A DNA stretch of 64,000 bases, taken from positions 1 to 64,000 of the forward strand of contig CAIVJW010000027.1 of NCBI GenBank assembly GCA_903906315.1. Direction: 5' to 3'. Below are positions 1 through 64,000 of this stretch, one piece after another. Position 1 is the first letter of the stretch. Each line of letters begins with the position of its first letter. The notes under the pieces were generated by a model. That model was not told where the DNA came from. It searched no databases and worked only from the letters and a program-made list of their open reading frames with translations. This DNA comes from an uncultured delta proteobacterium. GTDB lineage: Bacteria > Myxococcota_A > Polyangia > Polyangiales > Polyangiaceae. A program made the position numbers and the translations under genes.

Positions 1-1
1 C

Positions 2-1651
2 CTGACGAACGAGGGCGGCGTCGGCTGCCTCTGCAAGCCGGGTGCGAGCCAGGGCTGCTACGACGGCCCCGCCGGCACGCTCGGCAAGGGCATCTGCAAG
101 GGCGGCACGCAGACCTGCAACGTGTGGGGCACCGAGTGGGGGACCTGCTTCGGAGAGGTGCTGCCGCAAGCGGAGAGCTGCGTCGCCGCGTCCGACTTCA
201 ACTGCGACGGCGTGCCCTCGGTCTGCAACAACGCCGGCGACGACTGCAACGCCGCCACCGGCCAGTGCGTCTCCTCGTGCTCCGCGGACCTGCTCGGCAC
301 GAGCTACATCGGCTGCGAATACTACCCGACGGTCACACCCACCGCGACCTCGGGCGGCAAGGTCGCGCCCGGCGCCGCAGGGCTTCACTTCGCCATCGCG
401 GTCTCGAACACGAGCGCCAAGGCGGCTAGCTTCACGATCACGCGCGGCGCGGGGTACACGACGACGGGCACGGTCGCCGCGAACAGCATCAACATCGTGC
501 AACTGCCCTGGGTCGCCGCGATCGACGCGAACATCACGGCGTCGGTGGTATCGACGAACGCCTCCGGGGGCGGCGCGTACCGGCTGGTCGCCAATCGACC
601 GGTCACCGTCTACCAATACAGCCCGCTCGAGTACAACTCGGGCGGCGTCTACTCGTACTCCGCGGACGCATCGCTCCTCCTCCCGGTGAACGCCTGGACG
701 GGCAGCTACATCGTCGCGGCCCGCAACACGTGGAGCGCGTGGCCGGGCTTCTACGAGGTCGTCGCCAGCCAGGCCGCGACCATGGTGACGCTCAGCCCCT
801 CGGCGACCGGCAAGATCATCAAGGCCGGCGGCGGGGTCACCGCCACCGGGACCGGCACCGTCGCGCTCGGCCAAGGCGACGTCCTGGTGGTCCTCTCGAA
901 CGTCGGCGGAGGCGGACCGGACATCTCGGACGTGACGGGCACGATCGTCACGGCGGACAAGCCCGTCGAGGTCTTCGGGGGTCACTACGCCACCGACGTC
1001 CCGTGGAACATCACCGCGGCCGACCACCTCGAGGAGGCGATGCTCCCGATGTCGGCGCTGTCGATGCAGTACATCGTGACCACGCCGCTCATCACGCCCG
1101 CGGCGACGAAGGACGAGGTCGTCCGCATCATCGCCACGGTGGCGGGGACGACGCTCGCCTACGATCCCCCGCAGGCCGGCTGGCCGACGAGCCTCGCCAG
1201 CGTCGGGCAGTACGTCGATGTCGGGCCGACGTCGGCCTCCGTCAAGATCACCGCGAACCACAAGATCCTCGTCGCGCAGTACATGCTCGGCGAGACGTAC
1301 GGCGGCGGCGCCGGCGACCCGGCCATGGCGCAGGCCGTGCCGATCGAGCAGTACCGGACGAAGTACCTCTTCCACGCGCCGACCAACTACGACACGAACT
1401 ACGTCAACATCACGGCCAAGACGGGCGAGGTCGTGACGCTCGACGGCGCCGTCCTCGCGCAGGCGACCTTCAGCGCCATCGGCGGCAACACGGGCTACTC
1501 CGTGGCTCGCGTCCTCCTGCCGAACGTGAACGGCGGCAACCACACGCTGTCGGCGCCGAACCCGGTCGGCATCAGCGTGTACGGCTACGGCCAGTACACG
1601 AGCTACTGGTACCCGGGCGGCCTCGACCTCAACTTCATCCCCGGACAGTGA
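2..1651 (+). CDS. IgGFc-binding-like surface protein, 5' end outside window
   Basis: The reading frame is open from the first bases, so the true start lies upstream; 549 residues are visible. The first ~100 are Cys-rich (CYDGPAGT, TQTCNVWG, CDGVPSVCNN, CSADLL), a spacing seen in myxobacterial surface proteins. From about residue 105 the segment beginning IGCEYYP opens a beta-rich region resembling the IgGFc-binding family, with repeated beta-strand motifs such as VTVYQYSPLEY and the ending LNFIPGQ. It is clearly related to the protein at 3836-5830, which has the equivalent VGCEYWPVDLDN segment. A cell-surface or secreted adhesin-like role is inferred; the signal peptide cannot be seen. No ligand can be assigned, and the family name does not prove immunoglobulin binding. 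Confidence 0.8.
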   Translation: MTNEGGVGCLCKPGASQGCYDGPAGTLGKGICKGGTQTCNVWGTEWGTCFGEVLPQAESCVAASDFNCDGVPSVCNNAGDDCNAATGQCVSSCSADLLGTSYIGCEYYPTVTPTATSGGKVAPGAAGLHFAIAVSNTSAKAASFTITRGAGYTTTGTVAANSINIVQLPWVAAIDANITASVVSTNASGGGAYRLVANRPVTVYQYSPLEYNSGGVYSYSADASLLLPVNAWTGSYIVAARNTWSAWPGFYEVVASQAATMVTLSPSATGKIIKAGGGVTATGTGTVALGQGDVLVVLSNVGGGGPDISDVTGTIVTADKPVEVFGGHYATDVPWNITAADHLEEAMLPMSALSMQYIVTTPLITPAATKDEVVRIIATVAGTTLAYDPPQAGWPTSLASVGQYVDVGPTSASVKITANHKILVAQYMLGETYGGGAGDPAMAQAVPIEQYRTKYLFHAPTNYDTNYVNITAKTGEVVTLDGAVLAQATFSAIGGNTGYSVARVLLPNVNGGNHTLSAPNPVGISVYGYGQYTSYWYPGGLDLNFIPGQ

Positions 1652-1688
1652 CGGCGGTGCGCTCGTAGCCTCGCCCCCCCGGCTCGCG

Positions 1689-1694
1689 TAGACT
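1689..1694 (+). promoter_or_regulatory. TAGACT -10-like hexamer, leaderless spacing
   Basis: TAGACT ends six bases before the GTG at 1701, so a start site 6-7 bases downstream would coincide with the start codon. No convincing -35 box or Shine-Dalgarno is visible. It belongs to the recurring TAGNNT pattern in this window. Confidence 0.45.
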
Positions 1695-1700
1695 TGCCTC

Positions 1701-3818
1701 GTGCGCCCGCTGCATCGCCGCCTGGGTTCCGCCCTCCTCGCCCTCGGATTCTCGGGCTCCGCCGCGGCCGCGTGCATCGCGACCGCGCCGTCCGGCATCC
1801 ACCGCCAGACCGACGAGGGCGGCGATGCCGGGGCCGGCGGCGATCAGGCCGGCTTCATCGACGCGAGCGGCCCCCCCGAGGCCGGCCTCGCCGACGTCGC
1901 GCCCGCCGACCCGCACGCGGTCATCGGCGCCGAGCCCGCGCACGGCCCGTTCAACGGCGGGCAGCGCGTGCTGGTGCGCGGCAAGGGCTTCGCGTCCAAG
2001 GTGCGGGTGTGGTTCGGCGACAAGGAGGCCGACCCGGCGAGCCTCGTCCAGATCGACACCGCCCGCGTCCAGGTCGCCGCCCCGCCGGGTAAGGCGGGGC
2101 CGGTCGACCTGAGCGCGCAGGACGGTGACGACGAGTCCACGCGCCGCACGCTCGTCGGCGGCTACGCCTACGACGCGCTCTACGCCGCCCCGAACGAGGG
2201 GCCGGTCGCGGGCGGCACGGTGATCGAGATCGTCGGGCAAGGCACGGCCTGGGGCGCCGCCACGACGGCGAAGGTCGACCAGAAGCCGTGCACCACGCTC
2301 GTGGTCGAGTCGAAGACGCTGCTCAGCTGCACGGTGCCGAAGGGCACGCCGGGGTCGAAGAGCCTCTCGGTGAAGACCGGCGACGACACGATCGTCGTCC
2401 TCGACGCGTACACCTACCAGGACAGCCAAAACGGCTTCAAAGGCGGCCTTTCGGGCCCGATCCTCGCCGGCAAGCTGCGCGTGCTCGTCTACGACAACTA
2501 CTCGGGCGACCCCATCGGCGGCGCGTACGCGGTCCTGGGTCCGAGCCTCGCCGGCGGCCTGGTGAAGCAGGCGGATGCCTCGGGGGTGATCCAGTTCGAC
2601 GACCCGTCGCTCACGTCGCCGAAGACCGTGACCGTGGCGGCGACGTGCCACTCGCCGATCACGTTCGTGGCCGAGCCGGTCGACACGGTGACCGCGTACC
2701 TGGACCCGGTGATGGACCCGTCGTGCGGTCAGGGCGGCGACCCCCCGCCCGTCGGCTACAAGCCGAGCGACCAGGGGATGATCTCGGGCGAGATCACCTG
2801 GGGCGCCGGCGTCGAGTTCAACAAGGCGCCGTGGAAGAACGTGCCTCCGCCGATCGGCCCGAACGAGAAGCAGACGGCCTACGTCTTCGTCGCGGGCGAG
2901 GACGCGACGGCGGCGTTCCAGGTCCCCTCCCCCGGCGCGGCGTCGGCCATCCACCCGGAGACGCCGGGCGAGAAAGGCTATGCGTTCAGCACGACGGCGT
3001 ACGCGGGCAACCGGTCGCTCTACGCGGTCGCGGGCATACAGGACGACACGCAGGTGCCGCCGACGTTCACGGCGTATGCGTTCGGCGTGGTGCGCGGGCT
3101 GCCCGTGCTGCCGGGCGGCGTGGTCGACCTCGTCTACATCCCGATGACGAAGACCCTCGACCAGGCGCTGACCTGGCAGGTCACCTCGCCCCCCCCCGGC
3201 CCGAAGGGGCCGGACCGGCTGCGCGCCTCGGTCGCGATCATGCTCGGCAACGACGGGTTCGCGTTGTTGCCCGCCGGTCAGCAGACGCCGCTGCTGCCGG
3301 TCGCGCCGACGCTGCCGTTCGTCGGCGTGCCGTCGCTCGACGGCGATCTCGCCGGCGCGCAGTACATCTCGTCGGCGCGCGCGGTGACCGGCCCGGCGTA
3401 CCAGGCGCCGATGTCGGTCGTGGGGCGCATGCTCTCGAACACGACGAGCCAGCCCGTGGTGGTCGACGGGTTCGTCGGCATCCCGACCCTCGGCACGCCG
3501 GCCCAGAACGCGGCGTGGGACGGGCATCACCTCGCGACGACGTACGCGAAGGGCGCGCCCGTCGACCTCACCGTGTACGACGTGACGGCGGCGAACGGGC
3601 TGATCCACTGGACGATCGCGGTGCCCGGCGGCGACAACGAGGTCGAGCTGCCGGACCTCTCGGGGTTCGATCGCGCGGGGCTCCGGCCCGGGCCGGTGCT
3701 CATCAGCGTGCTGGGCGGCCGGGTCGCCGGCTTCGACTACAAGCAGCTGCGCTACCGGGACATGCGACAGCAGGGCATGACCGCGTTCGCGCTCGACTAC
3801 TTCAACGCGCACCTGTGA
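1701..3818 (+). CDS. Exported IPT/TIG-domain protein
   Basis: 705 residues with a GTG start. The N-terminus has a basic stretch, a hydrophobic core and Cys25 after AAAA, giving a signal peptide and possibly a lipoprotein (the lipobox is weak). A Gly/Asp/Ala-rich linker follows. Two IPT/TIG immunoglobulin-like modules lie at about residues 72-158 and 160-237 (characteristic GPFNGGQRV and GPVAGGTV segments). Next comes a module resembling carboxypeptidase-regulatory or peptidase-associated folds (about 250-345, GKLRVLVYDNYSG). The long C-terminal half is unrecognised. It sits between two IgGFc-like paralogues in the same direction, 17 bases ahead of the second, so the three probably form one surface-protein locus. 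Function is unknown; adhesion or envelope scaffolding is inference. Confidence 0.8.
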   Translation: MRPLHRRLGSALLALGFSGSAAAACIATAPSGIHRQTDEGGDAGAGGDQAGFIDASGPPEAGLADVAPADPHAVIGAEPAHGPFNGGQRVLVRGKGFASKVRVWFGDKEADPASLVQIDTARVQVAAPPGKAGPVDLSAQDGDDESTRRTLVGGYAYDALYAAPNEGPVAGGTVIEIVGQGTAWGAATTAKVDQKPCTTLVVESKTLLSCTVPKGTPGSKSLSVKTGDDTIVVLDAYTYQDSQNGFKGGLSGPILAGKLRVLVYDNYSGDPIGGAYAVLGPSLAGGLVKQADASGVIQFDDPSLTSPKTVTVAATCHSPITFVAEPVDTVTAYLDPVMDPSCGQGGDPPPVGYKPSDQGMISGEITWGAGVEFNKAPWKNVPPPIGPNEKQTAYVFVAGEDATAAFQVPSPGAASAIHPETPGEKGYAFSTTAYAGNRSLYAVAGIQDDTQVPPTFTAYAFGVVRGLPVLPGGVVDLVYIPMTKTLDQALTWQVTSPPPGPKGPDRLRASVAIMLGNDGFALLPAGQQTPLLPVAPTLPFVGVPSLDGDLAGAQYISSARAVTGPAYQAPMSVVGRMLSNTTSQPVVVDGFVGIPTLGTPAQNAAWDGHHLATTYAKGAPVDLTVYDVTAANGLIHWTIAVPGGDNEVELPDLSGFDRAGLRPGPVLISVLGGRVAGFDYKQLRYRDMRQQGMTAFALDYFNAHL

Positions 3819-3835
3819 CGCGCGGCGAGCTGACG

Positions 3836-5830
3836 ATGCGCGCCCGATCCACCCGCCCCCTGCGCCTCGCGGCGCTCGGCGTGATCGCGTTCGCCGGGTG
3901 CTTCGACCTCTCGACGCGGTGGGAAGGCGAGCCCGGCACCACACCGCAGGCGACCGGCCCGACGTGCGCGATCGGCGAGGTGCGGTGCGCGGCGGTGCTC
4001 GAGCGCTGCGAGGCCGGGCCGAGCGGCGCGGCGTTCGTCGTCCTCGACGACTGCGCGAAGCGCGGGGAGGTGTGCGCCACGACGCTCGGCAAGTGCGCGG
4101 CGTGCGCGCCCGGCCGCGCCGCGTGCGACGGGCTCGAGGTGCGCGAGTGCCGGCCGGACGGGACGGTCGCCGAGCTGAAGGAGACCTGCGATGCGTCGAA
4201 GGGGGAGGCCTGCCGTGAGGGCGGTTGCATGAACCTCTGCTCGCTCGCCGCCAAGCAGCGCAGCAACGTCGGCTGCGAGTACTGGCCCGTGGATCTCGAC
4301 AACGCGATGATCGACGCGACCAGCAACGCCTCGGCACAGCAGTTCGCGGTCGTGGTCTCCAATCCGCAGCCCGATCTGCCCGTGGTCGTGAAGGTCTGGC
4401 AGGACGACGGCGCGCCCGGAGACCCGCCCGCGCCCTACGAGATCGCGAGCGCGATCCTCGCGCCGCTCAACCTTCAGGTCTTCAAGCTGGGGCCCCGCGA
4501 GGTCGATGGCAGCCCGGCCGGCGAGTACAACACCGGCACGCACACGGCGCTCACGCGCCACGCGTACAAGGTCACGTCGAACTACCCGGTCGTCGCCTAC
4601 CAGTTCAACCCGCTCGACAACGTCAACGTGTTCTCGAACGACGCGTCGCTGCTCAAGCCGCGCGAAGCGCTCGAGGTCGCGGACGGCACGATGCAGCCGG
4701 CGTACGTGGTCGCGGGCTGGCCTCAGACGATCGCGATCACCGACGACCCGAGCACGAATTTCAGCTCGAACTACCCGATCGCGCTCCGCGCGTTCCTGAC
4801 GATCGTCGGCACGAAGGAGGGCACGCACGTCCGCGTCCGGACGAGGGCGCGCGTGGTCGGCGGCGGGCCCGTCGCGGAGACGCCCATCGGCGGCGTCATC
4901 GACGCGACGCTGGGCGCGTTCGACGTGCTGAACCTCGAGACCGACGACTTCAACGGGGATTTCACCGGGTCGATCGTCGAGACCGACGCGGCCGTCGCGG
5001 TGTTCACCGGCAGCGAGGCGAGCGACGCGCCGCACTTCACGACGCTCTCCGACCGGCGCTGCTGCGCCGACCACCTCGAGGACCAGCTCGACCCGCTGCG
5101 CGCGCAGGGCAAGGCGTTCGCGATCGCGCACGATGCGAGCCGCACGAAGGCCGTCGCCCTCGCGGGCGGGCAGATCGCGGTCGTGCCCGAGCCCGACTAC
5201 GTGCGCTTCGTCGCGGCGTCCGAGGCGGGCGCGACGGTGCGCACGACGCTCGACCCGCCGGACGACGTCCTCCACCTGATGAGCATGGGCGACTTCCGCG
5301 AGGTCACGGCGCTGCGCGACTTCATGGTCGACAGCACGGACCCGATCACGGTCGAGCAGGTGATGGGCAGCCAGGACACGGCCGGCGTGAAGCGCGGCCT
5401 GCCGGGCGGCGACCCGAGCATCCTGATCGAGCCCCCGATCGAGCAGTTTCGCAGCGACTACGTGTTTCTCACGCCGGATAAATACATGTTCGACTTCGTC
5501 ACCGTCGTCGCGCCGCCGGGCGCCACGGTGCTGCTCGACGAGACGCAGCTCGGCGACCAGGTGTGCGAGGTCGCTCCGGCCGACGGGCTGACGATGGATC
5601 AGCGCGGCAACCAGCCGCCGTCGCTGCTGGTCTACCGCTGTCAGCTGAGCTTCCCAGTCATCGACCCGGCCGCCTCGCCGCCGACCGTGAAGCCGGGCAC
5701 GCAGAACGACGGCGTGCACCGCATCCGCGCCGACGTGCCGGTCGGGGTCGTCGTGACGGGCTTCGACGCGTACGTGAGCTACGCCTACGCGGGCGGGCAG
5801 GATCTGCGGGAGATCGCCGCGCCGAGGTGA
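3836..5830 (+). CDS. IgGFc-binding-like lipoprotein, paralogue of the 2-1651 gene
   Basis: 664 residues. The open frame runs much further upstream, but the ATG at 3836 gives a proper lipoprotein signal peptide (basic start, LAALGVIAF core, AGC lipobox with Cys22) and follows the previous stop by 17 bases. Residues ~40-130 carry many Cys pairs (PTCAIGEVRC, CAACAPGRAACDG). From about residue 140 the segment SNVGCEYWPVDLDN opens a beta-rich IgGFc-binding-like region, shared with the first gene of the window. It is likely anchored in the outer membrane and surface exposed. The shared layout of a Cys-rich head and IgGFc-like body suggests duplication. Ligand unknown. Confidence 0.82.
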   Translation: MRARSTRPLRLAALGVIAFAGCFDLSTRWEGEPGTTPQATGPTCAIGEVRCAAVLERCEAGPSGAAFVVLDDCAKRGEVCATTLGKCAACAPGRAACDGLEVRECRPDGTVAELKETCDASKGEACREGGCMNLCSLAAKQRSNVGCEYWPVDLDNAMIDATSNASAQQFAVVVSNPQPDLPVVVKVWQDDGAPGDPPAPYEIASAILAPLNLQVFKLGPREVDGSPAGEYNTGTHTALTRHAYKVTSNYPVVAYQFNPLDNVNVFSNDASLLKPREALEVADGTMQPAYVVAGWPQTIAITDDPSTNFSSNYPIALRAFLTIVGTKEGTHVRVRTRARVVGGGPVAETPIGGVIDATLGAFDVLNLETDDFNGDFTGSIVETDAAVAVFTGSEASDAPHFTTLSDRRCCADHLEDQLDPLRAQGKAFAIAHDASRTKAVALAGGQIAVVPEPDYVRFVAASEAGATVRTTLDPPDDVLHLMSMGDFREVTALRDFMVDSTDPITVEQVMGSQDTAGVKRGLPGGDPSILIEPPIEQFRSDYVFLTPDKYMFDFVTVVAPPGATVLLDETQLGDQVCEVAPADGLTMDQRGNQPPSLLVYRCQLSFPVIDPAASPPTVKPGTQNDGVHRIRADVPVGVVVTGFDAYVSYAYAGGQDLREIAAPR

Positions 5831-5865
5831 GACTGGCCCGGTCGACGGCGCCAGGCGGCGTGAGG

Positions 5866-5871
5866 TAGAGT
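5866..5871 (+). promoter_or_regulatory. TAGAGT -10-like hexamer, leaderless spacing
   Basis: TAGAGT is followed by six bases and the ATG at 5878. A TCGACG sequence lies 18 bases upstream of it (5842-5847), one mismatch from the TTGACG used at the tRNA promoter at 56491. A start site at or next to the ATG is predicted. Confidence 0.5.
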
Positions 5872-5877
5872 CGCAAC

Positions 5878-6207
5878 ATGCCGCTGCGCACGCTCTCCCA
5901 GAAAGACCGACTCCGCCTCATTCGCTTCGTGTGCTCGTTCGTGTGGGCGGACCTCGAGGTCCACGCGCGCGAGCGCGCGTTCGTCCACAAGCTGGTGAAG
6001 CGCTTCCACCTCGACGCCGAGGAGGCCGCCCACGTGGAGGAGTGGCTGAAGGTGCCGCCGCGGCCCGAGGAGGTCGACCCGCAGCGCATCCCGCCGGAGC
6101 ACCGCAAGCTCTTCCTCGACACGATCAAGCAGGCCATCGCGGCGGACGGGCGCATCGACGAGGAGGAGCGCGAGAGCTTCGAGGTCCTCGAGCAGCTGCT
6201 CCGCTGA
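5878..6207 (+). CDS. TerB-like small cytoplasmic protein
   Basis: 109 residues, all-helical and acidic, with no signal peptide. Two helical halves carry TerB-family features: an early WADLEVHARER segment and a C-terminal AADGRIDEEERESFEVL segment, the usual acidic motif that in TerB-type proteins may bind a metal. TerB-like proteins are found in stress and membrane-associated systems, but no ter cluster is present here, so tellurite resistance should not be inferred. It stands alone, downstream of the surface-protein locus and convergent with the metalloprotease gene. A leaderless transcript is likely from the hexamer at 5866. Confidence 0.75.
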   Translation: MPLRTLSQKDRLRLIRFVCSFVWADLEVHARERAFVHKLVKRFHLDAEEAAHVEEWLKVPPRPEEVDPQRIPPEHRKLFLDTIKQAIAADGRIDEEERESFEVLEQLLR

Positions 6208-6319
6208 AGTCCGCGCTTCGCGAGCCCGTGCAAGCACCGTTCGCGGCGGGCCATCGACCGCCTGACGAGGCCCGCGCCGGCGCGCGCGGCGCCGGGGCCG
6301 CCGCGCACGCCGCGCGAGG

Positions 6320-8167
6320 TCACCGACGCGATCGGGCGATCGCGCGGCCGAGGGCGGGCGGGGGCTCCGCGCCGATCGGGGCGAGCGGCCAGCGCGCGAG
6401 GAGCGGCGCCGGCGCACCCGGGCCGCTCTGGCGGATCGCGCGCACGCACTCGCCGACGAGGAGCCGACGCGGGCCGTAGGCGGTGCCGCTCGCGGCGTCG
6501 GCGTCCATGAGGCGCGTGGGCGTGTCGACGCCGAAATCGTCGGGGTGCCCTGGGTCGTCGAGCAGCACGTGCCCGATCTCGTGCGCGAGCGCGAAGGAGG
6601 CGCGATCGGCCCGAATCGCCGCGCGATCGAGGAGCACGACGTTCTGCAAGGCGCCGCCGTCGGCCGAGATGAACGACTCGCCGATGCGGCCGCCGCCGCC
6701 GAAGCTCGCGACCATCACGACCTCGATCGTCGTCGGGTCGCCGTCGTCGAAGGCCTTGAGGAGCGCCCGCTCCTCGACGGTGCCAGCGATCGCGTCGACG
6801 TCGCCGAAGTGCTGGAGGCCGTCCTCGAGATCGACCACGCCGAGGCACGCCGTCATCGTCCCGTCGGTGCTCACCGGTCCCGCGCGCGGCGGCTCGATCG
6901 CGGCGAGGCCACCACCGGGACGGCGCACGAGCACGTCAGCGGTGGGCAGCGCGCCGGCGCCGATCCGCGGGTTGTCGGAGACGCGCGCGACGAAGCCGGC
7001 GCCGCCGACGGCGCTCGCGAGCAGGCGGGCAGCCGCCGCGGGCGGCGTGCCCGCGGGAACCGGTACCGAAACGTCGCGCCCATCGACCCGGACGCGGAGC
7101 TGCCCGCCCGACGCGGGGAGGCCATGGTCGCAGCCGATCGCGATCAGGTGCGGGGGCGGTGGGTCGACGATGCGCACGTCGAGCGCGTCGGGCGGCCCGA
7201 AGCTCACGCCGCAGGCGCCCCAGAGGCCATTCGCGCGCCGGACCTCCTCGCGGACGAGCCGCAGCGCGCCCGCGTCGTCGCCGCCCATCGGAGGCGGACC
7301 GCCGGGCCTCGCGCAGACCATCACGACGCGCAGGCGCGCCCGGTAGCGATCGATCGGCCCGAGATCGCTCCGCCGCGGACCGCCAACGCGGATCCCCTGC
7401 AGCGGGTCGCCCCGGTCGGTGCCCACGACCAACGCGCCGCCGAGCTCGGCCTTGATCGAGCGATCGACGACGGTGGGGTGGCGCCGATCGATGTCGTCGG
7501 CGACCGCGCGGATCGCGCGCGTCGAGCCGCAGACCGATCCCTCGGGCGCCCCCGCGAGGCACGGGACTTCGCCGAGCGGAACGCCGGCGAGGCGATCGAT
7601 CACCGCGCCCGAGGCGGCGAGCGAGGCGATCGTCACCGTGCCCGGGAGGTCGTCGCGCGCGGCAACGATCACGACGCGGAGGGCGTCCGGATCGTGCGTG
7701 TCCGCGAACGGGTCGTCGGCGACGCGCTCGGGCGGGGTGCGCTGAAGGGACGCATGAGACGTCGCGGGGTCCACGAGGCGGCCGTCGCCGTCGAAGAAGC
7801 GCGCCTCGATCACCGCGACGGCGAGCGGCCGGCCGTCGACGACGAGCTCGGCGCGCCCGGGGACGGTCCCCTCGATCTCGACTCGCGCGCGGGCGGGGAC
7901 GCGCGCTGAAGCTCCAGCGATCTTGCCGTCGACGACCACGCGAACGCGCTCCGCGCCCGCGCGGACGACGACGTCGTGCCCGGCGATCGGCACGCGCGCC
8001 GGCGCGATCGATCCGAGCGCGCCGGGGAGGTCGCGTCGAACGGCGACCACGAGGGAGTCGTCCGCACGCGAGGAGCCCGCGACGATCATGGCCGCGAACG
8101 CCGCCAACGCCGCGGGCGCCGCGAGGACGAGCCGCGCGCGGCGGAGAGCTTTGCGGCGCAGCGTCAC
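6320..8167 (-). CDS. Secreted zincin-type metalloprotease
   Basis: 615 residues from the GTG at 8167, chosen because it gives a signal peptide (basic MTLRRKALRR start, Ala-rich core, cut near SRADD). A beta-rich N-terminal part is followed by a C-terminal catalytic region with the zinc motif HEIGH at residues 529-533, continuing VLLDDPGH. The third histidine lies 12 residues after the first instead of the 10 of classical metzincins, so the family is not a standard matrixin or astacin. Downstream DTPTRLMDAD may represent the Met-turn region. It was called in the longest frame only after discarding an upstream extension that overlaps the next gene. Substrate unknown; extracellular proteolysis is inferred. 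Confidence 0.75.
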   Translation of the reverse strand: MTLRRKALRRARLVLAAPAALAAFAAMIVAGSSRADDSLVVAVRRDLPGALGSIAPARVPIAGHDVVVRAGAERVRVVVDGKIAGASARVPARARVEIEGTVPGRAELVVDGRPLAVAVIEARFFDGDGRLVDPATSHASLQRTPPERVADDPFADTHDPDALRVVIVAARDDLPGTVTIASLAASGAVIDRLAGVPLGEVPCLAGAPEGSVCGSTRAIRAVADDIDRRHPTVVDRSIKAELGGALVVGTDRGDPLQGIRVGGPRRSDLGPIDRYRARLRVVMVCARPGGPPPMGGDDAGALRLVREEVRRANGLWGACGVSFGPPDALDVRIVDPPPPHLIAIGCDHGLPASGGQLRVRVDGRDVSVPVPAGTPPAAAARLLASAVGGAGFVARVSDNPRIGAGALPTADVLVRRPGGGLAAIEPPRAGPVSTDGTMTACLGVVDLEDGLQHFGDVDAIAGTVEERALLKAFDDGDPTTIEVVMVASFGGGGRIGESFISADGGALQNVVLLDRAAIRADRASFALAHEIGHVLLDDPGHPDDFGVDTPTRLMDADAASGTAYGPRRLLVGECVRAIRQSGPGAPAPLLARWPLAPIGAEPPPALGRAIARSRR

Positions 8168-8175
8168 GGCCCGTG

Positions 8176-8181
8176 AAGATA
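8176..8181 (-). promoter_or_regulatory. TATCTT -10-like hexamer near start
   Basis: Read on the minus strand, TATCTT is followed by eight bases and the GTG at 8167. A leader of only 1-2 bases is predicted; no Shine-Dalgarno is visible. Confidence 0.35.
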
Positions 8182-8220
8182 GCCCGGCCAACGCACGCGC
8201 GCCGGCAAGGGCCGCGAGCG

Positions 8221-9432
8221 CTACTCCGTCCAGCCCCACTGCAGGCGGCGGAATCGCGGCTCGACGAGCACCTCGCCGCCGGGGTCGAGCGCCGCCTGCT
8301 GCACGAGCGCGGCCCACACGGCGGAGCAGAGCGCCTTCGACTCGAGCAGCTCGCCTGCGACGGCGAGGGCGCGATCGTGCTCGCCGACGTCCCAGAGCGC
8401 GGCGGCGGCGAGGCCGCGGAGGTGCTCTCGCTCCGGATCGGCCGCGACGTCGCCGAGCGATGCGACGAGGTCGGGCCGCCCGTAGCCACGCGCCAGGCAG
8501 CGCGCGGCGCGCACGGCCGTCTCCTCGCCGAGCGGCTGCGTGCGCACGAGCGCCTCCAGCATCGTGCGGGCCGACGCGATGCGCGCGTCGCCGAGGCGGA
8601 AGAGGAAGGTCGTGTCCTTGTCGGAGCTCGGGCGATCGCTGAGCCGGGCGATGAGCTCGGACGTCGGGCGCGCGGCGGGCGCCGTCGGGGTGGGCTCGAG
8701 CGCCCAGGCGACGAACGCCCACGCGGCGCGAGAGCTTTCCGGGCCGATGACGGCCTTGGATCGCGCCTCCTCGAGCGGCGCGTGATCACCGGCGCGCGTG
8801 GCGACCTCGGCGAGCACGAGCCACCGGCCGAGGTGCCGCTCGGCGTCGCGCAGGACGGCGAGCGCGGGCGCGATGCCCGGCGGCAACGCCTTCGCGCGCG
8901 CGAGGGGCACGAAGAGCTCGACGCACAGGGCGATCCGATGGCTCTCCTTGATCATCGGCGCGACGGACGCGAGGTGCGCGCCGCTCGGCTCGCCGCGCGC
9001 GAGCCGCGCGACCTCGGCCGCGAACGCGACGTGCGCGTGTCGGCTGCCGGCCATCCGCGCGAGCGGCGCGGAGAGCGCGGCGTCGGCGGTGAAGCACGCG
9101 GCCGACAAGGTCGCGAAGCCGCCGCCGTCCTCCGACGCGAGCGCCGCCGCGAGGATCGGCACGACGCGCTTGTCGCCCGCCTCCGCCAGCGCGCGCACCG
9201 CGCCTGCCCAGAGCTCGCGATCGAACGACTTGCGCCGCGCGAGCACCTCCGCGGCGGCGACGAGCGCGCTGCGAAGCGGTGGCGCGCCAGCGGCCATCGC
9301 CCGCGCCGCGCCCGCGAGCTTGGCCTCCGACACAGGACGCCGCTTCAGCGCGGAGTCGACCTCGGCGACGACTCGCCGCTGCACTGACGCGATGGCCTCG
9401 CGCCCCTTTTTCCGCCCCGCGACCACGTTCAT
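8221..9432 (-). CDS. Alpha-helical repeat protein (HEAT-like), function unknown
   Basis: 403 residues from the ATG at 9432; the frame runs 108 bases further up, but that part is compositionally unlike a protein start. The sequence is Ala/Leu-rich with regularly spaced helical pairs (AVRALAEAGDKRVVPILAAAL, AARCLARGYGRPDLVASLG), consistent with HEAT or armadillo-like repeats, which usually scaffold protein contacts. No signal peptide or membrane segment is seen, so it is probably cytoplasmic. It lies 53 bases upstream of the metalloprotease gene on the same strand and could be co-transcribed, though that gene appears to have its own promoter. I do not recognise a specific family. Confidence 0.65.
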   Translation of the reverse strand: MNVVAGRKKGREAIASVQRRVVAEVDSALKRRPVSEAKLAGAARAMAAGAPPLRSALVAAAEVLARRKSFDRELWAGAVRALAEAGDKRVVPILAAALASEDGGGFATLSAACFTADAALSAPLARMAGSRHAHVAFAAEVARLARGEPSGAHLASVAPMIKESHRIALCVELFVPLARAKALPPGIAPALAVLRDAERHLGRWLVLAEVATRAGDHAPLEEARSKAVIGPESSRAAWAFVAWALEPTPTAPAARPTSELIARLSDRPSSDKDTTFLFRLGDARIASARTMLEALVRTQPLGEETAVRAARCLARGYGRPDLVASLGDVAADPEREHLRGLAAAALWDVGEHDRALAVAGELLESKALCSAVWAALVQQAALDPGGEVLVEPRFRRLQWGWTE

Positions 9433-9442
9433 CGAGGAACGG

Positions 9443-9448
9443 AGCCTA
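9443..9448 (-). promoter_or_regulatory. TAGGCT -10-like hexamer
   Basis: On the minus strand TAGGCT is followed by ten bases and the ATG at 9432, predicting a leader of about three bases. Confidence 0.3.
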
Positions 9449-9539
9449 TCAGGAAAAGGCGCTTCGGTGGCGCAACGCACGGCCCGGGGCGACGACGCGC
9501 GAACCGGCCCGCGCCGGGCGCCGCAACCCTGCCCAAACA

Positions 9540-9569
9540 TTGTGGGCCGGCAGCCCGCGGGGCTATCGT
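9540..9569 (+). promoter_or_regulatory. Possible sigma70-type promoter
   Basis: TTGTGG (9540-9545) and TATCGT (9564-9569) are 18 bases apart, with the ATG at 9603 about 33 bases downstream. An AAAGG Shine-Dalgarno lies in between, so this unit looks conventionally leadered. Confidence 0.35.
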
Positions 9570-9602
9570 GCGGGGGATCGACCGACCACGGAAAGGTTGT
9601 CC

Positions 9603-10241
9603 ATGAAGCGCGCCCTGTTCGCCACGTGCCTGACCGCGAGCCTTTTCGCGGCGTCCCCCGGCTTCGCGCAGGCTCCTCCTCCGCCCCCCGGGCAGGCCGC
9701 CCCGCCGCCCGGCTACGGCGAGCCGCCGCCCGGCTACGCCCCGGCTCCTCCGGGCTACGCGCCCGCGCCTCCCGGGTACGGTCCGCCTGGCTACCCCCAG
9801 CCCGGCTACGGCCAGCCGCAGTTCTACTACCCGCCGCCGTCGCTCATGGGCCCGCCCCCGCGCATGGAACGCCGCAGCAAGGGCATGATGGCCGGCGGCA
9901 TCGTGTTGATCGGCGTGGGCGGGCTCTCCCTCATCACCGGCCTGGCCGTCTACGCCATCGGCGGCGTCGGCTCGTTCAAGAGCTGCTCCTCGACCTCGGG
10001 CAATTACAGCTACAATTACAACTACAACGACTGCGGCTGGACGGCCGACAAGGGCACCCAGGCTGCCGGCGTCGCGCTGATGGTGCTCGGCGTCGCGGGC
10101 CTCGGAGTCGGCATCCCGCTCACGGTCATCGGCGCCAAGAAGGTGCCCGTCGACCCGCAAGCCGGCGAGCCGCCGGCCGCGATCACGACCCCGATGCTGC
10201 ACCTCGGCGCGGGGAATGCGTCGCTCGACTTCGCGTTCTGA
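9603..10241 (+). CDS. Pro/Tyr-rich exported membrane protein
   Basis: 212 residues. A clear signal peptide (MKRALFATC start, cut after GFAQA) is followed by a low-complexity stretch with repeated PPGYAPAP units (residues ~25-80), then two hydrophobic segments (MMAGGIVLIGVGGLSLITG and AAGVALMVLGVAGLGVGI) separated by a short Ser/Tyr/Asn-rich loop containing YSYNYNYN and two Cys. The short tail ends LDFAF, and a terminal aromatic residue can favour outer-membrane insertion. The ATG is supported by an AAAGG Shine-Dalgarno. Such small Pro/Tyr-rich two-helix proteins are common in Polyangia, but no biochemical role is known to me. It is monocistronic and convergent with ileS. Confidence 0.75.
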   Translation: MKRALFATCLTASLFAASPGFAQAPPPPPGQAAPPPGYGEPPPGYAPAPPGYAPAPPGYGPPGYPQPGYGQPQFYYPPPSLMGPPPRMERRSKGMMAGGIVLIGVGGLSLITGLAVYAIGGVGSFKSCSSTSGNYSYNYNYNDCGWTADKGTQAAGVALMVLGVAGLGVGIPLTVIGAKKVPVDPQAGEPPAAITTPMLHLGAGNASLDFAF

Positions 10242-10334
10242 CCGGAACCCCCGGCGGGGCTCACCCTCCGGCCGGGCGACGACCCCCGCCGTGCCGGCGG
10301 CGACGACCGAGATCGCCGCCGCCTCACCACGACC

Positions 10335-13300
10335 TCAGGCGCGCCGCCCGATGGCGACCACGAACGCTTCCCCGTCGACGGCGAGATCGCGCTGCTCGCC
10401 CTTGAACCACGCCGGCCCCACGACGAAGGCGGCGGCCAGCGCCTCGCGAGCGATCTCGGCCCGCGCGGCCTCGGCGACCCGGCGCACGCGATCGCTGCCG
10501 TCGATGGCGAGGTCGATCCGCTCGGCGAAGCCGAGGCTGAGGTCCTTCCGCAGCCCCTGAACGCGCGAGAGGATCTCGCGCGCGAGGCCCTCGTCGCGGA
10601 GCTCCTCGGTGAGCGCGGTGTGCAAGACGACGACGCCCGAGCGGCCACCGGCGGCGGCGAAGCCCTCGTTCGCCTCGACCGCGACCTCGATCTCCTCCGG
10701 CCCGAGCTCGACGACCTCGCCGTCGAGGTCGATCGCGACCTTGCCGTTCGTCGCGAGCTCGGCGCGCAGCGCGGCCGCGTCGGCCTTCGCGAGCGCGGCC
10801 TTCGCGAGCTGCACCTTCTTGCCGAGCTTTGGCCCGAGAGCGCGAAAATTCGGCTTGAGCGCGTAGCGCACGAAGTCGCGCTCCTGGCCCGGCTCGAGGA
10901 ACCGCACCTCGTGCACGTTGAGCTCCTCGGCGATGAGGGGCGCGTGCGCGGCGAGCGCGGCGGCGAGCGCGTGGTTCGACACGACGACCTCCGCGACGCC
11001 CAGGGGCTGGCGCACCTTGAGCTTGTTCTGCGTGCGCACCTGCAAGCCGAGCGACACGAGGTCGCGGACGGCGCGCATCTCGATCGCGAGCGCCTCGTCG
11101 ATCGCCGACGCATCCGGATCGGGGTACGCCGCGAGGTGCACGCTCTCGGGCTGCGAGGTCGGCCACGGGCCGCGCACGAGGTTCTGGTGCAGCTCCTCGG
11201 CGAAGAACGGCGTGAACGGCGCCGTCAGCTTGCCGATCGTCACGATCGCCTCGTACAGCGTGAAGTACGCATCGCGCTTGTCGTGCCACGCGGCGTCACC
11301 CGGGCCGCCGGCGACCGCCGCCCAGAAGCGCGCGCGGCTGCGGCGGAGGTACCAGTTCGACAGCGCGTCGACGACCTCGACGAGGCGCTGCGCGGCGTCG
11401 TAGAGCCGGTTCTGCTCGAGCGACGCGGTGACGTCGCGCGTGGTGAGCGCGAGCTCGGAGAGCATCCACCGATCGAGCTGCGATCGCTCCGCCGCCGGCC
11501 GATAGCCGCGGCTCTGCGCGAGGTCGGCGGGCGTCGTCCCGCAGGCGCCGGGGTTTCCCTCGGCCGGATCGAAGCGGTCGATCCCCGCGTAGATCGTGAA
11601 GAACGAGTACACGTTGCGGAGCTTGATCGCGTACTCCTTCTGGTACGCGCGCACGTTCGACAGCGAGTGTCGCGTGTTGGTCCACGGCGGCGACGAGGCG
11701 TAGAAGAACCAGCGAAAGGCGTCCGCTCCAGGCGCCGGGGTCGCCGGGTCCTCGACGTACACGCGCTGGGCGGGCGGGAGCCGCGGGACGTCGTTCGGCG
11801 GCACGGTGAGGGCGTTCTCGCCGGGCTCGAGGCCGAGGCGGGCGAGGTCGGCCGGATCGAGGGCGACGATGCGGCGCGCGAGCTGCTTGGTCGGCTTGAG
11901 CTCGAGCGCGAGCTTCTCCCCTGCCCTGCCCTCGCGATAGAGCACGACCTTCGCCGACTCGCCCGTCAGGTCGAGGCCTTCGTAGTCCTCGCGCGCGATG
12001 TGCGCGACGCCGGGCGCCTCGCCCTTGATCTTCGCCGTCGCGGCCGACACCGCGGCGAACTCCATCCGCACGCGCTCGAGGATGACCTCGGGCGGCGTGT
12101 AGTTGCCCTTGGACTTCGACTCCTTCTTGCCCTCGCGATCGCACACGTGTCCGAGCACGACGCACGACTTGTACGGGTATGGGTAGCTGCGCATGCGCGA
12201 GAGGCCGAGGCGCTCCTGCGTCGCCTCGTCGAACACCAGCGTCGAGATCATGAGCAGCGAGTAGAACCACCCGCGCGTCTGGTCGATCGCCTCGCTGATG
12301 AAGTCGGCCGGAAACGCCTCGTCGAACGCCTCGCGCGACCCCGGCAGGTGCGGGAAGCCCCACTGGGCGAAGGGCATCGATCCCGAGTCGAACCAAGCGT
12401 CGATGACCTCGGTCACGCGCCGCATCTCGGCGCCGCAGGTCGGGCACGGGAACGTGACCTCGTCGATCCACGGCTTGTGGACGATGAGGTGCTCGTTGAG
12501 CGTCGGATCGGCCTTCTTCGCGGCGTGGAAGTGATCGAACGCGCGCGGGTTCAGCTGCTCGATCTCGGCGGCCGACGCCGGCGCGTGCTGGTGGTCGCCG
12601 TTCGCGCTGCAGACCCAGACGTTGAGCGGCGTGCCCCAGAAGCGCTCGCGCGAGAGCGCCCAGTCGACGTTGTTCGCGAGGAAGTCGCCGAAGCGGCCGT
12701 CCTTGATGTGATCGGGCAGCCAGGAGACGGCCTTGTTGTTCGCGATCGCGTCGCCGATCTTCTCCGTGGTGCGGATGTACCAGGCGGGCCGCGCGAGCTG
12801 GATGAGCGGGTCCTCGTCGGCGCGCCAGCAGAACGGGTAGTCGTGGCGGTACTTCTCCTGGTGGACGAGCAGGCCGCGCGCCTCGAGGTCCTTCAGGATC
12901 ACCGGGTCCGCGGCCTTCACCCACATGCCGGCGAGCGGCTCGCCCAGCTCGTCGCTCATGGTGCCGTCGGGCTTCACCGAGCAGAGGAGCGGCACGCTCG
13001 CGGGGTCGACGTACCGCGCGAGCTCCTTCTTGTGGGCCTCGAAGTCGTCCTCGCCGAACGCGGGCGCGACGTGGACGACGCCGGTGCCGGTGTCGAGCGT
13101 GACGAAGTCGGCGCCGATCACGCGCCAGTACATCGCGTCCTCGCCGCCGTCCTTGCGCGCGACCTTCGCGTCGAAGAGCGTGGACGCGAAGACGTCGAAC
13201 GGCGGGCGGTAGCGCTTGCCCACGAGGTCCGCGCCCTTGCGCGTCGAGAGGATGGGCAGCTCCCGGCCGAGCTTCTTCGCGACCGCGCCGACGAGCGCCT

Positions 13301-14177
13301 CGGCGACCACGAGCTGGTAGTCCCCAGCGTCCACGACGGCGTAGTCGACGTCCGTCTTCACGGCGGCGTAGGCGTTGGACGGCAGCGTCCACGGCGTCGT
13401 CGTCCAGACCGCGAGCGCGACGGGGGGCTTGGGGGCGGAGCCCGGCTCGCGCGGCGGGCCGCCATCGTCATCGAGCTCGTCGACCAGCGGGAACGCGGCG
13501 AACACGCTCGGGTCGTCGACCGTCTTGTAGTTCCAGCCCACCTCGGCCGCGCTGAGCGCGGTGCCGCCCTGCGGCCACCACCAGCACACGCGGTGACCGC
13601 GGTAGAGCAGGCCCTTCTTGTGCAGCTCCGACAGCGCCCACCAGACGCTCTCGACGTAGCTCTTGTGGTACGTGACGTACGCGTCGTCGAGGTCGACCCA
13701 GAACCCGATTTTGTCGGTCAGGCGCTCCCACGCGTCGGTGTAGCGGAAGACCGAGTCGATGCAGCGCGAGATGAACGGCTTGACACCGTACGCCTCGATG
13801 TCGGCCTTGCCGTGGATGTGGAGCTCCTTCTCCACCTCGACCTCGACCGGCAGGCCGTGCGTGTCCCAGCCGGCCTTCCGCGGCACGTCGTAGCCGCGCA
13901 TCGTCTTGAAGCGCGGGAGCACGTCCTTCACCGCGCGGGTGAGCACGTGGCCGTTGTGCGGCATGCCGTTGGCCGTCGGCGGCCCCTCGTAGAACACGAA
14001 CGTGCCCTTCGACGGCCCCGTCGCTCGCGTGTCCGCCGAGAGCGTCTTGTGGAAGATGCCGCGGGACTTCCACAGCGCGAGGATCTCGGCCTCGTCTCGA
14101 GGGAAGTCGAGGTCGTTGCGGACGGGCGAAAAGACGCTCTTCTTGGTGGCTTCGCTTGCCTTCGGATAGCCGGACAT
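10335..14177 (-). CDS. ileS: Isoleucyl-tRNA synthetase with a large insertion
   Basis: 1280 residues; charges tRNA-Ile with isoleucine in the cytoplasm. Class I signature PHNGH at 73-77 (the HIGH motif), the CP1 editing region in the middle, a CPTCGAEMRR zinc pair, the VIDAWFDSGSMPFAQ segment typical of IleRS, and KESKS at 685-689 for KMSKS. The long form and the C-terminal region ending VAIGRRA, without the bacterial IleRS1 zinc finger, resemble the IleRS2 or eukaryotic-like clade. Between KESKS and the GADAFRW segment (817-823) are about 127 residues where most IleRS have 15-20, giving roughly 105 extra residues. The ATG at 14177 is preferred over an upstream TTG because it gives a normal N-terminus. 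Confidence 0.96.
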   Translation of the reverse strand: MSGYPKASEATKKSVFSPVRNDLDFPRDEAEILALWKSRGIFHKTLSADTRATGPSKGTFVFYEGPPTANGMPHNGHVLTRAVKDVLPRFKTMRGYDVPRKAGWDTHGLPVEVEVEKELHIHGKADIEAYGVKPFISRCIDSVFRYTDAWERLTDKIGFWVDLDDAYVTYHKSYVESVWWALSELHKKGLLYRGHRVCWWWPQGGTALSAAEVGWNYKTVDDPSVFAAFPLVDELDDDGGPPREPGSAPKPPVALAVWTTTPWTLPSNAYAAVKTDVDYAVVDAGDYQLVVAEALVGAVAKKLGRELPILSTRKGADLVGKRYRPPFDVFASTLFDAKVARKDGGEDAMYWRVIGADFVTLDTGTGVVHVAPAFGEDDFEAHKKELARYVDPASVPLLCSVKPDGTMSDELGEPLAGMWVKAADPVILKDLEARGLLVHQEKYRHDYPFCWRADEDPLIQLARPAWYIRTTEKIGDAIANNKAVSWLPDHIKDGRFGDFLANNVDWALSRERFWGTPLNVWVCSANGDHQHAPASAAEIEQLNPRAFDHFHAAKKADPTLNEHLIVHKPWIDEVTFPCPTCGAEMRRVTEVIDAWFDSGSMPFAQWGFPHLPGSREAFDEAFPADFISEAIDQTRGWFYSLLMISTLVFDEATQERLGLSRMRSYPYPYKSCVVLGHVCDREGKKESKSKGNYTPPEVILERVRMEFAAVSAATAKIKGEAPGVAHIAREDYEGLDLTGESAKVVLYREGRAGEKLALELKPTKQLARRIVALDPADLARLGLEPGENALTVPPNDVPRLPPAQRVYVEDPATPAPGADAFRWFFYASSPPWTNTRHSLSNVRAYQKEYAIKLRNVYSFFTIYAGIDRFDPAEGNPGACGTTPADLAQSRGYRPAAERSQLDRWMLSELALTTRDVTASLEQNRLYDAAQRLVEVVDALSNWYLRRSRARFWAAVAGGPGDAAWHDKRDAYFTLYEAIVTIGKLTAPFTPFFAEELHQNLVRGPWPTSQPESVHLAAYPDPDASAIDEALAIEMRAVRDLVSLGLQVRTQNKLKVRQPLGVAEVVVSNHALAAALAAHAPLIAEELNVHEVRFLEPGQERDFVRYALKPNFRALGPKLGKKVQLAKAALAKADAAALRAELATNGKVAIDLDGEVVELGPEEIEVAVEANEGFAAAGGRSGVVVLHTALTEELRDEGLAREILSRVQGLRKDLSLGFAERIDLAIDGSDRVRRVAEAARAEIAREALAAAFVVGPAWFKGEQRDLAVDGEAFVVAIGRRA

Positions 14178-14184
14178 GCGGCGC

Positions 14185-14190
14185 GTCGTA
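14185..14190 (-). promoter_or_regulatory. TACGAC -10-like hexamer, leaderless spacing
   Basis: On the minus strand TACGAC is followed by seven bases and the ileS ATG at 14177. No Shine-Dalgarno lies between. Confidence 0.35.
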
Positions 14191-14312
14191 GCACTACTCG
14201 GCGCCAAGCCCTAGCGCTTGCCGCGAGGTTCGCGCCGCGGAAGTCCGGCAATTTGCGTCGAGAATCGACGCGGCCGCGCCGAGTTGGCGCGGAGTGCGCT
14301 CGCGGGGGCTCG

Positions 14313-14594
14313 CTACCGACCGCCGGCCGGCGGCGGCGCGGGCTTGCCCATGCTCGCGAGGTCCTGCCGAGCGATCTCCGCCCAGCGCGTCGTGGGGAAG
14401 CGTTCGGCGACCGTGCGCAGCGTCGTCTCCCGCGCGCGCTCGTCGCCCTGCGCGTGGAACGTCTCCGCCAGCTTGTAGAGGGCCTCGGAGGGCTCCTCCT
14501 CCATGGCCCGCTGCGGGTCGGGGCTCTTGCTGCACTGGTAGGGCGCCGTCGACGAGCCGAAGACGAGCGCGAGGCCGAACACTGCGAGTCGCAC
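14313..14594 (-). CDS. Small exported protein with a TPR-like helix pair
   Basis: 93 residues, GTG start. A short hydrophobic signal-like N-terminus (MRLAVFGLALVFGSSTA) is followed by Cys21 in PYQC, a poor lipobox, then a helical segment (PSEALYKLAETFHAQGDERAR, with AERFPTTRWAEIARQDL) that resembles one TPR pair as found in BamD/YbgF-type envelope proteins. It ends in a Pro/Gly tail. Codon usage and the TAGCGT hexamer six bases before the GTG support a real gene. It lies upstream of ileS on the same strand with a 135-base gap. Function unknown; envelope location inferred. Confidence 0.65.
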   Translation of the reverse strand: MRLAVFGLALVFGSSTAPYQCSKSPDPQRAMEEEPSEALYKLAETFHAQGDERARETTLRTVAERFPTTRWAEIARQDLASMGKPAPPPAGGR

Positions 14595-14600
14595 CGCCGG

Positions 14601-14606
14601 ACGCTA
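14601..14606 (-). promoter_or_regulatory. TAGCGT -10-like hexamer, leaderless spacing
   Basis: On the minus strand TAGCGT is followed by exactly six bases and the GTG at 14594, predicting a transcript that begins at the start codon. Confidence 0.45.
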
Positions 14607-14752
14607 TCACGCGACGACCGGTGCCGGCACCCCGGGCTACGTGGGCGGCGATGCCGATGGCAACGTCGCGCGCTCGGGCCTGACCGGCTTGGTCCGCCCC
14701 CGGATCGCGCCGTCGCGCCGTCGGGCCAGCGGCCCCGAGCGAAGGTCTGTGG

Positions 14753-14758
14753 TAGCCT
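14753..14758 (+). promoter_or_regulatory. TAGCCT -10-like hexamer, leaderless spacing
   Basis: TAGCCT is followed by six bases and the ATG at 14765. There is no Shine-Dalgarno between them. Confidence 0.45.
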
Positions 14759-14764
14759 CCGGAC

Positions 14765-15367
14765 ATGCGTCTTCGCTCGATCGCCCTCGCTTCGGCGCTG
14801 GCGGTTCCCGCCGCGATCGGCCTCTTCCCTGGCGTCCACCCCTTCGCGCCGCACGAGGCCGTCGCGGGCGTTTCCGTGCTCCTGTCGCTCGACGAGCTCA
14901 CGGCCGTCTCCACCCACGTCGTGCTCGCGCGCGCGGTCGACCGGACGAGCGCCTGGGAGGAGCTCGGCGGCGGCCGGCGGATCGTGACCTACACGCGCCT
15001 GCGCGTGGAGCGATCGGTCGTCGGCGCTGCGGCCACAGAGCTCGTCGTCCGCACCCTCGGCGGCGCCGTCGACGGGATCGGCCAGAGCGTCTCGGGCGAA
15101 GCCCAGCTCACGCTCGGCAGCCGATCGCTTCTCTTCCTCGCGCAGGGCGAAGGCGCCCTCGTCGTCACCGGCATGGCCCAGGGCCACTACCCGGTCGTCG
15201 AGCTGGAGAAGGAGCCACCCCGGCTGGGCCCGAGCCCCGACTCCGGCATGCTGCTGCCGCGCCGAGGGCCGACGGTCTCCGCGCGGGAAGAGCTGCTCGG
15301 CGCGACGCTCGACGCCGCGATCGCCGCGGTCGCCCGCGCGCGAAAGGCTCACGATGCGCGCAGGTAG
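14765..15367 (+). CDS. Exported protein encoded with the matrixin
   Basis: 200 residues. An N-terminal hydrophobic stretch (residues ~5-35, cut probably near AVAGVS) marks it as exported. The mature part is predicted beta-rich, with strand-like segments such as STHVVLARAVDRTSAWEEL and RIVTYTRLRVERSVVG that recall small secreted domains in myxobacteria. The C-terminus is Arg-rich. Its stop overlaps the start of the matrixin gene by 14 bases, so the two are translationally coupled and probably act together, for example as a maturation factor, inhibitor or binding partner. That role is inference; I do not recognise the family. Confidence 0.7.
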   Translation: MRLRSIALASALAVPAAIGLFPGVHPFAPHEAVAGVSVLLSLDELTAVSTHVVLARAVDRTSAWEELGGGRRIVTYTRLRVERSVVGAAATELVVRTLGGAVDGIGQSVSGEAQLTLGSRSLLFLAQGEGALVVTGMAQGHYPVVELEKEPPRLGPSPDSGMLLPRRGPTVSAREELLGATLDAAIAAVARARKAHDARR

Positions 15368-16265
15368 CCGCGCTGCCGCGCGCGCCGTCGCCGTCGCCTC
15401 CGCGATTGCGCTGTCGCTCGGCGCCGTCGGAGCCGACGCCTACTGTCGGACGACGTCGTGCGAGGGCGGCAGTACCGGAGCGCGCTGCGTGCCGGCCCAA
15501 GCCGGCGACTGCGGCGTCGAGCTCCACTGGCCGAGCCCCTGCGTGAGCTTCGACCTGCAGAAGGACGCCTCCTCCGACGTCTCGCTCGACTCCGCCACCG
15601 CGGTCTTCCACGCGGCCTTCGCGAGCTGGACGACCGCGTCGTGCGCCTCCGGCGGCACGCCCCGGATGGAGATGGTCGACCTGGGGCCGGTGGCCTGCGA
15701 CAAACACGAATACAGCCAGCAGCAGGGCAACGCGAACCTCATCGTGTTCCGCGACAAGAGCTGGCCCCACGCCGGGCAGGGATCGACGCTCGCGCTCACC
15801 ACGGTCACGTTCAACCTCGACACCGGCGAGATCTACGACGCCGACATGGAGCTCAACTCCGCGCAGGTCACGTTCACGACCGTCGACACGGCCGTCGAGT
15901 TCGACCTCCTCAGCGTCGCGACGCACGAGTGCGGTCACTTCCTCGGCCTGTCGCACGCGGCGCTCCCCGACGCGACCATGTACGCGGACTACAAGCCGCA
16001 CAGCACGTCGCTCCGATCGCTGAACGAGGACGACATCGCCGCGATCTGCGCGGTGTACCCACCCGGCGAGGCGATCCCGGAGGCCTGCGACGCGACCCCG
16101 CGACACGGCTTCTCCTCGGAGTGCGCGGGCGCGAAGCCGGAGGACGCCGCGACCACCGGCAGCTGCACGATCGCTCGGAGCCCCCGCACGTCCGGATCGA
16201 TCGCCGCGCTCGCCCTGATCGCCCTCGGCGCCCTGGCCGTCGGCGCGCGCCGCCGCTGCGGTTGA
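15354..16265 (+). CDS. Matrixin-family zinc metalloprotease with MYXO-CTERM-like tail
   Basis: 303 residues. Signal peptide at the N-terminus (Ala-rich, cut near GADAYC), then a Cys-rich pro-like or N-terminal part, and a matrixin (M10) catalytic domain with the full zinc motif HECGHFLGLSH at 191-201. A Met-turn candidate follows in DATMYADYKPHS. The C-terminus holds a Cys (GSCTIARS), a hydrophobic helix (IAALALIALGALAVG) and ARRRCG, the arrangement of the MYXO-CTERM sorting signal processed by myxosortase in myxobacteria. The protein is therefore probably anchored at the cell surface. An AAAGG Shine-Dalgarno lies inside the preceding gene. Substrate unknown. Confidence 0.88.
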   Translation: MRAGSRAAARAVAVASAIALSLGAVGADAYCRTTSCEGGSTGARCVPAQAGDCGVELHWPSPCVSFDLQKDASSDVSLDSATAVFHAAFASWTTASCASGGTPRMEMVDLGPVACDKHEYSQQQGNANLIVFRDKSWPHAGQGSTLALTTVTFNLDTGEIYDADMELNSAQVTFTTVDTAVEFDLLSVATHECGHFLGLSHAALPDATMYADYKPHSTSLRSLNEDDIAAICAVYPPGEAIPEACDATPRHGFSSECAGAKPEDAATTGSCTIARSPRTSGSIAALALIALGALAVGARRRCG

Positions 16266-16317
16266 GCGGCGAACGCGCGCCACCTCGAATGGCGCGTTCG
16301 TCGCTGCGGAGCAGTGC

Positions 16318-16323
16318 TAGACG
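16318..16323 (+). promoter_or_regulatory. TAGACG -10-like hexamer, leaderless spacing
   Basis: TAGACG is followed by six bases and the rnd GTG at 16330. The last base departs from the T seen at most other sites. Confidence 0.4.
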
Positions 16324-16329
16324 CCGGGC

Positions 16330-17547
16330 GTGAACGACTGCGCTGAAGCCCCCCCCATCGTCGAGCTCGTGGAGGACGCGCGCTCGCTCGACGCGCTGTG
16401 CGCCCGCATTGCGACCATCCCCCGCCTCGCGCTCGACGTCGAGGCGGACGGCCTGCACGCGTTCCGGCCGAAGCTCTGCACGCTCCAGCTCGGCTTCGAG
16501 GGCGACGGCGGCGCGCGGCACGTCGCGGTCATCGACACGCTCGCGGTGCCGGTCGCGCCGCTCGCTGCGATCCTCGGGCAGGGCGGGCCCGTCAAGGTGC
16601 TGCACGACCTGACCTTCGACGCGAAGATGCTCGCGGAGGCGGGCGTCGCGCTCGGGCGCGTGCGAGACACCTCGATCGCGGCTCGGCTGCTCGGCCATCA
16701 GGCGACCGGCCTCGGCACGCTGCTCGAGGCCGAGCTCGGCGTGAAGGTGGACAAGCACCTCCAGCAGCACGACTGGGCTGCGCGCCCGCTGCGGCCGGTC
16801 CAGCTCGCGTACCTCGCCGACGACGTCGCGCACCTGCTCGCGCTCGACGACCGGCTCGCCGAGCGGGCGGAGGAGGCCGACCTCGTCGAGGAGATCGCCG
16901 AGGAGTGCGCGTACCGGCTCGTGGCCGCGTCGGCCCCGCCTCGCGATCCGCGCCCGGCGTACGTTCGCGTGAAGGGCGCGGCCGCGCTTGACCGGCTCGG
17001 GCGCGCAGTGCTCCGGCGCCTCGTCGAGGCGCGAGAACGAGCGGCCGAGCGGCTCGACGTCCCTCCGTTCAAGGTCGTCGGCAACGACGTGCTGCTCGAG
17101 CTCGCGCGCAGGCGACCGATCACGATGGCCGACCTCCGCGCGGTGCGCGGGACCATGGCGGGGCGGGCCGCGCGCGCGGCGGGCGCGATGCTCGAGGCCG
17201 TCGCGACCGGCGTCGCGGATGGGGAGATCCCCGAGGACGACCGCGCGCTCTTCGATCCGCCCCGGCCGGACCGCGCGATCCTGGCGGGTCGCCGCGCGGT
17301 CGAGGCGCGGGTGAGCGGGTGGCGCCGCGCCGAGGCCAAGCGCCGAGGCGTCGACGAGCAGGCGGTGCTGCCGGGCCACTGCGCGCAGGACGTCGCCGAC
17401 GCGCTGCTCGCGCACGGCGGCGACGACGCCGCGCGCAGGGCCGCGATCCAGGCGATCCCCGGGCTGGGAGCGCGTCGCCTGTCGCGCTACCTCGACGCGC
17501 TGGGCGCGCTCGGCGCGACGTCCGCGCAGGGCGGCGATCCGCGGTGA
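16330..17547 (+). CDS. rnd: Ribonuclease D (3'-5' exoribonuclease)
   Basis: 405 residues, GTG start. Trims the 3' ends of tRNA precursors and other small RNAs. The DEDDy exonuclease motifs are visible: ALDVEADGLH (Asp36, Glu38), LHDLTFDAKML, and YLADDVAHLL with the catalytic tyrosine four residues before its Asp. Helical HRDC-type domains occupy the C-terminal half (ALDRLGRAVLRRLVEAR; the last part, QAIPGLGARRLSRYLDAL). Length matches the family. The stop codon overlaps the lpxB start (GTGA), so the two are co-translated. Confidence 0.9.
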   Translation: MNDCAEAPPIVELVEDARSLDALCARIATIPRLALDVEADGLHAFRPKLCTLQLGFEGDGGARHVAVIDTLAVPVAPLAAILGQGGPVKVLHDLTFDAKMLAEAGVALGRVRDTSIAARLLGHQATGLGTLLEAELGVKVDKHLQQHDWAARPLRPVQLAYLADDVAHLLALDDRLAERAEEADLVEEIAEECAYRLVAASAPPRDPRPAYVRVKGAAALDRLGRAVLRRLVEARERAAERLDVPPFKVVGNDVLLELARRRPITMADLRAVRGTMAGRAARAAGAMLEAVATGVADGEIPEDDRALFDPPRPDRAILAGRRAVEARVSGWRRAEAKRRGVDEQAVLPGHCAQDVADALLAHGGDDAARRAAIQAIPGLGARRLSRYLDALGALGATSAQGGDPR

Positions 17548-18698
17548 GCGGGCTCCTCGTCGTCGCCGGCGAGGGATCGGGAGACCGGATCGCCGCGAGC
17601 GCGCTGCGCGAGCTGCGCGACCGGGACCTCGTGAGCTTCGGCCTCGGAGGCACCGCGTGCCGCGCCGCCGGGATGCGGATCGTGGCCGACGCCTCGAGCA
17701 CCGCCGCGATGGGGATCTCCGACGTGGCGCGCCGGGCACCCGCGATCCTCGGCGCCGTGCGCGCCCTCCTCGACGCCGCGCGGCGCGATCGGCCGGACGC
17801 GGCGCTGCTGGTTGACTTCACCGAGCTGAACGCGCTGCTCGGTCGCTGGCTGCGGGCGCGGGGCGTACGGGTGCTGTGGTGCGTGGCGCCCCAAGTCTGG
17901 GCGTGGCGGCGCAGTCGCCTGCGCACGCTCGGGCGCTCGCTCGACCGGCTCGCGGTCGTGCTGCCGTTCGAGGAGCCGCTGTGGCGCGCGCACGGCGTCG
18001 ACGCGCGCTACGTCGGCCACCCCGCGCTCGAGGTGCCCTCGATCCCCCGCATCGCCGCGCGCGCGCGCCTCGGAATAGTGGGCGACGCGCGCGCGATCGG
18101 GCTCCTCCCCGGCAGCCGCGCCGGCGAGGTCCGCCGCATCGCGCCCGTGCTGGCCGCCGCGGCTCGCAGGCTCCTCGACGACCGAGACGTCGACGAAGCC
18201 GTCCTCCTCGAGGCGCCGGCCCTCGACGCCGCCGCGCGCGCAGCGTTGCGAGATGCGGGGCGGTCCCACGGCGTGCGCGTCGCCGCGGCCGATCCCGAGC
18301 ACGGCGCCGCGCCCTTGCTCGGCGCGCTCGACGCCGTGGTCTGCGCGTCCGGCACCGCGAGCCTCGAGGCAGCGCTCGCGGGCGTCCCCGTCGCCGTCGC
18401 ACACCGCCTCGACCCGCTCGCGTGGGCCGTCGCGCGGCGCCTCGTCCACGCTCCGCACGTCGCCTTGCCGAACGTGATCGTCGGCGTGCGCGCCGTGCCG
18501 GAGCTGCTCCAGCGCGACGCCACGCCCGAGGCGGTCGCCGCCGCCGCCCGCACGCTCCTCGGCGCGGAGGCAAAGCCCCGCGCCACCGCGCTCGCGTCAC
18601 GCCTTCGATCCACGCTCTCCGACGGCGACGGCCGCCCGTTCGGCGCGCGGCTCGCGGCGCTCCTCGACGACTGGCTCGCCGCCGCGGCTACGCGGTGA
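17544..18698 (+). CDS. lpxB: Lipid-A-disaccharide synthase
   Basis: 384 residues from a GTG overlapping the rnd stop. LpxB (GT19) joins UDP-2,3-diacylglucosamine and lipid X into lipid A disaccharide at the inner membrane. It has the family segments [12 protein letters not shown] (usually AGEASGD), [32 protein letters not shown] and a C-terminal [19 protein letters not shown] substrate loop. Length is typical. The gene is separated from any other lpx gene in the window and its 3' end overlaps the convergent bioB gene by 11 bases. The Gly in AGEGSGD is a small departure from the consensus. Confidence 0.88.
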
Positions 18699-19653
18699 GC
18701 GGCACCAGGCCGGCCACGCGGATCATCTCCGCGTCGCGATCCTCGCCCGGGTTCGGCGTGGTGAGGAGCTTCTCTCCGTAGAAGATCGAGTTTGCGCCCG
18801 CGTAGAGGGCCATCAGCTGCGCCTCGCGCGAGAGCTCCGTGCGCCCCGCCGACAGGCGCACGCGCGCGAGCGGGAACAGGATGCGCGCCACGGCCACCAT
18901 GCGAACGAGCTCGAGCGGGTCGACCGGCGGCAGCGCCTCGAGCGGCGTGCCGGGCACGCGCACGAGGGCGTTGATCGGCACGCTCTCCGGGTGAGGCGTG
19001 AGGCGCACGAGCTCGATCAACATCGCGCAGCGATCGGCCACCGTCTCGCCCATCCCGATGATGCCGCCCGAGCAGACGCGGATGCCGGCGCGCTGCACGG
19101 CGCCGAGCGTGTTCAGTCGGTCGTCGAACGTCCGCGTCGAGACGATCGACCGGTACGCGTCGCGCGACGTGTCGAGGTTGTGGTTGTACGCGTCGAGCCC
19201 CGCGTCCTTGAGCCGACGCGCCTGATCGTCGTCGAGCATCCCGAGCGTGCAGCACGCCTCGAGGCCGAGGCCCTTCACGCCGCGGACCATGTCGAGCATG
19301 CGGTCGAACGCGGGCCCCTCCTTCACCTCGCGCCACGCCGCGCCCATGCAGAAGCGCGTCGCTCCGGCTGCGCGGGCGCGACGCGCCGAGTCGATCACGG
19401 CCTCGAGGTCGAGCATGCGCTCGGCCGGGACGTCGGACTTGTGGTGCGACGACTGCGGGCAGTAGCCGCAGTCCTCGGGGCAGCCGCCGGTCTTGACGCT
19501 GAGCAGGGTACACAGCTGCAGCTCGCTCGGCCCGTGCGCGGCGAGGTGCACCTCGCGGGAGCGATCGATGAGCTCGAAAAGCGGCAGATCGTGGAGGGCC
19601 ACGACCTCGTCGAGGCGCCAGTCGTGGCGCGCTTCGGGCTGGACGGCGTTCAT
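18688..19653 (-). CDS. bioB: Biotin synthase
   Basis: 321 residues. Radical SAM enzyme inserting sulfur into dethiobiotin, the last step of biotin synthesis. The CxxxCxxC cluster motif is Cys58, Cys62 and Cys65 in [16 protein letters not shown]. Family features that follow include FCMGAAWR, the [12 protein letters not shown] block, [11 protein letters not shown] and a C-terminal [19 protein letters not shown] segment. Length is typical. No other bio gene is nearby. On the minus strand TAGTAG sits six bases before the ATG, possibly another short-leader promoter. Confidence 0.97.
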
Positions 19654-19744
19654 GGGGCTCTACTAGCCGAGGAGTCCGGCCGAGTCCAAGCCGCGTGAGA
19701 CGCGCCCGCTCCGGCGATCGCGCGCCCTCCGCGCAGCGCCGGCG

Positions 19745-20797
19745 CTAGAACAACGACGCGGCCTTCGCGACGTCCTTGGCGACCACGCCCTGCGCGGCCA
19801 GCTGCTGCGCGTGCATCGCGAAGGTCTGCATGCCGTACGGGCTCACGCCCTTCTCCATCAGGTCCTTGAGCGACGGATTCGTGTCCGGGCGCCGGATCGA
19901 CTCGCGCACCGTCCCCGTCGCCACCAGCACCTCGGCGAGCAGCACCATGCCGGACTCGTCGCGCTTCGGCAGGAGGCGCTGCGCCATGATGCCCTGGAGG
20001 CTGTCGCCGAGACGGTCGCGCAGCTCGGAGGGGTTCTTCGCGAGCGCGATCAGGCGGCTGAGGGTGCGCCCGACGTCCGGCGTGTGCAGCGTCGACAGCA
20101 CGAGGTGCCCCGTCTCGGCCGCCTGAAGGGCGATCTCCATCGTGTCCTCGTCGCGGATCTCGCCGACGAGGATGACGTCGGGGTCCTGGCGGAGCGCGGC
20201 GCGCAGGGCGCCGGCGAACGTCTGCGTGTCGAGGCCGATCTCCCGCTGGCTCACGCTCGATCGGTTGTCCGCGTGCACGAACTCGATCGGGTCCTCGATC
20301 GTCACGATGTGCTTCGCGTAGTTGTTATTGATGTGGCCGATCATCGCCGCGAGGCTCGACGTCTTGCCGGAGCCCGTCGGACCGACCACGAGCACGAGGC
20401 CGCGGTCGAGCTCGGCGAGGCCCCGCACCGCGGTCGGCACGCCGAGCTCGTCGAACTGGGGGATTCGCAGCGGCACGGCGCGCATCACGAGCGCGAGCGA
20501 GTTGCGCTGCCGGTAGATGTTCACGCGGAAGCGGCCGAGCGCCGGCACCTCGTACGAGGTGTCGTACTCCTGGAGGGTCGAGACCTGCTCGCGCGCCGAT
20601 CGACCGGCGAGCACGAGGCGCGCGGCGGCCTCCGTGTCCTCCGGCCGGATCTTGTCGACGCGGAAGTAGACGATGTCGCCATGCACGCGCGCGCCCGGCG
20701 GCTGACCGACCTTGAGGTGGATGTCGCTGGCGCCAGCGGCGAGGGCCTTGCCGAGGAGCTGGTGGAGAAACGCCTCGCTCGAGTACGGGGTCGACAC
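19745..20797 (-). CDS. pilT: PilT-type twitching motility ATPase
   Basis: 350 residues from the GTG at 20797, where homology begins (MSTPYSSEAFLHQLL); the frame continues upstream without protein-like content. Hexameric motor that depolymerises type IV pili during retraction. Walker A GPTGSGKT at 139-146, Asp box TIEDPIEF, Walker B region DPDVILVGEIRDEDTM near 206-220 and His box HLVLSTLHT at 231-239 are all intact. The C-terminal segment TVRESIRR stands where PilT has its AIRE-type motif. It is encoded alone, 41 kb from the pilins near the window end, so it may be one of several PilT paralogues. Confidence 0.9.
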   Translation of the reverse strand: MSTPYSSEAFLHQLLGKALAAGASDIHLKVGQPPGARVHGDIVYFRVDKIRPEDTEAAARLVLAGRSAREQVSTLQEYDTSYEVPALGRFRVNIYRQRNSLALVMRAVPLRIPQFDELGVPTAVRGLAELDRGLVLVVGPTGSGKTSSLAAMIGHINNNYAKHIVTIEDPIEFVHADNRSSVSQREIGLDTQTFAGALRAALRQDPDVILVGEIRDEDTMEIALQAAETGHLVLSTLHTPDVGRTLSRLIALAKNPSELRDRLGDSLQGIMAQRLLPKRDESGMVLLAEVLVATGTVRESIRRPDTNPSLKDLMEKGVSPYGMQTFAMHAQQLAAQGVVAKDVAKAASLF

Positions 20798-20804
20798 GAG
20801 CCCG

Positions 20805-20810
20805 AAGCTA
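20805..20810 (-). promoter_or_regulatory. TAGCTT -10-like hexamer, leaderless spacing
   Basis: On the minus strand TAGCTT is followed by seven bases and the pilT GTG at 20797. Confidence 0.4.
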
Positions 20811-20909
20811 CCGCAAGTCGGTCGAGGCGAACGATCTTCGGCGCAAGGCGCCGGCCGACGCCGCCACCTCGACGCACCAGAAGGCCGAAACCGCGGGAGA
20901 TCTCGGGCG

Positions 20910-22972
<2,063 letters not shown>

Positions 22973-23094
22973 CTAGGCGGCCCCGCGCGGCGACGCAAGG
23001 TCGGGAAGTCGCCGGCGTCCCCGCCCCGAGACCGCTTGCGCCCGAGGCGCCGCGCGTCAACCTTGTCGGCCGAGGCGCCGAGGCCGCGCCGCAC

Positions 23095-23100
23095 GAGGAG
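23095..23100 (+). promoter_or_regulatory. Ribosome binding site deciding the selenoprotein start
   Basis: GAGGAG lies five bases before the GTG at 23106. This strong site, with no other start codon between it and the GTG, fixes the start of the short selenoprotein gene. Confidence 0.75.
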
Positions 23101-23105
23101 ACATC

Positions 23106-23324
23106 GTGGACATCGTCATCCGCTACTGCGTGGTCTGAAACTACAAGCCGAGGGCTGCGAGTCTCGCGGCCGAAATCGAGCGCGCGATGGGGGAACCCCC
23201 GCGGGTCGTGGCAGGCAAGACGGGCCAGTTCGACGTCCTCGTGGACGGGGCCATCGTCTTCTCGAAGCAGGCGGAGGGCCGGTTCCCCGAGCCCGCGGAG
23301 GTGATCGCGAAGCTCGGGCGCTGA
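23106..23324 (+). CDS. selW: SelW-like (Rdx family) selenoprotein
   Basis: 72 residues encoded by 73 codons including the stop, with an in-frame TGA at 23136-23138 that I read as selenocysteine at residue 11. The N-terminus MDIVIRYCVVUNYKPRAASL matches the Rdx/SelW thioredoxin-like fold, whose CxxU or CxxC redox motif follows the first beta strand (compare YCGAUGYKPK of animal SelW). The rest is colinear with the family: a helix LAAEIERAMG, GKTGQFDVLVDGAIVFSK, then EGRFPEPAEV, and a true TGA stop. Reading past the TGA restores the conserved family sequence on both sides, which argues against a pseudogene. A hairpin follows as expected for a bacterial SECIS. Proposed role: thiol or selenol redox, partner unknown. 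Ordinary gene calling would split or miss it. Confidence 0.9.
23153..23171 (+). promoter_or_regulatory. Candidate bacterial SECIS hairpin
   Basis: A seven-pair stem (GGCTGCG with CGCGGCC, including one G-U) closes a five-base loop AGTCT. The loop starts 21 bases after the TGA at 23136-23138, within the spacing known for bacterial SECIS elements, and carries a G at its second position as required for SelB recognition in the usual model. It lies inside the coding sequence and remains translatable. Confidence 0.65.
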
Positions 23325-23380
23325 CGCGCGCCTCACGACGGGACCGCGAACGGCCCGGGGTAGCGCGCACCGCCCGCGCG

Positions 23381-24388
23381 CTAGATCACGTCCTCGATCG
23401 CCCGCACGGTCGCCTCGATGCCGTGCTCGTGGCGGTAGCCCATGAGGTCCCGCGCGCGGCGGTCGTCGACCATGCACACGTAGCGAATGTGGTCGAGCTC
23501 GGGCGCGGGAAACGAGGTCGCGCGGTACTTCCACAGGCGCGAGACGGCACTCTTCGCGATCGAATGCGGCACGGCGATGCGGGGGCGCCCGGTGAGCCCG
23601 ACCAGGCGCGACAGCGGCAGCCCCGGCGGGCCGGCGAGGTTGAAGATGCCGCGCGTGCCCGGCTTCAGGGCCTGCACGATCGCGTTGACGATGTCGTCCT
23701 GGTGGATGACCTGCACCATCGGATCGAACCCGAGCAGGGTCGGGATGACCGACAGGCGCAGGTAGTTCGACGGCGCGTTGCGCACGGACCCGACGATGTG
23801 CGTCGGCCGCAGGATCACCGTCTCGGTCTCCGGCCGCTTCCAGAAGAACGACTGCGCGAGCATGTCGACCTCGATGAGGTCGCGGATCTCGCTGAACGAA
23901 GCGCCGCCGAGCAGCGGCGCGTCCTCGGTCAGGAACTGCGGGTTGTCGGGGCGCGGGCCGTACACCGAGGCGCTCGAGAGCACGATGACCTTGGGTATCT
24001 CGTACTGGGCGACGTACTCAAGCAGGCGCTGAAAGCCGGCGACGTTCCAGGTGTGGTGCTCCGCCTGGCTCGCGCGCGGGTCGTGCATCACGCCGAGGTG
24101 CACGAGCGCGGCGATGCGCTCCTGCCGGAAGACGTCCTGCGTCTTCTTGCGACGGATGTCGATCTGGTGGTGGACGACGTCCTTCGGCCGACCGGGGAAC
24201 TCGCGCCGATCGATGCCGATCACCCCGCGCTCGCGGTGCAGGCGTCGCGCGAGCCTCCGCCCGAGGCGGCCGCAGATCCCGGTGATGAGCACCGGCCGCG
24301 ACGCGAGATCGTCGTCCTCGGCGGCCTTGCGGCCCTTCGTGGCGGCCTTCCCGCGCGCCGCCGCCCCCTCGCGCTTGGCGTTCGTCAT
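23381..24388 (-). CDS. Extended SDR (NAD-dependent epimerase/dehydratase-like)
   Basis: 335 residues from the ATG at 24388 (an upstream TTG would add 13 residues). An N-terminal Lys/Ala-rich stretch (~25 residues) is followed by a Rossmann fold with GICGRLGRRLARRL at the coenzyme loop, VLSSASVYGP, and a region ending in IFNLAGPPGLPLSRL. The catalytic YxxxK is not obvious, so chemistry is uncertain. Extended SDRs act on nucleotide sugars or lipid intermediates. It is divergent from an acyltransferase gene and sits next to the selenoprotein. The substrate is not assignable from sequence. Confidence 0.8.
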   Translation of the reverse strand: MTNAKREGAAARGKAATKGRKAAEDDDLASRPVLITGICGRLGRRLARRLHRERGVIGIDRREFPGRPKDVVHHQIDIRRKKTQDVFRQERIAALVHLGVMHDPRASQAEHHTWNVAGFQRLLEYVAQYEIPKVIVLSSASVYGPRPDNPQFLTEDAPLLGGASFSEIRDLIEVDMLAQSFFWKRPETETVILRPTHIVGSVRNAPSNYLRLSVIPTLLGFDPMVQVIHQDDIVNAIVQALKPGTRGIFNLAGPPGLPLSRLVGLTGRPRIAVPHSIAKSAVSRLWKYRATSFPAPELDHIRYVCMVDDRRARDLMGYRHEHGIEATVRAIEDVI

Positions 24389-24479
24389 CGGAGGCCGAGA
24401 GTCGCCGCCGTCGGGCGGGCGAGTCAAGCGGCGGCGTGCGACGTTGCCCTCGGGGGTGTGCGCCGACCGGCAGCGGCGC

Positions 24480-24485
24480 TAGAGG
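24480..24485 (+). promoter_or_regulatory. TAGAGG -10-like hexamer near start
   Basis: TAGAGG is followed by nine bases and the ATG at 24495. The same bases also contain AGAGG, which could act as a Shine-Dalgarno at nine-base spacing, so the two readings compete. Confidence 0.25.
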
Positions 24486-24494
24486 TTGCGGGCC

Positions 24495-25421
24495 ATGGAC
24501 GCCTCGCGCGCGCTCGCCCGCATCGCCGACTTCGCCACCCGCGACGCGCTGCCCTTCGCGCGCCTCGTCTCGAACGGCGTGCAGCGCACCGCCGACGAGC
24601 TCGCGATCCGCATGCTCGGGAGCGATTTCGAGGATCGCCTGCGCCGCGTGCCGATCGTCCTCGCGGGCGGCGGCGTCGACCCGTTCGGCCTCGACATGTC
24701 CTGGGCGAAGTACTCGATGGGCGTCGGCGCCTTCTTCCATCGCTTCTATTTCCGCAGCGAGGTGCGCGACATCGACCGCGTGCCGCCCGGGCGCGTGCTG
24801 CTCATCTCCAACCACTCCGGCCAGCTCCCGTTCGATGGAATGGTGATCGTCGCGTCGATGTTCCTCGACGCGGAGCCGCCGCGGGTCGTGCGCAGCATGG
24901 TCGAGAAGTGGACGCAGACCCTGCCCTTCGTCTCGACGTTCTTCTCGCGCTGCGGCCAGGTCGTCGGCGTGCCCGAGAACGCGCGCCGCCTCCTCGAGCT
25001 CGGCGAGGCCATCCTCGTGTTCCCCGAGGGCGCGCGCGGCATCTCCAAGCCCTTCGTCGACCGCTACCACCTGACGGACTTCGGCCTCGGCTTCATGCGC
25101 CTCGCGCTCGAGACGAAGACGCCGATCGTGCCGATCGCGGTGGTCGGCGGCGAGGAGCAGTACGTCTCGCTCGGCAACCTCGATCGGGTGGCGAAGCTGA
25201 TGGGGGCGCCGTCGTTCCCCCTGATGCCGCAGCTGCTCGTGCCGGGCGGGCAACTGCCGCTGCCGACGAAGTACCGGGTGCACTTCGGCGAGCCGATGTG
25301 GTTCGACGGCGACCCCGACGACGACGACGCGGTGATCGACGAGAAGGTCCAGCGCGTGAAGGCGACGATCCAGTCGATGCTGAACCGCGGCCTGAAGCAG
25401 CGGAAGGCGATCTTCTGGTAG
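24495..25421 (+). CDS. Lysophospholipid acyltransferase (PlsC-like)
   Basis: 308 residues from the ATG at 24495; a TTG nine bases upstream is in frame but less likely. Acyl transfer to a lysophospholipid or glycerol-type acceptor at the inner membrane. Block I is NHSGQLPFDG, where His and Asp are separated by six residues instead of the usual four, as in DGAT-like and related LPLAT families. Block III FPEGARGI is intact. A hydrophobic segment around residues 100-120 may sit on the membrane. It is divergent from the SDR gene with ~106 bases between. Substrate uncertain. Confidence 0.8.
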   Translation: MDASRALARIADFATRDALPFARLVSNGVQRTADELAIRMLGSDFEDRLRRVPIVLAGGGVDPFGLDMSWAKYSMGVGAFFHRFYFRSEVRDIDRVPPGRVLLISNHSGQLPFDGMVIVASMFLDAEPPRVVRSMVEKWTQTLPFVSTFFSRCGQVVGVPENARRLLELGEAILVFPEGARGISKPFVDRYHLTDFGLGFMRLALETKTPIVPIAVVGGEEQYVSLGNLDRVAKLMGAPSFPLMPQLLVPGGQLPLPTKYRVHFGEPMWFDGDPDDDDAVIDEKVQRVKATIQSMLNRGLKQRKAIFW

Positions 25422-25433
25422 CGATCCGGCGGG

Positions 25434-26357
25434 TCAGCCGCCGATCGTGAGCGAGCCGGCGACGCCGCGCGCCTCGACACGCGCGCGTCCGCCGAGCACG
25501 ACCGGCTCGTTGCGCGCGCCGTGACCGACGGGCGCGCCCGCGACGACGGGCACGCCGAGCGCCCCGAGCAGCTCGCGCGCGACGTCGCCGACGGTGACGC
25601 CGTCCGGGTTCGCGTCGCACTGGTCGAAATCGCCCAGAACGAAGGCGGAAGCGCGGGCGAAATGGCCGCCGACGATCAGCGTCGTCAGCACGCGATCGAG
25701 GCGGTACGGCCGCTCGCCGACGTCCTCGATCAGCACGACGGCGCCTTCGGGCACGGCGAGCCGCCCCGCGGCGGCGCAGGCGTGGAGCAGCGTCAGATTG
25801 CCTCCGAAGAGGGGCCCCTCGGCGGCGCCCGGCCGCAGCACCTCCAGCCCCTCGAACCGGCGCTCGTCGGTCGGGTGCTCGACCGCCCGGACGAACGCGG
25901 CCCGGGTCGCCGCGTCACCGCGGCCGAGCGCCGTCGCGTGACAGGAGTGAAGCGATCCGACGCCAACGCGGGCGGCCTCGACGTGGAGCGCGGTCACGTC
26001 GGAGAAGCCGGCGATCCAGCGCGGCCGCTCGGCAAATCCTGCCCAGTCGATCTCGTGGGCGAAGCGATTGGCGCCGTAGCCTCCGCGCGCCGCGACCACG
26101 AGGCGGACGTCGGGGTCCGCGAGCGCGGCTGCGAGCTCGGCCCGACGGCGCGCGTCGGCGCCGGCGAAGTAGCCGCGCTTCGAGAACATCCCTCGATCGA
26201 AGCGCACGCGGTAGCGCGAGCGGAGCCAGCCCAGGCCGAGCCACAACGGCAACGCATCGAACGGACCCGACGGCGCCACGACGGCGACGAGGTCGCCGGG
26301 CCGCAGCGCGGGAGGGAGCCGAAGGCAGGCAGCAGGCGCGACGGCCGCGCCGATCAC
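25434..26357 (-). CDS. LD-carboxypeptidase (peptidase family S66)
   Basis: 307 residues, GTG start overlapping the previous gene's stop by four bases. Removes the terminal D-Ala from murein tetrapeptides (LD bond) or, in the MccF subgroup, detoxifies peptide-nucleotides. Features: an early GDLVAVVAPSGPFD segment, ARGGYGANR, the nucleophile Ser119 in GFSDVTALH, and EDVGERPYRLDR near the catalytic Glu, with a later GHGARNEP containing a His. No signal peptide, so cytoplasmic and a murein-recycling role is likely. It is coupled to the giant TPR protein. Confidence 0.85.
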   Translation of the reverse strand: MIGAAVAPAACLRLPPALRPGDLVAVVAPSGPFDALPLWLGLGWLRSRYRVRFDRGMFSKRGYFAGADARRRAELAAALADPDVRLVVAARGGYGANRFAHEIDWAGFAERPRWIAGFSDVTALHVEAARVGVGSLHSCHATALGRGDAATRAAFVRAVEHPTDERRFEGLEVLRPGAAEGPLFGGNLTLLHACAAAGRLAVPEGAVVLIEDVGERPYRLDRVLTTLIVGGHFARASAFVLGDFDQCDANPDGVTVGDVARELLGALGVPVVAGAPVGHGARNEPVVLGGRARVEARGVAGSLTIGG

Positions 26358-29300
26358 TCGCGCGGGCGCTGGTGCTGGCCCGAGACGTCGTCCTCGAGCA
26401 GCTCGGCGTCGTCGACGTCGGCGATCGAGTCCTCCATGCCGTCGAGCGAGGACGCATGCAGCGGCTGCGCCGACGAGGCTCCCGCTACCGGGGCGTAGCC
26501 GCCCGCGGCGGCCGGATCTGCGCCGCCAGCCGCCTGCGCGACCTGGGCCGCGTGAGCCTGCATCTGCCACGCGAACGCCTGCTGCGGGTCCATTTGCGCG
26601 ATCTGCGCGTAGTAGACGGCCCACGCCGCCGCCTGCGGGTCCACCGCCGCCTGGGCCTGGTAGTACGTCGCGTACTGCGCCGCGGTCGCCGGGTCGATCG
26701 GCGTGAACGGATCGGCGTAGCCGCCCTGCGCTTGCTGCGCTTCGGCCTGGCCGTAGCCCTGCGCTTGCGATGGCTGGGCCGCCCCATCGTCGGGAGCGTA
26801 GGCGACGGCCTGCGCGTCGGACGCGCCGTACGGCGCATACGCGGCCTGCGGGTCCTGCGTCGCCGCGTACGCCGGAGCCGCGAGGGCCTCCGGCTCCCCG
26901 TACGCCTCGGCATACGCCGGAGGGTGCGCCTCCGGAGCGGGGACGTAGGCCGCCGGCTCGGGCTGCGCGTACGGATGCGCGTAGGCGTCCACGCGGGGAG
27001 CTTCGGGCGACCCCGACAGCGGAGCGGACGCGTCGTGGGACACGAACGCGGGAGGGGCCGCGTACGCCGAGGGATTCTGGCCGTAGGACGGCATCCCGTG
27101 CAGCCCGGCGTCGAAGGCCAGCGGCGGCACCGGCAGCGGCACGACGAGGGGCTCGACCGGGGTCGGCTCTGCCACGAGCTCGGGCTCAGCCTCGGCCTCG
27201 AGATCGAGCTCGACCGGCGCGGGTACCGCTACGAACGCCGGCGGGGCCACGAAGGCAATCGGCGGCGGCGGGGCCGGGTCCGGGCTCGCTTCGGCCGGCG
27301 GTCGCTTTGCCATCGTGGGCGGGGCGACCATCGCCGGCGGCGGCGACGACGGCGTGGCCTTCCCGTCGCCATGAGGCGCGGGCGGCGGCGGCGGCCTCTT
27401 CAGCTTGCCGGCCTTGGCGCGCTCGAGACCGGCGCCGGCGTCGGGATCGCCGGCCTTCATGCGGAGCACGCGCCGCCAAGCGTCGGCAGCCTCGCGCGCG
27501 TCGCCCACGTCCTCTTCCCAGATGCGGGCGACCTTGCGAGCGAGCTCGGCGCGCAGCGACGGGTCGCGCCCGCGGAGGATCTGGTCCTCGTAGAGCTGGA
27601 TCATGCCGCGGTGATCGCCAAGCTCGAGCAAGAGCGCCGAGAGCTCGTTCATCACGTCCTGATCGGACGGCGAGAGGTCGTGCAGCTTCTTGAGATCGAC
27701 CGCGGCGCCCTTGCGATCGCCCAGGACCTCGCGGCGCAGCTTGGCGCGACGCTGAAGGAGCTTACGCACGAGCGGGCCGTCGAAGACCTCCTCGAGCGCA
27801 CGGCCGAGCGTGGCCTCGACGCGCGACATGTCCTCGACCTTGAAGCCGAGGTGCTCGAGCGCCTCGAGCGAGGCGTCGTCGACGTGCGTGACGATCGCAT
27901 CACCGAGCCAGCCGAACGCGCGGTCGATGTCGCCGAGATCGCGGTGGGCGATCGTCGCGGCCCGGCGCAGGAGCGCGCCGCGGGTCCGGCCGCCGTCGCG
28001 CGAGCCCTGCCCGCCGGCCGCGAGGGCCTCGGCGAGGATGCTGCGCAGCGCGGTGCTACCGGCGCGCTCGTCGCCGGTCAGCGCGGCGCCCTCGAGACCG
28101 GAGATGGTCTCTTCCTGAACGCCGCCCGAGAGGGCGAGCTCGAAGAACCCGCGCGCGCGGTCGGTCGCGCCGCGCTCGGCGGCGACCTGCGCGGCCCGTG
28201 CGAGAGCGGCGAGGCGATCGGCGGGAAGACGACAGCGGCCGACTTGGCGCTCGTAGAGGTCGATGACGTGCCCGGGAGCCTGCGTCAGCGCGGCGAGGCG
28301 GCCGAGGAGGCCCTCGACCTCGCCGGGAGGGACGCTCGTGAGCGCCGACTCGCCGTGTTGCATGGCCTCGATAGGGTCGACGCCTGCGGCGACGAGCACC
28401 TCGGCCTGGCGAACCAGCTCGGCCGCGCGGGCCGGCCCGGAGAGGTCGCGCGAGAGGATCTCGTGAGCGACGCCGAGCGCGTCCAGGTCCTTCGCCCGCG
28501 TGGCGATCTCCTCGAGGCGCGAGGCGAGCTCACCGTCGGCGCCGCGCGAACGCGCAAGCTCCATCGCCACCTGCACGGCGTCGGTCTCGCGACCGATGGA
28601 AAGAAAGCGCTCGAACGAGCCGCGGAGCGCCTCGTTGCGCTCGGGGCCGGAGCTCGACTCGTGCCACGCGACGAGCTTCGTGGCGACGATGCCCTTCCAG
28701 CCGAGGCGGTCGCCCAGGTCGACGTACGCCTTGCGGCAGGCCTCGTCGCCCTGGTCGGCGAGCTTCTCGAGCCCGGCGAGGGCTTCGTCGCCCCGGCCGA
28801 GCCGGTCGGCCAGCACGTCGGCCAGGCGGCGCGTCATGGCGCTCGCCTCGTCGTCGTCGCCCTCGACCTCGATCAGCGAGGTGAGCAGCGCGGGGACGCG
28901 GTCCCACAGCTCGAGATCCTCGCAGAGCTTGAGCAAGCGCGCGGCGGCGTCGAAGTCCTCCGCGTCGGCCGAGTGGACGACGTCGAGCGCGCGGATCGCG
29001 CCGCGCGGGTCGCCGAGCGGCCCCTCGTACAGCTGACCGAGGCGCTGCGCGATCTCGGTGCGCTCGGGGCCCGCCGTCAGGGCGAGCTCGCGCTCGAGCG
29101 CGTCGGCGGCGCCCTTCGGGTCGTCGCGCTTCTCGGCGAGATCGGCGATGGCCCGGAGCGCCGTGCGGTTGCTCGGGGCCATCCGGTGGATGGCCTCGTA
29201 GCGCTCGATCGCCTGCTCCAGGTCGCCGATGCTGTCGGCGAGCAGCTCCGCCTCGCGAAGCGCGATGGCGAGCTTCTGCTCGGGGTCCGTCGCGGCCGCG

Positions 29301-31741
29301 CCGAGACGTCGCAGGAGCTCCACCTGCATCTGCACGTCGCCGCGCTCGGCAGCGTCGTCGACGAGCAGGCTCAAGGCGTCGGGGTCGTCGCCGTCGAGGA
29401 GCAGCAGCTCGAGCGTCTCGCGCGCCCCTTCCTTGTCCTCGAGCTCGCGCTGCACCTCGGCGGCGGCGCGGCGCGTGGCCATGCGCCGCGCGCGGTCGGT
29501 GAGCCGCTCGGCGCGGACGAGCAGGAACTTCACGAGGTCCGCGCGGCGGTCGGCCTTGCGGTACTGGTCCTCGAGCGACGCGGCGTACGCATCGCTGGCG
29601 GGGTCGAGCTCGGTCGCCTGCTCGAGCTTGACTATCGCGTTGTCGAACTCGGTCGCGAGCAGCCACTGCTCGGCGGCGAGCGCGAAGAGCGCCGCTTGCG
29701 GCTTGCCGTCGGTGAGCTGCGCGCGCTGCTCGAGCGCGTTGGCGACGTCCGCCGGGCGGCCCGCCTCCGCGAAGGCCTTCTCCGCGAGCTCCCAGAGCTT
29801 GCCCTGACCGAGCGCCTCGGCGGCCTCGGAGAAGGCCTCGCCCGCGCCGCCGGCGTCACCGAGCTTGTGCCGCAGCTCGCCGAGCTTCTGCAGGAGGCCC
29901 CCACGCGCGGGGACGTCGGTGATGCTGACGACGTTGTCGGCGATCGCCTGGGCCGCGAGGTCGGGCCGATCGCCCTTCTCGTAGAGCTTGACCGCCGTCT
30001 GCACCGCGGTGTCGTCCTCGGGCGCCAGCATGGCGATGCGGGCCCACGCCTCGGCGGCGGAGACCGGATCCTTGCGCTTGGACTCGTGCAGCGTGGCGAG
30101 CTTCTTCTCGAGGGCGATCTTCTGCTCCGTGTCGGGAGCGCTCATCGCCTCCTGCTCGAGCAGCGGCGCGAGATCGTCCCAGCGCGAGCCCTTCTCGAGG
30201 AGCCGCCGGAGCTGGTCGCGCGCCGGCTCGTCCCCGCGGTCGAGCTGACAGATCTGCTTCCACGCCGAGATGGCGGTCTCGATGTCGCGGAGCTGCGACT
30301 CGCAGAGACCCGCCACGTCGCGGAGCTGCGCCTTGCGCGTCTCGGTGCTCGAGGTCGCCACACGCGACGCCGCGAGCAGCACGTCGCGAAGGTCGCCGTA
30401 CATGCGCTTCTGGCGGAGGTACTCCTCGCACCACGAGAGCGCCTCGGGGTTTGCCGCGTCGACCTTGAGGGCCTCGCGGTACTTTGCGAGCGCCTGGGGC
30501 TTCTTGCCCTTCTGGTTCTCCGACTGCGCCTCCTCGAGGAGCGCGGAGAGATCGGCCACGGGCACCGAAGGCTGTGCGGGCGCGACGGGCTGCGCCGGCG
30601 CGGGATCGGCGGCGGGAGCCGGTGCGACCACGGACGGCGTGGGCGCGGCGGCCGCCGGAGCGGCCGAATGGACCGGCCCCGACGGAGGAGCGGACGCCCT
30701 CGCGGCTCCGAGGTTCTGCGCGGCGACGGCAGCCATGAAGCCGCCCGGGTTCGCGGCGAGGTAGCCGGTGTAGAAGGGCCCGAGCTCGTCGCCCTTGCCG
30801 AGGATCTTGCCGTAGTAGTCGGCCAGCTGCATCGCGCGGTCGTCGCCCGGCGTCGCGCGCAGCGCCGACACCGAGTAGCTGTAGCCGTACTCGCCGTCGT
30901 ACATCTCGGCGAGCGACAGGAACAGGCGCGCGCACTCCTGCCGCTCCTGTGCGGGGACGGCCTCGCCGCCATCGATCCGCTCCAGGACGAGCGACCCGAC
31001 CTCCTGCGTGAGCGCGACGTCGTCCGGCAGGAAGGAGCGGGCGCCGCGGAGCGATGCGGTCGCGCCCGCGAGGTCGCCCGCGCGACGACGGACGTCGGCC
31101 TCGTCGCGGTAGAGCGCGATCTTGCGTTCGGCGTCGTCGACGATGGCCTGCTCCATCGCGAAGAACGGCACCGCGTCGGCCCACTGCTGCTGGGCCTTGA
31201 GGATCTCGCGCGCGGCGTAGATGGCGTAGGCGTTGGCCGGATCGAGCTCCGCGAGGCGGCGCCAGTTTTCGACGGCGCGCTCCGGGCGCGCGATGCTGGG
31301 CTCGCTCCACAACCGACCGAGCTCGTCGTGCATCGCGATGAGCTGCTCGCGCACCTCGGGGCGATCCGGCAGGATCGTCGTGAGCGCCTTCACGAGGCGC
31401 TCGAGCAGCGCAGCGAGACCCTTTTGGTCGCCCTTCTCGCGGTAGAGCCCGGCGAGCCGCTCGGCCGCCACGCGCTGCGTCGGGTCCTTGTCGATCGCGC
31501 TCATCAGCGTGCGCGCCGCGTGGTGCGCATCGCCGATCGTGGTCGACCAGACGTTGGCGGCCTCGCTCAGCCAATGCGCCGCGTACGCGGGATCGGCGGT
31601 CGCGGTACCGACCTTCTCCAGTAATATCGCGTAGGAACGCGGATCCTGGGTGCCGGCGCGGTGCGCATAGGCCAGCGCTTCCTCGTCGTGCGGGTTCGCA
31701 ACCAAGCGCTGGATCAGCGTTTCCATCTCGCGGGCGTCCAT
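26354..31741 (-). CDS. Giant TPR protein with low-complexity C-terminus
   Basis: 1795 residues from the ATG at 31741 (a second Met lies five codons on). The N-terminal ~1400 residues are helical repeats of TPR type, several with the A/G-x-L-Y and W-x-R-L-A-E pattern (EAWARIAMLAPEDDTA, AVENWRRLAELDPANAYAIY, QEVGSLVLERIDGG). The last ~350 residues are low complexity: Pro/Ala/Val-rich, then Ala/Gln/Tyr-rich with AYAPYGASDAQ-like repeats. No signal peptide or membrane segment is seen, so it is likely a cytoplasmic scaffold. The stop overlaps the LD-carboxypeptidase start. Function unknown; motility or envelope assembly would be speculation. Confidence 0.8.
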   Translation of the reverse strand: MDAREMETLIQRLVANPHDEEALAYAHRAGTQDPRSYAILLEKVGTATADPAYAAHWLSEAANVWSTTIGDAHHAARTLMSAIDKDPTQRVAAERLAGLYREKGDQKGLAALLERLVKALTTILPDRPEVREQLIAMHDELGRLWSEPSIARPERAVENWRRLAELDPANAYAIYAAREILKAQQQWADAVPFFAMEQAIVDDAERKIALYRDEADVRRRAGDLAGATASLRGARSFLPDDVALTQEVGSLVLERIDGGEAVPAQERQECARLFLSLAEMYDGEYGYSYSVSALRATPGDDRAMQLADYYGKILGKGDELGPFYTGYLAANPGGFMAAVAAQNLGAARASAPPSGPVHSAAPAAAAPTPSVVAPAPAADPAPAQPVAPAQPSVPVADLSALLEEAQSENQKGKKPQALAKYREALKVDAANPEALSWCEEYLRQKRMYGDLRDVLLAASRVATSSTETRKAQLRDVAGLCESQLRDIETAISAWKQICQLDRGDEPARDQLRRLLEKGSRWDDLAPLLEQEAMSAPDTEQKIALEKKLATLHESKRKDPVSAAEAWARIAMLAPEDDTAVQTAVKLYEKGDRPDLAAQAIADNVVSITDVPARGGLLQKLGELRHKLGDAGGAGEAFSEAAEALGQGKLWELAEKAFAEAGRPADVANALEQRAQLTDGKPQAALFALAAEQWLLATEFDNAIVKLEQATELDPASDAYAASLEDQYRKADRRADLVKFLLVRAERLTDRARRMATRRAAAEVQRELEDKEGARETLELLLLDGDDPDALSLLVDDAAERGDVQMQVELLRRLGAAATDPEQKLAIALREAELLADSIGDLEQAIERYEAIHRMAPSNRTALRAIADLAEKRDDPKGAADALERELALTAGPERTEIAQRLGQLYEGPLGDPRGAIRALDVVHSADAEDFDAAARLLKLCEDLELWDRVPALLTSLIEVEGDDDEASAMTRRLADVLADRLGRGDEALAGLEKLADQGDEACRKAYVDLGDRLGWKGIVATKLVAWHESSSGPERNEALRGSFERFLSIGRETDAVQVAMELARSRGADGELASRLEEIATRAKDLDALGVAHEILSRDLSGPARAAELVRQAEVLVAAGVDPIEAMQHGESALTSVPPGEVEGLLGRLAALTQAPGHVIDLYERQVGRCRLPADRLAALARAAQVAAERGATDRARGFFELALSGGVQEETISGLEGAALTGDERAGSTALRSILAEALAAGGQGSRDGGRTRGALLRRAATIAHRDLGDIDRAFGWLGDAIVTHVDDASLEALEHLGFKVEDMSRVEATLGRALEEVFDGPLVRKLLQRRAKLRREVLGDRKGAAVDLKKLHDLSPSDQDVMNELSALLLELGDHRGMIQLYEDQILRGRDPSLRAELARKVARIWEEDVGDAREAADAWRRVLRMKAGDPDAGAGLERAKAGKLKRPPPPPAPHGDGKATPSSPPPAMVAPPTMAKRPPAEASPDPAPPPPIAFVAPPAFVAVPAPVELDLEAEAEPELVAEPTPVEPLVVPLPVPPLAFDAGLHGMPSYGQNPSAYAAPPAFVSHDASAPLSGSPEAPRVDAYAHPYAQPEPAAYVPAPEAHPPAYAEAYGEPEALAAPAYAATQDPQAAYAPYGASDAQAVAYAPDDGAAQPSQAQGYGQAEAQQAQGGYADPFTPIDPATAAQYATYYQAQAAVDPQAAAWAVYYAQIAQMDPQQAFAWQMQAHAAQVAQAAGGADPAAAGGYAPVAGASSAQPLHASSLDGMEDSIADVDDAELLEDDVSGQHQRPRE

Positions 31742-31931
31742 CGTTTGAGTGGCGCGAAGGTACACGGTAGCGACGCAATCGTACAGGGACCTCGACGCCC
31801 GGATCGTGGGGGACCGGCCGCCCTCGCCGTCCCGCAGGGGGGACGGGACGCGCCGACCGCGGCGACGGCCGTCGGGGGCGGTCGCACCAGCGAGGGAACG
31901 GCGCCGACGCGCCGGCGCTGGGCGAGCTCGA

Positions 31932-33455
31932 TCAGGGCTCGAAGCGCGAGTACGAAGAGGGCTTCTTCGGCGTGGCAGGCTTGCGCGCCGGAGAAGGAGG
32001 AGGCGGGGGCTGCGCGGCGCGAGCCGAGGCCGCAACGAGGGGCGATGCGGTGAGCACGGCGGGCGCGGCGGGCTCCGGAGACGACGCGGGCGGCGTGACC
32101 GCGGCGAGCTTCACCGCCTGCCCGAGCCCGCTCGCGGCCGCAGCGACGCCCGCGCGGGCGCGCTCTGCCGCGCCCGACGAGCCGCCGCGCAGGGCGCCGA
32201 CGGCGAAGAGCGCGCCGACCAACCCGCCGACGAGCGCGCCGCCAGCGAGGATGGCCGCCCGCGGCGGGCGTACGCGACGCGGAGCGCCGGGCTCGGCCGG
32301 GAGGAGCGAGTCGAGGTCGTCGCGGACGACCGGCGCGACCGCCGCGGTGGTCGCCGTGACGGGCGCGACGTGGCGCGGCTCGGCGATCGCGGCGTCGAGA
32401 TCGGCGAGGAACGCTCGCGCGGTCGCGGGCCGGTCGTCGGGGTCCTTGGCCAGGGCGCGCATCACGAGAGCGCCGAGCGGCGCCGGGATGCCGTGGTCGG
32501 GCGCCGCCTCGAGGGGCGGCACGGGCAGCGACTTGATGTGGCGCGCCATCACGACGACGGCGTCGTCGTCGACGAACGGCGGGCGACCGACGAGCATCTG
32601 GTAGAGCAGCACGCCGAGCGAGTAGAGGTCGCTGCGCGCGTCGAGCGGCCGGCCCTGCGCCTGCTCCGGCGACATGTAGCGCGGCGTGCCGAAGACCGTG
32701 CCCGCCTGCGTCTCGAGCACGTCGACCGCGCCGGCGGCCTCGGTGACCAGCTTGGCGATGCCGAAGTCGAGGAGCTTGCAGACCTCGCCGGACTCGCCGC
32801 CGTCGGGGCGGCAGAGGAACAGGTTGTCGGGCTTGAGGTCGCGATGGATGACGCCCTTGTCGTGGGCCTCGGCGAGGCTCGCGAGCGCGTGTCGGGCGAC
32901 GCGCACGGCAGCGGTCGGGGCCAGGCGGCGCACGCGCTTGAGCCGCGCCCCGAGCGACTCGCCCTCGAGGAGCTCCATCGCGAGGTAGAGCGACGTGCCG
33001 CCGCCGAAGCCGTCGTCGGCGGGCGCTTCGGCGATCTCGCCGAAGTCGAACACCGTCACCGTGTTCGGCGACGCGAGGAGGCTCAGGGCGCGGGCCTCGC
33101 GCACGAAGCGCTGCTTGGCGACGGCGTCGATCGCGCGGTCCGATCGGAGCACCTTCAGCGCGACCCAGCGGCCCATCGCCTCGTGACGCGCGCGGTAGAC
33201 GGTGCCCATCGAGCCCGCGCCGAGCTTGGCGACGACGACGAAGCGGCCACCGATGGTCGCGCCGAGCAGCGGGTCGCCGTCCGCCTCGGCGAGGGCGGCG
33301 CGGGTGACGTAGGCGAAGCCGTCCTCCGGACAGCGCCGCAGCGCGCCGCTCAGCGCGCCCGGCGGCGCGTCGCTCGCGACGCGGCAGCGCGGGCAGACCC
33401 ATCCCTCGGGCGGGCGCGAGGAGCGCGGGGGCGAGTCCGCGTGGGGGGGCGGCAC
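31932..33455 (-). CDS. Hanks-type Ser/Thr protein kinase
   Basis: 507 residues, GTG start. A CPRC and CPEDG pair (Cys21, Cys24, Cys42) forms a short zinc-ribbon-like N-terminus. The kinase domain (about 69-345) has the glycine loop LGAGSMGTVYRA, catalytic Lys101 in VALKVLRSD, HRDLKPDN at 204-211 with Asp206, DFG at 230-232 and a GTPRYMSPEQ activation segment, so it should be active. A single membrane segment (AAILAGGALVGGLVGALFAVG) near residue 400 is followed by a short periplasmic Pro/Ala/Ser-rich tail without a known sensor. It follows the Cys-rich lipoprotein by 16 bases and precedes the giant TPR gene. Confidence 0.93.
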   Translation of the reverse strand: MPPPHADSPPRSSRPPEGWVCPRCRVASDAPPGALSGALRRCPEDGFAYVTRAALAEADGDPLLGATIGGRFVVVAKLGAGSMGTVYRARHEAMGRWVALKVLRSDRAIDAVAKQRFVREARALSLLASPNTVTVFDFGEIAEAPADDGFGGGTSLYLAMELLEGESLGARLKRVRRLAPTAAVRVARHALASLAEAHDKGVIHRDLKPDNLFLCRPDGGESGEVCKLLDFGIAKLVTEAAGAVDVLETQAGTVFGTPRYMSPEQAQGRPLDARSDLYSLGVLLYQMLVGRPPFVDDDAVVVMARHIKSLPVPPLEAAPDHGIPAPLGALVMRALAKDPDDRPATARAFLADLDAAIAEPRHVAPVTATTAAVAPVVRDDLDSLLPAEPGAPRRVRPPRAAILAGGALVGGLVGALFAVGALRGGSSGAAERARAGVAAAASGLGQAVKLAAVTPPASSPEPAAPAVLTASPLVAASARAAQPPPPPSPARKPATPKKPSSYSRFEP

Positions 33456-33471
33456 GATGGCAGCACGAAGG

Positions 33472-34503
33472 CTACTTCATCTGGCAGCGCAAGGCTCGCG
33501 GTGTCGAGGCTCCGGCGTCGGCGGCCTCGGCGGGGCGGCACACGAACGCCGGGTCCGCGCAGCTCGCGTCCGTGCAGCATGCGTCGGTGCACATGCCCTT
33601 ACCCAACGCATCCGCGGCGCACTCCCCGCTCCGGCACTCGTGGCCGCTCGCGCACTCGTGGCCGAGCCCGAACGCGGCCCCGATCGGGAGGACGGCGGCG
33701 CAGGCGCGGAAGGCCCCGTCGGCGCGGACGACCTCGACGCACGCGAGGGGCGAGCCGTCGGGGAGCGTGGCGCAGGTCGTGGAGCTGCAGCACGGTTCGA
33801 CGCAGAACGAGCGACCGCCCAGGGGCGCGCAGAAGGAGGAGGAGCACTCGTCGTCGGCGGCGCAGGGCGCGAGGACCGGCTTGCGCGACGACCCCGAGCC
33901 GCAGACCCAGTGGCTCCCCTGAGCGAGGGCCGTCGCCGCGAGCCGGCATGCGCCGCCGGAGACGGCGCACCCCGCGTCGGAGCAGCAGCCGTCGAGGCAC
34001 CGTGCTTCCTCGCAGAGCCCCGATCGACAGTCCGAGGGCGCCGAGCACGCCGTCCCCACGCTGCCCGAGCCGGGCGCGGCGCGATCGACCTCGGCGGCGG
34101 GACGGCAGAAGCTCGCCCCGCCGAGCGGAGCGACCCAGCAGACGACGTCGCCGCGCGCGCCGTGGGCGGCGTCCACGGCACCGTCGCAATCGCTCGAGGA
34201 GCAGCAGGGCCGCGAGCACGTACGGCCGCCGCTACCGCCGAAAGAGGGCGGTTCGAGGCAAATCTGGCCCGCCTCGCAATCGGCCTCGACGGCGCAGGGC
34301 CCGCCGAGCCGGCGGGGGCCCTCGACGCTGGGGACGCACACGCCCTCGACGCACGTCGACCCGGCGACGCAAGCGGGCGGACCGACCGCACCGTCCTCGA
34401 CGCAGTGGACGGCATGAAGCTCGCCGTCGACGATCACCTGGCAGCTCGCGGCCGCAGCGATGGCGGCCAGCGCCGCGACGATCCGGCGCCTCGTCGGGGG
34501 CAT
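33472..34503 (-). CDS. Cys-rich lipoprotein
   Basis: 343 residues; the ATG at 34503 overlaps the previous stop (ATGA). Signal with lipobox: MPPTRRRIVA, an Ala-rich core and AAASC with Cys21. The mature part has more than 35 Cys in repeats of the CxxxxDC and SGxC type (DCRSGLCEEARC, CCSSSDCDG, CASGHECRSGECA), the pattern of disulfide-rich EGF-like or myxobacterial surface modules. It would be outer-membrane anchored and probably surface exposed. It sits between a TPR membrane protein and the kinase in one direction, possibly an operon. No enzymatic motif. Confidence 0.8.
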   Translation of the reverse strand: MPPTRRRIVAALAAIAAAASCQVIVDGELHAVHCVEDGAVGPPACVAGSTCVEGVCVPSVEGPRRLGGPCAVEADCEAGQICLEPPSFGGSGGRTCSRPCCSSSDCDGAVDAAHGARGDVVCWVAPLGGASFCRPAAEVDRAAPGSGSVGTACSAPSDCRSGLCEEARCLDGCCSDAGCAVSGGACRLAATALAQGSHWVCGSGSSRKPVLAPCAADDECSSSFCAPLGGRSFCVEPCCSSTTCATLPDGSPLACVEVVRADGAFRACAAVLPIGAAFGLGHECASGHECRSGECAADALGKGMCTDACCTDASCADPAFVCRPAEAADAGASTPRALRCQMK

Positions 34504-35333
34504 CAGAAGGTCACCTGGAAGCGCCCTCCCGCGGGGCCGAGGCCCACGCGGAGCGACCCGCCCGCCGCAGCGGGGGGCGCTGTCGGCGCGCCGTGCGAGC
34601 CGCGCGCCAGCCACGCGAACACCGCGGTGCCGCCGGCGACCGCGCCGACGAGGAACGAGACGTCCGCCAGCACGGCGAGCCGGTGCGCGTGCGCCGCCTG
34701 GGCTTGGAGGTCCTCGACGCCCACGCCGGCGCCGGTGGCGGCCGAATCGCCCGGCGACGTGGCGAGCGCGGCTGCGCCGAGGATGCCACCGACGAGGATC
34801 GCCCCACCGGCGACGGCGCCGAGGGTCACGACGAGGACGTCGGGGCCACGCGACCCGGGCGACGCCGGGGCGACGACGACCAACGGGGCGGCGACCGGCG
34901 GGGCCGCGGAAGCCGCCGCGGGCCCGCGGAGGCCGGGCGCCCTGCGGTCGGAGAGCGCCCGCCGCGCGCCCTCGATGCGCTTGAGGGTCGAGAGCGCGCG
35001 CTCTCGGAGCTTCGCGTCGGTCTCGATGTCGAGGTAGTGCCGGTAGTAGGCCTCGGCGGCGTCGAACTCGAGCAGCTTCTCGTGCAAAACCGCCAGGTTG
35101 TAGACGAGCTCGGTGCCGCCGGGGTCGAGCTCGAGCGCGCGCTCCAGCTTCTCGATCGCGGCGTGGTACTGGCCCTGCTCGTAGAGCACGCGCGCCTGGT
35201 CGTGCAGCCCCTTGGCCTCGGCCGCGCCGGCGCTCGACTCGGCGGCGATCGGTCGCGGCGCGGCGGTCTGCGCGGCCGCGGGGACGGCGACGAGCAGGGC
35301 GAGCGCGAGCGCGGCCGTGCGGGGAGCCTGCAT
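34503..35333 (-). CDS. Exported TPR protein with two membrane segments
   Basis: 276 residues. Signal peptide MQAPRTAALALALLVAV, cut after PAAAQ. Two to three TPR units (residues ~40-115, AKGLHDQARVLYEQGQYHAA, GGTELVYNLAVLHEKLLEF) form a periplasmic repeat region. A Pro/Ala linker leads to two hydrophobic segments (VLVVTLGAVAGGAILVGGILG and VLADVSFLVGAVAGGTAVF). The C-terminus is short. The stop overlaps the Cys-rich lipoprotein start. A TATAGC-type hexamer lies about 12 bases before the ATG. Role unknown; protein-protein contacts likely. Confidence 0.78.
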   Translation of the reverse strand: MQAPRTAALALALLVAVPAAAQTAAPRPIAAESSAGAAEAKGLHDQARVLYEQGQYHAAIEKLERALELDPGGTELVYNLAVLHEKLLEFDAAEAYYRHYLDIETDAKLRERALSTLKRIEGARRALSDRRAPGLRGPAAASAAPPVAAPLVVVAPASPGSRGPDVLVVTLGAVAGGAILVGGILGAAALATSPGDSAATGAGVGVEDLQAQAAHAHRLAVLADVSFLVGAVAGGTAVFAWLARGSHGAPTAPPAAAGGSLRVGLGPAGGRFQVTF

Positions 35334-35387
35334 GTCGGCCCGGTAGCTATAGCGTAAGGTCCGCGGAGGCGGGCGCGTTCTTCCGGC

Positions 35388-36095
35388 ATGAACCCCGCGC
35401 ACGCAGGCCTACGAACGTGGTCCGGCCGACCGAGCCGGCCACAACACACCCGAGGCGTCGTGACGATCGCCGCGGTCGCCGCGACGGTCGCCGTCCTGTT
35501 CGCGCCCGGTGCGGCGCGCGCCGACGGCTACGCCGATCCGCCGGGTCACCAGGATCCGCCCTACCGGCGGAGCCCCGTCACGGTCGTCGACGACGACGAC
35601 GGTCGCACGATCCCGCCGCCCGATCCCAAGCCGAGCATCATCCGCTTCTTCGCGGGGCCCGCGGGCAAGGTCGACAAGGCCGCGGCGTCCCCCGGGCTCC
35701 TCGTCGCCGCCGACCTCGGCCGCGGGCCCGCCGGGTTCCGGCTCACCGGCGCGTGGCTGGACGTCGGCAAGGACCGCGGCGTGTCGCAGTACACCGGCGA
35801 GCTCACGATCGACTTCGGCGGGCGATCGCGGTTCCGGCCCGTGGTGGGGGCCGGCGGAGGGGTGGCGCGCTCCTCGTCGAGCGTGCGCGAGGACGGCAGC
35901 GTCGACGCGTCGACGGGCGCGACGCTCGGCGTCGGGCTCGTCCGCGCCGGGCTCGGCTTTCGCTTGCCGTTCGAGGACGCCGACGCACGGGTCGCCGTCG
36001 ACGTCACCGGCGTGCTGCCGGCGATCCGTGGCGCCACCGCGCCGGACCTCGGCCCGTGGGTGATCGGCGCGATCACCGTCGGCATCGGCTTCTGA
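35388..36095 (+). CDS. Exported protein, possible outer-membrane beta-barrel
   Basis: 235 residues from the ATG at 35388; GTG at 35460 is a shorter alternative with a GAGG sequence upstream but would leave the signal peptide without basic residues. The hydrophobic core TIAAVAATVAVLFAPGAARA is followed by a Pro/Asp-rich linker (PPDPKPS) and a region of alternating strands (PGLLVAADLGRGPAGFRL, GELTIDFGGRSRF, ATLGVGLVRAGLGFRL) ending in a Phe, which suits a small barrel. Function unknown. It is divergent from the TPR membrane protein. Confidence 0.6.
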   Translation: MNPAHAGLRTWSGRPSRPQHTRGVVTIAAVAATVAVLFAPGAARADGYADPPGHQDPPYRRSPVTVVDDDDGRTIPPPDPKPSIIRFFAGPAGKVDKAAASPGLLVAADLGRGPAGFRLTGAWLDVGKDRGVSQYTGELTIDFGGRSRFRPVVGAGGGVARSSSSVREDGSVDASTGATLGVGLVRAGLGFRLPFEDADARVAVDVTGVLPAIRGATAPDLGPWVIGAITVGIGF

Positions 36096-36105
36096 TTTGG
36101 AGGGG

Positions 36106-37035
36106 TCAGAGCCGCACGCCGGTCCCGGGCAGCGGCTTCCAGCCCTCGCGGCGCGTCGCGTACGTGCCGCGTACGAACGCGCCGAGCACCGGCGCGATGT
36201 TGCGCGCGACGTCGTCGTCCCACTCGCCGCCGTCGATGCCGTCGCGCGGCCCCAGGTCCGGCCCGAGCAGGAAGAAGCCGGGGAACCGATCGCAGGGCAC
36301 GCGCAGCGACTCGAGCTCCTCGTGGAACGCGAGGAGGTCGACGCGCACGAGGCGCACGCGCGACAGCGCCGCCTGCAGCAGGGGATCGGGCAGCGAAGCG
36401 TCGACGCCGCGGCACGGATCGCACGCGGCGGCGGTGGTCATCAGCACGAGCGCCTGACCGGCCGCCGTGGCCTCGGCGCGCTGCTTGGCGAGCTCCTCGC
36501 CGAGCGACGTCACGGCGACGCCGACGTCGACGACCGTGACCGCGCCCAAGGCGAGCGCGCGGGTCTGCTTGGGCGCGACGACCACGGGGGCGACCCTCGC
36601 GGGCGTTCGCGGGGCTGGGAGCGCGGTCGGCAACACGGCCGGGACGCGCGCCTCGGCCGTCCCGGCAGGCCGCATCGGCACCGGCACGGACGCGGCGCCC
36701 GCGTCGAGCCCCCGCACGACCACCGCGAGCGCGATCACGCCGCCCCAGGCGCACGCGAGCAGGACCCCGAGGACGAGCCCGACTCGGGCGAGCCCCGCCC
36801 CGCGCTGGCGCCCCTGGCTTTGCTCGATGTCCCGAAGCGCCATCCAGCCGAGGATCACCGCGGCGACCGCCCCGACCGGCCCGAAGACGACCGACAGGGC
36901 CGATCCGAGCGCCAGCGCGGACAGCCGCGCGCGCGGGGCCGGGCGCGCGGCGAGGTACGGATCGACGATCGGCGGCGAAGCGTCCTCGACCGGGGCGACC
37001 GGATCGTCACGGTGCGAGCGAAACACCGGGGTCAC
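36106..37035 (-). CDS. DUF4190-like membrane protein with thioredoxin-like C-terminal domain
   Basis: 309 residues, GTG start. N-terminal part has two membrane segments in the DUF4190 style (LALGSALSVVFGPVGAVAAV and ARVGLVLGVLLACAWGGVIALAVV), separated by a short loop. A Pro/Ala linker leads to a C-terminal thioredoxin-like region with LVLMTTAAACDPCRGVDA, where CDPC is the redox pair, and a Pro-containing strand in RVPCDRFPGFFLLGP. The C-terminal domain is probably periplasmic. Thioredoxin-like proteins with CxxC act in disulfide exchange or reduction; the partner is unknown. The combination is unusual. Confidence 0.75.
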   Translation of the reverse strand: MTPVFRSHRDDPVAPVEDASPPIVDPYLAARPAPRARLSALALGSALSVVFGPVGAVAAVILGWMALRDIEQSQGRQRGAGLARVGLVLGVLLACAWGGVIALAVVVRGLDAGAASVPVPMRPAGTAEARVPAVLPTALPAPRTPARVAPVVVAPKQTRALALGAVTVVDVGVAVTSLGEELAKQRAEATAAGQALVLMTTAAACDPCRGVDASLPDPLLQAALSRVRLVRVDLLAFHEELESLRVPCDRFPGFFLLGPDLGPRDGIDGGEWDDDVARNIAPVLGAFVRGTYATRREGWKPLPGTGVRL

Positions 37036-37041
37036 CCTGCG

Positions 37042-37047
37042 ATGCTA
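37042..37047 (-). promoter_or_regulatory. TAGCAT -10-like hexamer, leaderless spacing
   Basis: On the minus strand TAGCAT is followed by six bases and the GTG at 37035. Confidence 0.45.
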
Positions 37048-37114
37048 GCGCCGCGAGGAGCCGCGCGCCCGCCGCGGAGCGCCAGCGTGGCGGACCGCTC
37101 TCGACGGCCCGCGA

Positions 37115-39280
37115 TCAGGGGAGCGCGGCGAGGAGCAAGGCTGCGCGGCGCGCCGGATCGAGGCGCAGCGCCTGGGGGTCGCGCGCGAGGTCGGCGGCCG
37201 CGGCCCCGAGCCCCGGGCGCAGTCGCTCCCAGTCCTCGGCGAGGCCGCCGAGCAGGCAGGCCGCGCCAACCACCGCGAGGTCCGACGATCGGGCCGACGC
37301 CGTCAGCGCGGGCGCGCCCTCGCGACAGGACCGGCGGAACGCCTCCGCGCCGAAGAGCGCCTTCGCGGTCGCGAGCGCCGGCGTCGACGCCCCGGAGCTC
37401 GCGAGCGCGCGCTCGACGAGGCCGGCGACCTCGACGAGCGCGTCGGCGTCTGGGCTCGGCCGCGCGACGCGGGCGAGGAGCTCCCGCGCGCGCGCCGGCG
37501 CGAGCCGCGCGAGGTGCACGCGCGACGCGCCGAGGAGCAGCCCCCCGCAGCCCCGATCGCAGCTCGCCACGAGGTCGTCGGCAGCCGCGCCGGCCTCGGG
37601 CGATCCGCTCCGCGCGGTGAGGACGAAGAGGCGCATCCCGAGGTCGGAGCGGCGACTCTCGGCGTACGCTCGCGCCTCCGGGGCGCCGGTCGCGAGCGTG
37701 AGGGTGTCGCCGCTGGAGAGCGGCACGGCGACGTCCTCCGCGCGGCCGTCGAACAGCGCGCCTAGCGCGCGCGCATAGGCACGGTACGAGGGCAGGTGCG
37801 CCTCGCCCATCGCGATCGTGTCGAGCCGCACAGCCTCGAGCGCGTACGGGAAGGCCTCCGGCGCGAAGCCGAGCTCGGCGTAGCGACGGGCAGCCTCGAG
37901 CCGGAGGTCGCGCGCCTCGGCGTAGCGGCGCGCGCGGATCGCCTGGGTGCCGGCCGCGACGAGGATGCTCGTCGCGCGATCGCCGTGCAGGCGCTCGAAG
38001 CCGAAGAGCGCCGCCTCGGATCGGAACAGCAGCGAGCGGCGAGCGGCGACGACCGCGAGCGCGAGGCTCGCGACGAGGACCGCGGCGGTCGCGCGGCGCG
38101 CCCACACGACGCCGGCGAGGCCGATCGCGGCCGTGAGCGCGAGCGCGATCCCGAGGCTCGGCACGTAGAGGAAGCGGTCGCTGAGGCGCGACTCGAGGCC
38201 GGTCGGCACCAGGTTCGACACAGGCGCGAACGTCCCGGCGAAGAGCGCGATCGGGGCGCGCGATCGACGCCACGTCGCCGCGGAGACCGCGCCGAGGGTG
38301 ATCGCCAGCGCGCCGATCGCCGCCATCCAGGGCTCGTGCGCGATCACGAACGGCGCGGAGAAGCCGACCGGCCCGCGGAGCAGCTCGGCGTGCGTCGGCA
38401 GCGCGAGCGCGCGGACGGCGTGGCCGACGGTCTCGAGCACGAGGCCGACCCGATCGCCCACGTCGAGGCCCGCGAACATCGCCTCCCCTCCCCCGTGCAC
38501 CCGCAGCACGCGCGACCGCACGACGAGGTACAGCGCGCCGACGAGCAGGCTGCCGACGACCTCGGGCGATCGCGCGGCACGCCGCAGCGGCGCGCCCTCG
38601 GCCGCGACCTCGATCGCGACGATCACGCCGGCGACGACGAACGCCTCCTTGGCGAGCAGCGCCGCGGCCGTCGCGATCACGGCGAGCGCCACCCGGGCGA
38701 CGCGGCCGCGCGCGAGGCGCCGCAGCTCGAGGCCCGAGAGCAGCAGCGCCAGCCCGATCACGTCCCCGCGCCCCGAGATCCAGGCGACGTTCTCGGCCTT
38801 GATCGGGAGCACGGCCCACGCGATCGCCGCGAGGAAGCCCGCGAGGTCGGCGCGGTCCGCCGCGATCGAGGGTGCGACCGCGCGGACCCAGCGCGCGAGC
38901 GCGCGCGCCACGAGGATCGCGGCGAGCGCGTGCCACGCGAGGTTCGTCAGGTGGAGCGCGAGCTCGAGGGGCAGCGGCGAGGCGTGCGCGTCCAGGTAGA
39001 ACGACGCCGTGACGAGGGGTCGCCAGTAGCTCGCGCCGACGTTCGCGGAGGCGTCGCCGAGCGCGAACAGATCCGCGCCGAAGGCCGCGAGGAGCGACGG
39101 CCGCTGCGCCGCGGCCCCCACGACCGTGGCGTCGTCCCAAACGAGCTCGCCGCGCGCGGCGGGGCCGAACGCGATCGCGACGGCCACGGCGAGGACGATC
39201 GCGCGGGATCGCCCGCCCGGGAGGCGCCACGGCCGCGCGACGGGCGCCGCGGCGGCGGGCGCGGGATCAGGGTGGCGCAT
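37115..39280 (-). CDS. Polytopic GT-C/TMTC-like membrane protein
   Basis: 721 residues. About ten membrane segments in residues 25-430, beginning with a first loop LVWDDATVVGAA; the DD-type acidic pair and the later RFLYVPSLGIAL segment resemble TMTC-like GT-C glycosyltransferases, which use lipid-linked sugars. The C-terminal ~290 residues are helical, TPR-like and hydrophilic (ARRYAEARDLRLEAARRYAEL). It overlaps the next upstream gene by 14 bases, indicating coupling. The substrate is unknown; protein or glycan glycosylation is inference from the fold. Confidence 0.75.
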   Translation of the reverse strand: MRHPDPAPAAAAPVARPWRLPGGRSRAIVLAVAVAIAFGPAARGELVWDDATVVGAAAQRPSLLAAFGADLFALGDASANVGASYWRPLVTASFYLDAHASPLPLELALHLTNLAWHALAAILVARALARWVRAVAPSIAADRADLAGFLAAIAWAVLPIKAENVAWISGRGDVIGLALLLSGLELRRLARGRVARVALAVIATAAALLAKEAFVVAGVIVAIEVAAEGAPLRRAARSPEVVGSLLVGALYLVVRSRVLRVHGGGEAMFAGLDVGDRVGLVLETVGHAVRALALPTHAELLRGPVGFSAPFVIAHEPWMAAIGALAITLGAVSAATWRRSRAPIALFAGTFAPVSNLVPTGLESRLSDRFLYVPSLGIALALTAAIGLAGVVWARRATAAVLVASLALAVVAARRSLLFRSEAALFGFERLHGDRATSILVAAGTQAIRARRYAEARDLRLEAARRYAELGFAPEAFPYALEAVRLDTIAMGEAHLPSYRAYARALGALFDGRAEDVAVPLSSGDTLTLATGAPEARAYAESRRSDLGMRLFVLTARSGSPEAGAAADDLVASCDRGCGGLLLGASRVHLARLAPARARELLARVARPSPDADALVEVAGLVERALASSGASTPALATAKALFGAEAFRRSCREGAPALTASARSSDLAVVGAACLLGGLAEDWERLRPGLGAAAADLARDPQALRLDPARRAALLLAALP

Positions 39281-41087
39281 CGAGGAGCTCGACCAGCCTC
39301 GAGGAGGCGGGCAGGACCGCGCGCGACGACCGGCCCCCGCGGATGCGCTCGAACAGGCCCGGGGAGACGTCGCTCACGTCGACGAAGACGCGCATCCCCT
39401 TGCCGAGCAGCTCGCCGACGAGCACCGGAGCGTCGCGCGCGGCGTCGACCGACGGGTCCACGACCAGGAGGTCGTGATCGATCGCGAGCGGGAAATACGG
39501 GTCCTTCCAGTGGTCGATCGCGAAGACCGCGAAGCGCTCGGGCACGAGGGCAGCGAGCTCCTCCTGGCGCACCTCGTTGTAGGCGCGAAGCGCGCGCGAG
39601 GCCTTCAGGTCGTCGCCGACGTGGACGGCAAGCGCCCACGCGAGGCACGCGCCGGCGGCGCCCCACGCGAGGCTCGGCGCGCGGCGCGCTGCGATCCACA
39701 CCGCGAGCGACGCGGCGGCAAGGGCGAGCGGCGCCTTCAGCAGGAGGACCTGCCGCGCGACCGACTCGGGGCTCATCGCGAGCACCGCGCCGGCCCCGAT
39801 CGCGGCCGCAATCGCGCCGACGGCGATCGCGCGCGGCCGCGGCTCGTGGTCGTCGAGGGCGAGGCCGAAGGCGATGGCGCCGAGCGGCACGATCTCGAGG
39901 AAGTAGCGCTGGTTGAAGCCGATCCCGTCGAGGCGCAGGAAGCCCTGCGTGGCGAACAGCGCGATCACCGCACCGACCGGGATCCCGATCGCGCGCAGCT
40001 CGGTCGTGCGCGGATCGTGGCCCGCGGCGCCGGAGCGCAGGCCGCGCCACGCGATCAGGAGCGCCGCGAAGGCGACCGCGAACCACGGCGAGGACTGGAG
40101 CAGAGCCTTCTTCACCGCACCGAACACGAGGAACGCCCCCGACCCCGCCTCGGGTAGCCAGCCCGTCATCGGAGGGTGCAGCGAGAAGTCGACGACCTTG
40201 GCCGCGAGCACGTGGAGCGGGTCGTAGAACGGGACGGCCCACGCCTGGGAAGCCGCGCCGTCGACGAGGTAGCTCCCGCCCTTGCTCACCGGGTTCCACG
40301 AGCCGAGCCTCGCGTGATTGATGGCCGAGCACCCGAGGAGCGGCGCGAGGGCACCAGCGACGTACGCCCCGAGCGACGCGAGCCTCGCCGACCACGCGCG
40401 CCGCGCGAGCAGGAGCCCGAGCCCGACGGCGCCCGCGAACACGACGTTCTGGTAGCGCACGCCGGCCGCGACGCCCGCGAACACGCCCGCTGCGGCGGCC
40501 AGCAGGCCGGCCTTCGGCCCCGGCGCGTCGCGAGCGCGACCAGCGACGACGACGCTGCCGAGGCAGATCGCCACCGAGAGCATCTGCGGCCAAAGCCCCT
40601 GCGCGTACTCGAGCGAGTAGCCGCCGAGCGCGAAGGCCCCGGTCGCGACCCACGGCGCCGCGCGGCCCTTCGCCACGCGATCGGTCAGCGTGAAGACGAG
40701 CCACGCCGCGATCGCGAACGCGGCGGTGTTGAGGAGCACGAGACCCCGCCACCCGAGGTACGTGAACGGCACGGCGAAGGGCGCGTAGAGCGGCGGCACG
40801 CTGGGCGCGGCCGGGGTGGCGGGCGTGCGCAGCCGCGCGGCCGGATCGAAGGCGTAGAGCTCGCGGCTCGGCGTGAGCCCGCGCGTGTCCCCCAGCGTGA
40901 CCCGACCGCTCCGCAGGGCGATCACGGTCTCGAGGTAGTGCGCCTCGTCGAGGGTGAACATCGAGGGCACCACCGACAGCGTGAGCACGCCGCCGAGCGT
41001 CGCGATCCCGATCGCCGCCAAGCCGCGGTCGGCTCCCCGCCGCACCACCGCGTCCGCCGCGACGACCCGCGAACGTGCGGCGATCAT
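39267..41087 (-). CDS. GT39/GT-C-type membrane glycosyltransferase
   Basis: 606 residues. Roughly a dozen membrane segments. The first periplasmic loop has PSMFTLDEAHYLETVIAL, whose DE pair is the usual catalytic acidic motif of ArnT/PMT-type GT-C enzymes that take sugars from polyprenyl phosphate. A C-terminal soluble region (about 490-606) follows. It is divergent from the phosphoglycosyltransferase gene at 41274, next to the polysaccharide locus, so it may modify that glycan or lipid A; this is inference. Confidence 0.75.
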   Translation of the reverse strand: MIAARSRVVAADAVVRRGADRGLAAIGIATLGGVLTLSVVPSMFTLDEAHYLETVIALRSGRVTLGDTRGLTPSRELYAFDPAARLRTPATPAAPSVPPLYAPFAVPFTYLGWRGLVLLNTAAFAIAAWLVFTLTDRVAKGRAAPWVATGAFALGGYSLEYAQGLWPQMLSVAICLGSVVVAGRARDAPGPKAGLLAAAAGVFAGVAAGVRYQNVVFAGAVGLGLLLARRAWSARLASLGAYVAGALAPLLGCSAINHARLGSWNPVSKGGSYLVDGAASQAWAVPFYDPLHVLAAKVVDFSLHPPMTGWLPEAGSGAFLVFGAVKKALLQSSPWFAVAFAALLIAWRGLRSGAAGHDPRTTELRAIGIPVGAVIALFATQGFLRLDGIGFNQRYFLEIVPLGAIAFGLALDDHEPRPRAIAVGAIAAAIGAGAVLAMSPESVARQVLLLKAPLALAAASLAVWIAARRAPSLAWGAAGACLAWALAVHVGDDLKASRALRAYNEVRQEELAALVPERFAVFAIDHWKDPYFPLAIDHDLLVVDPSVDAARDAPVLVGELLGKGMRVFVDVSDVSPGLFERIRGGRSSRAVLPASSRLVELLDAPP

Positions 41088-41273
41088 CCGCGAGCGCCCG
41101 CGACGACCGGCCGACGCCCCGCCGCCATGCGCCCCCGCGCGCCCCGTCGCCCGCGAACCGATCGACTCATCCTTCGCGTGTGCGGCTCGCGGTCGACCCT
41201 GATCCCGTCGCGAATCCCCTTCGCGGCAGAAACATTACCGTGCGGCAGTCGACGATGGCAAGGTGAACCTGGC

Positions 41274-42701
41274 TTGGACACGACCCGCGACCGCGCGCTG
41301 CGCAAGCTCGTGCTGGTCACCGACGGCGCCATCGTCGCGGTGTCCGCGGTGCTCGCGTTCTTCGTCCACGCGGGCCTGCGCGCCCTCGTACCCGTCCTCA
41401 AGTCGCCGCCCGCGTTCGAGGAGTACTTCCTCGTCGTCGTGATCGCGCTGCCCGTGTGGCTCGCGCTCATCGCGCGGTTCGACCTCCATCGCGTGTTCGA
41501 GCGCGTGTGGACGCGCGGCGAGCTCGTCGCCGGGCTCGCGAGGCTTCACCTCGTCGGGGCCGTCGCGCTCGCGGCGCTCCTCTTCCTCTCCCAGGCGGTC
41601 CTCAACCGCAGCCTCGTCGCCGTCTTCCTCGCGTCGTCCTTCACGCTGCTCTACGCGGAGCGCGCGGCGCTCGGCAGCTGGGTGCGCTTCCAGCACGAGC
41701 GCGGCCACGCCCGCGAGCGCCTGCTGCTCGTCGGCGGCGCGTCCGAGGAGCTCGCCCGCTTCGTCCGCCACGCACAGGCGAGCGCCCTGCCCCCCACGAT
41801 CGTCGGGATCGTCGGTGAGGACGCCGCCTCCAACGAGTCCGCGGCGCCCGAGGGCGTCCGCCCGATCGGCGCGATCGCGGATCTGCCCGCCATCCTGCAC
41901 CGCGAGCCCGTCGACCGCGTGCTCTTCTTTCCGCCGCACGACGACCCGCACCGCGAGCTCGCCGCGATCGAGCACTGCGAGACCGTCGGCGTGCCCGCCG
42001 CGTTCGCGCTCGACCTCACCCCGGCCGGCAAGTCCGCGCCCACCGTCCGCCGCCTTTCGGGCGCGACCTTCCTCGAGTACGAGCTCGCGACGAAGCCGGC
42101 CACATCGCTCGCGATCAAGCACGCGTCCGACGTCGCCGCATCCGCGATCGGCCTGGTGCTCCTCGCCCCGCTGTTCGTGATCACGGCGCTCGCCATCCTC
42201 GTGACGATGGGCCGCCCGGTCTTCTACCGGCAGGACCGCGCCGGCCTGCGCGGGCGCCCGTTCCGGATGCTGAAGTTCCGCACGATGGTCGTCGACGCCG
42301 AGCAGCGGCAGGCCGAGCTCCAAGCGAAAAACGAGATGAGCGGCCCGGTCTTCAAGGTTACCGGCGACCCGCGCGTCACGCGCCTGGGCGCGTTCCTGCG
42401 CAGAACGAGCATCGACGAGCTCCCCCAGCTGGTCAACGTCATCGGCGGGACGATGAGCCTGGTCGGGCCGCGCCCGCTGCCCGTGAAGGAGCAGCAGGCC
42501 ATCCGCGGCTGGCATCGGCGGCGCCTGTCGATGAAGCCCGGTATCACCTGCCTGTGGCAGATCGGCGGGCGGAACGACGTCGACTTCGAGGAGTGGATGG
42601 GCATGGATCTCGACTACGTCGACCGCTGGTCGATCCCGCTCGATCTGCGCATCCTGCTCGCGACGATCCCGGTCGTGCTGTCGCGCCGAGGCGCACGGTG
42701 A
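41274..42701 (+). CDS. Polyprenyl glycosylphosphotransferase (initiating enzyme)
   Basis: 475 residues, TTG start at 41274 supported by AAGGTGA seven bases upstream. Transfers a sugar-1-phosphate to undecaprenyl phosphate, starting repeat-unit synthesis on the inner membrane. Four to five N-terminal membrane segments (~15-130), a CoA/NAD-binding-like central domain with LLLVGGASEELARFVRHA, then a membrane helix and the catalytic bacterial sugar transferase domain with FYRQDRAGLRGRPFRMLKFRTM, FLRRTSIDELPQL and VGPRPLPVKEQ. This WbaP/EpsZ-like architecture marks the start of the polysaccharide locus. Confidence 0.92.
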   Translation: MDTTRDRALRKLVLVTDGAIVAVSAVLAFFVHAGLRALVPVLKSPPAFEEYFLVVVIALPVWLALIARFDLHRVFERVWTRGELVAGLARLHLVGAVALAALLFLSQAVLNRSLVAVFLASSFTLLYAERAALGSWVRFQHERGHARERLLLVGGASEELARFVRHAQASALPPTIVGIVGEDAASNESAAPEGVRPIGAIADLPAILHREPVDRVLFFPPHDDPHRELAAIEHCETVGVPAAFALDLTPAGKSAPTVRRLSGATFLEYELATKPATSLAIKHASDVAASAIGLVLLAPLFVITALAILVTMGRPVFYRQDRAGLRGRPFRMLKFRTMVVDAEQRQAELQAKNEMSGPVFKVTGDPRVTRLGAFLRRTSIDELPQLVNVIGGTMSLVGPRPLPVKEQQAIRGWHRRRLSMKPGITCLWQIGGRNDVDFEEWMGMDLDYVDRWSIPLDLRILLATIPVVLSRRGAR

Positions 42702-42751
42702 CCACGGCGCGCGTGGTACCCTAGCCGCACCGATCCCCGCCCGGAGACCGC

Positions 42752-43537
42752 ATGCGAGGCAACGACACGGACGACGACTGGCGCCGCCTGGGCGAGCTCG
42801 ACCCCTACTGGGCGGTGGACACGCACGACCGCTTCCGGCGCGAGAACCTGGACGACGCGCGGCGCGCCGAGTTCTTCGACCGCGGACGCCACCACCTCGA
42901 CGCCGTCCTCGACCTCGCACGCAAGCACCTCGATCCTTCGTTTCGCCCGACGCGCGCCCTCGATTTCGGCTGCGGCGTCGGCCGCGTGATCGTGCCGCTG
43001 GCGCGGCTCGCCGACCACGTCACGGGCGTCGACGTGTCGGAGCCGATGCTGCGCGAGGCGGCCGCGAACTGCGAGCGCGAGGGGTTGTCGAACGTCGATC
43101 TCGTGCGGGGCGACGACACGCTCGCGGCGGTGCGGGGCTCGTTCGATCTCGTGCACTCGTTCATCGTGTTCCAGCACATCCCGCCGGCTCGCGGCGAGGC
43201 GCTCCTCGCGCGCTTGCTCGAGGTGCTCGCACCGGGCGGCGTCGGTGCGCTCCACTTCACCTACGCGAAGGACACGTCGCCGGCCCGCCACCGGGGTCGC
43301 CGCATCATCGGCGCGCTCGGCCTCGGAGGCCCGCTCCGCGCGCTGCGCGAGGCGTTCGTTCGGCGTGAGGGCGCGCGCCTGATGCAGATGAACGAGCACG
43401 ACCTCGGGACGATCGTGGCGTCGCTCCAGCGAGCCGGCGCGAGGAGCCTGCACGTCGAGCTCTCGGACCACGCACACTTCTTCGGCGCCATGATCCTCTT
43501 CCGAAGGGAGCCCGCGCGCGCGCCGTACCTGTTCTGA
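42752..43537 (+). CDS. Class I SAM-dependent methyltransferase
   Basis: 261 residues. Motif I ALDFGCGVGRVIVPLARL, acidic end of strand beta2 GVDVSEPM, and motif post-III FDLVHSFIVFQHI are typical of class I methyltransferases acting on small molecules or sugars. No membrane segment. GGAG lies seven bases before the ATG, and a TACCCT hexamer 24 bases further up gives a normal leader. Second gene of the polysaccharide locus; its acceptor is unknown. Confidence 0.85.
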   Translation: MRGNDTDDDWRRLGELDPYWAVDTHDRFRRENLDDARRAEFFDRGRHHLDAVLDLARKHLDPSFRPTRALDFGCGVGRVIVPLARLADHVTGVDVSEPMLREAAANCEREGLSNVDLVRGDDTLAAVRGSFDLVHSFIVFQHIPPARGEALLARLLEVLAPGGVGALHFTYAKDTSPARHRGRRIIGALGLGGPLRALREAFVRREGARLMQMNEHDLGTIVASLQRAGARSLHVELSDHAHFFGAMILFRREPARAPYLF

Positions 43538-43562
43538 CCGGAGCTCGGGCGCGCGCCCGCCG

Positions 43563-44381
43563 TCAGAGCGCCGGGCTCTTCGCGCACCGAGCGTAGAAGC
43601 AGGACGACAGGAGCCCGGGCGCGAGGCCGACGATCGCGGCACGCGCGCGCTTCGGGAACACGCGCTCGCCCGCCCTCACCAGCGGCAGCAGCCCGTGGCA
43701 GATGAGGCGGTCACGCGCGCTCCGCACGCCGAGATCGCGGTACTTGGCCTCGAGGAACGGCACGAACATGCCTGGATCCATGTAATGGGCAAGCAGGCCG
43801 AAATCCCAGTACCAGCGGCGCGGCTCGAACCCGGCCGCGCCGAGGAACCGCTGGAAGCTCTCGAACGTGAAGAACCGCAGGTGCATGTAGTCCCACACCT
43901 CGAAATCGCGAGAGTGGTCGTGGATGCCGGCCTTCCAGCGAAGGTCCCCGCCGAACAGCAGCCTCGCGCGGAGGCGGAAGTAGAAGTGGTTCGGCACGTT
44001 CACGACGAGCTCGCCCGTGTCGCGCAGGACGCGACGGAGCTCGGCGAAGAGTGGCATCGGGTCGACGAGATGCTCGGCGACGTCCTTCGCGACGACGAGG
44101 TCGAAGCTCGCGTCGTCGAACGGCAGGCGCTGCGTGAGGTCGTGCTCGGCGGCGCGCACGCCGTGCTGGATCGCGACGGCGACCGCGCTCGGCGACGAGT
44201 CCAGGGCGAAGACCTCGTTGTCGGCCGCGAGGTGCCAGAGGTCGCGCGCGTGCCCCGATCCGACGGACAGGATGCGGAGGCCCTTGACGGGACGCCCGTC
44301 GGTGATCTTCCAGTCGGGAAGCGGCCGCGCGTCGGCGTCCGTGCGGTAGTCGTCGCGGTACACTTCCTCGGCTCGTCCCAC
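43563..44381 (-). CDS. Class I SAM-dependent methyltransferase (type 11)
   Basis: 272 residues from the GTG at 44381, preceded at seven bases by GAGG. Motif I is ILSVGSGHARDLWHLA, with Gly-rich loop GSG, followed by ALDSSPSAVAVA and FDLVVAKDVAEHLVDP. The C-terminal part (YWDFGLLAHYMDPGMF) is aromatic-rich. It is in the opposite direction to its neighbours and convergent with the methyltransferase before it, with 25 bases between. Acceptor unknown, likely a glycan or lipid intermediate by context. Confidence 0.82.
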   Translation of the reverse strand: MGRAEEVYRDDYRTDADARPLPDWKITDGRPVKGLRILSVGSGHARDLWHLAADNEVFALDSSPSAVAVAIQHGVRAAEHDLTQRLPFDDASFDLVVAKDVAEHLVDPMPLFAELRRVLRDTGELVVNVPNHFYFRLRARLLFGGDLRWKAGIHDHSRDFEVWDYMHLRFFTFESFQRFLGAAGFEPRRWYWDFGLLAHYMDPGMFVPFLEAKYRDLGVRSARDRLICHGLLPLVRAGERVFPKRARAAIVGLAPGLLSSCFYARCAKSPAL

Positions 44382-44698
44382 GTCAGGCCTCGTGGCGCGG
44401 GGAGCGACCGCCCCCCGACCTGCACCCGATAGCTCATCGCGGCGCGACCGTGGAGCCCCAAAGACGCGCGCCCCCGCGATGCGCCGGCCACCGCCGTGGC
44501 GAAGCTCGCCCGCGCGCCTCGCGGCGACGAGGTGGGCAGGCGCGCGCGGGCCGGGGGCCCACATGCTAGGATTCGCGCGGTCGCGTGAGGCCGCGCCAAT
44601 GACTCGCCGTCGGTCGGAAGGAGCCGGGCACCGCATCGGATCCGACTCGACCAGCCCAAACCGCGACGACTGACGCACGGGCGCGAACGAGACACGCC
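44382..44698. other. Intergenic region between divergent genes
   Basis: This 317-base stretch separates the minus-strand methyltransferase from the flippase. It holds the methyltransferase Shine-Dalgarno at one end. A TAGGAT hexamer at 44567-44572 could be a -10 element for the flippase and would give a leader of about 120 bases. No hairpin, direct repeat or convincing ORF is visible. Confidence 0.4.
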
Positions 44699-46141
44699 AT
44701 GGACCTCGAGACCCGAGTACGACACTGGACCGCGCTGACGGTCGGTCGGCTCCGCCCCTCCGACGCCGGACAGCGGCGCCATACGCGGATCCTCCAGGGC
44801 GCCGCCACGGGCCTCGCGAGCAAGGGCGTCGGGACGCTCGTCGCCATCGCCTCGGTCCCGCTCACGCTCCGCTACCTCGGCGCCGAGCGGTACGGCATCT
44901 GGATCGCGATCAGCACCGTGCTCGCGTGGGTGCAGCTCGCCGACCTCGGGCTCGGTCACGGCCTCACCAACGCCGTCGCAGCGGCCCTCGGCGAGGGCGA
45001 CGAGGAGCGGGTCCGGACCGACGTCGCGACGACGTTCTGGTTCCTGGTCGGCATCGCCCTCGCGCTCGGGCTCGCGTACTCGGTCGCGTCGCCGTGGATT
45101 CGCTGGCCCACCGTCTTCAAGGTCCAGTCCGAGGACGCGCGACGGGAGGTCGGCACGGCGATGGGAGTGGCCGTCGCGCTGTTCTTGGCCCGATTCCCGC
45201 TCTCCGTCGTCGAGCGCGTGTACCAGGCACACCAGGCGACCTCCGTGTCGAACCTGTTCCAGAGCGCCGGCAGCGTAACGAGCCTCGTCGCCGTCTTCGC
45301 GGTGACGCGCACGCAGGGCGGGCTCGTGTGGTTGGTCGTCGCGTTTTCCGGCACGCAGCTCGTGCTGGGCGTCGCCAGCGCGGCGTGGCTCGTCGGGCGC
45401 GAGCGACGCTACCTGCTACCCAGCCCGCGCGCCTTCTCGTGGGCTCGAGGGCGCTCGCTCGTCGGGATGGGCTGGCTCTTCTTCCTGGTGCAGATCAACA
45501 GTATCCTCATCTTCCAGGCCGGTGTGCTGCTGATCGCCCACCGCCTCGGCGCCGCGGAGGTCACGCCCTACTCCGTCGCCTGGCGGCTCTTCTCGTACGG
45601 GACGCTGCCGGCGACACTGATCTTCCCAGCCCTCTGGCCGGCGTACGTCGAAGCGCTCGCGGTCCGCGACATCGCGTGGATACGGCGCACGCTCAGCGTT
45701 TCGCTGCGCACGACGCTCGCCATGACCCTGACGGGCACCATCCTCCTCGTGGCGTTCGGCCGGCCCCTCATTCGCGCCTGGGCCGGCGCCGCGGCGGTGC
45801 CACCCCAGGCGCTGCTGTTCTGGATGGGCCTTTGGACGATCGGCGGCACGGTAGGCATCCTCTTTGCCGCGCTCCTGAACGCGGCGGGGCGCCTCGTAGG
45901 GCAGATCGGGTACGGGCTCGTGGCGGCAATCGCGAACGTCGGCCTGGCGCTCGCGCTCGTTCAGCCGTTCGGCATCACGGGCGTGATCGCGGCGCTGTCG
46001 ATCTCGTACCTGGTCTTTGGCCTGATCCCGACCATCGCCGAGACGCTCTGGTTCGTGAACCGAAAGCTGGCCCCCTCCTCGGCGCCGGCCGAGGCGGCCA
46101 GCCCCGCCACTCCACCCTCGCTACCAACGGCCCAAGCTTGA
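44699..46141 (+). CDS. Oligosaccharide flippase (Wzx-like)
   Basis: 480 residues with about 12-14 membrane segments. The family is polysaccharide biosynthesis protein/Wzx, which flips undecaprenyl-linked repeat units across the inner membrane. The N-terminal LASKGVGTLVAIASVPLTLRYLGAERYGIWIAIS and a LADLGLGHGLTNAVA segment fit the usual pattern (quoted here in parts). The C-terminal 30 residues are Ala/Pro-rich. Its stop is two bases before the next start, so it is coupled to the SDR gene. No polymerase is visible nearby. Confidence 0.88.
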   Translation: MDLETRVRHWTALTVGRLRPSDAGQRRHTRILQGAATGLASKGVGTLVAIASVPLTLRYLGAERYGIWIAISTVLAWVQLADLGLGHGLTNAVAAALGEGDEERVRTDVATTFWFLVGIALALGLAYSVASPWIRWPTVFKVQSEDARREVGTAMGVAVALFLARFPLSVVERVYQAHQATSVSNLFQSAGSVTSLVAVFAVTRTQGGLVWLVVAFSGTQLVLGVASAAWLVGRERRYLLPSPRAFSWARGRSLVGMGWLFFLVQINSILIFQAGVLLIAHRLGAAEVTPYSVAWRLFSYGTLPATLIFPALWPAYVEALAVRDIAWIRRTLSVSLRTTLAMTLTGTILLVAFGRPLIRAWAGAAAVPPQALLFWMGLWTIGGTVGILFAALLNAAGRLVGQIGYGLVAAIANVGLALALVQPFGITGVIAALSISYLVFGLIPTIAETLWFVNRKLAPSSAPAEAASPATPPSLPTAQA

Positions 46142-46143
46142 CC

Positions 46144-47172
46144 ATGGCGGCCCCCCGAACCGCATCCCCGCGCTACCTGCCCGAGGCCGCGACCCCCGCG
46201 ACGCCGACGGTTCCGACCGCGCTCGTCCTCGGAAGCAACGGCCAGGACGGCACGCTCCTCTGCCGACGACTGCTCGACGCGGGACACGAGGTCATCGGCG
46301 TCGGCCTGGCGCGAGCGCCGAGCGGCGAGCACGACGCCTCGCGGTTCCTCTACGTGCCGCTCGACCTGCGCGGCCCGTCCGCGCCGCTCGCCGACCTCCT
46401 CGCGGCGAAGCGACCGCACCGCGTCTTCCACTTCGCCGCAGTCCACGCCTCGGCCGTCGGAGCCTGCTACGAGCCCGCTTTCGAGGCGATGCTCGCCGTG
46501 AACGTGCGGTCGGTCCACACGGTCCTCGAGCACCTCCGGCTCGTCGATCCAGCCGCACGTCTGGTCTACGCGAGCTCGTCGAAGGTGTTCGGAGTGCCGC
46601 TGCCAGCGCGCGTCGACGAGGCGTCGCCGCGATCCAGCCCCTGCTTGTACAGCCTGACCAAGAACGCCGCAGGGGACCTCGTCCGGTACTACCGGCGCGT
46701 GCACGGCACCCTCGCTTCGCAGGTGTTCCTCTTCAACCACGAGTCCGATCGCCGACCGCCCGAGTTCTTCCTACCGAAGCTCGCGCGCTGCCTCGGCGCC
46801 GCGCGCCGCGGCGAGCCGGTGCGCGAGACGTTCACGACGCTCGACTTCCACGGCGACTGGGGCAGCGCCGACGAGTACATGGGCATCGTCGCCGCGCTCG
46901 CCGAGCGCGCCCCCGGCGAGGACTTCGTGCTGGCCACGGGCCACACGGTGCACGCCCGTCAGCTGGTCGAGCGCCTGTTCAGCGCCGTGGGCGCGAGCGC
47001 GGACGGCCTCGCTCCGGCGCCCGGCGGTCTCCCGCCGACGCCCTTCCAGGCCGACATCGGCAAGCTGCGCTCGATCGGATTGGAGCCGAGGGTGCTCGTC
47101 GAAGCCCTCGTGGAAGCGCTCGCCGCGGGACCTTCGAATCGTGTCACCCCGGCCGCCGCACGTCGACCGTGA
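46144..47172 (+). CDS. GDP-mannose 4,6-dehydratase-like SDR
   Basis: 342 residues. Coenzyme loop LGSNGQDGTLLCRRLL is the GMD version of GxxGxxG, and LFNHESDRRPPEFFLPK and GDWGSADEYMG are GMD-type blocks. The catalytic Tyr169 and Lys173 lie in YSLTK. However, the STSELYG block of true GMD reads SSSKVFG here, so the Glu expected at residue 147 is Lys. 4,6-dehydration may therefore be lost or altered; a reductase or epimerase is possible. Product: probably a nucleotide-linked deoxy or amino sugar for the locus. Confidence 0.75.
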   Translation: MAAPRTASPRYLPEAATPATPTVPTALVLGSNGQDGTLLCRRLLDAGHEVIGVGLARAPSGEHDASRFLYVPLDLRGPSAPLADLLAAKRPHRVFHFAAVHASAVGACYEPAFEAMLAVNVRSVHTVLEHLRLVDPAARLVYASSSKVFGVPLPARVDEASPRSSPCLYSLTKNAAGDLVRYYRRVHGTLASQVFLFNHESDRRPPEFFLPKLARCLGAARRGEPVRETFTTLDFHGDWGSADEYMGIVAALAERAPGEDFVLATGHTVHARQLVERLFSAVGASADGLAPAPGGLPPTPFQADIGKLRSIGLEPRVLVEALVEALAAGPSNRVTPAAARRP

Positions 47173-47188
47173 CCAGGAAACACGAATC

Positions 47189-48307
47189 ATGACTCCCTAC
47201 CATGTGGTCATTCACTCGACGCACAAGGCCACGTCGAGCGGCCATGGGGGCAACAAGCGACTCGAGCAGCTCGTGGAGTTCTTCCGCGCCCGGGCAGCGT
47301 CGACGCGACTCGTGCTCGACTCGTTCGGCGGGTCGCCCCGCGCCAACGTCGAGGCGATCGCGCGCGGCCTCCTCCCGCGCCGGAGCGGGCCCGCGGAGCG
47401 CTACCTGAACCTGCGCGCCGTGCGGAACTACGGCGTGGCGCGAGCGATCCTCGACGACGACGCGCCCCTCGACGGGACGGTGCTCGTGTTCGACACGATG
47501 GTGCGCGCCTGGGGCGCGATCTTCCCCGAGCTGCGCGAGCGCGGCGCCCGCACGGTGATCTTCCCGCAGAACGTCGACTCGCTCTACGACGGCGTCGTCG
47601 ACCCGATCTCCGGGCGGGTCTCGCCCGCCTGGTTCGAGGACGAGCTCGACGTCTACCGTCGCGCGGACCTGACGTGCTGCCTGAGCCGCGAGGACCAATG
47701 GTTCCTCTCGCTGCACGGCATCCCCGCGCGATACCTCCCCTACCACCCGACCCCCGATCGGCGACGTCAGCTCGCGGCGCTCCGGGACCGGCGCGGGTCG
47801 AGCGCGGGCGACGTCGTGATCGTCCTCGGAAGCGCGCACAACCAGCCTACGTTCAAGGGCATGCAGGCGCTGCTGCGGCGGGCGCCGGAGCTCGCGCGAG
47901 CCGCGGCGCCACGCGAGGTCGTCGTGATCGGGCACGGCACCGAAGCGCTGCGCGCCGTGGTCCGGGCCCCGGAGGTCCGCGTGCTCGGCGGCGTGAGCGA
48001 CGAGGTGCTGGACGACTACCTCGTCCGCGCGAGCCTGTGCGTGTGCTGCCAGGCGGCGACGACGGGGGCGCTCACGCGGATCCCCGAGCTCGCGTGCGCC
48101 GGCGTGCCGATCGTCGCCACCTACACCGCAGCGCGCAGCTACCAGCACCTCGCCGGCCTGCGGGTCGCCGAGACCACCGGCGAGGTCTTCGAGCTCGTGC
48201 GGACCTGGTGCGCCCCCCGTTTCGCGGCGCCCGATCCACCGATCGACGCGGAGACGGCGCTCACGCGCGCGATCGAGCGCCTGGCCGCCGGCGAGAACAC
48301 CGACTGA
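47189..48307 (+). CDS. Glycosyltransferase, GT4-like
   Basis: 372 residues from the ATG at 47189. GT-B fold: an N-terminal half with THKATSSGHGGNKRL and FPQNVDSLYDG, and a C-terminal half with VIVLGSAHNQPTFKGMQALLRR and a LACAGVPIVATY acceptor-side segment. No E-x7-E motif is obvious, so it is an atypical family member. It follows the SDR gene in one direction with 16 bases between. Donor and acceptor sugars are not predictable. Confidence 0.75.
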   Translation: MTPYHVVIHSTHKATSSGHGGNKRLEQLVEFFRARAASTRLVLDSFGGSPRANVEAIARGLLPRRSGPAERYLNLRAVRNYGVARAILDDDAPLDGTVLVFDTMVRAWGAIFPELRERGARTVIFPQNVDSLYDGVVDPISGRVSPAWFEDELDVYRRADLTCCLSREDQWFLSLHGIPARYLPYHPTPDRRRQLAALRDRRGSSAGDVVIVLGSAHNQPTFKGMQALLRRAPELARAAAPREVVVIGHGTEALRAVVRAPEVRVLGGVSDEVLDDYLVRASLCVCCQAATTGALTRIPELACAGVPIVATYTAARSYQHLAGLRVAETTGEVFELVRTWCAPRFAAPDPPIDAETALTRAIERLAAGENTD

Positions 48308-48500
48308 CGCGGTCGAGGCCGAAGTGGACGCGCCTCGAGGTCCGAGGGCTCCTGTGCCCCGGACGCGGAGGATGGACTCGGTTCGCCAGCCTGCTGGCGG
48401 GTGCTCGCGCAATCCCGCGGGGGGCGCCCGGTCGCCAGACCGCTGCGAGGCTCGCTTGACACGCCCCGCGTGGTCGTGAGAACGCCGAAGGCGTGAGGGC

Positions 48501-49706
48501 ATGCAGGCTCCGACGGGTCGCCGCGCGGGAGGTCGCGCCCGCCGCATGAGGGTGCTGTTGCTCAACGCGAACCGGCGCGGCGTGGGGACGTACCACCGCG
48601 CGATCGCCTTCGCTCGCGAGCTCGCGCGCCGCCTCGACGCGGAGGCGACACTCGTCACCGTGTCGCCGACCGCACGGATCCGCGTGCGCGAGGAGCGGAT
48701 CGGCGCCGTGCGCGTCATCGAGGCTCCGTGCCTCGGCGACCGGGCGCTGCCGAGCTTCGGGTGGGGCCCGCTCGACGTCGGCCTCCGCCTCGCCGAGGTC
48801 GCGCGCCGCTACGACGTCGTCTACGGCTTCGAGCACTTCCTCGACGTGCAGGCCCCCCTCGCGCTCGCAAGGCGGCTCGGCGCGGCGACGATCTCCGACT
48901 GGTGCGACTGGCATGCGGGGGCCGCCAATCACTTCCGCGGCAGCCGCCTCTTGCACCGGATCGACGCCCACTTCGAGCACGCGGCGCGGCGCCGGGTCGG
49001 CGCGGTCACCGTCATCTCGCGCGCGCTGCGCGACCGGGCGCTCGCGGCGGGCGTCGATCCCGCACGCGTGTTCGTCGTCCGCGAGGGCACCGACCTCGCG
49101 CACTTCCGACCGATCGATCGCGCCGAGGCGCGCGCACGCCTCGGCCTGCCGACCGACCGCCCCGCCCTGCTCGCGATGCACGGCGCGTTCGTCGGCCGGG
49201 CGGTGGAGGCGTTCGCGCGGGTCCGGCGCGAGGTGCCCGGCGCGCTGCTCCTGCTCGTCGGCTGGCGCATGGACGAGGCCCTCGCGCGCGCGGCGGCCCT
49301 CGGCGTGCCCACGAGCGACCTCGTCACGCCAGGGCGCGTATCGGACGCCGAGCTGCCGCTATGGCTCGCGGCGGCGAACGTGCTCACCCTGCCGCTCGCC
49401 GACGCCGTCGTCGACCGCGCCCGCTGGCCGCACAAGGTGGGCGACTTCCTGGCCGCGGGGCGCGCCGCCGTGATCCAGGACGTCGGTGACGTGGTCGAGC
49501 TCTTCCGTGACGACGGCGAGATCGGCGCGGTGGCCTCGCAGGACCCCGAGGACTACGCCGCGTGCGTGGCGCGCTTCCTCGCCGACCCGACGCGCGCGGA
49601 CGCCGCTGGGCGCCGCGGCCGCGAGGTGGCCGAGCGCAAGCTGTCGTGGGGGGTGGTCGGCGACGACCTCGAGCGCGCGGTCCGGTGCGCGCTCGCGGCG
49701 CGTTGA
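48501..49706 (+). CDS. Glycosyltransferase, GT4-like
   Basis: 401 residues from the ATG at 48501 with a GAAGG site nine bases upstream; ATG at 48546 would give the shorter MRVLLLNANRRG start. N-terminal half: GVGTYHRAIAFARELARRL, ISDWCDWHAGAANHF. C-terminal half: VREGTDLAHFRP, LLLVGWRMDEALARA and HKVGDFLAAGRAAVIQD. Soluble, so cytoplasmic and acting before flipping. Donor unknown. Confidence 0.8.
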   Translation: MQAPTGRRAGGRARRMRVLLLNANRRGVGTYHRAIAFARELARRLDAEATLVTVSPTARIRVREERIGAVRVIEAPCLGDRALPSFGWGPLDVGLRLAEVARRYDVVYGFEHFLDVQAPLALARRLGAATISDWCDWHAGAANHFRGSRLLHRIDAHFEHAARRRVGAVTVISRALRDRALAAGVDPARVFVVREGTDLAHFRPIDRAEARARLGLPTDRPALLAMHGAFVGRAVEAFARVRREVPGALLLLVGWRMDEALARAAALGVPTSDLVTPGRVSDAELPLWLAAANVLTLPLADAVVDRARWPHKVGDFLAAGRAAVIQDVGDVVELFRDDGEIGAVASQDPEDYAACVARFLADPTRADAAGRRGREVAERKLSWGVVGDDLERAVRCALAAR

Positions 49707-50003
49707 CGAGCGGCCGCATCGCGCGCCGCGAGCGCGAGCGCGAGCGCCAGCGGGCCACGGGGCGCCGCACCCCCTTGCGGGACCGCGCGCGCGCGGGCAT
49801 TCTCGGGGTCTGTCGATGGGCGAAACCCCGCTTCGAGGAGCCCTGCCCCGGACCCCGGGCGGCGCCGAGCCGCGGGGGCTCGCGACCGCCCCGCGCGATG
49901 GATCCATGTGCGCGCCACCGCGCCGAGGCCTCCCAGCGCGATCCGGGGTCGAGAAGCTCCCCCGCGCAACCGCGCACCCCGAACCGCACACCAGGATGGA
50001 CGC

Positions 50004-51275
50004 ATGCATCTGAGACACCGGACGACCTGCCGCGTGTGCGGCTCGGAGGCCCTCACGAAGGTGATCGACCTCGGCGAGCAGCACCTCCAAGGGTCGTTCG
50101 TGAAGCCCGGCAAGCAGCAGCCGCCCCTGCGCAGGATCCCGACCTCGCTCGTCCGCTGCGATCCTCAGCGCGACCAGCGCGCCTGCGGGCTCCTGCAGAT
50201 GGAACACACGGTGCCGCCGGAGCTCCTGTACTCGTCGTATTGGTACCGATCGGGCACCAACGCGACCATGCGAGATCACCTCGGAGGCATCGCCGAGGAA
50301 GCGGTCGCGATGCTCGGCCGCCCGTCGGCGCGGGTGCTCGACATCGGCTGCAACGACGGCACGCTGCTCGCGAGCTACCCCGCGCACTTCGAGCGGTTCG
50401 GCGTCGACCCGTCGGACCTCGCGAAGGAGGTGCCCGCCGGCATCAAGGTCGTGCGCGATCTCTTTCCGTCGCCCGAGATCGCCGCGTGGCTCGACGGCGC
50501 GCCGTGCGACGTCGTGACGTCGATCGCGATGTTCTACGACCTCGAGGATCCGATCGCGTTCTCGCGCGCGGTAAAATCAGTGCTCGCGCCCGACGGGCTC
50601 TGGTGCTTCGAGATGTCGTACATGCCGACGATGCTCGCCACGACGAGCTACGACACGATCTGCCACGAGCACCTCGAGTACTACAGCCTCGCCGTCATCG
50701 AGTTCATCCTCCAGGCGGCCGGGCTGAAGATCGCCAACGTCTCTCTCAACAGCATCAACGGCGGATCGATCCGGTGCTGGGCGACGCACGCCGCGAGCTT
50801 CCGCCACAAGCGCGACGAGTTCCTCGAGAACGTCCGGCGGCTGCGACAGGAGGAGTTCGACCTCGAGCTCGACACGAACAAGCCGTACCGAAACTTCCAG
50901 GAGCGCGCCAACGTGCACCGCGAGCAGCTGACCTCGCTCTTGCGCAGGTTGCGGGGCGAGGGCAAGCGCATCCACATCTACGGCGCCTCGACGAAGGGCA
51001 ACACCATCCTCCAATGGTGTGACATCGACGGCCGGACCATCGAAGTCGCAGCCGAGCGCAACCCTGACAAGTTCGGCGCCCGCACGCTCGGCACGGACAT
51101 CCCGATCGTCAGCGAGGAGGAGTCCCGAGCGCTCCGCCCGGACTACTACCTCGTGCTGCCCTGGCACTTCCGGGACGAGTTCCTCGTGCGCGAGCGGGCC
51201 ATGCTCGAGAGCGGTGTGGGCCTGATCTTCCCCCTGCCCGTGCTCGAGATCGTGCGAAGCAGCGGTGCCGCGTGA
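50004..51275 (+). CDS. C-methyltransferase of the TylCIII type
   Basis: 423 residues from the ATG at 50004 with AGGA eight bases upstream. N-terminal zinc-binding module CRVCGS (Cys9, Cys12) with later Cys (VRCDPQRDQRACG), a central SAM domain with VLDIGCNDGTLLASY, and a C-terminal region with YGASTKGNTILQW. This three-part layout is that of sugar C-methyltransferases (TylC3/NovU group), which methylate a keto-sugar carbon. It points to a branched-chain methyl sugar in the glycan. The stop overlaps the next start by four bases. Confidence 0.82.
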   Translation: MHLRHRTTCRVCGSEALTKVIDLGEQHLQGSFVKPGKQQPPLRRIPTSLVRCDPQRDQRACGLLQMEHTVPPELLYSSYWYRSGTNATMRDHLGGIAEEAVAMLGRPSARVLDIGCNDGTLLASYPAHFERFGVDPSDLAKEVPAGIKVVRDLFPSPEIAAWLDGAPCDVVTSIAMFYDLEDPIAFSRAVKSVLAPDGLWCFEMSYMPTMLATTSYDTICHEHLEYYSLAVIEFILQAAGLKIANVSLNSINGGSIRCWATHAASFRHKRDEFLENVRRLRQEEFDLELDTNKPYRNFQERANVHREQLTSLLRRLRGEGKRIHIYGASTKGNTILQWCDIDGRTIEVAAERNPDKFGARTLGTDIPIVSEEESRALRPDYYLVLPWHFRDEFLVRERAMLESGVGLIFPLPVLEIVRSSGAA

Positions 51276-52072
51276 GGCTCGTTGACGCCGCGCGCGGCCG
51301 GGCGCTACGCGCGATCCGTCGGCTCCGCGTGGAGGCCACGGCCCGTACGGTCGTCGACCCGCTGTTCCCGGCGAAGCCGATGCGGAGGTACGAAACCGCG
51401 CTCGGAACGTACTTCCTCCCGGCCGACGCCCACGCGGACTGGGTGGCCGGAGCGATGCGGCGCGGCGAGGTCTTCGAGCCCGAGGTGGTCGAGGTCGTCC
51501 GGTCCCACGCGCGGCCCGGCACCACCGTGCTCGACGTCGGCTCGAACTTCGGCCAGATGGCCATACTCTTCTCAGGGATGGTCGGAGCCACCGGCCGCGT
51601 GCTCGCGTTCGAGGCGGACGACTACGTGCACGCCGTCCTCCGTCGCAACCTCGACGCTGCGGCCGCGGGAAACGTGCGCACGTTCCTCGCCGCGGTGCAC
51701 GAACGCAGCGGTGAGGAGGTCATCTACCCCGAGCCCGACTTCGTCCGCTTCGGGTCGTACGGCTCCTACGGGATCGACCCCCGCGCGACGGCGGGTCGGC
51801 GCGTGAAGACGATCGCTATCGACGACGCACCGATCGACGGCGCCGTCAGCTTCATGAAGGTCGACGTCCAGGGGTGCGATCTGTTCGCCATGCGCGGCGC
51901 GGTCGAGACCATTCGCCGCCATCGGATGCCCATCCTGTTCGAGTACGAGGAGCGGTTCCAGGACGAGTTCGGGACCTGCTTCCAGGACTACGTCGATTTC
52001 GTGGCGAGCATCGGCTATCGCTTCGCGCGCACGTACTACGGAATCAACTTCCTCATCGTACCGGCCGGCTGA
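51272..52072 (+). CDS. FkbM-family methyltransferase
   Basis: 266 residues, GTG start overlapping the previous stop (GTGA). SAM motif VLDVGSNFGQMAILFSGM and the FkbM block SFMKVDVQGCDLFAMRGA (usually KIDVEGxE) are clear. FkbM-type enzymes O-methylate sugar hydroxyls. It is coupled to the C-methyltransferase and convergent with a related protein at 52104. Acceptor unknown. Confidence 0.85.
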   Translation: MRLVDAARGRALRAIRRLRVEATARTVVDPLFPAKPMRRYETALGTYFLPADAHADWVAGAMRRGEVFEPEVVEVVRSHARPGTTVLDVGSNFGQMAILFSGMVGATGRVLAFEADDYVHAVLRRNLDAAAAGNVRTFLAAVHERSGEEVIYPEPDFVRFGSYGSYGIDPRATAGRRVKTIAIDDAPIDGAVSFMKVDVQGCDLFAMRGAVETIRRHRMPILFEYEERFQDEFGTCFQDYVDFVASIGYRFARTYYGINFLIVPAG

Positions 52073-52103
52073 CCCGCACCGAAGGTGCGAACGCGGCGAC
52101 GCT

Positions 52104-52955
52104 TCACACGGTCACGAACCGCTCGCCTTCGATCCAGCGGAACTGCTCCTCCGACGACACCTTGAACTTGCGGCCCTGATACCGATTCTCGGCGAAGGGC
52201 AGGCCGTCGACGCGGTCGAGGAACTCCGCGTCGAACCAGGCAGGGTCGACGAAGAACGCATTGACGCCATTGCGCTCGACCGTCACGAACCGGTAGCCGT
52301 GACGCTCGAAGAGCCTGCGCCACGCGGCGATCGACACCCCGTAGTAGAGCCACGTCGGGTGGGCGCGCGTGAAGACGAAGCCCTCGTCGTACTCGATCGT
52401 CAGGCTGCGCTCGGGCCCGTACACGGAGTTGAACTCCACGACGAAGATCCGCGGCCGGAAGCCGCACGCGAGCGCCGCCTCGGCCACGTGGTAGTCGTTG
52501 CCGTCGATGTCGAGCGAGAACACGTCCGGATCGGCCACGGGGAGCTTGCCACGCAAGCTGGCGACGTTGTCGCGCGTGACGAACATGAGCTCGCCTTCGG
52601 AGCCCACGCTCTGCTCGAACACGGTGCGGCGCGCGAGCTCCAGCGCGGCCTCGTTGCCGTCCACCATGAGGCCGGCGTACTTCTCGGCGACGAGGAGCCA
52701 CGCGGTGTTGTTCTCGATCCCGTCCGCCGCGCCGATCTCGAGGAAATAGCGGTTCGAGGCTCGCATCTGACCTCGCAGCACGTCGAGGACGCCGTCCTCG
52801 CCGTTCTGGCTGAACCCCGAGAACTCCCACGTTGCGGGGCGGGCGAGGTCGACGCGGCGCGCGTGCATCATCGCCGCGCCCCGGCTCAGCGCGATCGCGA
52901 TGCGCTGGCGCGATCGGAGGTCGATCAAGTAGTTGCGGAGCCGCGTCGTGAGCAT
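52104..52955 (-). CDS. FkbM-like methyltransferase-fold protein
   Basis: 283 residues, ATG at 52955. Motif I region FLEIGAADGIENNTAWLL, preceded by FSQNGEDGVLDVL, and DPDVFSLDIDGNDYHVAEAAL form the pattern of a little-studied FkbM-related group. The acidic DIDGND would take the place of DxEG. It is convergent with the neighbouring FkbM gene (31 bases apart), suggesting an independent transcription unit. Whether it binds SAM is not certain. Likely modifies the same glycan. Confidence 0.7.
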   Translation of the reverse strand: MLTTRLRNYLIDLRSRQRIAIALSRGAAMMHARRVDLARPATWEFSGFSQNGEDGVLDVLRGQMRASNRYFLEIGAADGIENNTAWLLVAEKYAGLMVDGNEAALELARRTVFEQSVGSEGELMFVTRDNVASLRGKLPVADPDVFSLDIDGNDYHVAEAALACGFRPRIFVVEFNSVYGPERSLTIEYDEGFVFTRAHPTWLYYGVSIAAWRRLFERHGYRFVTVERNGVNAFFVDPAWFDAEFLDRVDGLPFAENRYQGRKFKVSSEEQFRWIEGERFVTV

Positions 52956-53178
52956 CGGTGAGCCTCGGTCCGGGCGAGCCGCGTACCATGAGCCTCGCAG
53001 CCGGACAATCGCCCCGCGCGCCCAGCCCCCACGCGGAGCGCCGGACGCGCACCGCACCGCGCGACGGTCGACGATCGAAGCGCCGGCGGATTCGGGAAGC
53101 GTGGCCGCGCGTTGGCCGCCCTCCCCTCCCGCGCTATCCTCGCAACGTGGCGACGCTGGGCACCGCCGGGGAGGTTCG

Positions 53179-54090
53179 ATGAGCACGCTGGCCGCCTTCT
53201 CCCGCCGCACCATCAAGCGCCTCGTGATGCCCACGATTGACCGCATCGTCTACGCCTCGGGCGCGTACCGCGACCTGAAGTCGCAGACCAACACGCTGGC
53301 CACGGCGCTCATCACCTTCGATCGCCCGCCGTCCACCGAAGCCGACGCGCGCCTCCTCGAGGCGCTCGAGGTCCTGCGCCCGACCGCCCTCGGCGACGGC
53401 GCGCGGCTGGTCCGCGTCGGCGCGGACCACGACGGCGGCTACGTCATGCTCGACCGCCCCGCGCCCGACGTCGCGCTCTCGATCGGCGTCGGCGGCGACG
53501 TCTCCTGGGACGCCGAGCTCGCGCGGCGCGGCGCGCGCGTCCACGCCTTCGATCACACGGTGCGCGGCCTGCCGCAGAGGGCGCCGGGCGTGACGTTCCA
53601 CCGGCTCGGCGTGGGCGCGGAGTCCGGCGGCGAGCTGCTCTCGCTCGACGACCTGGCCGCGCGCGCCGGGGTGCGTGACGGCGTCCGCGCGGTCCTCAAG
53701 ATGGACGTCGAGGGCGCGGAGTGGGACGCGCTGCGCGGACCGTCGCTCGGGCGCTTCGAGCAGATCGTGGTCGAGCTTCACCACCTCGGGCGCCTGCGCG
53801 ATCCAGAGTGGGCGCGCCGGATCCTCGACGTGCTCCAAGGGCTGAGCCTCGGTCACCACGCGGTCCACCTGCATGCGAACGGGCACGCGCGCGTCGTGCA
53901 GCTCGGCTCGTACTGGTTCCCCGACGTCGTCGAGGCGACGTTCGTCGCGCGGTCGCTCGGCCTGCCGCAGGCCCCGGCGACGCGCCTTCACACCGAGCTC
54001 GATCGCCCCGCCCAGCCCGGCCTCGCAGAGATCGATCTGGGCGCCGTGATCACCGTCCCCGCGGCACCGAGGCGGACCGCGCGTTGCTGA
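53179..54090 (+). CDS. FkbM-family methyltransferase
   Basis: 303 residues, ATG at 53179 with a strong GGGGAGG site just upstream. SAM region ALSIGVGGDVSWDAELA and the FkbM core VLKMDVEGAEWDAL are clear. An earlier VRVGADHDGGYVML segment precedes them. It starts the second half of the locus, after a 223-base divergent spacer in which TATCCT (53135-53140) may be a -10 element giving a 32-base leader. The stop lies inside the next gene's start region. Confidence 0.85.
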   Translation: MSTLAAFSRRTIKRLVMPTIDRIVYASGAYRDLKSQTNTLATALITFDRPPSTEADARLLEALEVLRPTALGDGARLVRVGADHDGGYVMLDRPAPDVALSIGVGGDVSWDAELARRGARVHAFDHTVRGLPQRAPGVTFHRLGVGAESGGELLSLDDLAARAGVRDGVRAVLKMDVEGAEWDALRGPSLGRFEQIVVELHHLGRLRDPEWARRILDVLQGLSLGHHAVHLHANGHARVVQLGSYWFPDVVEATFVARSLGLPQAPATRLHTELDRPAQPGLAEIDLGAVITVPAAPRRTARC

Positions 54091-55181
54091 GCGGGGCGCG
54101 CGTCGCGATGGTGCTGCCGCTCGCGGACGCGCGGGCCGCGCACCTCTGCATCGAGTGCATGCGGCGCCACCCCGGGGTCTCCGTGTTCGTGCCGAGCCAG
54201 CCCGAGGCCGCTTCGTGGCCAGCGGACGCCCGGCCGACGCCGCTTCCGTTTCTCGGCACGAGGCACAACAGCCAGTGGCTATCGGGGCTCGAGGCGATCA
54301 TCGCGGGCGACCGCTTCGACCTCGTCCACCTCCTCGGTGAGCCGTGGTCCCTCTCCGCGCTGCGCCTCGTGCGCGGCCAGACGCCCGTCGTCGTCCACGG
54401 GGTCGAGAACCTCTGCGCCGAGGCGCCGCTCGCCTATCGCGCCCGGCGCTTCGGCGTCCGCTACGTCCTCGGTCGCGTCGCCGGCTACGTGAACTGGGGC
54501 GAGAGCGGGCTTCGCGCGTTCGCGGCCTGCGGGCTCCCAGCGGCCACCCCCCGCGCCGTGATCAGCGGCGCTCCGCCGGACCCAGCGCGCTTCCCGCCCG
54601 CTCCCGCGCGCGCTGTCGACGACGGCGTCCTCCGCCTGCTCTTCGTCGGTCGGCTCGTCGCCGAGAAGGGCGCGGAGGACGTCGTTCGCATGACCTGCGA
54701 GCCGCCGCTGCGCGGGCGCGTGCGCGCGCGCATCCTCGGCGAAGGGCCGGAGCAGCGCGCGCTCCGCGCACTCGCCACGCGGATCGGCGCGCCCGTCGAG
54801 ATCGCCGGGGCGGCGACGGAGGACGACGTCCGCCGCGCGATGGTCTGGTCGGACGTCGTGGTGGTGCCCTCGCGCCCGACCGCCCGCTGGACCGAGCAAT
54901 GGGGCCGCGTCGTCGTCGAGGCCATGCTCACCCAGCGCGCGGTGATCGCCACCGACTCCGGCGAGCTCCCGTTCCTCGTGGGCGATCCCGGCCTCCTCGC
55001 GCCCCCGTCGAGCCCGGCGGCGCTCGCGCGCATCGCCGCCCGCCTGCTCGACGCCCCGGCGCTCCTCCGCGCGAAGCAGGAGGACGCCGCGGTCCGCGGG
55101 CAGCGCCACACGCCCGCCGCCCTCGCGACGCGCACGCTCGCGTTCTGGGCCGAGGTCCTCGACGCCCGGCGAAGGCGGTAG
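54084..55181 (+). CDS. Glycosyltransferase, GT4
   Basis: 365 residues with TTG at 54084, which lets the first beta strand (ARVAMVLPLADARA) be complete; ATG at 54108 is the alternative. GT-B fold with LLFVGRLVAEKGAEDVV at the donor side and an E-x7-E motif in EQWGRVVVEAML, typical GT4. The acceptor side has VVVHGVENLCAEAP. It overlaps the preceding gene by seven bases. Cytoplasmic; donor unknown. Confidence 0.85.
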   Translation: MLSGARVAMVLPLADARAAHLCIECMRRHPGVSVFVPSQPEAASWPADARPTPLPFLGTRHNSQWLSGLEAIIAGDRFDLVHLLGEPWSLSALRLVRGQTPVVVHGVENLCAEAPLAYRARRFGVRYVLGRVAGYVNWGESGLRAFAACGLPAATPRAVISGAPPDPARFPPAPARAVDDGVLRLLFVGRLVAEKGAEDVVRMTCEPPLRGRVRARILGEGPEQRALRALATRIGAPVEIAGAATEDDVRRAMVWSDVVVVPSRPTARWTEQWGRVVVEAMLTQRAVIATDSGELPFLVGDPGLLAPPSSPAALARIAARLLDAPALLRAKQEDAAVRGQRHTPAALATRTLAFWAEVLDARRRR

Positions 55182-55188
55182 GCCGCCC

Positions 55189-56277
55189 GTGCGCGTGGCG
55201 TTCGACGAGCAGATCCTCCTCCTGCAGCGGCGCGGCGGCATCTCGCGGTACGTCGTGGAGCTATTGCACGAGCTCCGGACGAATGACCGCGGCGTCGAGG
55301 TCGAGCTCGCGGCCCGGCGGGTCGTCAATGCGCACGCGATCGAGCGAATCGCGGGCCTCACGGCGGTGCCGGGGCCGCCTGCGGTCGCGCCGTACCTCGC
55401 GCTCGCAGCCGCCACGCTGCGGCGCCGACGCGCCTCGACAGGCGTCGACCTCGTTCACACGACGTACTACCTGCCGCCGTTCCTCCGCGACTTCGTGGGC
55501 GTGCCGAAGGTCGTCACGATCCACGACATGATCCCGGAGCGGCTCGGCGAGCGCATGTGGTTCGGCAACCCGCACATGGCCAAGCGCAGCTTCTACGACC
55601 GCGCGCAGCTCGTGATCTTCAACTCGGCCGCGACGCGGGACGACGCCTTCGCGGTGTACGGCCAGCGCGACATCCCGTACGCGGTGACGCACCTGGGAGT
55701 CGACGCATCCTTCTTCACGCCCGGGCCCGCTCCCGCCGGGCTGCCCGCGCGCTACCTGCTCTTCGTGGGCCGCCGCCACGGCTACAAGGACTTTGCCACC
55801 GCCTTTCGAGCGTTCCGAGCGCTCGCAGCGACCGACCGTGAGCTCCACCTCGTCTGCGTCGGCGGCGCGCCGTTCGGCGCGGCCGAGCAAGACACCTTCC
55901 GTCGGAGCGCGCTCGCCGCGCGAGTGCACCGGATCGCCGTCGACGATCGCGCCCTCGCCGCCGTCTACGCCGCCGCGGAGGCCTTCGTGTTCCCCTCGCG
56001 CTACGAGGGGTTCGGCCTCCCCGCGCTCGAGGCGATGGCCGCCGGCACGCCCGCGATCCTGGCGCGCACCTCGTCGCTCCCCGAGGTCGGCGGCGACGCG
56101 GCGATCTACGTCGCGCCCGGCGACGCCGACGCGATCGCCGACGCGGTGATCGCGCTGCAGGCGTCGCCCGAACGCCGCGCGGAGCTCGTGGCCGCGGCGC
56201 AGACGCGCGCCGGCCGGTTCACCTGGGCGGCAACGGCCGACGCGACCGCCGCCGCCTACCGGCTCGTGGCGCGGTAA
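55189..56277 (+). CDS. Glycosyltransferase, GT4
   Basis: 362 residues, GTG start. N-terminal FDEQILLLQRRGGISRYVVE, HTTYYLPPFLRDF and VVTIHDMIPERLG; C-terminal LFVGRRHGYKDFATAF and FPSRYEGFGLPALEAMA with the E-x7-E pair. The GGISRY and HDMIPE pattern is common among GT4 enzymes adding mannose, rhamnose or glucose, but the donor cannot be named. Last gene of the locus; a hairpin with U-rich tail follows on the other strand and could stop both. Confidence 0.88.
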   Translation: MRVAFDEQILLLQRRGGISRYVVELLHELRTNDRGVEVELAARRVVNAHAIERIAGLTAVPGPPAVAPYLALAAATLRRRRASTGVDLVHTTYYLPPFLRDFVGVPKVVTIHDMIPERLGERMWFGNPHMAKRSFYDRAQLVIFNSAATRDDAFAVYGQRDIPYAVTHLGVDASFFTPGPAPAGLPARYLLFVGRRHGYKDFATAFRAFRALAATDRELHLVCVGGAPFGAAEQDTFRRSALAARVHRIAVDDRALAAVYAAAEAFVFPSRYEGFGLPALEAMAAGTPAILARTSSLPEVGGDAAIYVAPGDADAIADAVIALQASPERRAELVAAAQTRAGRFTWAATADATAAAYRLVAR

Positions 56278-56317
56278 GCCGAGCCGCATGCGCCCGCCAC
56301 GCCGCGAAAGCGCTGGC

Positions 56318-56358
56318 CCAAAAGCAAAACGGGCGCCCCCCGGAGGGAAGCGCCCGTT
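56318..56358 (-). terminator. Rho-independent terminator of tRNA-Leu
   Basis: Read on the minus strand, a nine-pair stem (AACGGGCGC with GCGCCCGTT) encloses a 13-base loop and is followed by TTTTGCTTTT. It lies 12 bases past the tRNA 3' end. The stem may also help stop the glycosyltransferase transcript coming from the left. Confidence 0.8.
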
Positions 56359-56369
56359 GATGCAACCGG

Positions 56370-56453
56370 TGCGAAGGAGAGGACTTGAACCTCCACGCCC
56401 TTGCGGGCACTGGAACCTGAATCCAGCGCGTCTGCCAATTCCGCCACCCTCGC
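56370..56453 (-). tRNA. tRNA-Leu (anticodon CAG)
   Basis: 84 bases on the minus strand. Acceptor stem GCGAGGG pairs with CCTTCGC (one G-U), D loop contains TTGGCAG, the anticodon stem-loop reads CTGGATTCAGGTTCCAG with CAG at 56417-56419 (complement), a long variable arm (TGCCCGCAAGGGCG) fits class II tRNA, and the T loop is GTTCAAGTCC. CCA is not encoded; the discriminator is A. Decodes CUG, a very common codon in this genome. Confidence 0.95.
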
Positions 56454-56466
56454 AAAAGGGACGACC

Positions 56467-56496
56467 TTCTTAGCCCGCCCCCCACCGATCCGTCAA
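56467..56496 (-). promoter_or_regulatory. Sigma70-type promoter of tRNA-Leu
   Basis: On the minus strand TTGACG (56496-56491) and TAAGAA (56472-56467) are separated by 18 bases. The predicted start lies six to eight bases before the mature tRNA. This is the best housekeeping promoter seen in the window. Confidence 0.6.
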
Positions 56497-56596
56497 GCAC
56501 AGAGTCGCGGCCCCAGAGCCGAAATCGCGCGTGACCATCCCGTCTCCCTCACGCGGCCTCACCGTGGTACGCACGCGCGCCCCGGGAGGTCTGCCG

Positions 56597-57940
56597 ATGA
56601 GCTCGACCCGTTCTCCGTCGCCCCGCGCCGCGTCTCGCCTGCTCGTCGTCACGGACGTGCGCGCCATCGATCCCGCGATCGGGCTCGACGCGCTGATCGA
56701 CCTGGTGATCGAGGACGGCCTGCTGACCCGCGCCGGCGTGGGCGCGGCCACGGCGGAGATCCGCGCCTCGGAGCGCGCCCAGGTCGTCTCCGGATCGGGC
56801 CTCTGGGCCTTGCCCGCGTTCGTCGACCTGCACGCGCACCTGCGCGAGCCGGGCCAGGAGTACAAGGAGGACATCGCCTCCGGGCTCGCGGCCGCGGCGG
56901 CCGGCGGCTTCGCGCACGTGTGCGTGATGCCGAACACGCGCCCGGTGAACGACACCCGCAGCATCACGGTCGCGATGCTCGCGCGGGCGCGAGAGGTCGG
57001 CGGCCCGGCGCTCCACCCGATCGGCGCGATCACGATGGGCCAGAAGGGCGCCGAGCTCACCGAGATGGGCGACCTCAAGGACGCCGGCGCGGTGGCCGTC
57101 TCCGACGACGGCCGCTGCGTCACGAACAGCGCCGTGATGCGCCGCGCGCTCGAGTACGCCTCGAACTTCGACCTGCCGGTCATCCAGCACGCCGAGGATC
57201 ACGCGCTCACCGAGGGCGCGCAGATGCACGAGGGCGCGCTCTCCACGCGCCTCGGCCTGCGGGGCTGGCCGCGCGTCGCCGAGGACGTCATCGTCGCGCG
57301 CGACCTGCTCCTCGCCGAGGCGATCGGCGCCCGCTACCACGTCGCGCACGTCTCCTCGCTCGGTTCGGTCCGCCTGCTCCGCGAGGCGAAGGCGCGCGGG
57401 GTGAAGGTGAGCGCCGAGGTCACGCCCCACCACCTGACGCTCACCGACGCCTCCGTGCTCGGCTACGACACGGCCTGCAAGGTCAACCCTCCGCTGCGCG
57501 AGCAGGCGGACGTCGACGCGCTGCGCGCCGCGCTCGCCGACGGCACCATCGACGCTATCGCGACCGATCACGCGCCCCACTCGTCGCTCGAAAAGGACTG
57601 CGAGTTCGCCGAGGCGTCGCCCGGCATGATCGGGCTCGAGCTCGTCGTGCCGCTCCTCCTCGGGCTCGTGCGCGAGGGCGCGCTGCCGCTCGCGCGCCTC
57701 GTCGACGCCCTGACGCGCGCGCCCGCCCGCATCGTGGGCCTCGCCGCGCCGACGCTGCGCGAGGGCGCCACCGCCGAGATCTGCCTCGTCGACCCGGCGC
57801 GCACCTACACGATCGAGGCCGCTCGCCTGCGATCGAAGAGCAAGAACACGCCCTTCCTGGGGCGGACGGTCACGGGCGCGGTGAGGATGACGCTGGCTGG
57901 AGGTCGCGTGGTGTTCGACGCGTTCGGGGGCGAGGGATGA
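56597..57940 (+). CDS. pyrC: Dihydroorotase (class I)
   Basis: 447 residues from the ATG at 56597, supported by a GGGAGGT site six bases upstream. Interconverts carbamoyl-aspartate and dihydroorotate in pyrimidine synthesis. Metal-binding DLHAHLREPG, the later QHAED, YHVAHVSS and the catalytic DHAPHS segment are intact, matching active class I enzymes. Length is normal. The stop and carA start overlap (ATGA), so pyrimidine supply is coupled to carbamoyl-phosphate synthesis. pyrB and carB are not in the window. Confidence 0.95.
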   Translation: MSSTRSPSPRAASRLLVVTDVRAIDPAIGLDALIDLVIEDGLLTRAGVGAATAEIRASERAQVVSGSGLWALPAFVDLHAHLREPGQEYKEDIASGLAAAAAGGFAHVCVMPNTRPVNDTRSITVAMLARAREVGGPALHPIGAITMGQKGAELTEMGDLKDAGAVAVSDDGRCVTNSAVMRRALEYASNFDLPVIQHAEDHALTEGAQMHEGALSTRLGLRGWPRVAEDVIVARDLLLAEAIGARYHVAHVSSLGSVRLLREAKARGVKVSAEVTPHHLTLTDASVLGYDTACKVNPPLREQADVDALRAALADGTIDAIATDHAPHSSLEKDCEFAEASPGMIGLELVVPLLLGLVREGALPLARLVDALTRAPARIVGLAAPTLREGATAEICLVDPARTYTIEAARLRSKSKNTPFLGRTVTGAVRMTLAGGRVVFDAFGGEG

Positions 57941-59076
57941 GCGGCGTGCGCGCGAGGCTCGCGCTCGCCGACGGCACGATCTTCGAGGGCGAGGCCTTCG
58001 GCGCGGCCGGCGTGGCGACCGGCGAGGTCGTCTTCACGACCGGGATGACCGGCTACCAGGAGGTCCTCACGGATCCCTCGTATTGCGGGCAAATCGTGAC
58101 GATGACCGCGCCGGAGATCGGCAACACGGGCATCGTCGCCGAGGACGCCGAGAGCGCGCACGAGGCGCCCTGGGTCTCGGGGTTGATCGTGCGCGAGGCG
58201 AGCCCCGTGGCGTCGAGCTGGCGCGCCACCGAGACGCTGTCGGCGTGGCTCGAGCGGCACGGCGTGGTCGCGCTCTCGGGCCTCGACACGCGGCGCCTCA
58301 CCCGCCACCTGCGCGATCACGGCTCGCAGAACGGCGCGATCGGGGCCGCGCCGCCCGAGGAGCTCGTCCGCCGCGCGTGCGACGCGCCGTCGATGGTCGG
58401 CCTCGACCTCGTCGCGCGCGTCACGCCGAAGGAGCCGTACCGCTTCACCGAATCGAGCGGCGTCTGGCGGGCGACCCCTGCGCCGACCGGCGCCACGCGC
58501 CACGTCGTCGCCATCGACCTCGGCCTCAAGCGCAACATCCTGCGCTGCCTCGTCGACGCCGGCTGCTCGGTGACCGTCGTCCCCGCGCGCACGACGGCCG
58601 CCGAGATCCTCGCCCTCGATCCGGACGGCGTCTTCGTCTCCAACGGCCCCGGCGACCCCGCCGCGGTAACCTACGCCATCGACACCGTGAAGGGCCTGCT
58701 GGGCAAGCGGCCGATCTTCGGCATCTGCCTGGGCCACCAGCTGCTCGCGATCGCGACCGGCGCCACCACCTACAAGCTCAAGTTCGGCCACCGCGGCCTC
58801 AACCAGCCGGTGAAGGATCTCGCGACGGGCCGCGTCGAGATCACGACGCAGAACCACGGCTTCGCGGTCGACCTCGCCTCGCTCGAGGGCAAGGCGCGCA
58901 CGACCCACCTGCACCTGAACGACGGCACCAGCGAGGGCCTCGAGGTCCCCGATCTCGACGCGTTCTCGGTGCAGTACCACCCCGAGGCCGCCGCCGGCCC
59001 GCACGACGCGCTCTACCTGTTCAGGCGCTTCGTCGACCGCATCGACCTCGCCCGGGACCGGCGCGCGCACGCCTGA
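57937..59076 (+). CDS. carA: Carbamoyl-phosphate synthase small subunit
   Basis: 379 residues, coupled to pyrC. Glutamine amidotransferase subunit feeding ammonia to CarB for carbamoyl phosphate. N-terminal domain: TGMTGYQEVLTDPSYCGQIV; C-terminal class I amidotransferase domain with FGICLGHQLLAIATG, where the Cys is the nucleophile, GHRGLNQPVKD, and the His-Glu pair in YHPEAAAGPHD. Length is typical. Confidence 0.96.
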   Translation: MSGVRARLALADGTIFEGEAFGAAGVATGEVVFTTGMTGYQEVLTDPSYCGQIVTMTAPEIGNTGIVAEDAESAHEAPWVSGLIVREASPVASSWRATETLSAWLERHGVVALSGLDTRRLTRHLRDHGSQNGAIGAAPPEELVRRACDAPSMVGLDLVARVTPKEPYRFTESSGVWRATPAPTGATRHVVAIDLGLKRNILRCLVDAGCSVTVVPARTTAAEILALDPDGVFVSNGPGDPAAVTYAIDTVKGLLGKRPIFGICLGHQLLAIATGATTYKLKFGHRGLNQPVKDLATGRVEITTQNHGFAVDLASLEGKARTTHLHLNDGTSEGLEVPDLDAFSVQYHPEAAAGPHDALYLFRRFVDRIDLARDRRAHA

Positions 59077-59101
59077 AGCGGCGGCTTCCGGGCAGGCGTG
59101 C

Positions 59102-59107
59102 TAGACG
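59102..59107 (+). promoter_or_regulatory. TAGACG -10-like hexamer near start
   Basis: TAGACG is followed by 11 bases and the rimO ATG at 59119, predicting a leader of about five bases. Confidence 0.3.
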
Positions 59108-59118
59108 CTGGCGCGCCC

Positions 59119-60594
59119 ATGCCCGCACGCCGAACCATCCACTTCGTCAGCCTCGGCTGCCCCAAGAACCGCGTCGACTCCGAGGTCATGCTCGGCGTCG
59201 CCCAGGGCGCCGGCTACGCCCACGTGGACGACCCGGCGGACGCGGAGGTCATCGTCGTCAACACCTGCGGCTTCATCGGCGAGGCCAAGAAGGAGTCGAT
59301 CGACGCGATCCTCGAGATGGCCACGCAGAAGGACGGCGGCGCCTGCCAGCGCCTCGTCGTCGCCGGCTGCCTCTCGCAGCGCCACCCCGACGAGCTCGCG
59401 CGCGAGCTGCCGGAGGTCGACCACTTCCTCGGGTCGAGCGACATGCTCCGCCTCGGCGAGGTGCTCGCGGGCAAGGCCGAGCGCCTCCTCGTGGGCAACC
59501 CGGCCGACTGGCTCGCCTCCGCGGCGACCCCGCGGACGCTGAGCACGCCGGGCGCGAGCGCGTACGTGAAGATCGCCGAGGGCTGCAACCGCACCTGCTC
59601 GTTCTGCGTCATCCCGGAGCTCCGCGGCAAGCAGCGATCGCGATCGCCCGAGGACGTGGTCCGCGAGGTCGAGCAGCTCGTCGCCGCCGGCGTGAAGGAG
59701 GTGAACCTCGTCTCGCAGGACACCATCGCGTACGGCCGCGACCTCGCCGGCGCGGGCGCCACGCTCGCCGACCTCGCGCGCCGCGTCGCCGACGTCCGCG
59801 GCATCCACTGGGTGCGCCTCTTCTACCTCTACCCCGAGACGCTCTCGGACGAGCTCGTCGAGGTGCTCGCCGGCCACCCGCGCGTCGTGAAATACGTCGA
59901 CATGCCGCTGCAGCACGCGGCCGACGGCATGCTGAAGCGCATGCGCCGCGGCCACGGCGGCGCGCGCCTGCGCAAGGTCGTGACCACCCTCAAGAAGAAC
60001 GTCCCCGACCTCACGTTCCGCACGGCCTTCATCGTGGGCCACCCCGGCGAGACCGACGAGGAGTTCGTCGAGCTCTGCGACTTCGTGAAGTGGGCCGAGT
60101 TCGACCGCGTCGGCGTCTTCCGCTACTCGGACGAGGAGTCGTCGCAGAGCTTCGCCATCCCCGGCAAGGTGCCCGCGCGAACCGCCGGCGCCCGCCACCG
60201 CAAGCTGATGACCCTGCAGCGCCGGATCGCCCACGCAAAGAACGAGGCGATCGTCGGGCGCGACCTCGAGGTGCTCGTCGAGGGCGCGAGCGACGAGCAC
60301 GAGTTCGTCCTGATGGCGCGCCACGCGGGCCAGGCGCCGGAGATCGACGGTCAGGTCTACCTCTCGGGCGGCCTCGCGAGCCCCGGTGAGCTGCGCCGCG
60401 TGCGCATCACGCAGGCGAGCGACTACGACCTCGTCGGCGAGCTCCTCGACGGCGACGCCGCGGCCGACGCCGCAGCCCACGCCGAGGCGCGCCCCGCGAC
60501 GAAGGACAGGACCACCACCTCCACGGCTGCCGGACCAAAGCGCGTCGCCCTGCGCGTGCTGCAAACCGACGGGCGCGACCGCCAATCGAGTTGA
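59119..60594 (+). CDS. rimO: Ribosomal protein S12 methylthiotransferase
   Basis: 491 residues from the ATG at 59119 (a GTG seven codons upstream is in frame). Radical SAM enzyme adding a methylthio group to an Asp of S12. N-terminal MTTase domain opens with SLGCPKNRVDSE, the RimO version of this motif; two more Cys lie in NTCGF and AGCLSQ. The radical SAM motif is GCNRTCSFC, followed by ELRGKQRSRSPEDVV. A TRAM domain ends at about residue 445. A 45-residue low-complexity extension with Ala/Asp/Thr and Arg follows, which most RimO lack. Confidence 0.95.
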   Translation: MPARRTIHFVSLGCPKNRVDSEVMLGVAQGAGYAHVDDPADAEVIVVNTCGFIGEAKKESIDAILEMATQKDGGACQRLVVAGCLSQRHPDELARELPEVDHFLGSSDMLRLGEVLAGKAERLLVGNPADWLASAATPRTLSTPGASAYVKIAEGCNRTCSFCVIPELRGKQRSRSPEDVVREVEQLVAAGVKEVNLVSQDTIAYGRDLAGAGATLADLARRVADVRGIHWVRLFYLYPETLSDELVEVLAGHPRVVKYVDMPLQHAADGMLKRMRRGHGGARLRKVVTTLKKNVPDLTFRTAFIVGHPGETDEEFVELCDFVKWAEFDRVGVFRYSDEESSQSFAIPGKVPARTAGARHRKLMTLQRRIAHAKNEAIVGRDLEVLVEGASDEHEFVLMARHAGQAPEIDGQVYLSGGLASPGELRRVRITQASDYDLVGELLDGDAAADAAAHAEARPATKDRTTTSTAAGPKRVALRVLQTDGRDRQSS

Positions 60595-60678
60595 CGGACG
60601 CCGGCCCTCGAAGGGCTCGCTTCCGGGCGAATTGGGCGCATCCGCGCGCGGCACGCAGTATGCTGGTTCGCGATTGAA

Positions 60679-61059
60679 ATGGTGCGTCGCGCGCTGCTCC
60701 GAGCTCTGTCCGCGGTGGGGGTTTCGGCCCTCGTCGGGGCCGGGTGCCTGAGCCCGACGCTGCCGATCCCGCCGCCCGACCCGCCGGACAGCATGCACGC
60801 GACGGCCGCCGGACACTGGCAGGTCGCCGGCGACTGCACGCCGGGCGCGCGGGTGACCGTCCTCGACGCGCGCACCGGACGCGGCGCCGTGGTCGAGGAC
60901 CTGACGCGCGCGGGCCGCTACGTGGTCGACCTCGAGGCCGAGGCCTGCGATCCCGCCTGGGTGATGCAGGAGGTCGACGAGGAGCGCAGCGGCCAGACCG
61001 GCTTCGTCATCGGCGCCCGCTCGCGGAACGCCCCCGTCGACGCGGGCGCCTGCCCGTAG
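60679..61059 (+). CDS. Small lipoprotein
   Basis: 126 residues. Lipoprotein signal: MVRRALLRALSAVGVSALVG then AGC with Cys23. A Pro-rich linker (PIPPPDPPDS) leads to a small beta-rich domain (GHWQVAGDCTPGARVTVLDAR) with two further Cys (CDPAW and the final CP) that may form a disulfide with the earlier Cys. No family recognised. It sits between rimO and the sigma54 activator. A TATGCT hexamer 14 bases upstream of the ATG suggests a leader of only about eight bases. Confidence 0.75.
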   Translation: MVRRALLRALSAVGVSALVGAGCLSPTLPIPPPDPPDSMHATAAGHWQVAGDCTPGARVTVLDARTGRGAVVEDLTRAGRYVVDLEAEACDPAWVMQEVDEERSGQTGFVIGARSRNAPVDAGACP

Positions 61060-61178
61060 CCCCACCGAGGCGCGCGCCCCCCGGCCGTCCCCACTGGCCG
61101 CGGCGATCAGGGCCCGAACGGCGCCAGCAATCGCGCCACCCGGCCGCGCCCGAAGCTGACGCGCCCCGGTTCATTCCG

Positions 61179-61184
61179 TAGACT
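61179..61184 (+). promoter_or_regulatory. TAGACT -10-like hexamer upstream of pilR-like gene
   Basis: TAGACT is followed by 13 bases and the ATG at 61198, predicting a seven-base leader. It is identical to the site at 1689. Confidence 0.3.
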
Positions 61185-61197
61185 GCGCCGCATCCGC

Positions 61198-62703
61198 ATG
61201 AGCTCGTCCGTCGCAGACTCGATCCCCCCGCCCCCCACCCGCGTGCTCGTCGTCGACGACGAGCCGGGCCTGCGCGAGATCCTGCGCCGGGCGTTCCTGC
61301 GCGCCGGCTACGAGGTGGTCGAGGCCGCCGGGATGCGCCAGGCCCTCGAGGCCCTCAAGCAGAGCCCGAAGCCGTTCCCGCTGGTCCTGACCGACCTCGC
61401 GATGCCCGACCTGCCCGGCTGCCAGGCCGGCATGCAGGTCCTCCGCGTCGCCAAGGAGCGGAGCCCCGCGACCGAGGTCATCGTCATGACCGCCCACGGC
61501 GACCGCGACACGGCGGTCGAGGCGATGCGGCTCGGGGCGTACGACTTCGTCAACAAGCCCTTCTCCTCCGTGATGGAGATGGTCGTCCGCGCCGGCAAGG
61601 CGCTCGAGAAGAGCTCGCTCGTCACCGAAAACCGGGGCCTGCGGGCGCACCTCGAGCGCCTCGAGCCGCACGACGGCGACCTCGTCGGCGCGAGCCCGGC
61701 CATGCAGCAGATCAGCGAGCTGCTCGACAAGGTCGCGGGGATGCGCACGACGGTGCTCATCACGGGCGAGAGCGGCACGGGCAAGGAGCGCATCGCGCGT
61801 TCGCTGCACGACCGGAGCGACCGCGCCCCGAAGCCGTTCCTCGTCGTCAGCTGCGGCGCGCTCCCCGAGGCGCTGATGGAGAGCGAGCTCTTCGGCCACG
61901 AGAAGGGGTCATTCACGGGCGCCGGCGTGCGCACCCTCGGCATGTTCCGCGAGGCGGACGGCGGGACGCTCCTCCTCGACGAGGTCGGCGAGCTGCCGAT
62001 GCCCCTGCAGGTGAAGCTGCTGCGCGTGCTGCAAGAGCGCAAAGTGCGCCCAGTCGGGGGCACCGCGGAGCTCCCCGTCGACGTTCGCGTCCTCGCGGCG
62101 ACGAACCGGGACGTCGAGGCCGAGGTCCGTGAAGGCCGCTTCCGGCAGGACCTGTACTACCGACTCAACGTCATCCGCATCGAGATCCCGCCGCTGCGCG
62201 AGCGACCGGGGGACGTATCTCGGCTCGTCGACCGCTTCATACGCCGCTTCGCCGCCGAGTTTGGAAAGGACATCCGAGGCGTGACGCCGGACGCCTTGCG
62301 ATCCCTCGACGCCTACGCATTCCCCGGCAACGTGCGTGAGCTGGAGAACATGATGGAGCGCGCTGTCGCGCTCGCCGGCGGGCCTTCCATCGGCCTCGGC
62401 GACCTCCCGGCCGTCGTCAGCGGCCTCTCGGCGAGCCCGGCCCCGCTACTCACCCAGTTGCCCGAAGAGGGCTGCAACCTCGACGAGGTGCTCGGTGAGG
62501 TCGAGCGGCGCCTGGTCCTCCAGGCGCTCGAGCGCACCGGCGGCATTCGCAAGTCGGCGGCACGCCTGCTCGGTGTCACGTTTCGCTCCCTCCGCTACCG
62601 ACTCTCCAAGCATGCGCTCGGAGATCAGGAGGGGGACGACGACGATGACGGGCCCGCGACCAGCCCAGGCCGAGAACTGTCACCGCGTCCGCCCCGTCGG
62701 TGA
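61198..62703 (+). CDS. pilR: NtrC-family sigma54 activator, PilR-like
   Basis: 501 residues. Receiver domain with DD at 20-21, phosphoacceptor Asp66 in LVLTDLAMPD and Lys120 in NKPF. AAA+ domain (~160-390): Walker A GESGTGKE (190-197), GSFTGA (237-242) where most have GAFTGA, Walker B GGTLLLDEVGE. HTH of the Fis type at the end (GGIRKSAARLLGVTFRSLRYRL). It precedes two pilin genes and a -24/-12 promoter, so it is probably PilR, but no PilS histidine kinase is adjacent. A short Asp- and Pro/Arg-rich tail closes the protein. Confidence 0.85.
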   Translation: MSSSVADSIPPPPTRVLVVDDEPGLREILRRAFLRAGYEVVEAAGMRQALEALKQSPKPFPLVLTDLAMPDLPGCQAGMQVLRVAKERSPATEVIVMTAHGDRDTAVEAMRLGAYDFVNKPFSSVMEMVVRAGKALEKSSLVTENRGLRAHLERLEPHDGDLVGASPAMQQISELLDKVAGMRTTVLITGESGTGKERIARSLHDRSDRAPKPFLVVSCGALPEALMESELFGHEKGSFTGAGVRTLGMFREADGGTLLLDEVGELPMPLQVKLLRVLQERKVRPVGGTAELPVDVRVLAATNRDVEAEVREGRFRQDLYYRLNVIRIEIPPLRERPGDVSRLVDRFIRRFAAEFGKDIRGVTPDALRSLDAYAFPGNVRELENMMERAVALAGGPSIGLGDLPAVVSGLSASPAPLLTQLPEEGCNLDEVLGEVERRLVLQALERTGGIRKSAARLLGVTFRSLRYRLSKHALGDQEGDDDDDGPATSPGRELSPRPPRR

Positions 62704-62832
62704 CAAAAATCGGCACCTCGAAACCGCCTCCGAGGGACACAAAGCCCCGCCGGCGGTCGCCAGAGGTCCCCGCTGGCTGATTCTCGCAGAGTTTTGGGAC
62801 ATCCCGCCCCTCGTGCCGTACCGTTGGCCCTC

Positions 62833-62848
62833 TGGCACGGCCTCTGCA
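62833..62848 (+). promoter_or_regulatory. Sigma54 (-24/-12) promoter candidate
   Basis: TGGCACGGCCTCTGCA matches TGGCACG-N4-TTGCA at all but one important base, with GG and GC at the required 12-base separation. It lies 5' of the pilin-like gene and 130 bases after the activator. The predicted start is near 62859, only five bases before the ATG, which places the AAAGGG sequence at 62849-62854 upstream of the transcript. Confidence 0.65.
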
Positions 62849-62863
62849 AAAGGGTGAATCGCG

Positions 62864-63457
62864 ATGACGAACCGCTCCTCCCGCAGCTCGAGGGCCTCCG
62901 CAGCACGAGGCTTCACGCTGGTCGAGCTGCTCGTCGTGGTGGCGATGATCGGAGTGCTCGCGGCGCTCGCGCTGGTCGGGTACCGGAAGTACATGCGCGC
63001 GTCGTCCTCCTCGGAGGCGACGGCCATGATCCAGGGCATTCGTGCGGCAGAAGAGGCCTACAAGGCCGAGATGTTGGTTTATCTCAAGGTCTCGCCCAGC
63101 CTCAACGCCGCCGCGGACTACTACCCGACCAACCCGGCCACCTCGTGCGCGGCTGGCAAGTCGATCAAGACGGGCTGGGGCGGTGGCGCCACCCAGACCG
63201 CGGTCAACTGGAAGACGCTGAACGTGACGGCGGACTCGCCGGTTGCCTTCTCGTATGCCGCGGTCGCGGGCACGACCACGACTCCCTACCCGGGCTGGCC
63301 GGCGGCGTTGAAGAACACGCCGACTCTGCCCGCGCCTGCGACGGAGCCCTGGTACGTGATCATGGCGATGGCCGACCGCGACTGCGACGGCACGTTCGCC
63401 GTGTTTCTGTCCTCTTCCTTCACGGGAGAGGTCTACTACGAGAACGAGACGGAATAG
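62864..63457 (+). CDS. Type IV pilin-like protein with prepilin leader
   Basis: 197 residues. Prepilin leader of 16 residues ending in Gly, then FTLVELLVVVAMIGVLAALAL; cleavage before Phe17 and Glu at mature position 5 match type IV pilins. The rest is a globular head, with two Cys (TSCAAG and DRDCDG) that may form the D-region disulfide. It is longer than classical PilA (~150-160). In frame, no alternative start exists after the ATG. It may be a minor or main pilin; probable sigma54 control. Confidence 0.87.
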   Translation: MTNRSSRSSRASAARGFTLVELLVVVAMIGVLAALALVGYRKYMRASSSSEATAMIQGIRAAEEAYKAEMLVYLKVSPSLNAAADYYPTNPATSCAAGKSIKTGWGGGATQTAVNWKTLNVTADSPVAFSYAAVAGTTTTPYPGWPAALKNTPTLPAPATEPWYVIMAMADRDCDGTFAVFLSSSFTGEVYYENETE

Positions 63458-63593
63458 ACACCGAGATTTCGCGGGCTCCCGGCCTATCCGTCGGATTGGC
63501 TCGCAGACACGTGACGAAGCGGGGCGCATCTAGCCGGGCCCCCGCCTCGGGCGGTTTACGATAACCCGGCACAATGAGACGGAGAACCGAACC

Positions 63594-64000
63594 ATGCGCG
63601 CATTCAAGCGTTTCGAGAAGCGAGCCTTCACCCTCGTCGAGCTGATGATCGTCGTCGCGATCATCGGCGTCCTCGCAGCCCTCGCCATCTACGGCGTCCG
63701 CAAGTACCTCGCGAGCGCCAAGACGTCCGAGGCGAAGAACACCATCGGTGCCATCTCGCGCGGCGCGGCTGCCGCCTACGAGCGTGAGACCACGGCGTCG
63801 CAGATCGTCACGGAAGGCTCGAGCTCGGCCGCGTCGTCGAACGACCTCTGCTTCAGCGCGACCGGCGTCCCCGCGGCCGTCCCGAAGGGCACCAAGTACC
63901 AGCCGAACACGGCGGAAGGTACCGACTTCGAGAAGGGCGACACCATCACGGGCTGGAAGTGCCTGAAGTTCTCGCTCACGCAGCCCATCTACTACCAGTA
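63594..64000 (+). CDS. pilA: PilA-like major pilin, 3' end outside window
   Basis: The first 135 codons are visible. The N-terminus is MRAFKRFEKRA then FTLVELMIVVAIIGVLAALA, the classic pilin helix, followed by KYLASAKTSEAKNTIGAISRG as in myxobacterial PilA. The residue before the cleavage site is Ala where most pilins have Gly. GGAG nine bases upstream supports the ATG; a TACGAT hexamer at 63557-63562 might be a -10 element. The end lies beyond the window. Confidence 0.85.
   Translation, partial: MRAFKRFEKRAFTLVELMIVVAIIGVLAALAIYGVRKYLASAKTSEAKNTIGAISRGAAAAYERETTASQIVTEGSSSAASSNDLCFSATGVPAAVPKGTKYQPNTAEGTDFEKGDTITGWKCLKFSLTQPIYYQ

Follow-up and report, generated by a model that had tools for sequence, protein, structure and literature searches.

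A SelW-like selenoprotein gene with an in-frame UGA and a bSECIS-like hairpin in a Polyangiaceae-like myxobacterium

The window, a 64,000-nt contig stretch from the genome of an uncultured myxobacterium, carries on its forward strand a short gene of the Rdx (SelW-like) family at positions 23106 to 23324. Its reading frame opens with a GTG at 23106, which is preceded, after a 5-base spacer, by the Shine-Dalgarno sequence GAGGAG (23095 to 23100, same strand), and terminates at a TGA at 23322 to 23324. The frame is interrupted at codon 11 by another TGA (23136 to 23138, forward strand), which falls at the fourth position of a CxxU redox motif, Cys8-Val-Val-Sec11 (23127 to 23138, forward strand). 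With this codon translated as U, the 72-residue product reads VDIVIRYCVVUNYKPRAASLAAEIERAMGEPPRVVAGKTGQFDVLVDGAIVFSKQAEGRFPEPAEVIAKLGR. A preliminary description of the locus had proposed just such a 72-residue gene, with GAGGAG five bases upstream, one in-frame TGA, a second TGA as the stop and the CxxU signature of the Rdx/SelW family in YCVV-UGA-NYKPRA, all of which is borne out by the letters of the sequence. Next to the gene are thiC and an epimerase gene, neither of which was found beside the copies of the relatives, and the gene context gave no functional clue. A pilT-like ATPase gene (19745 to 21028) lies within a few kb of the selW gene here and in three relatives.

Profile searches placed the translated product in the Rdx family. 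It matched the Pfam Rdx model PF10262 with an E value of 1.7e-17 (63.8 bits against a cut-off of 22.6) and TIGR02174 with an E value of 1.5e-14 (54 bits against a cut-off of 34.2). The PF10262 match runs unbroken from residue 3 to residue 69, thus covering both flanks of the TGA, in agreement with the proposed colinearity with the family up to the second TGA. With curated models matched above their cut-offs and a CxxU motif near the N terminus, the protein conforms to the definition of the Rdx/SelT-SelW-SelH group. The NCBIfam model NF041051 (SelTWH_Campy) also aligned over the whole length (E value of 8.8e-23), and its score of 80.3 bits falls just short of the equivalog cut-off of 88 bits; the window protein is related to that group more distantly. 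Homology to Rdx proteins of solved structure, which carry Cys at the column of the TGA, predicts a thioredoxin-like fold. No other Rdx gene was found in the source genome.

Bacterial SelW-like CxxU selenoproteins had already been reported by 2005, and both Pfam and NCBIfam models exist for them. They were the most abundant selenoprotein family in the Sargasso Sea set, with 48 genes (PMC1088965), were listed for Deltaproteobacteria in 2006 (PMC1794560) and are described under PF10262 as CxxU proteins "predicted with high confidence" in a 2026 review (PMC13188914). The window gene shares with these proteins the family, the motif, the Sec position close to the N terminus and a bSECIS shortly after the UGA with a G in its small apical loop; it differs in host lineage only, and we found no difference in kind. 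What is new here is a member in a Polyangiaceae-like myxobacterium, which leaves knowledge of the family unchanged. In the open-access literature, as far as our incomplete coverage extended, no paper was found that links myxobacteria with both selenocysteine and selenoprotein. Gene callers that take TGA as a stop truncate or miss such a gene, so selenium use by these bacteria can be under-annotated.

A single base separates TGA from TGC, and the interruption might therefore be suspected to reflect a pseudogene or a sequencing error, in which a Cys codon (TGC or TGT) had mutated or been misread. The conservation of the codon already refutes this explanation, to which we assign next to no probability. 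Homologues were found in 113 of 290 genomes of the class, and 94 of these 113 contain a copy interrupted by a single in-frame TGA. All 50 homologues of the TGA class that were read base by base have the TGA at the CxxU position, usually as codon 11, and a scan of GTDB r220 genomes, which overlaps partially with this set of 50, recovered TGA at the Sec column in 56 of 62 loci; the remaining six comprise five acidobacterial loci with CxxU one alignment column off and one with a glycine codon. Independent assemblies covering many genera and phyla thus agree on the column of the TGA, the hosts including Myxococcales, Polyangiaceae, Minicystis rosea, Acidobacteria, Binataceae, Desulfobulbus, Poribacteria, Planctomycetes and other metagenome-assembled genomes (MAGs). 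Among relatives with a named record, an uncultured Myxococcales MAG comes closest (65%). One Polyangiaceae MAG has a protein identical to that of a member of the window's family, which makes Polyangiaceae the probable affiliation of the host. Furthermore, comparison of the 60 codons past the TGA with the five nearest relatives yielded 12 to 15 differences at first, 10 to 16 at second and 26 to 30 at third positions. This excess at third positions indicates that the protein is under selection and that the frame did not arise by chance, which, together with the preservation of a downstream hairpin among relatives (see below), also speaks against a pseudogene.

The preliminary description had further proposed that U should align with U or Cys at residue 11 in relatives and that homologues lacking selenocysteine have Cys there. 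The first proposal held, with TGA at this column in close relatives and Cys in alignable Cys-form Rdx proteins. The second holds for those alignable proteins; most Cys forms of the class, however, are not close Cys versions of the window gene. Bacterial Cys-form Rdx proteins (e.g., PDB 2fa8, 2oka and 2p0g) belong to the same sequence family and have CxxC, with no TGA, where the window gene has CxxU, but most of those read in the class are longer (85 to 115 amino acids) and end in a conserved LGHSD tail (..GHSDR), constituting a separate longer subfamily. Among the remaining variants, the acidobacterial form has CxxU, one additional residue directly behind the U and an inserted segment in its C-terminal half, and one of its members has the glycine codon in place of TGA. 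In two relatives from selA-containing genomes (HWYGC and YSQAC), Cys occupies the Sec position and the motif's first Cys is absent, which amounts to a single-Cys form.

Downstream of the UGA, the transcript is predicted to fold into a bSECIS-like hairpin (23153 to 23171, forward strand) made up of eight base pairs (23153 to 23160 with 23164 to 23171) and a GUC apical loop (23161 to 23163). It lies 15 to 33 nt after the UGA, with a gap of 22 nt between UGA and loop. The hairpin conforms to the SECIS definition used in PMC1088965, in which a hairpin directly follows the UGA and its small apical loop contains a G. The folding energy of the window RNA alone was −14.1 kcal/mol, which is not exceptionally stable (z of −1.5). 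An Rfam scan of positions 22000 to 24500 matched no family, neither SECIS nor a TPP riboswitch at thiC; RF00031 (SECIS_1) found nothing in control genomes either and is therefore uninformative for bacterial SECIS.

The helix was fixed from the window sequence, and its pairing was then scored in 73 dereplicated sequences, one of them that of the window. This set of relatives allows covariation in a bacterial SECIS to be examined cleanly, with codon choice controlled for. In the control, 2,000 shuffles swapped codons only among sequences sharing the amino acid at a site, with no correction for kinship. Paired cells amounted to 89.7% in the real alignment versus 76.7% in the shuffles (standard deviation of 1.1%, maximum of 80.3%; z of about 12), and sliding one arm by 1 to 4 bases lowered pairing to between 25 and 51%. 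Codon usage or protein constraint could in principle mimic covariation, as the helix overlaps the codons of the conserved RAASLAA motif and most pairs involving first and second codon positions are fixed by the protein. The surplus pairing nevertheless resides in pairs between third positions, with the amino acids held fixed (99% versus 58% at 24-30, 90% versus 48% at 21-33 and 64% versus 44% at 18-36); for example, Ala GCG occurs with Leu CTC, whereas Ala GCC is accompanied by Leu CTG or TTG. Although the shuffle is uncorrected for relatedness, G-C as well as C-G versions exist in several lineages. These patterns make an origin in codon usage or protein constraint highly unlikely. The hairpin is thus under selection at the RNA level beyond what the protein requires.

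The source genome (8.79 Mb in 455 contigs, 98.6% complete) encodes the full selenocysteine machinery, whose presence had been anticipated from the gene itself and recommended as a check. The selC gene (contig C260, 23590 to 23683) exceeded its cut-off of 47 bits with a score of 68.6 and was called by ARAGORN as tRNA-SeC with anticodon TCA, and selB, also above its cut-off, starts about 120 bases away on the opposite strand. selA and selD were identified on two other contigs (C99, E value of 1e-141, and C436, E value of 2e-94, respectively). Across the class, selA was detected in 84 of the 94 genomes with a TGA copy versus 45 of the 196 without one (odds ratio of 28; Fisher p of 6e-28, not corrected for phylogeny), and in only 3 of the 19 genomes having just an uninterrupted Rdx gene. 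The ten genomes with a TGA copy and no clear selA are all drafts, six of them with SelB above cut-off and one with a selA fragment. This association with selA argues against a reassigned code in which UGA specifies a different amino acid (Trp, for instance), and against simple readthrough by a near-cognate tRNA. Such decoding finds no specific support, is at odds with the use of TGA as terminator by the window gene and many relatives and with Cys, not Trp, as the aligned residue in related families, and has only the slightest chance of being correct.

Collectively, the locus almost certainly encodes a small SelW-like selenoprotein with a predicted thioredoxin fold and a probable redox role, Sec being inserted at the UGA by means of the downstream hairpin. 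Strong evidence, short of biochemical proof, points to this insertion in the source organism. Ribosomes would pass the UGA at codon 11 without stopping, as SelB, bound by the hairpin just 3′ of it, would deliver Sec-tRNA(Sec), in turn made by SelA with selenophosphate from SelD. The expected end product is a 72-residue protein with a Cys-x-x-Sec active site, which, judging by motif and fold family, most probably functions in the cytosol as a redox protein of the thiol/selenol type. The short SelW is often the sole Rdx protein in Sec-using myxobacteria and nearly always keeps Sec, on which basis it might carry out a redox step that depends on selenium and differs from the one served by the longer Cys-form Rdx proteins, and would then form a separate functional subfamily; we regard this as a tentative and rather improbable extension.

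SelD is itself a selenoprotein in many bacteria. The selD gene of the source genome (C436, 13176 to 14102) has an in-frame TGA inside the N-terminal GGGU motif (QGGGU-ARK), and its product is thus probably a selenoprotein as well. A match to the formate dehydrogenase alpha subunit (contig C251, 24276 to 26165) contains one in-frame TGA, as does a second, N-terminal formate dehydrogenase piece nearby (28779 to 28937), both being probable further selenoprotein genes. Given the in-frame TGAs in selD and formate dehydrogenase, the genome likely holds at least three selenoprotein genes.
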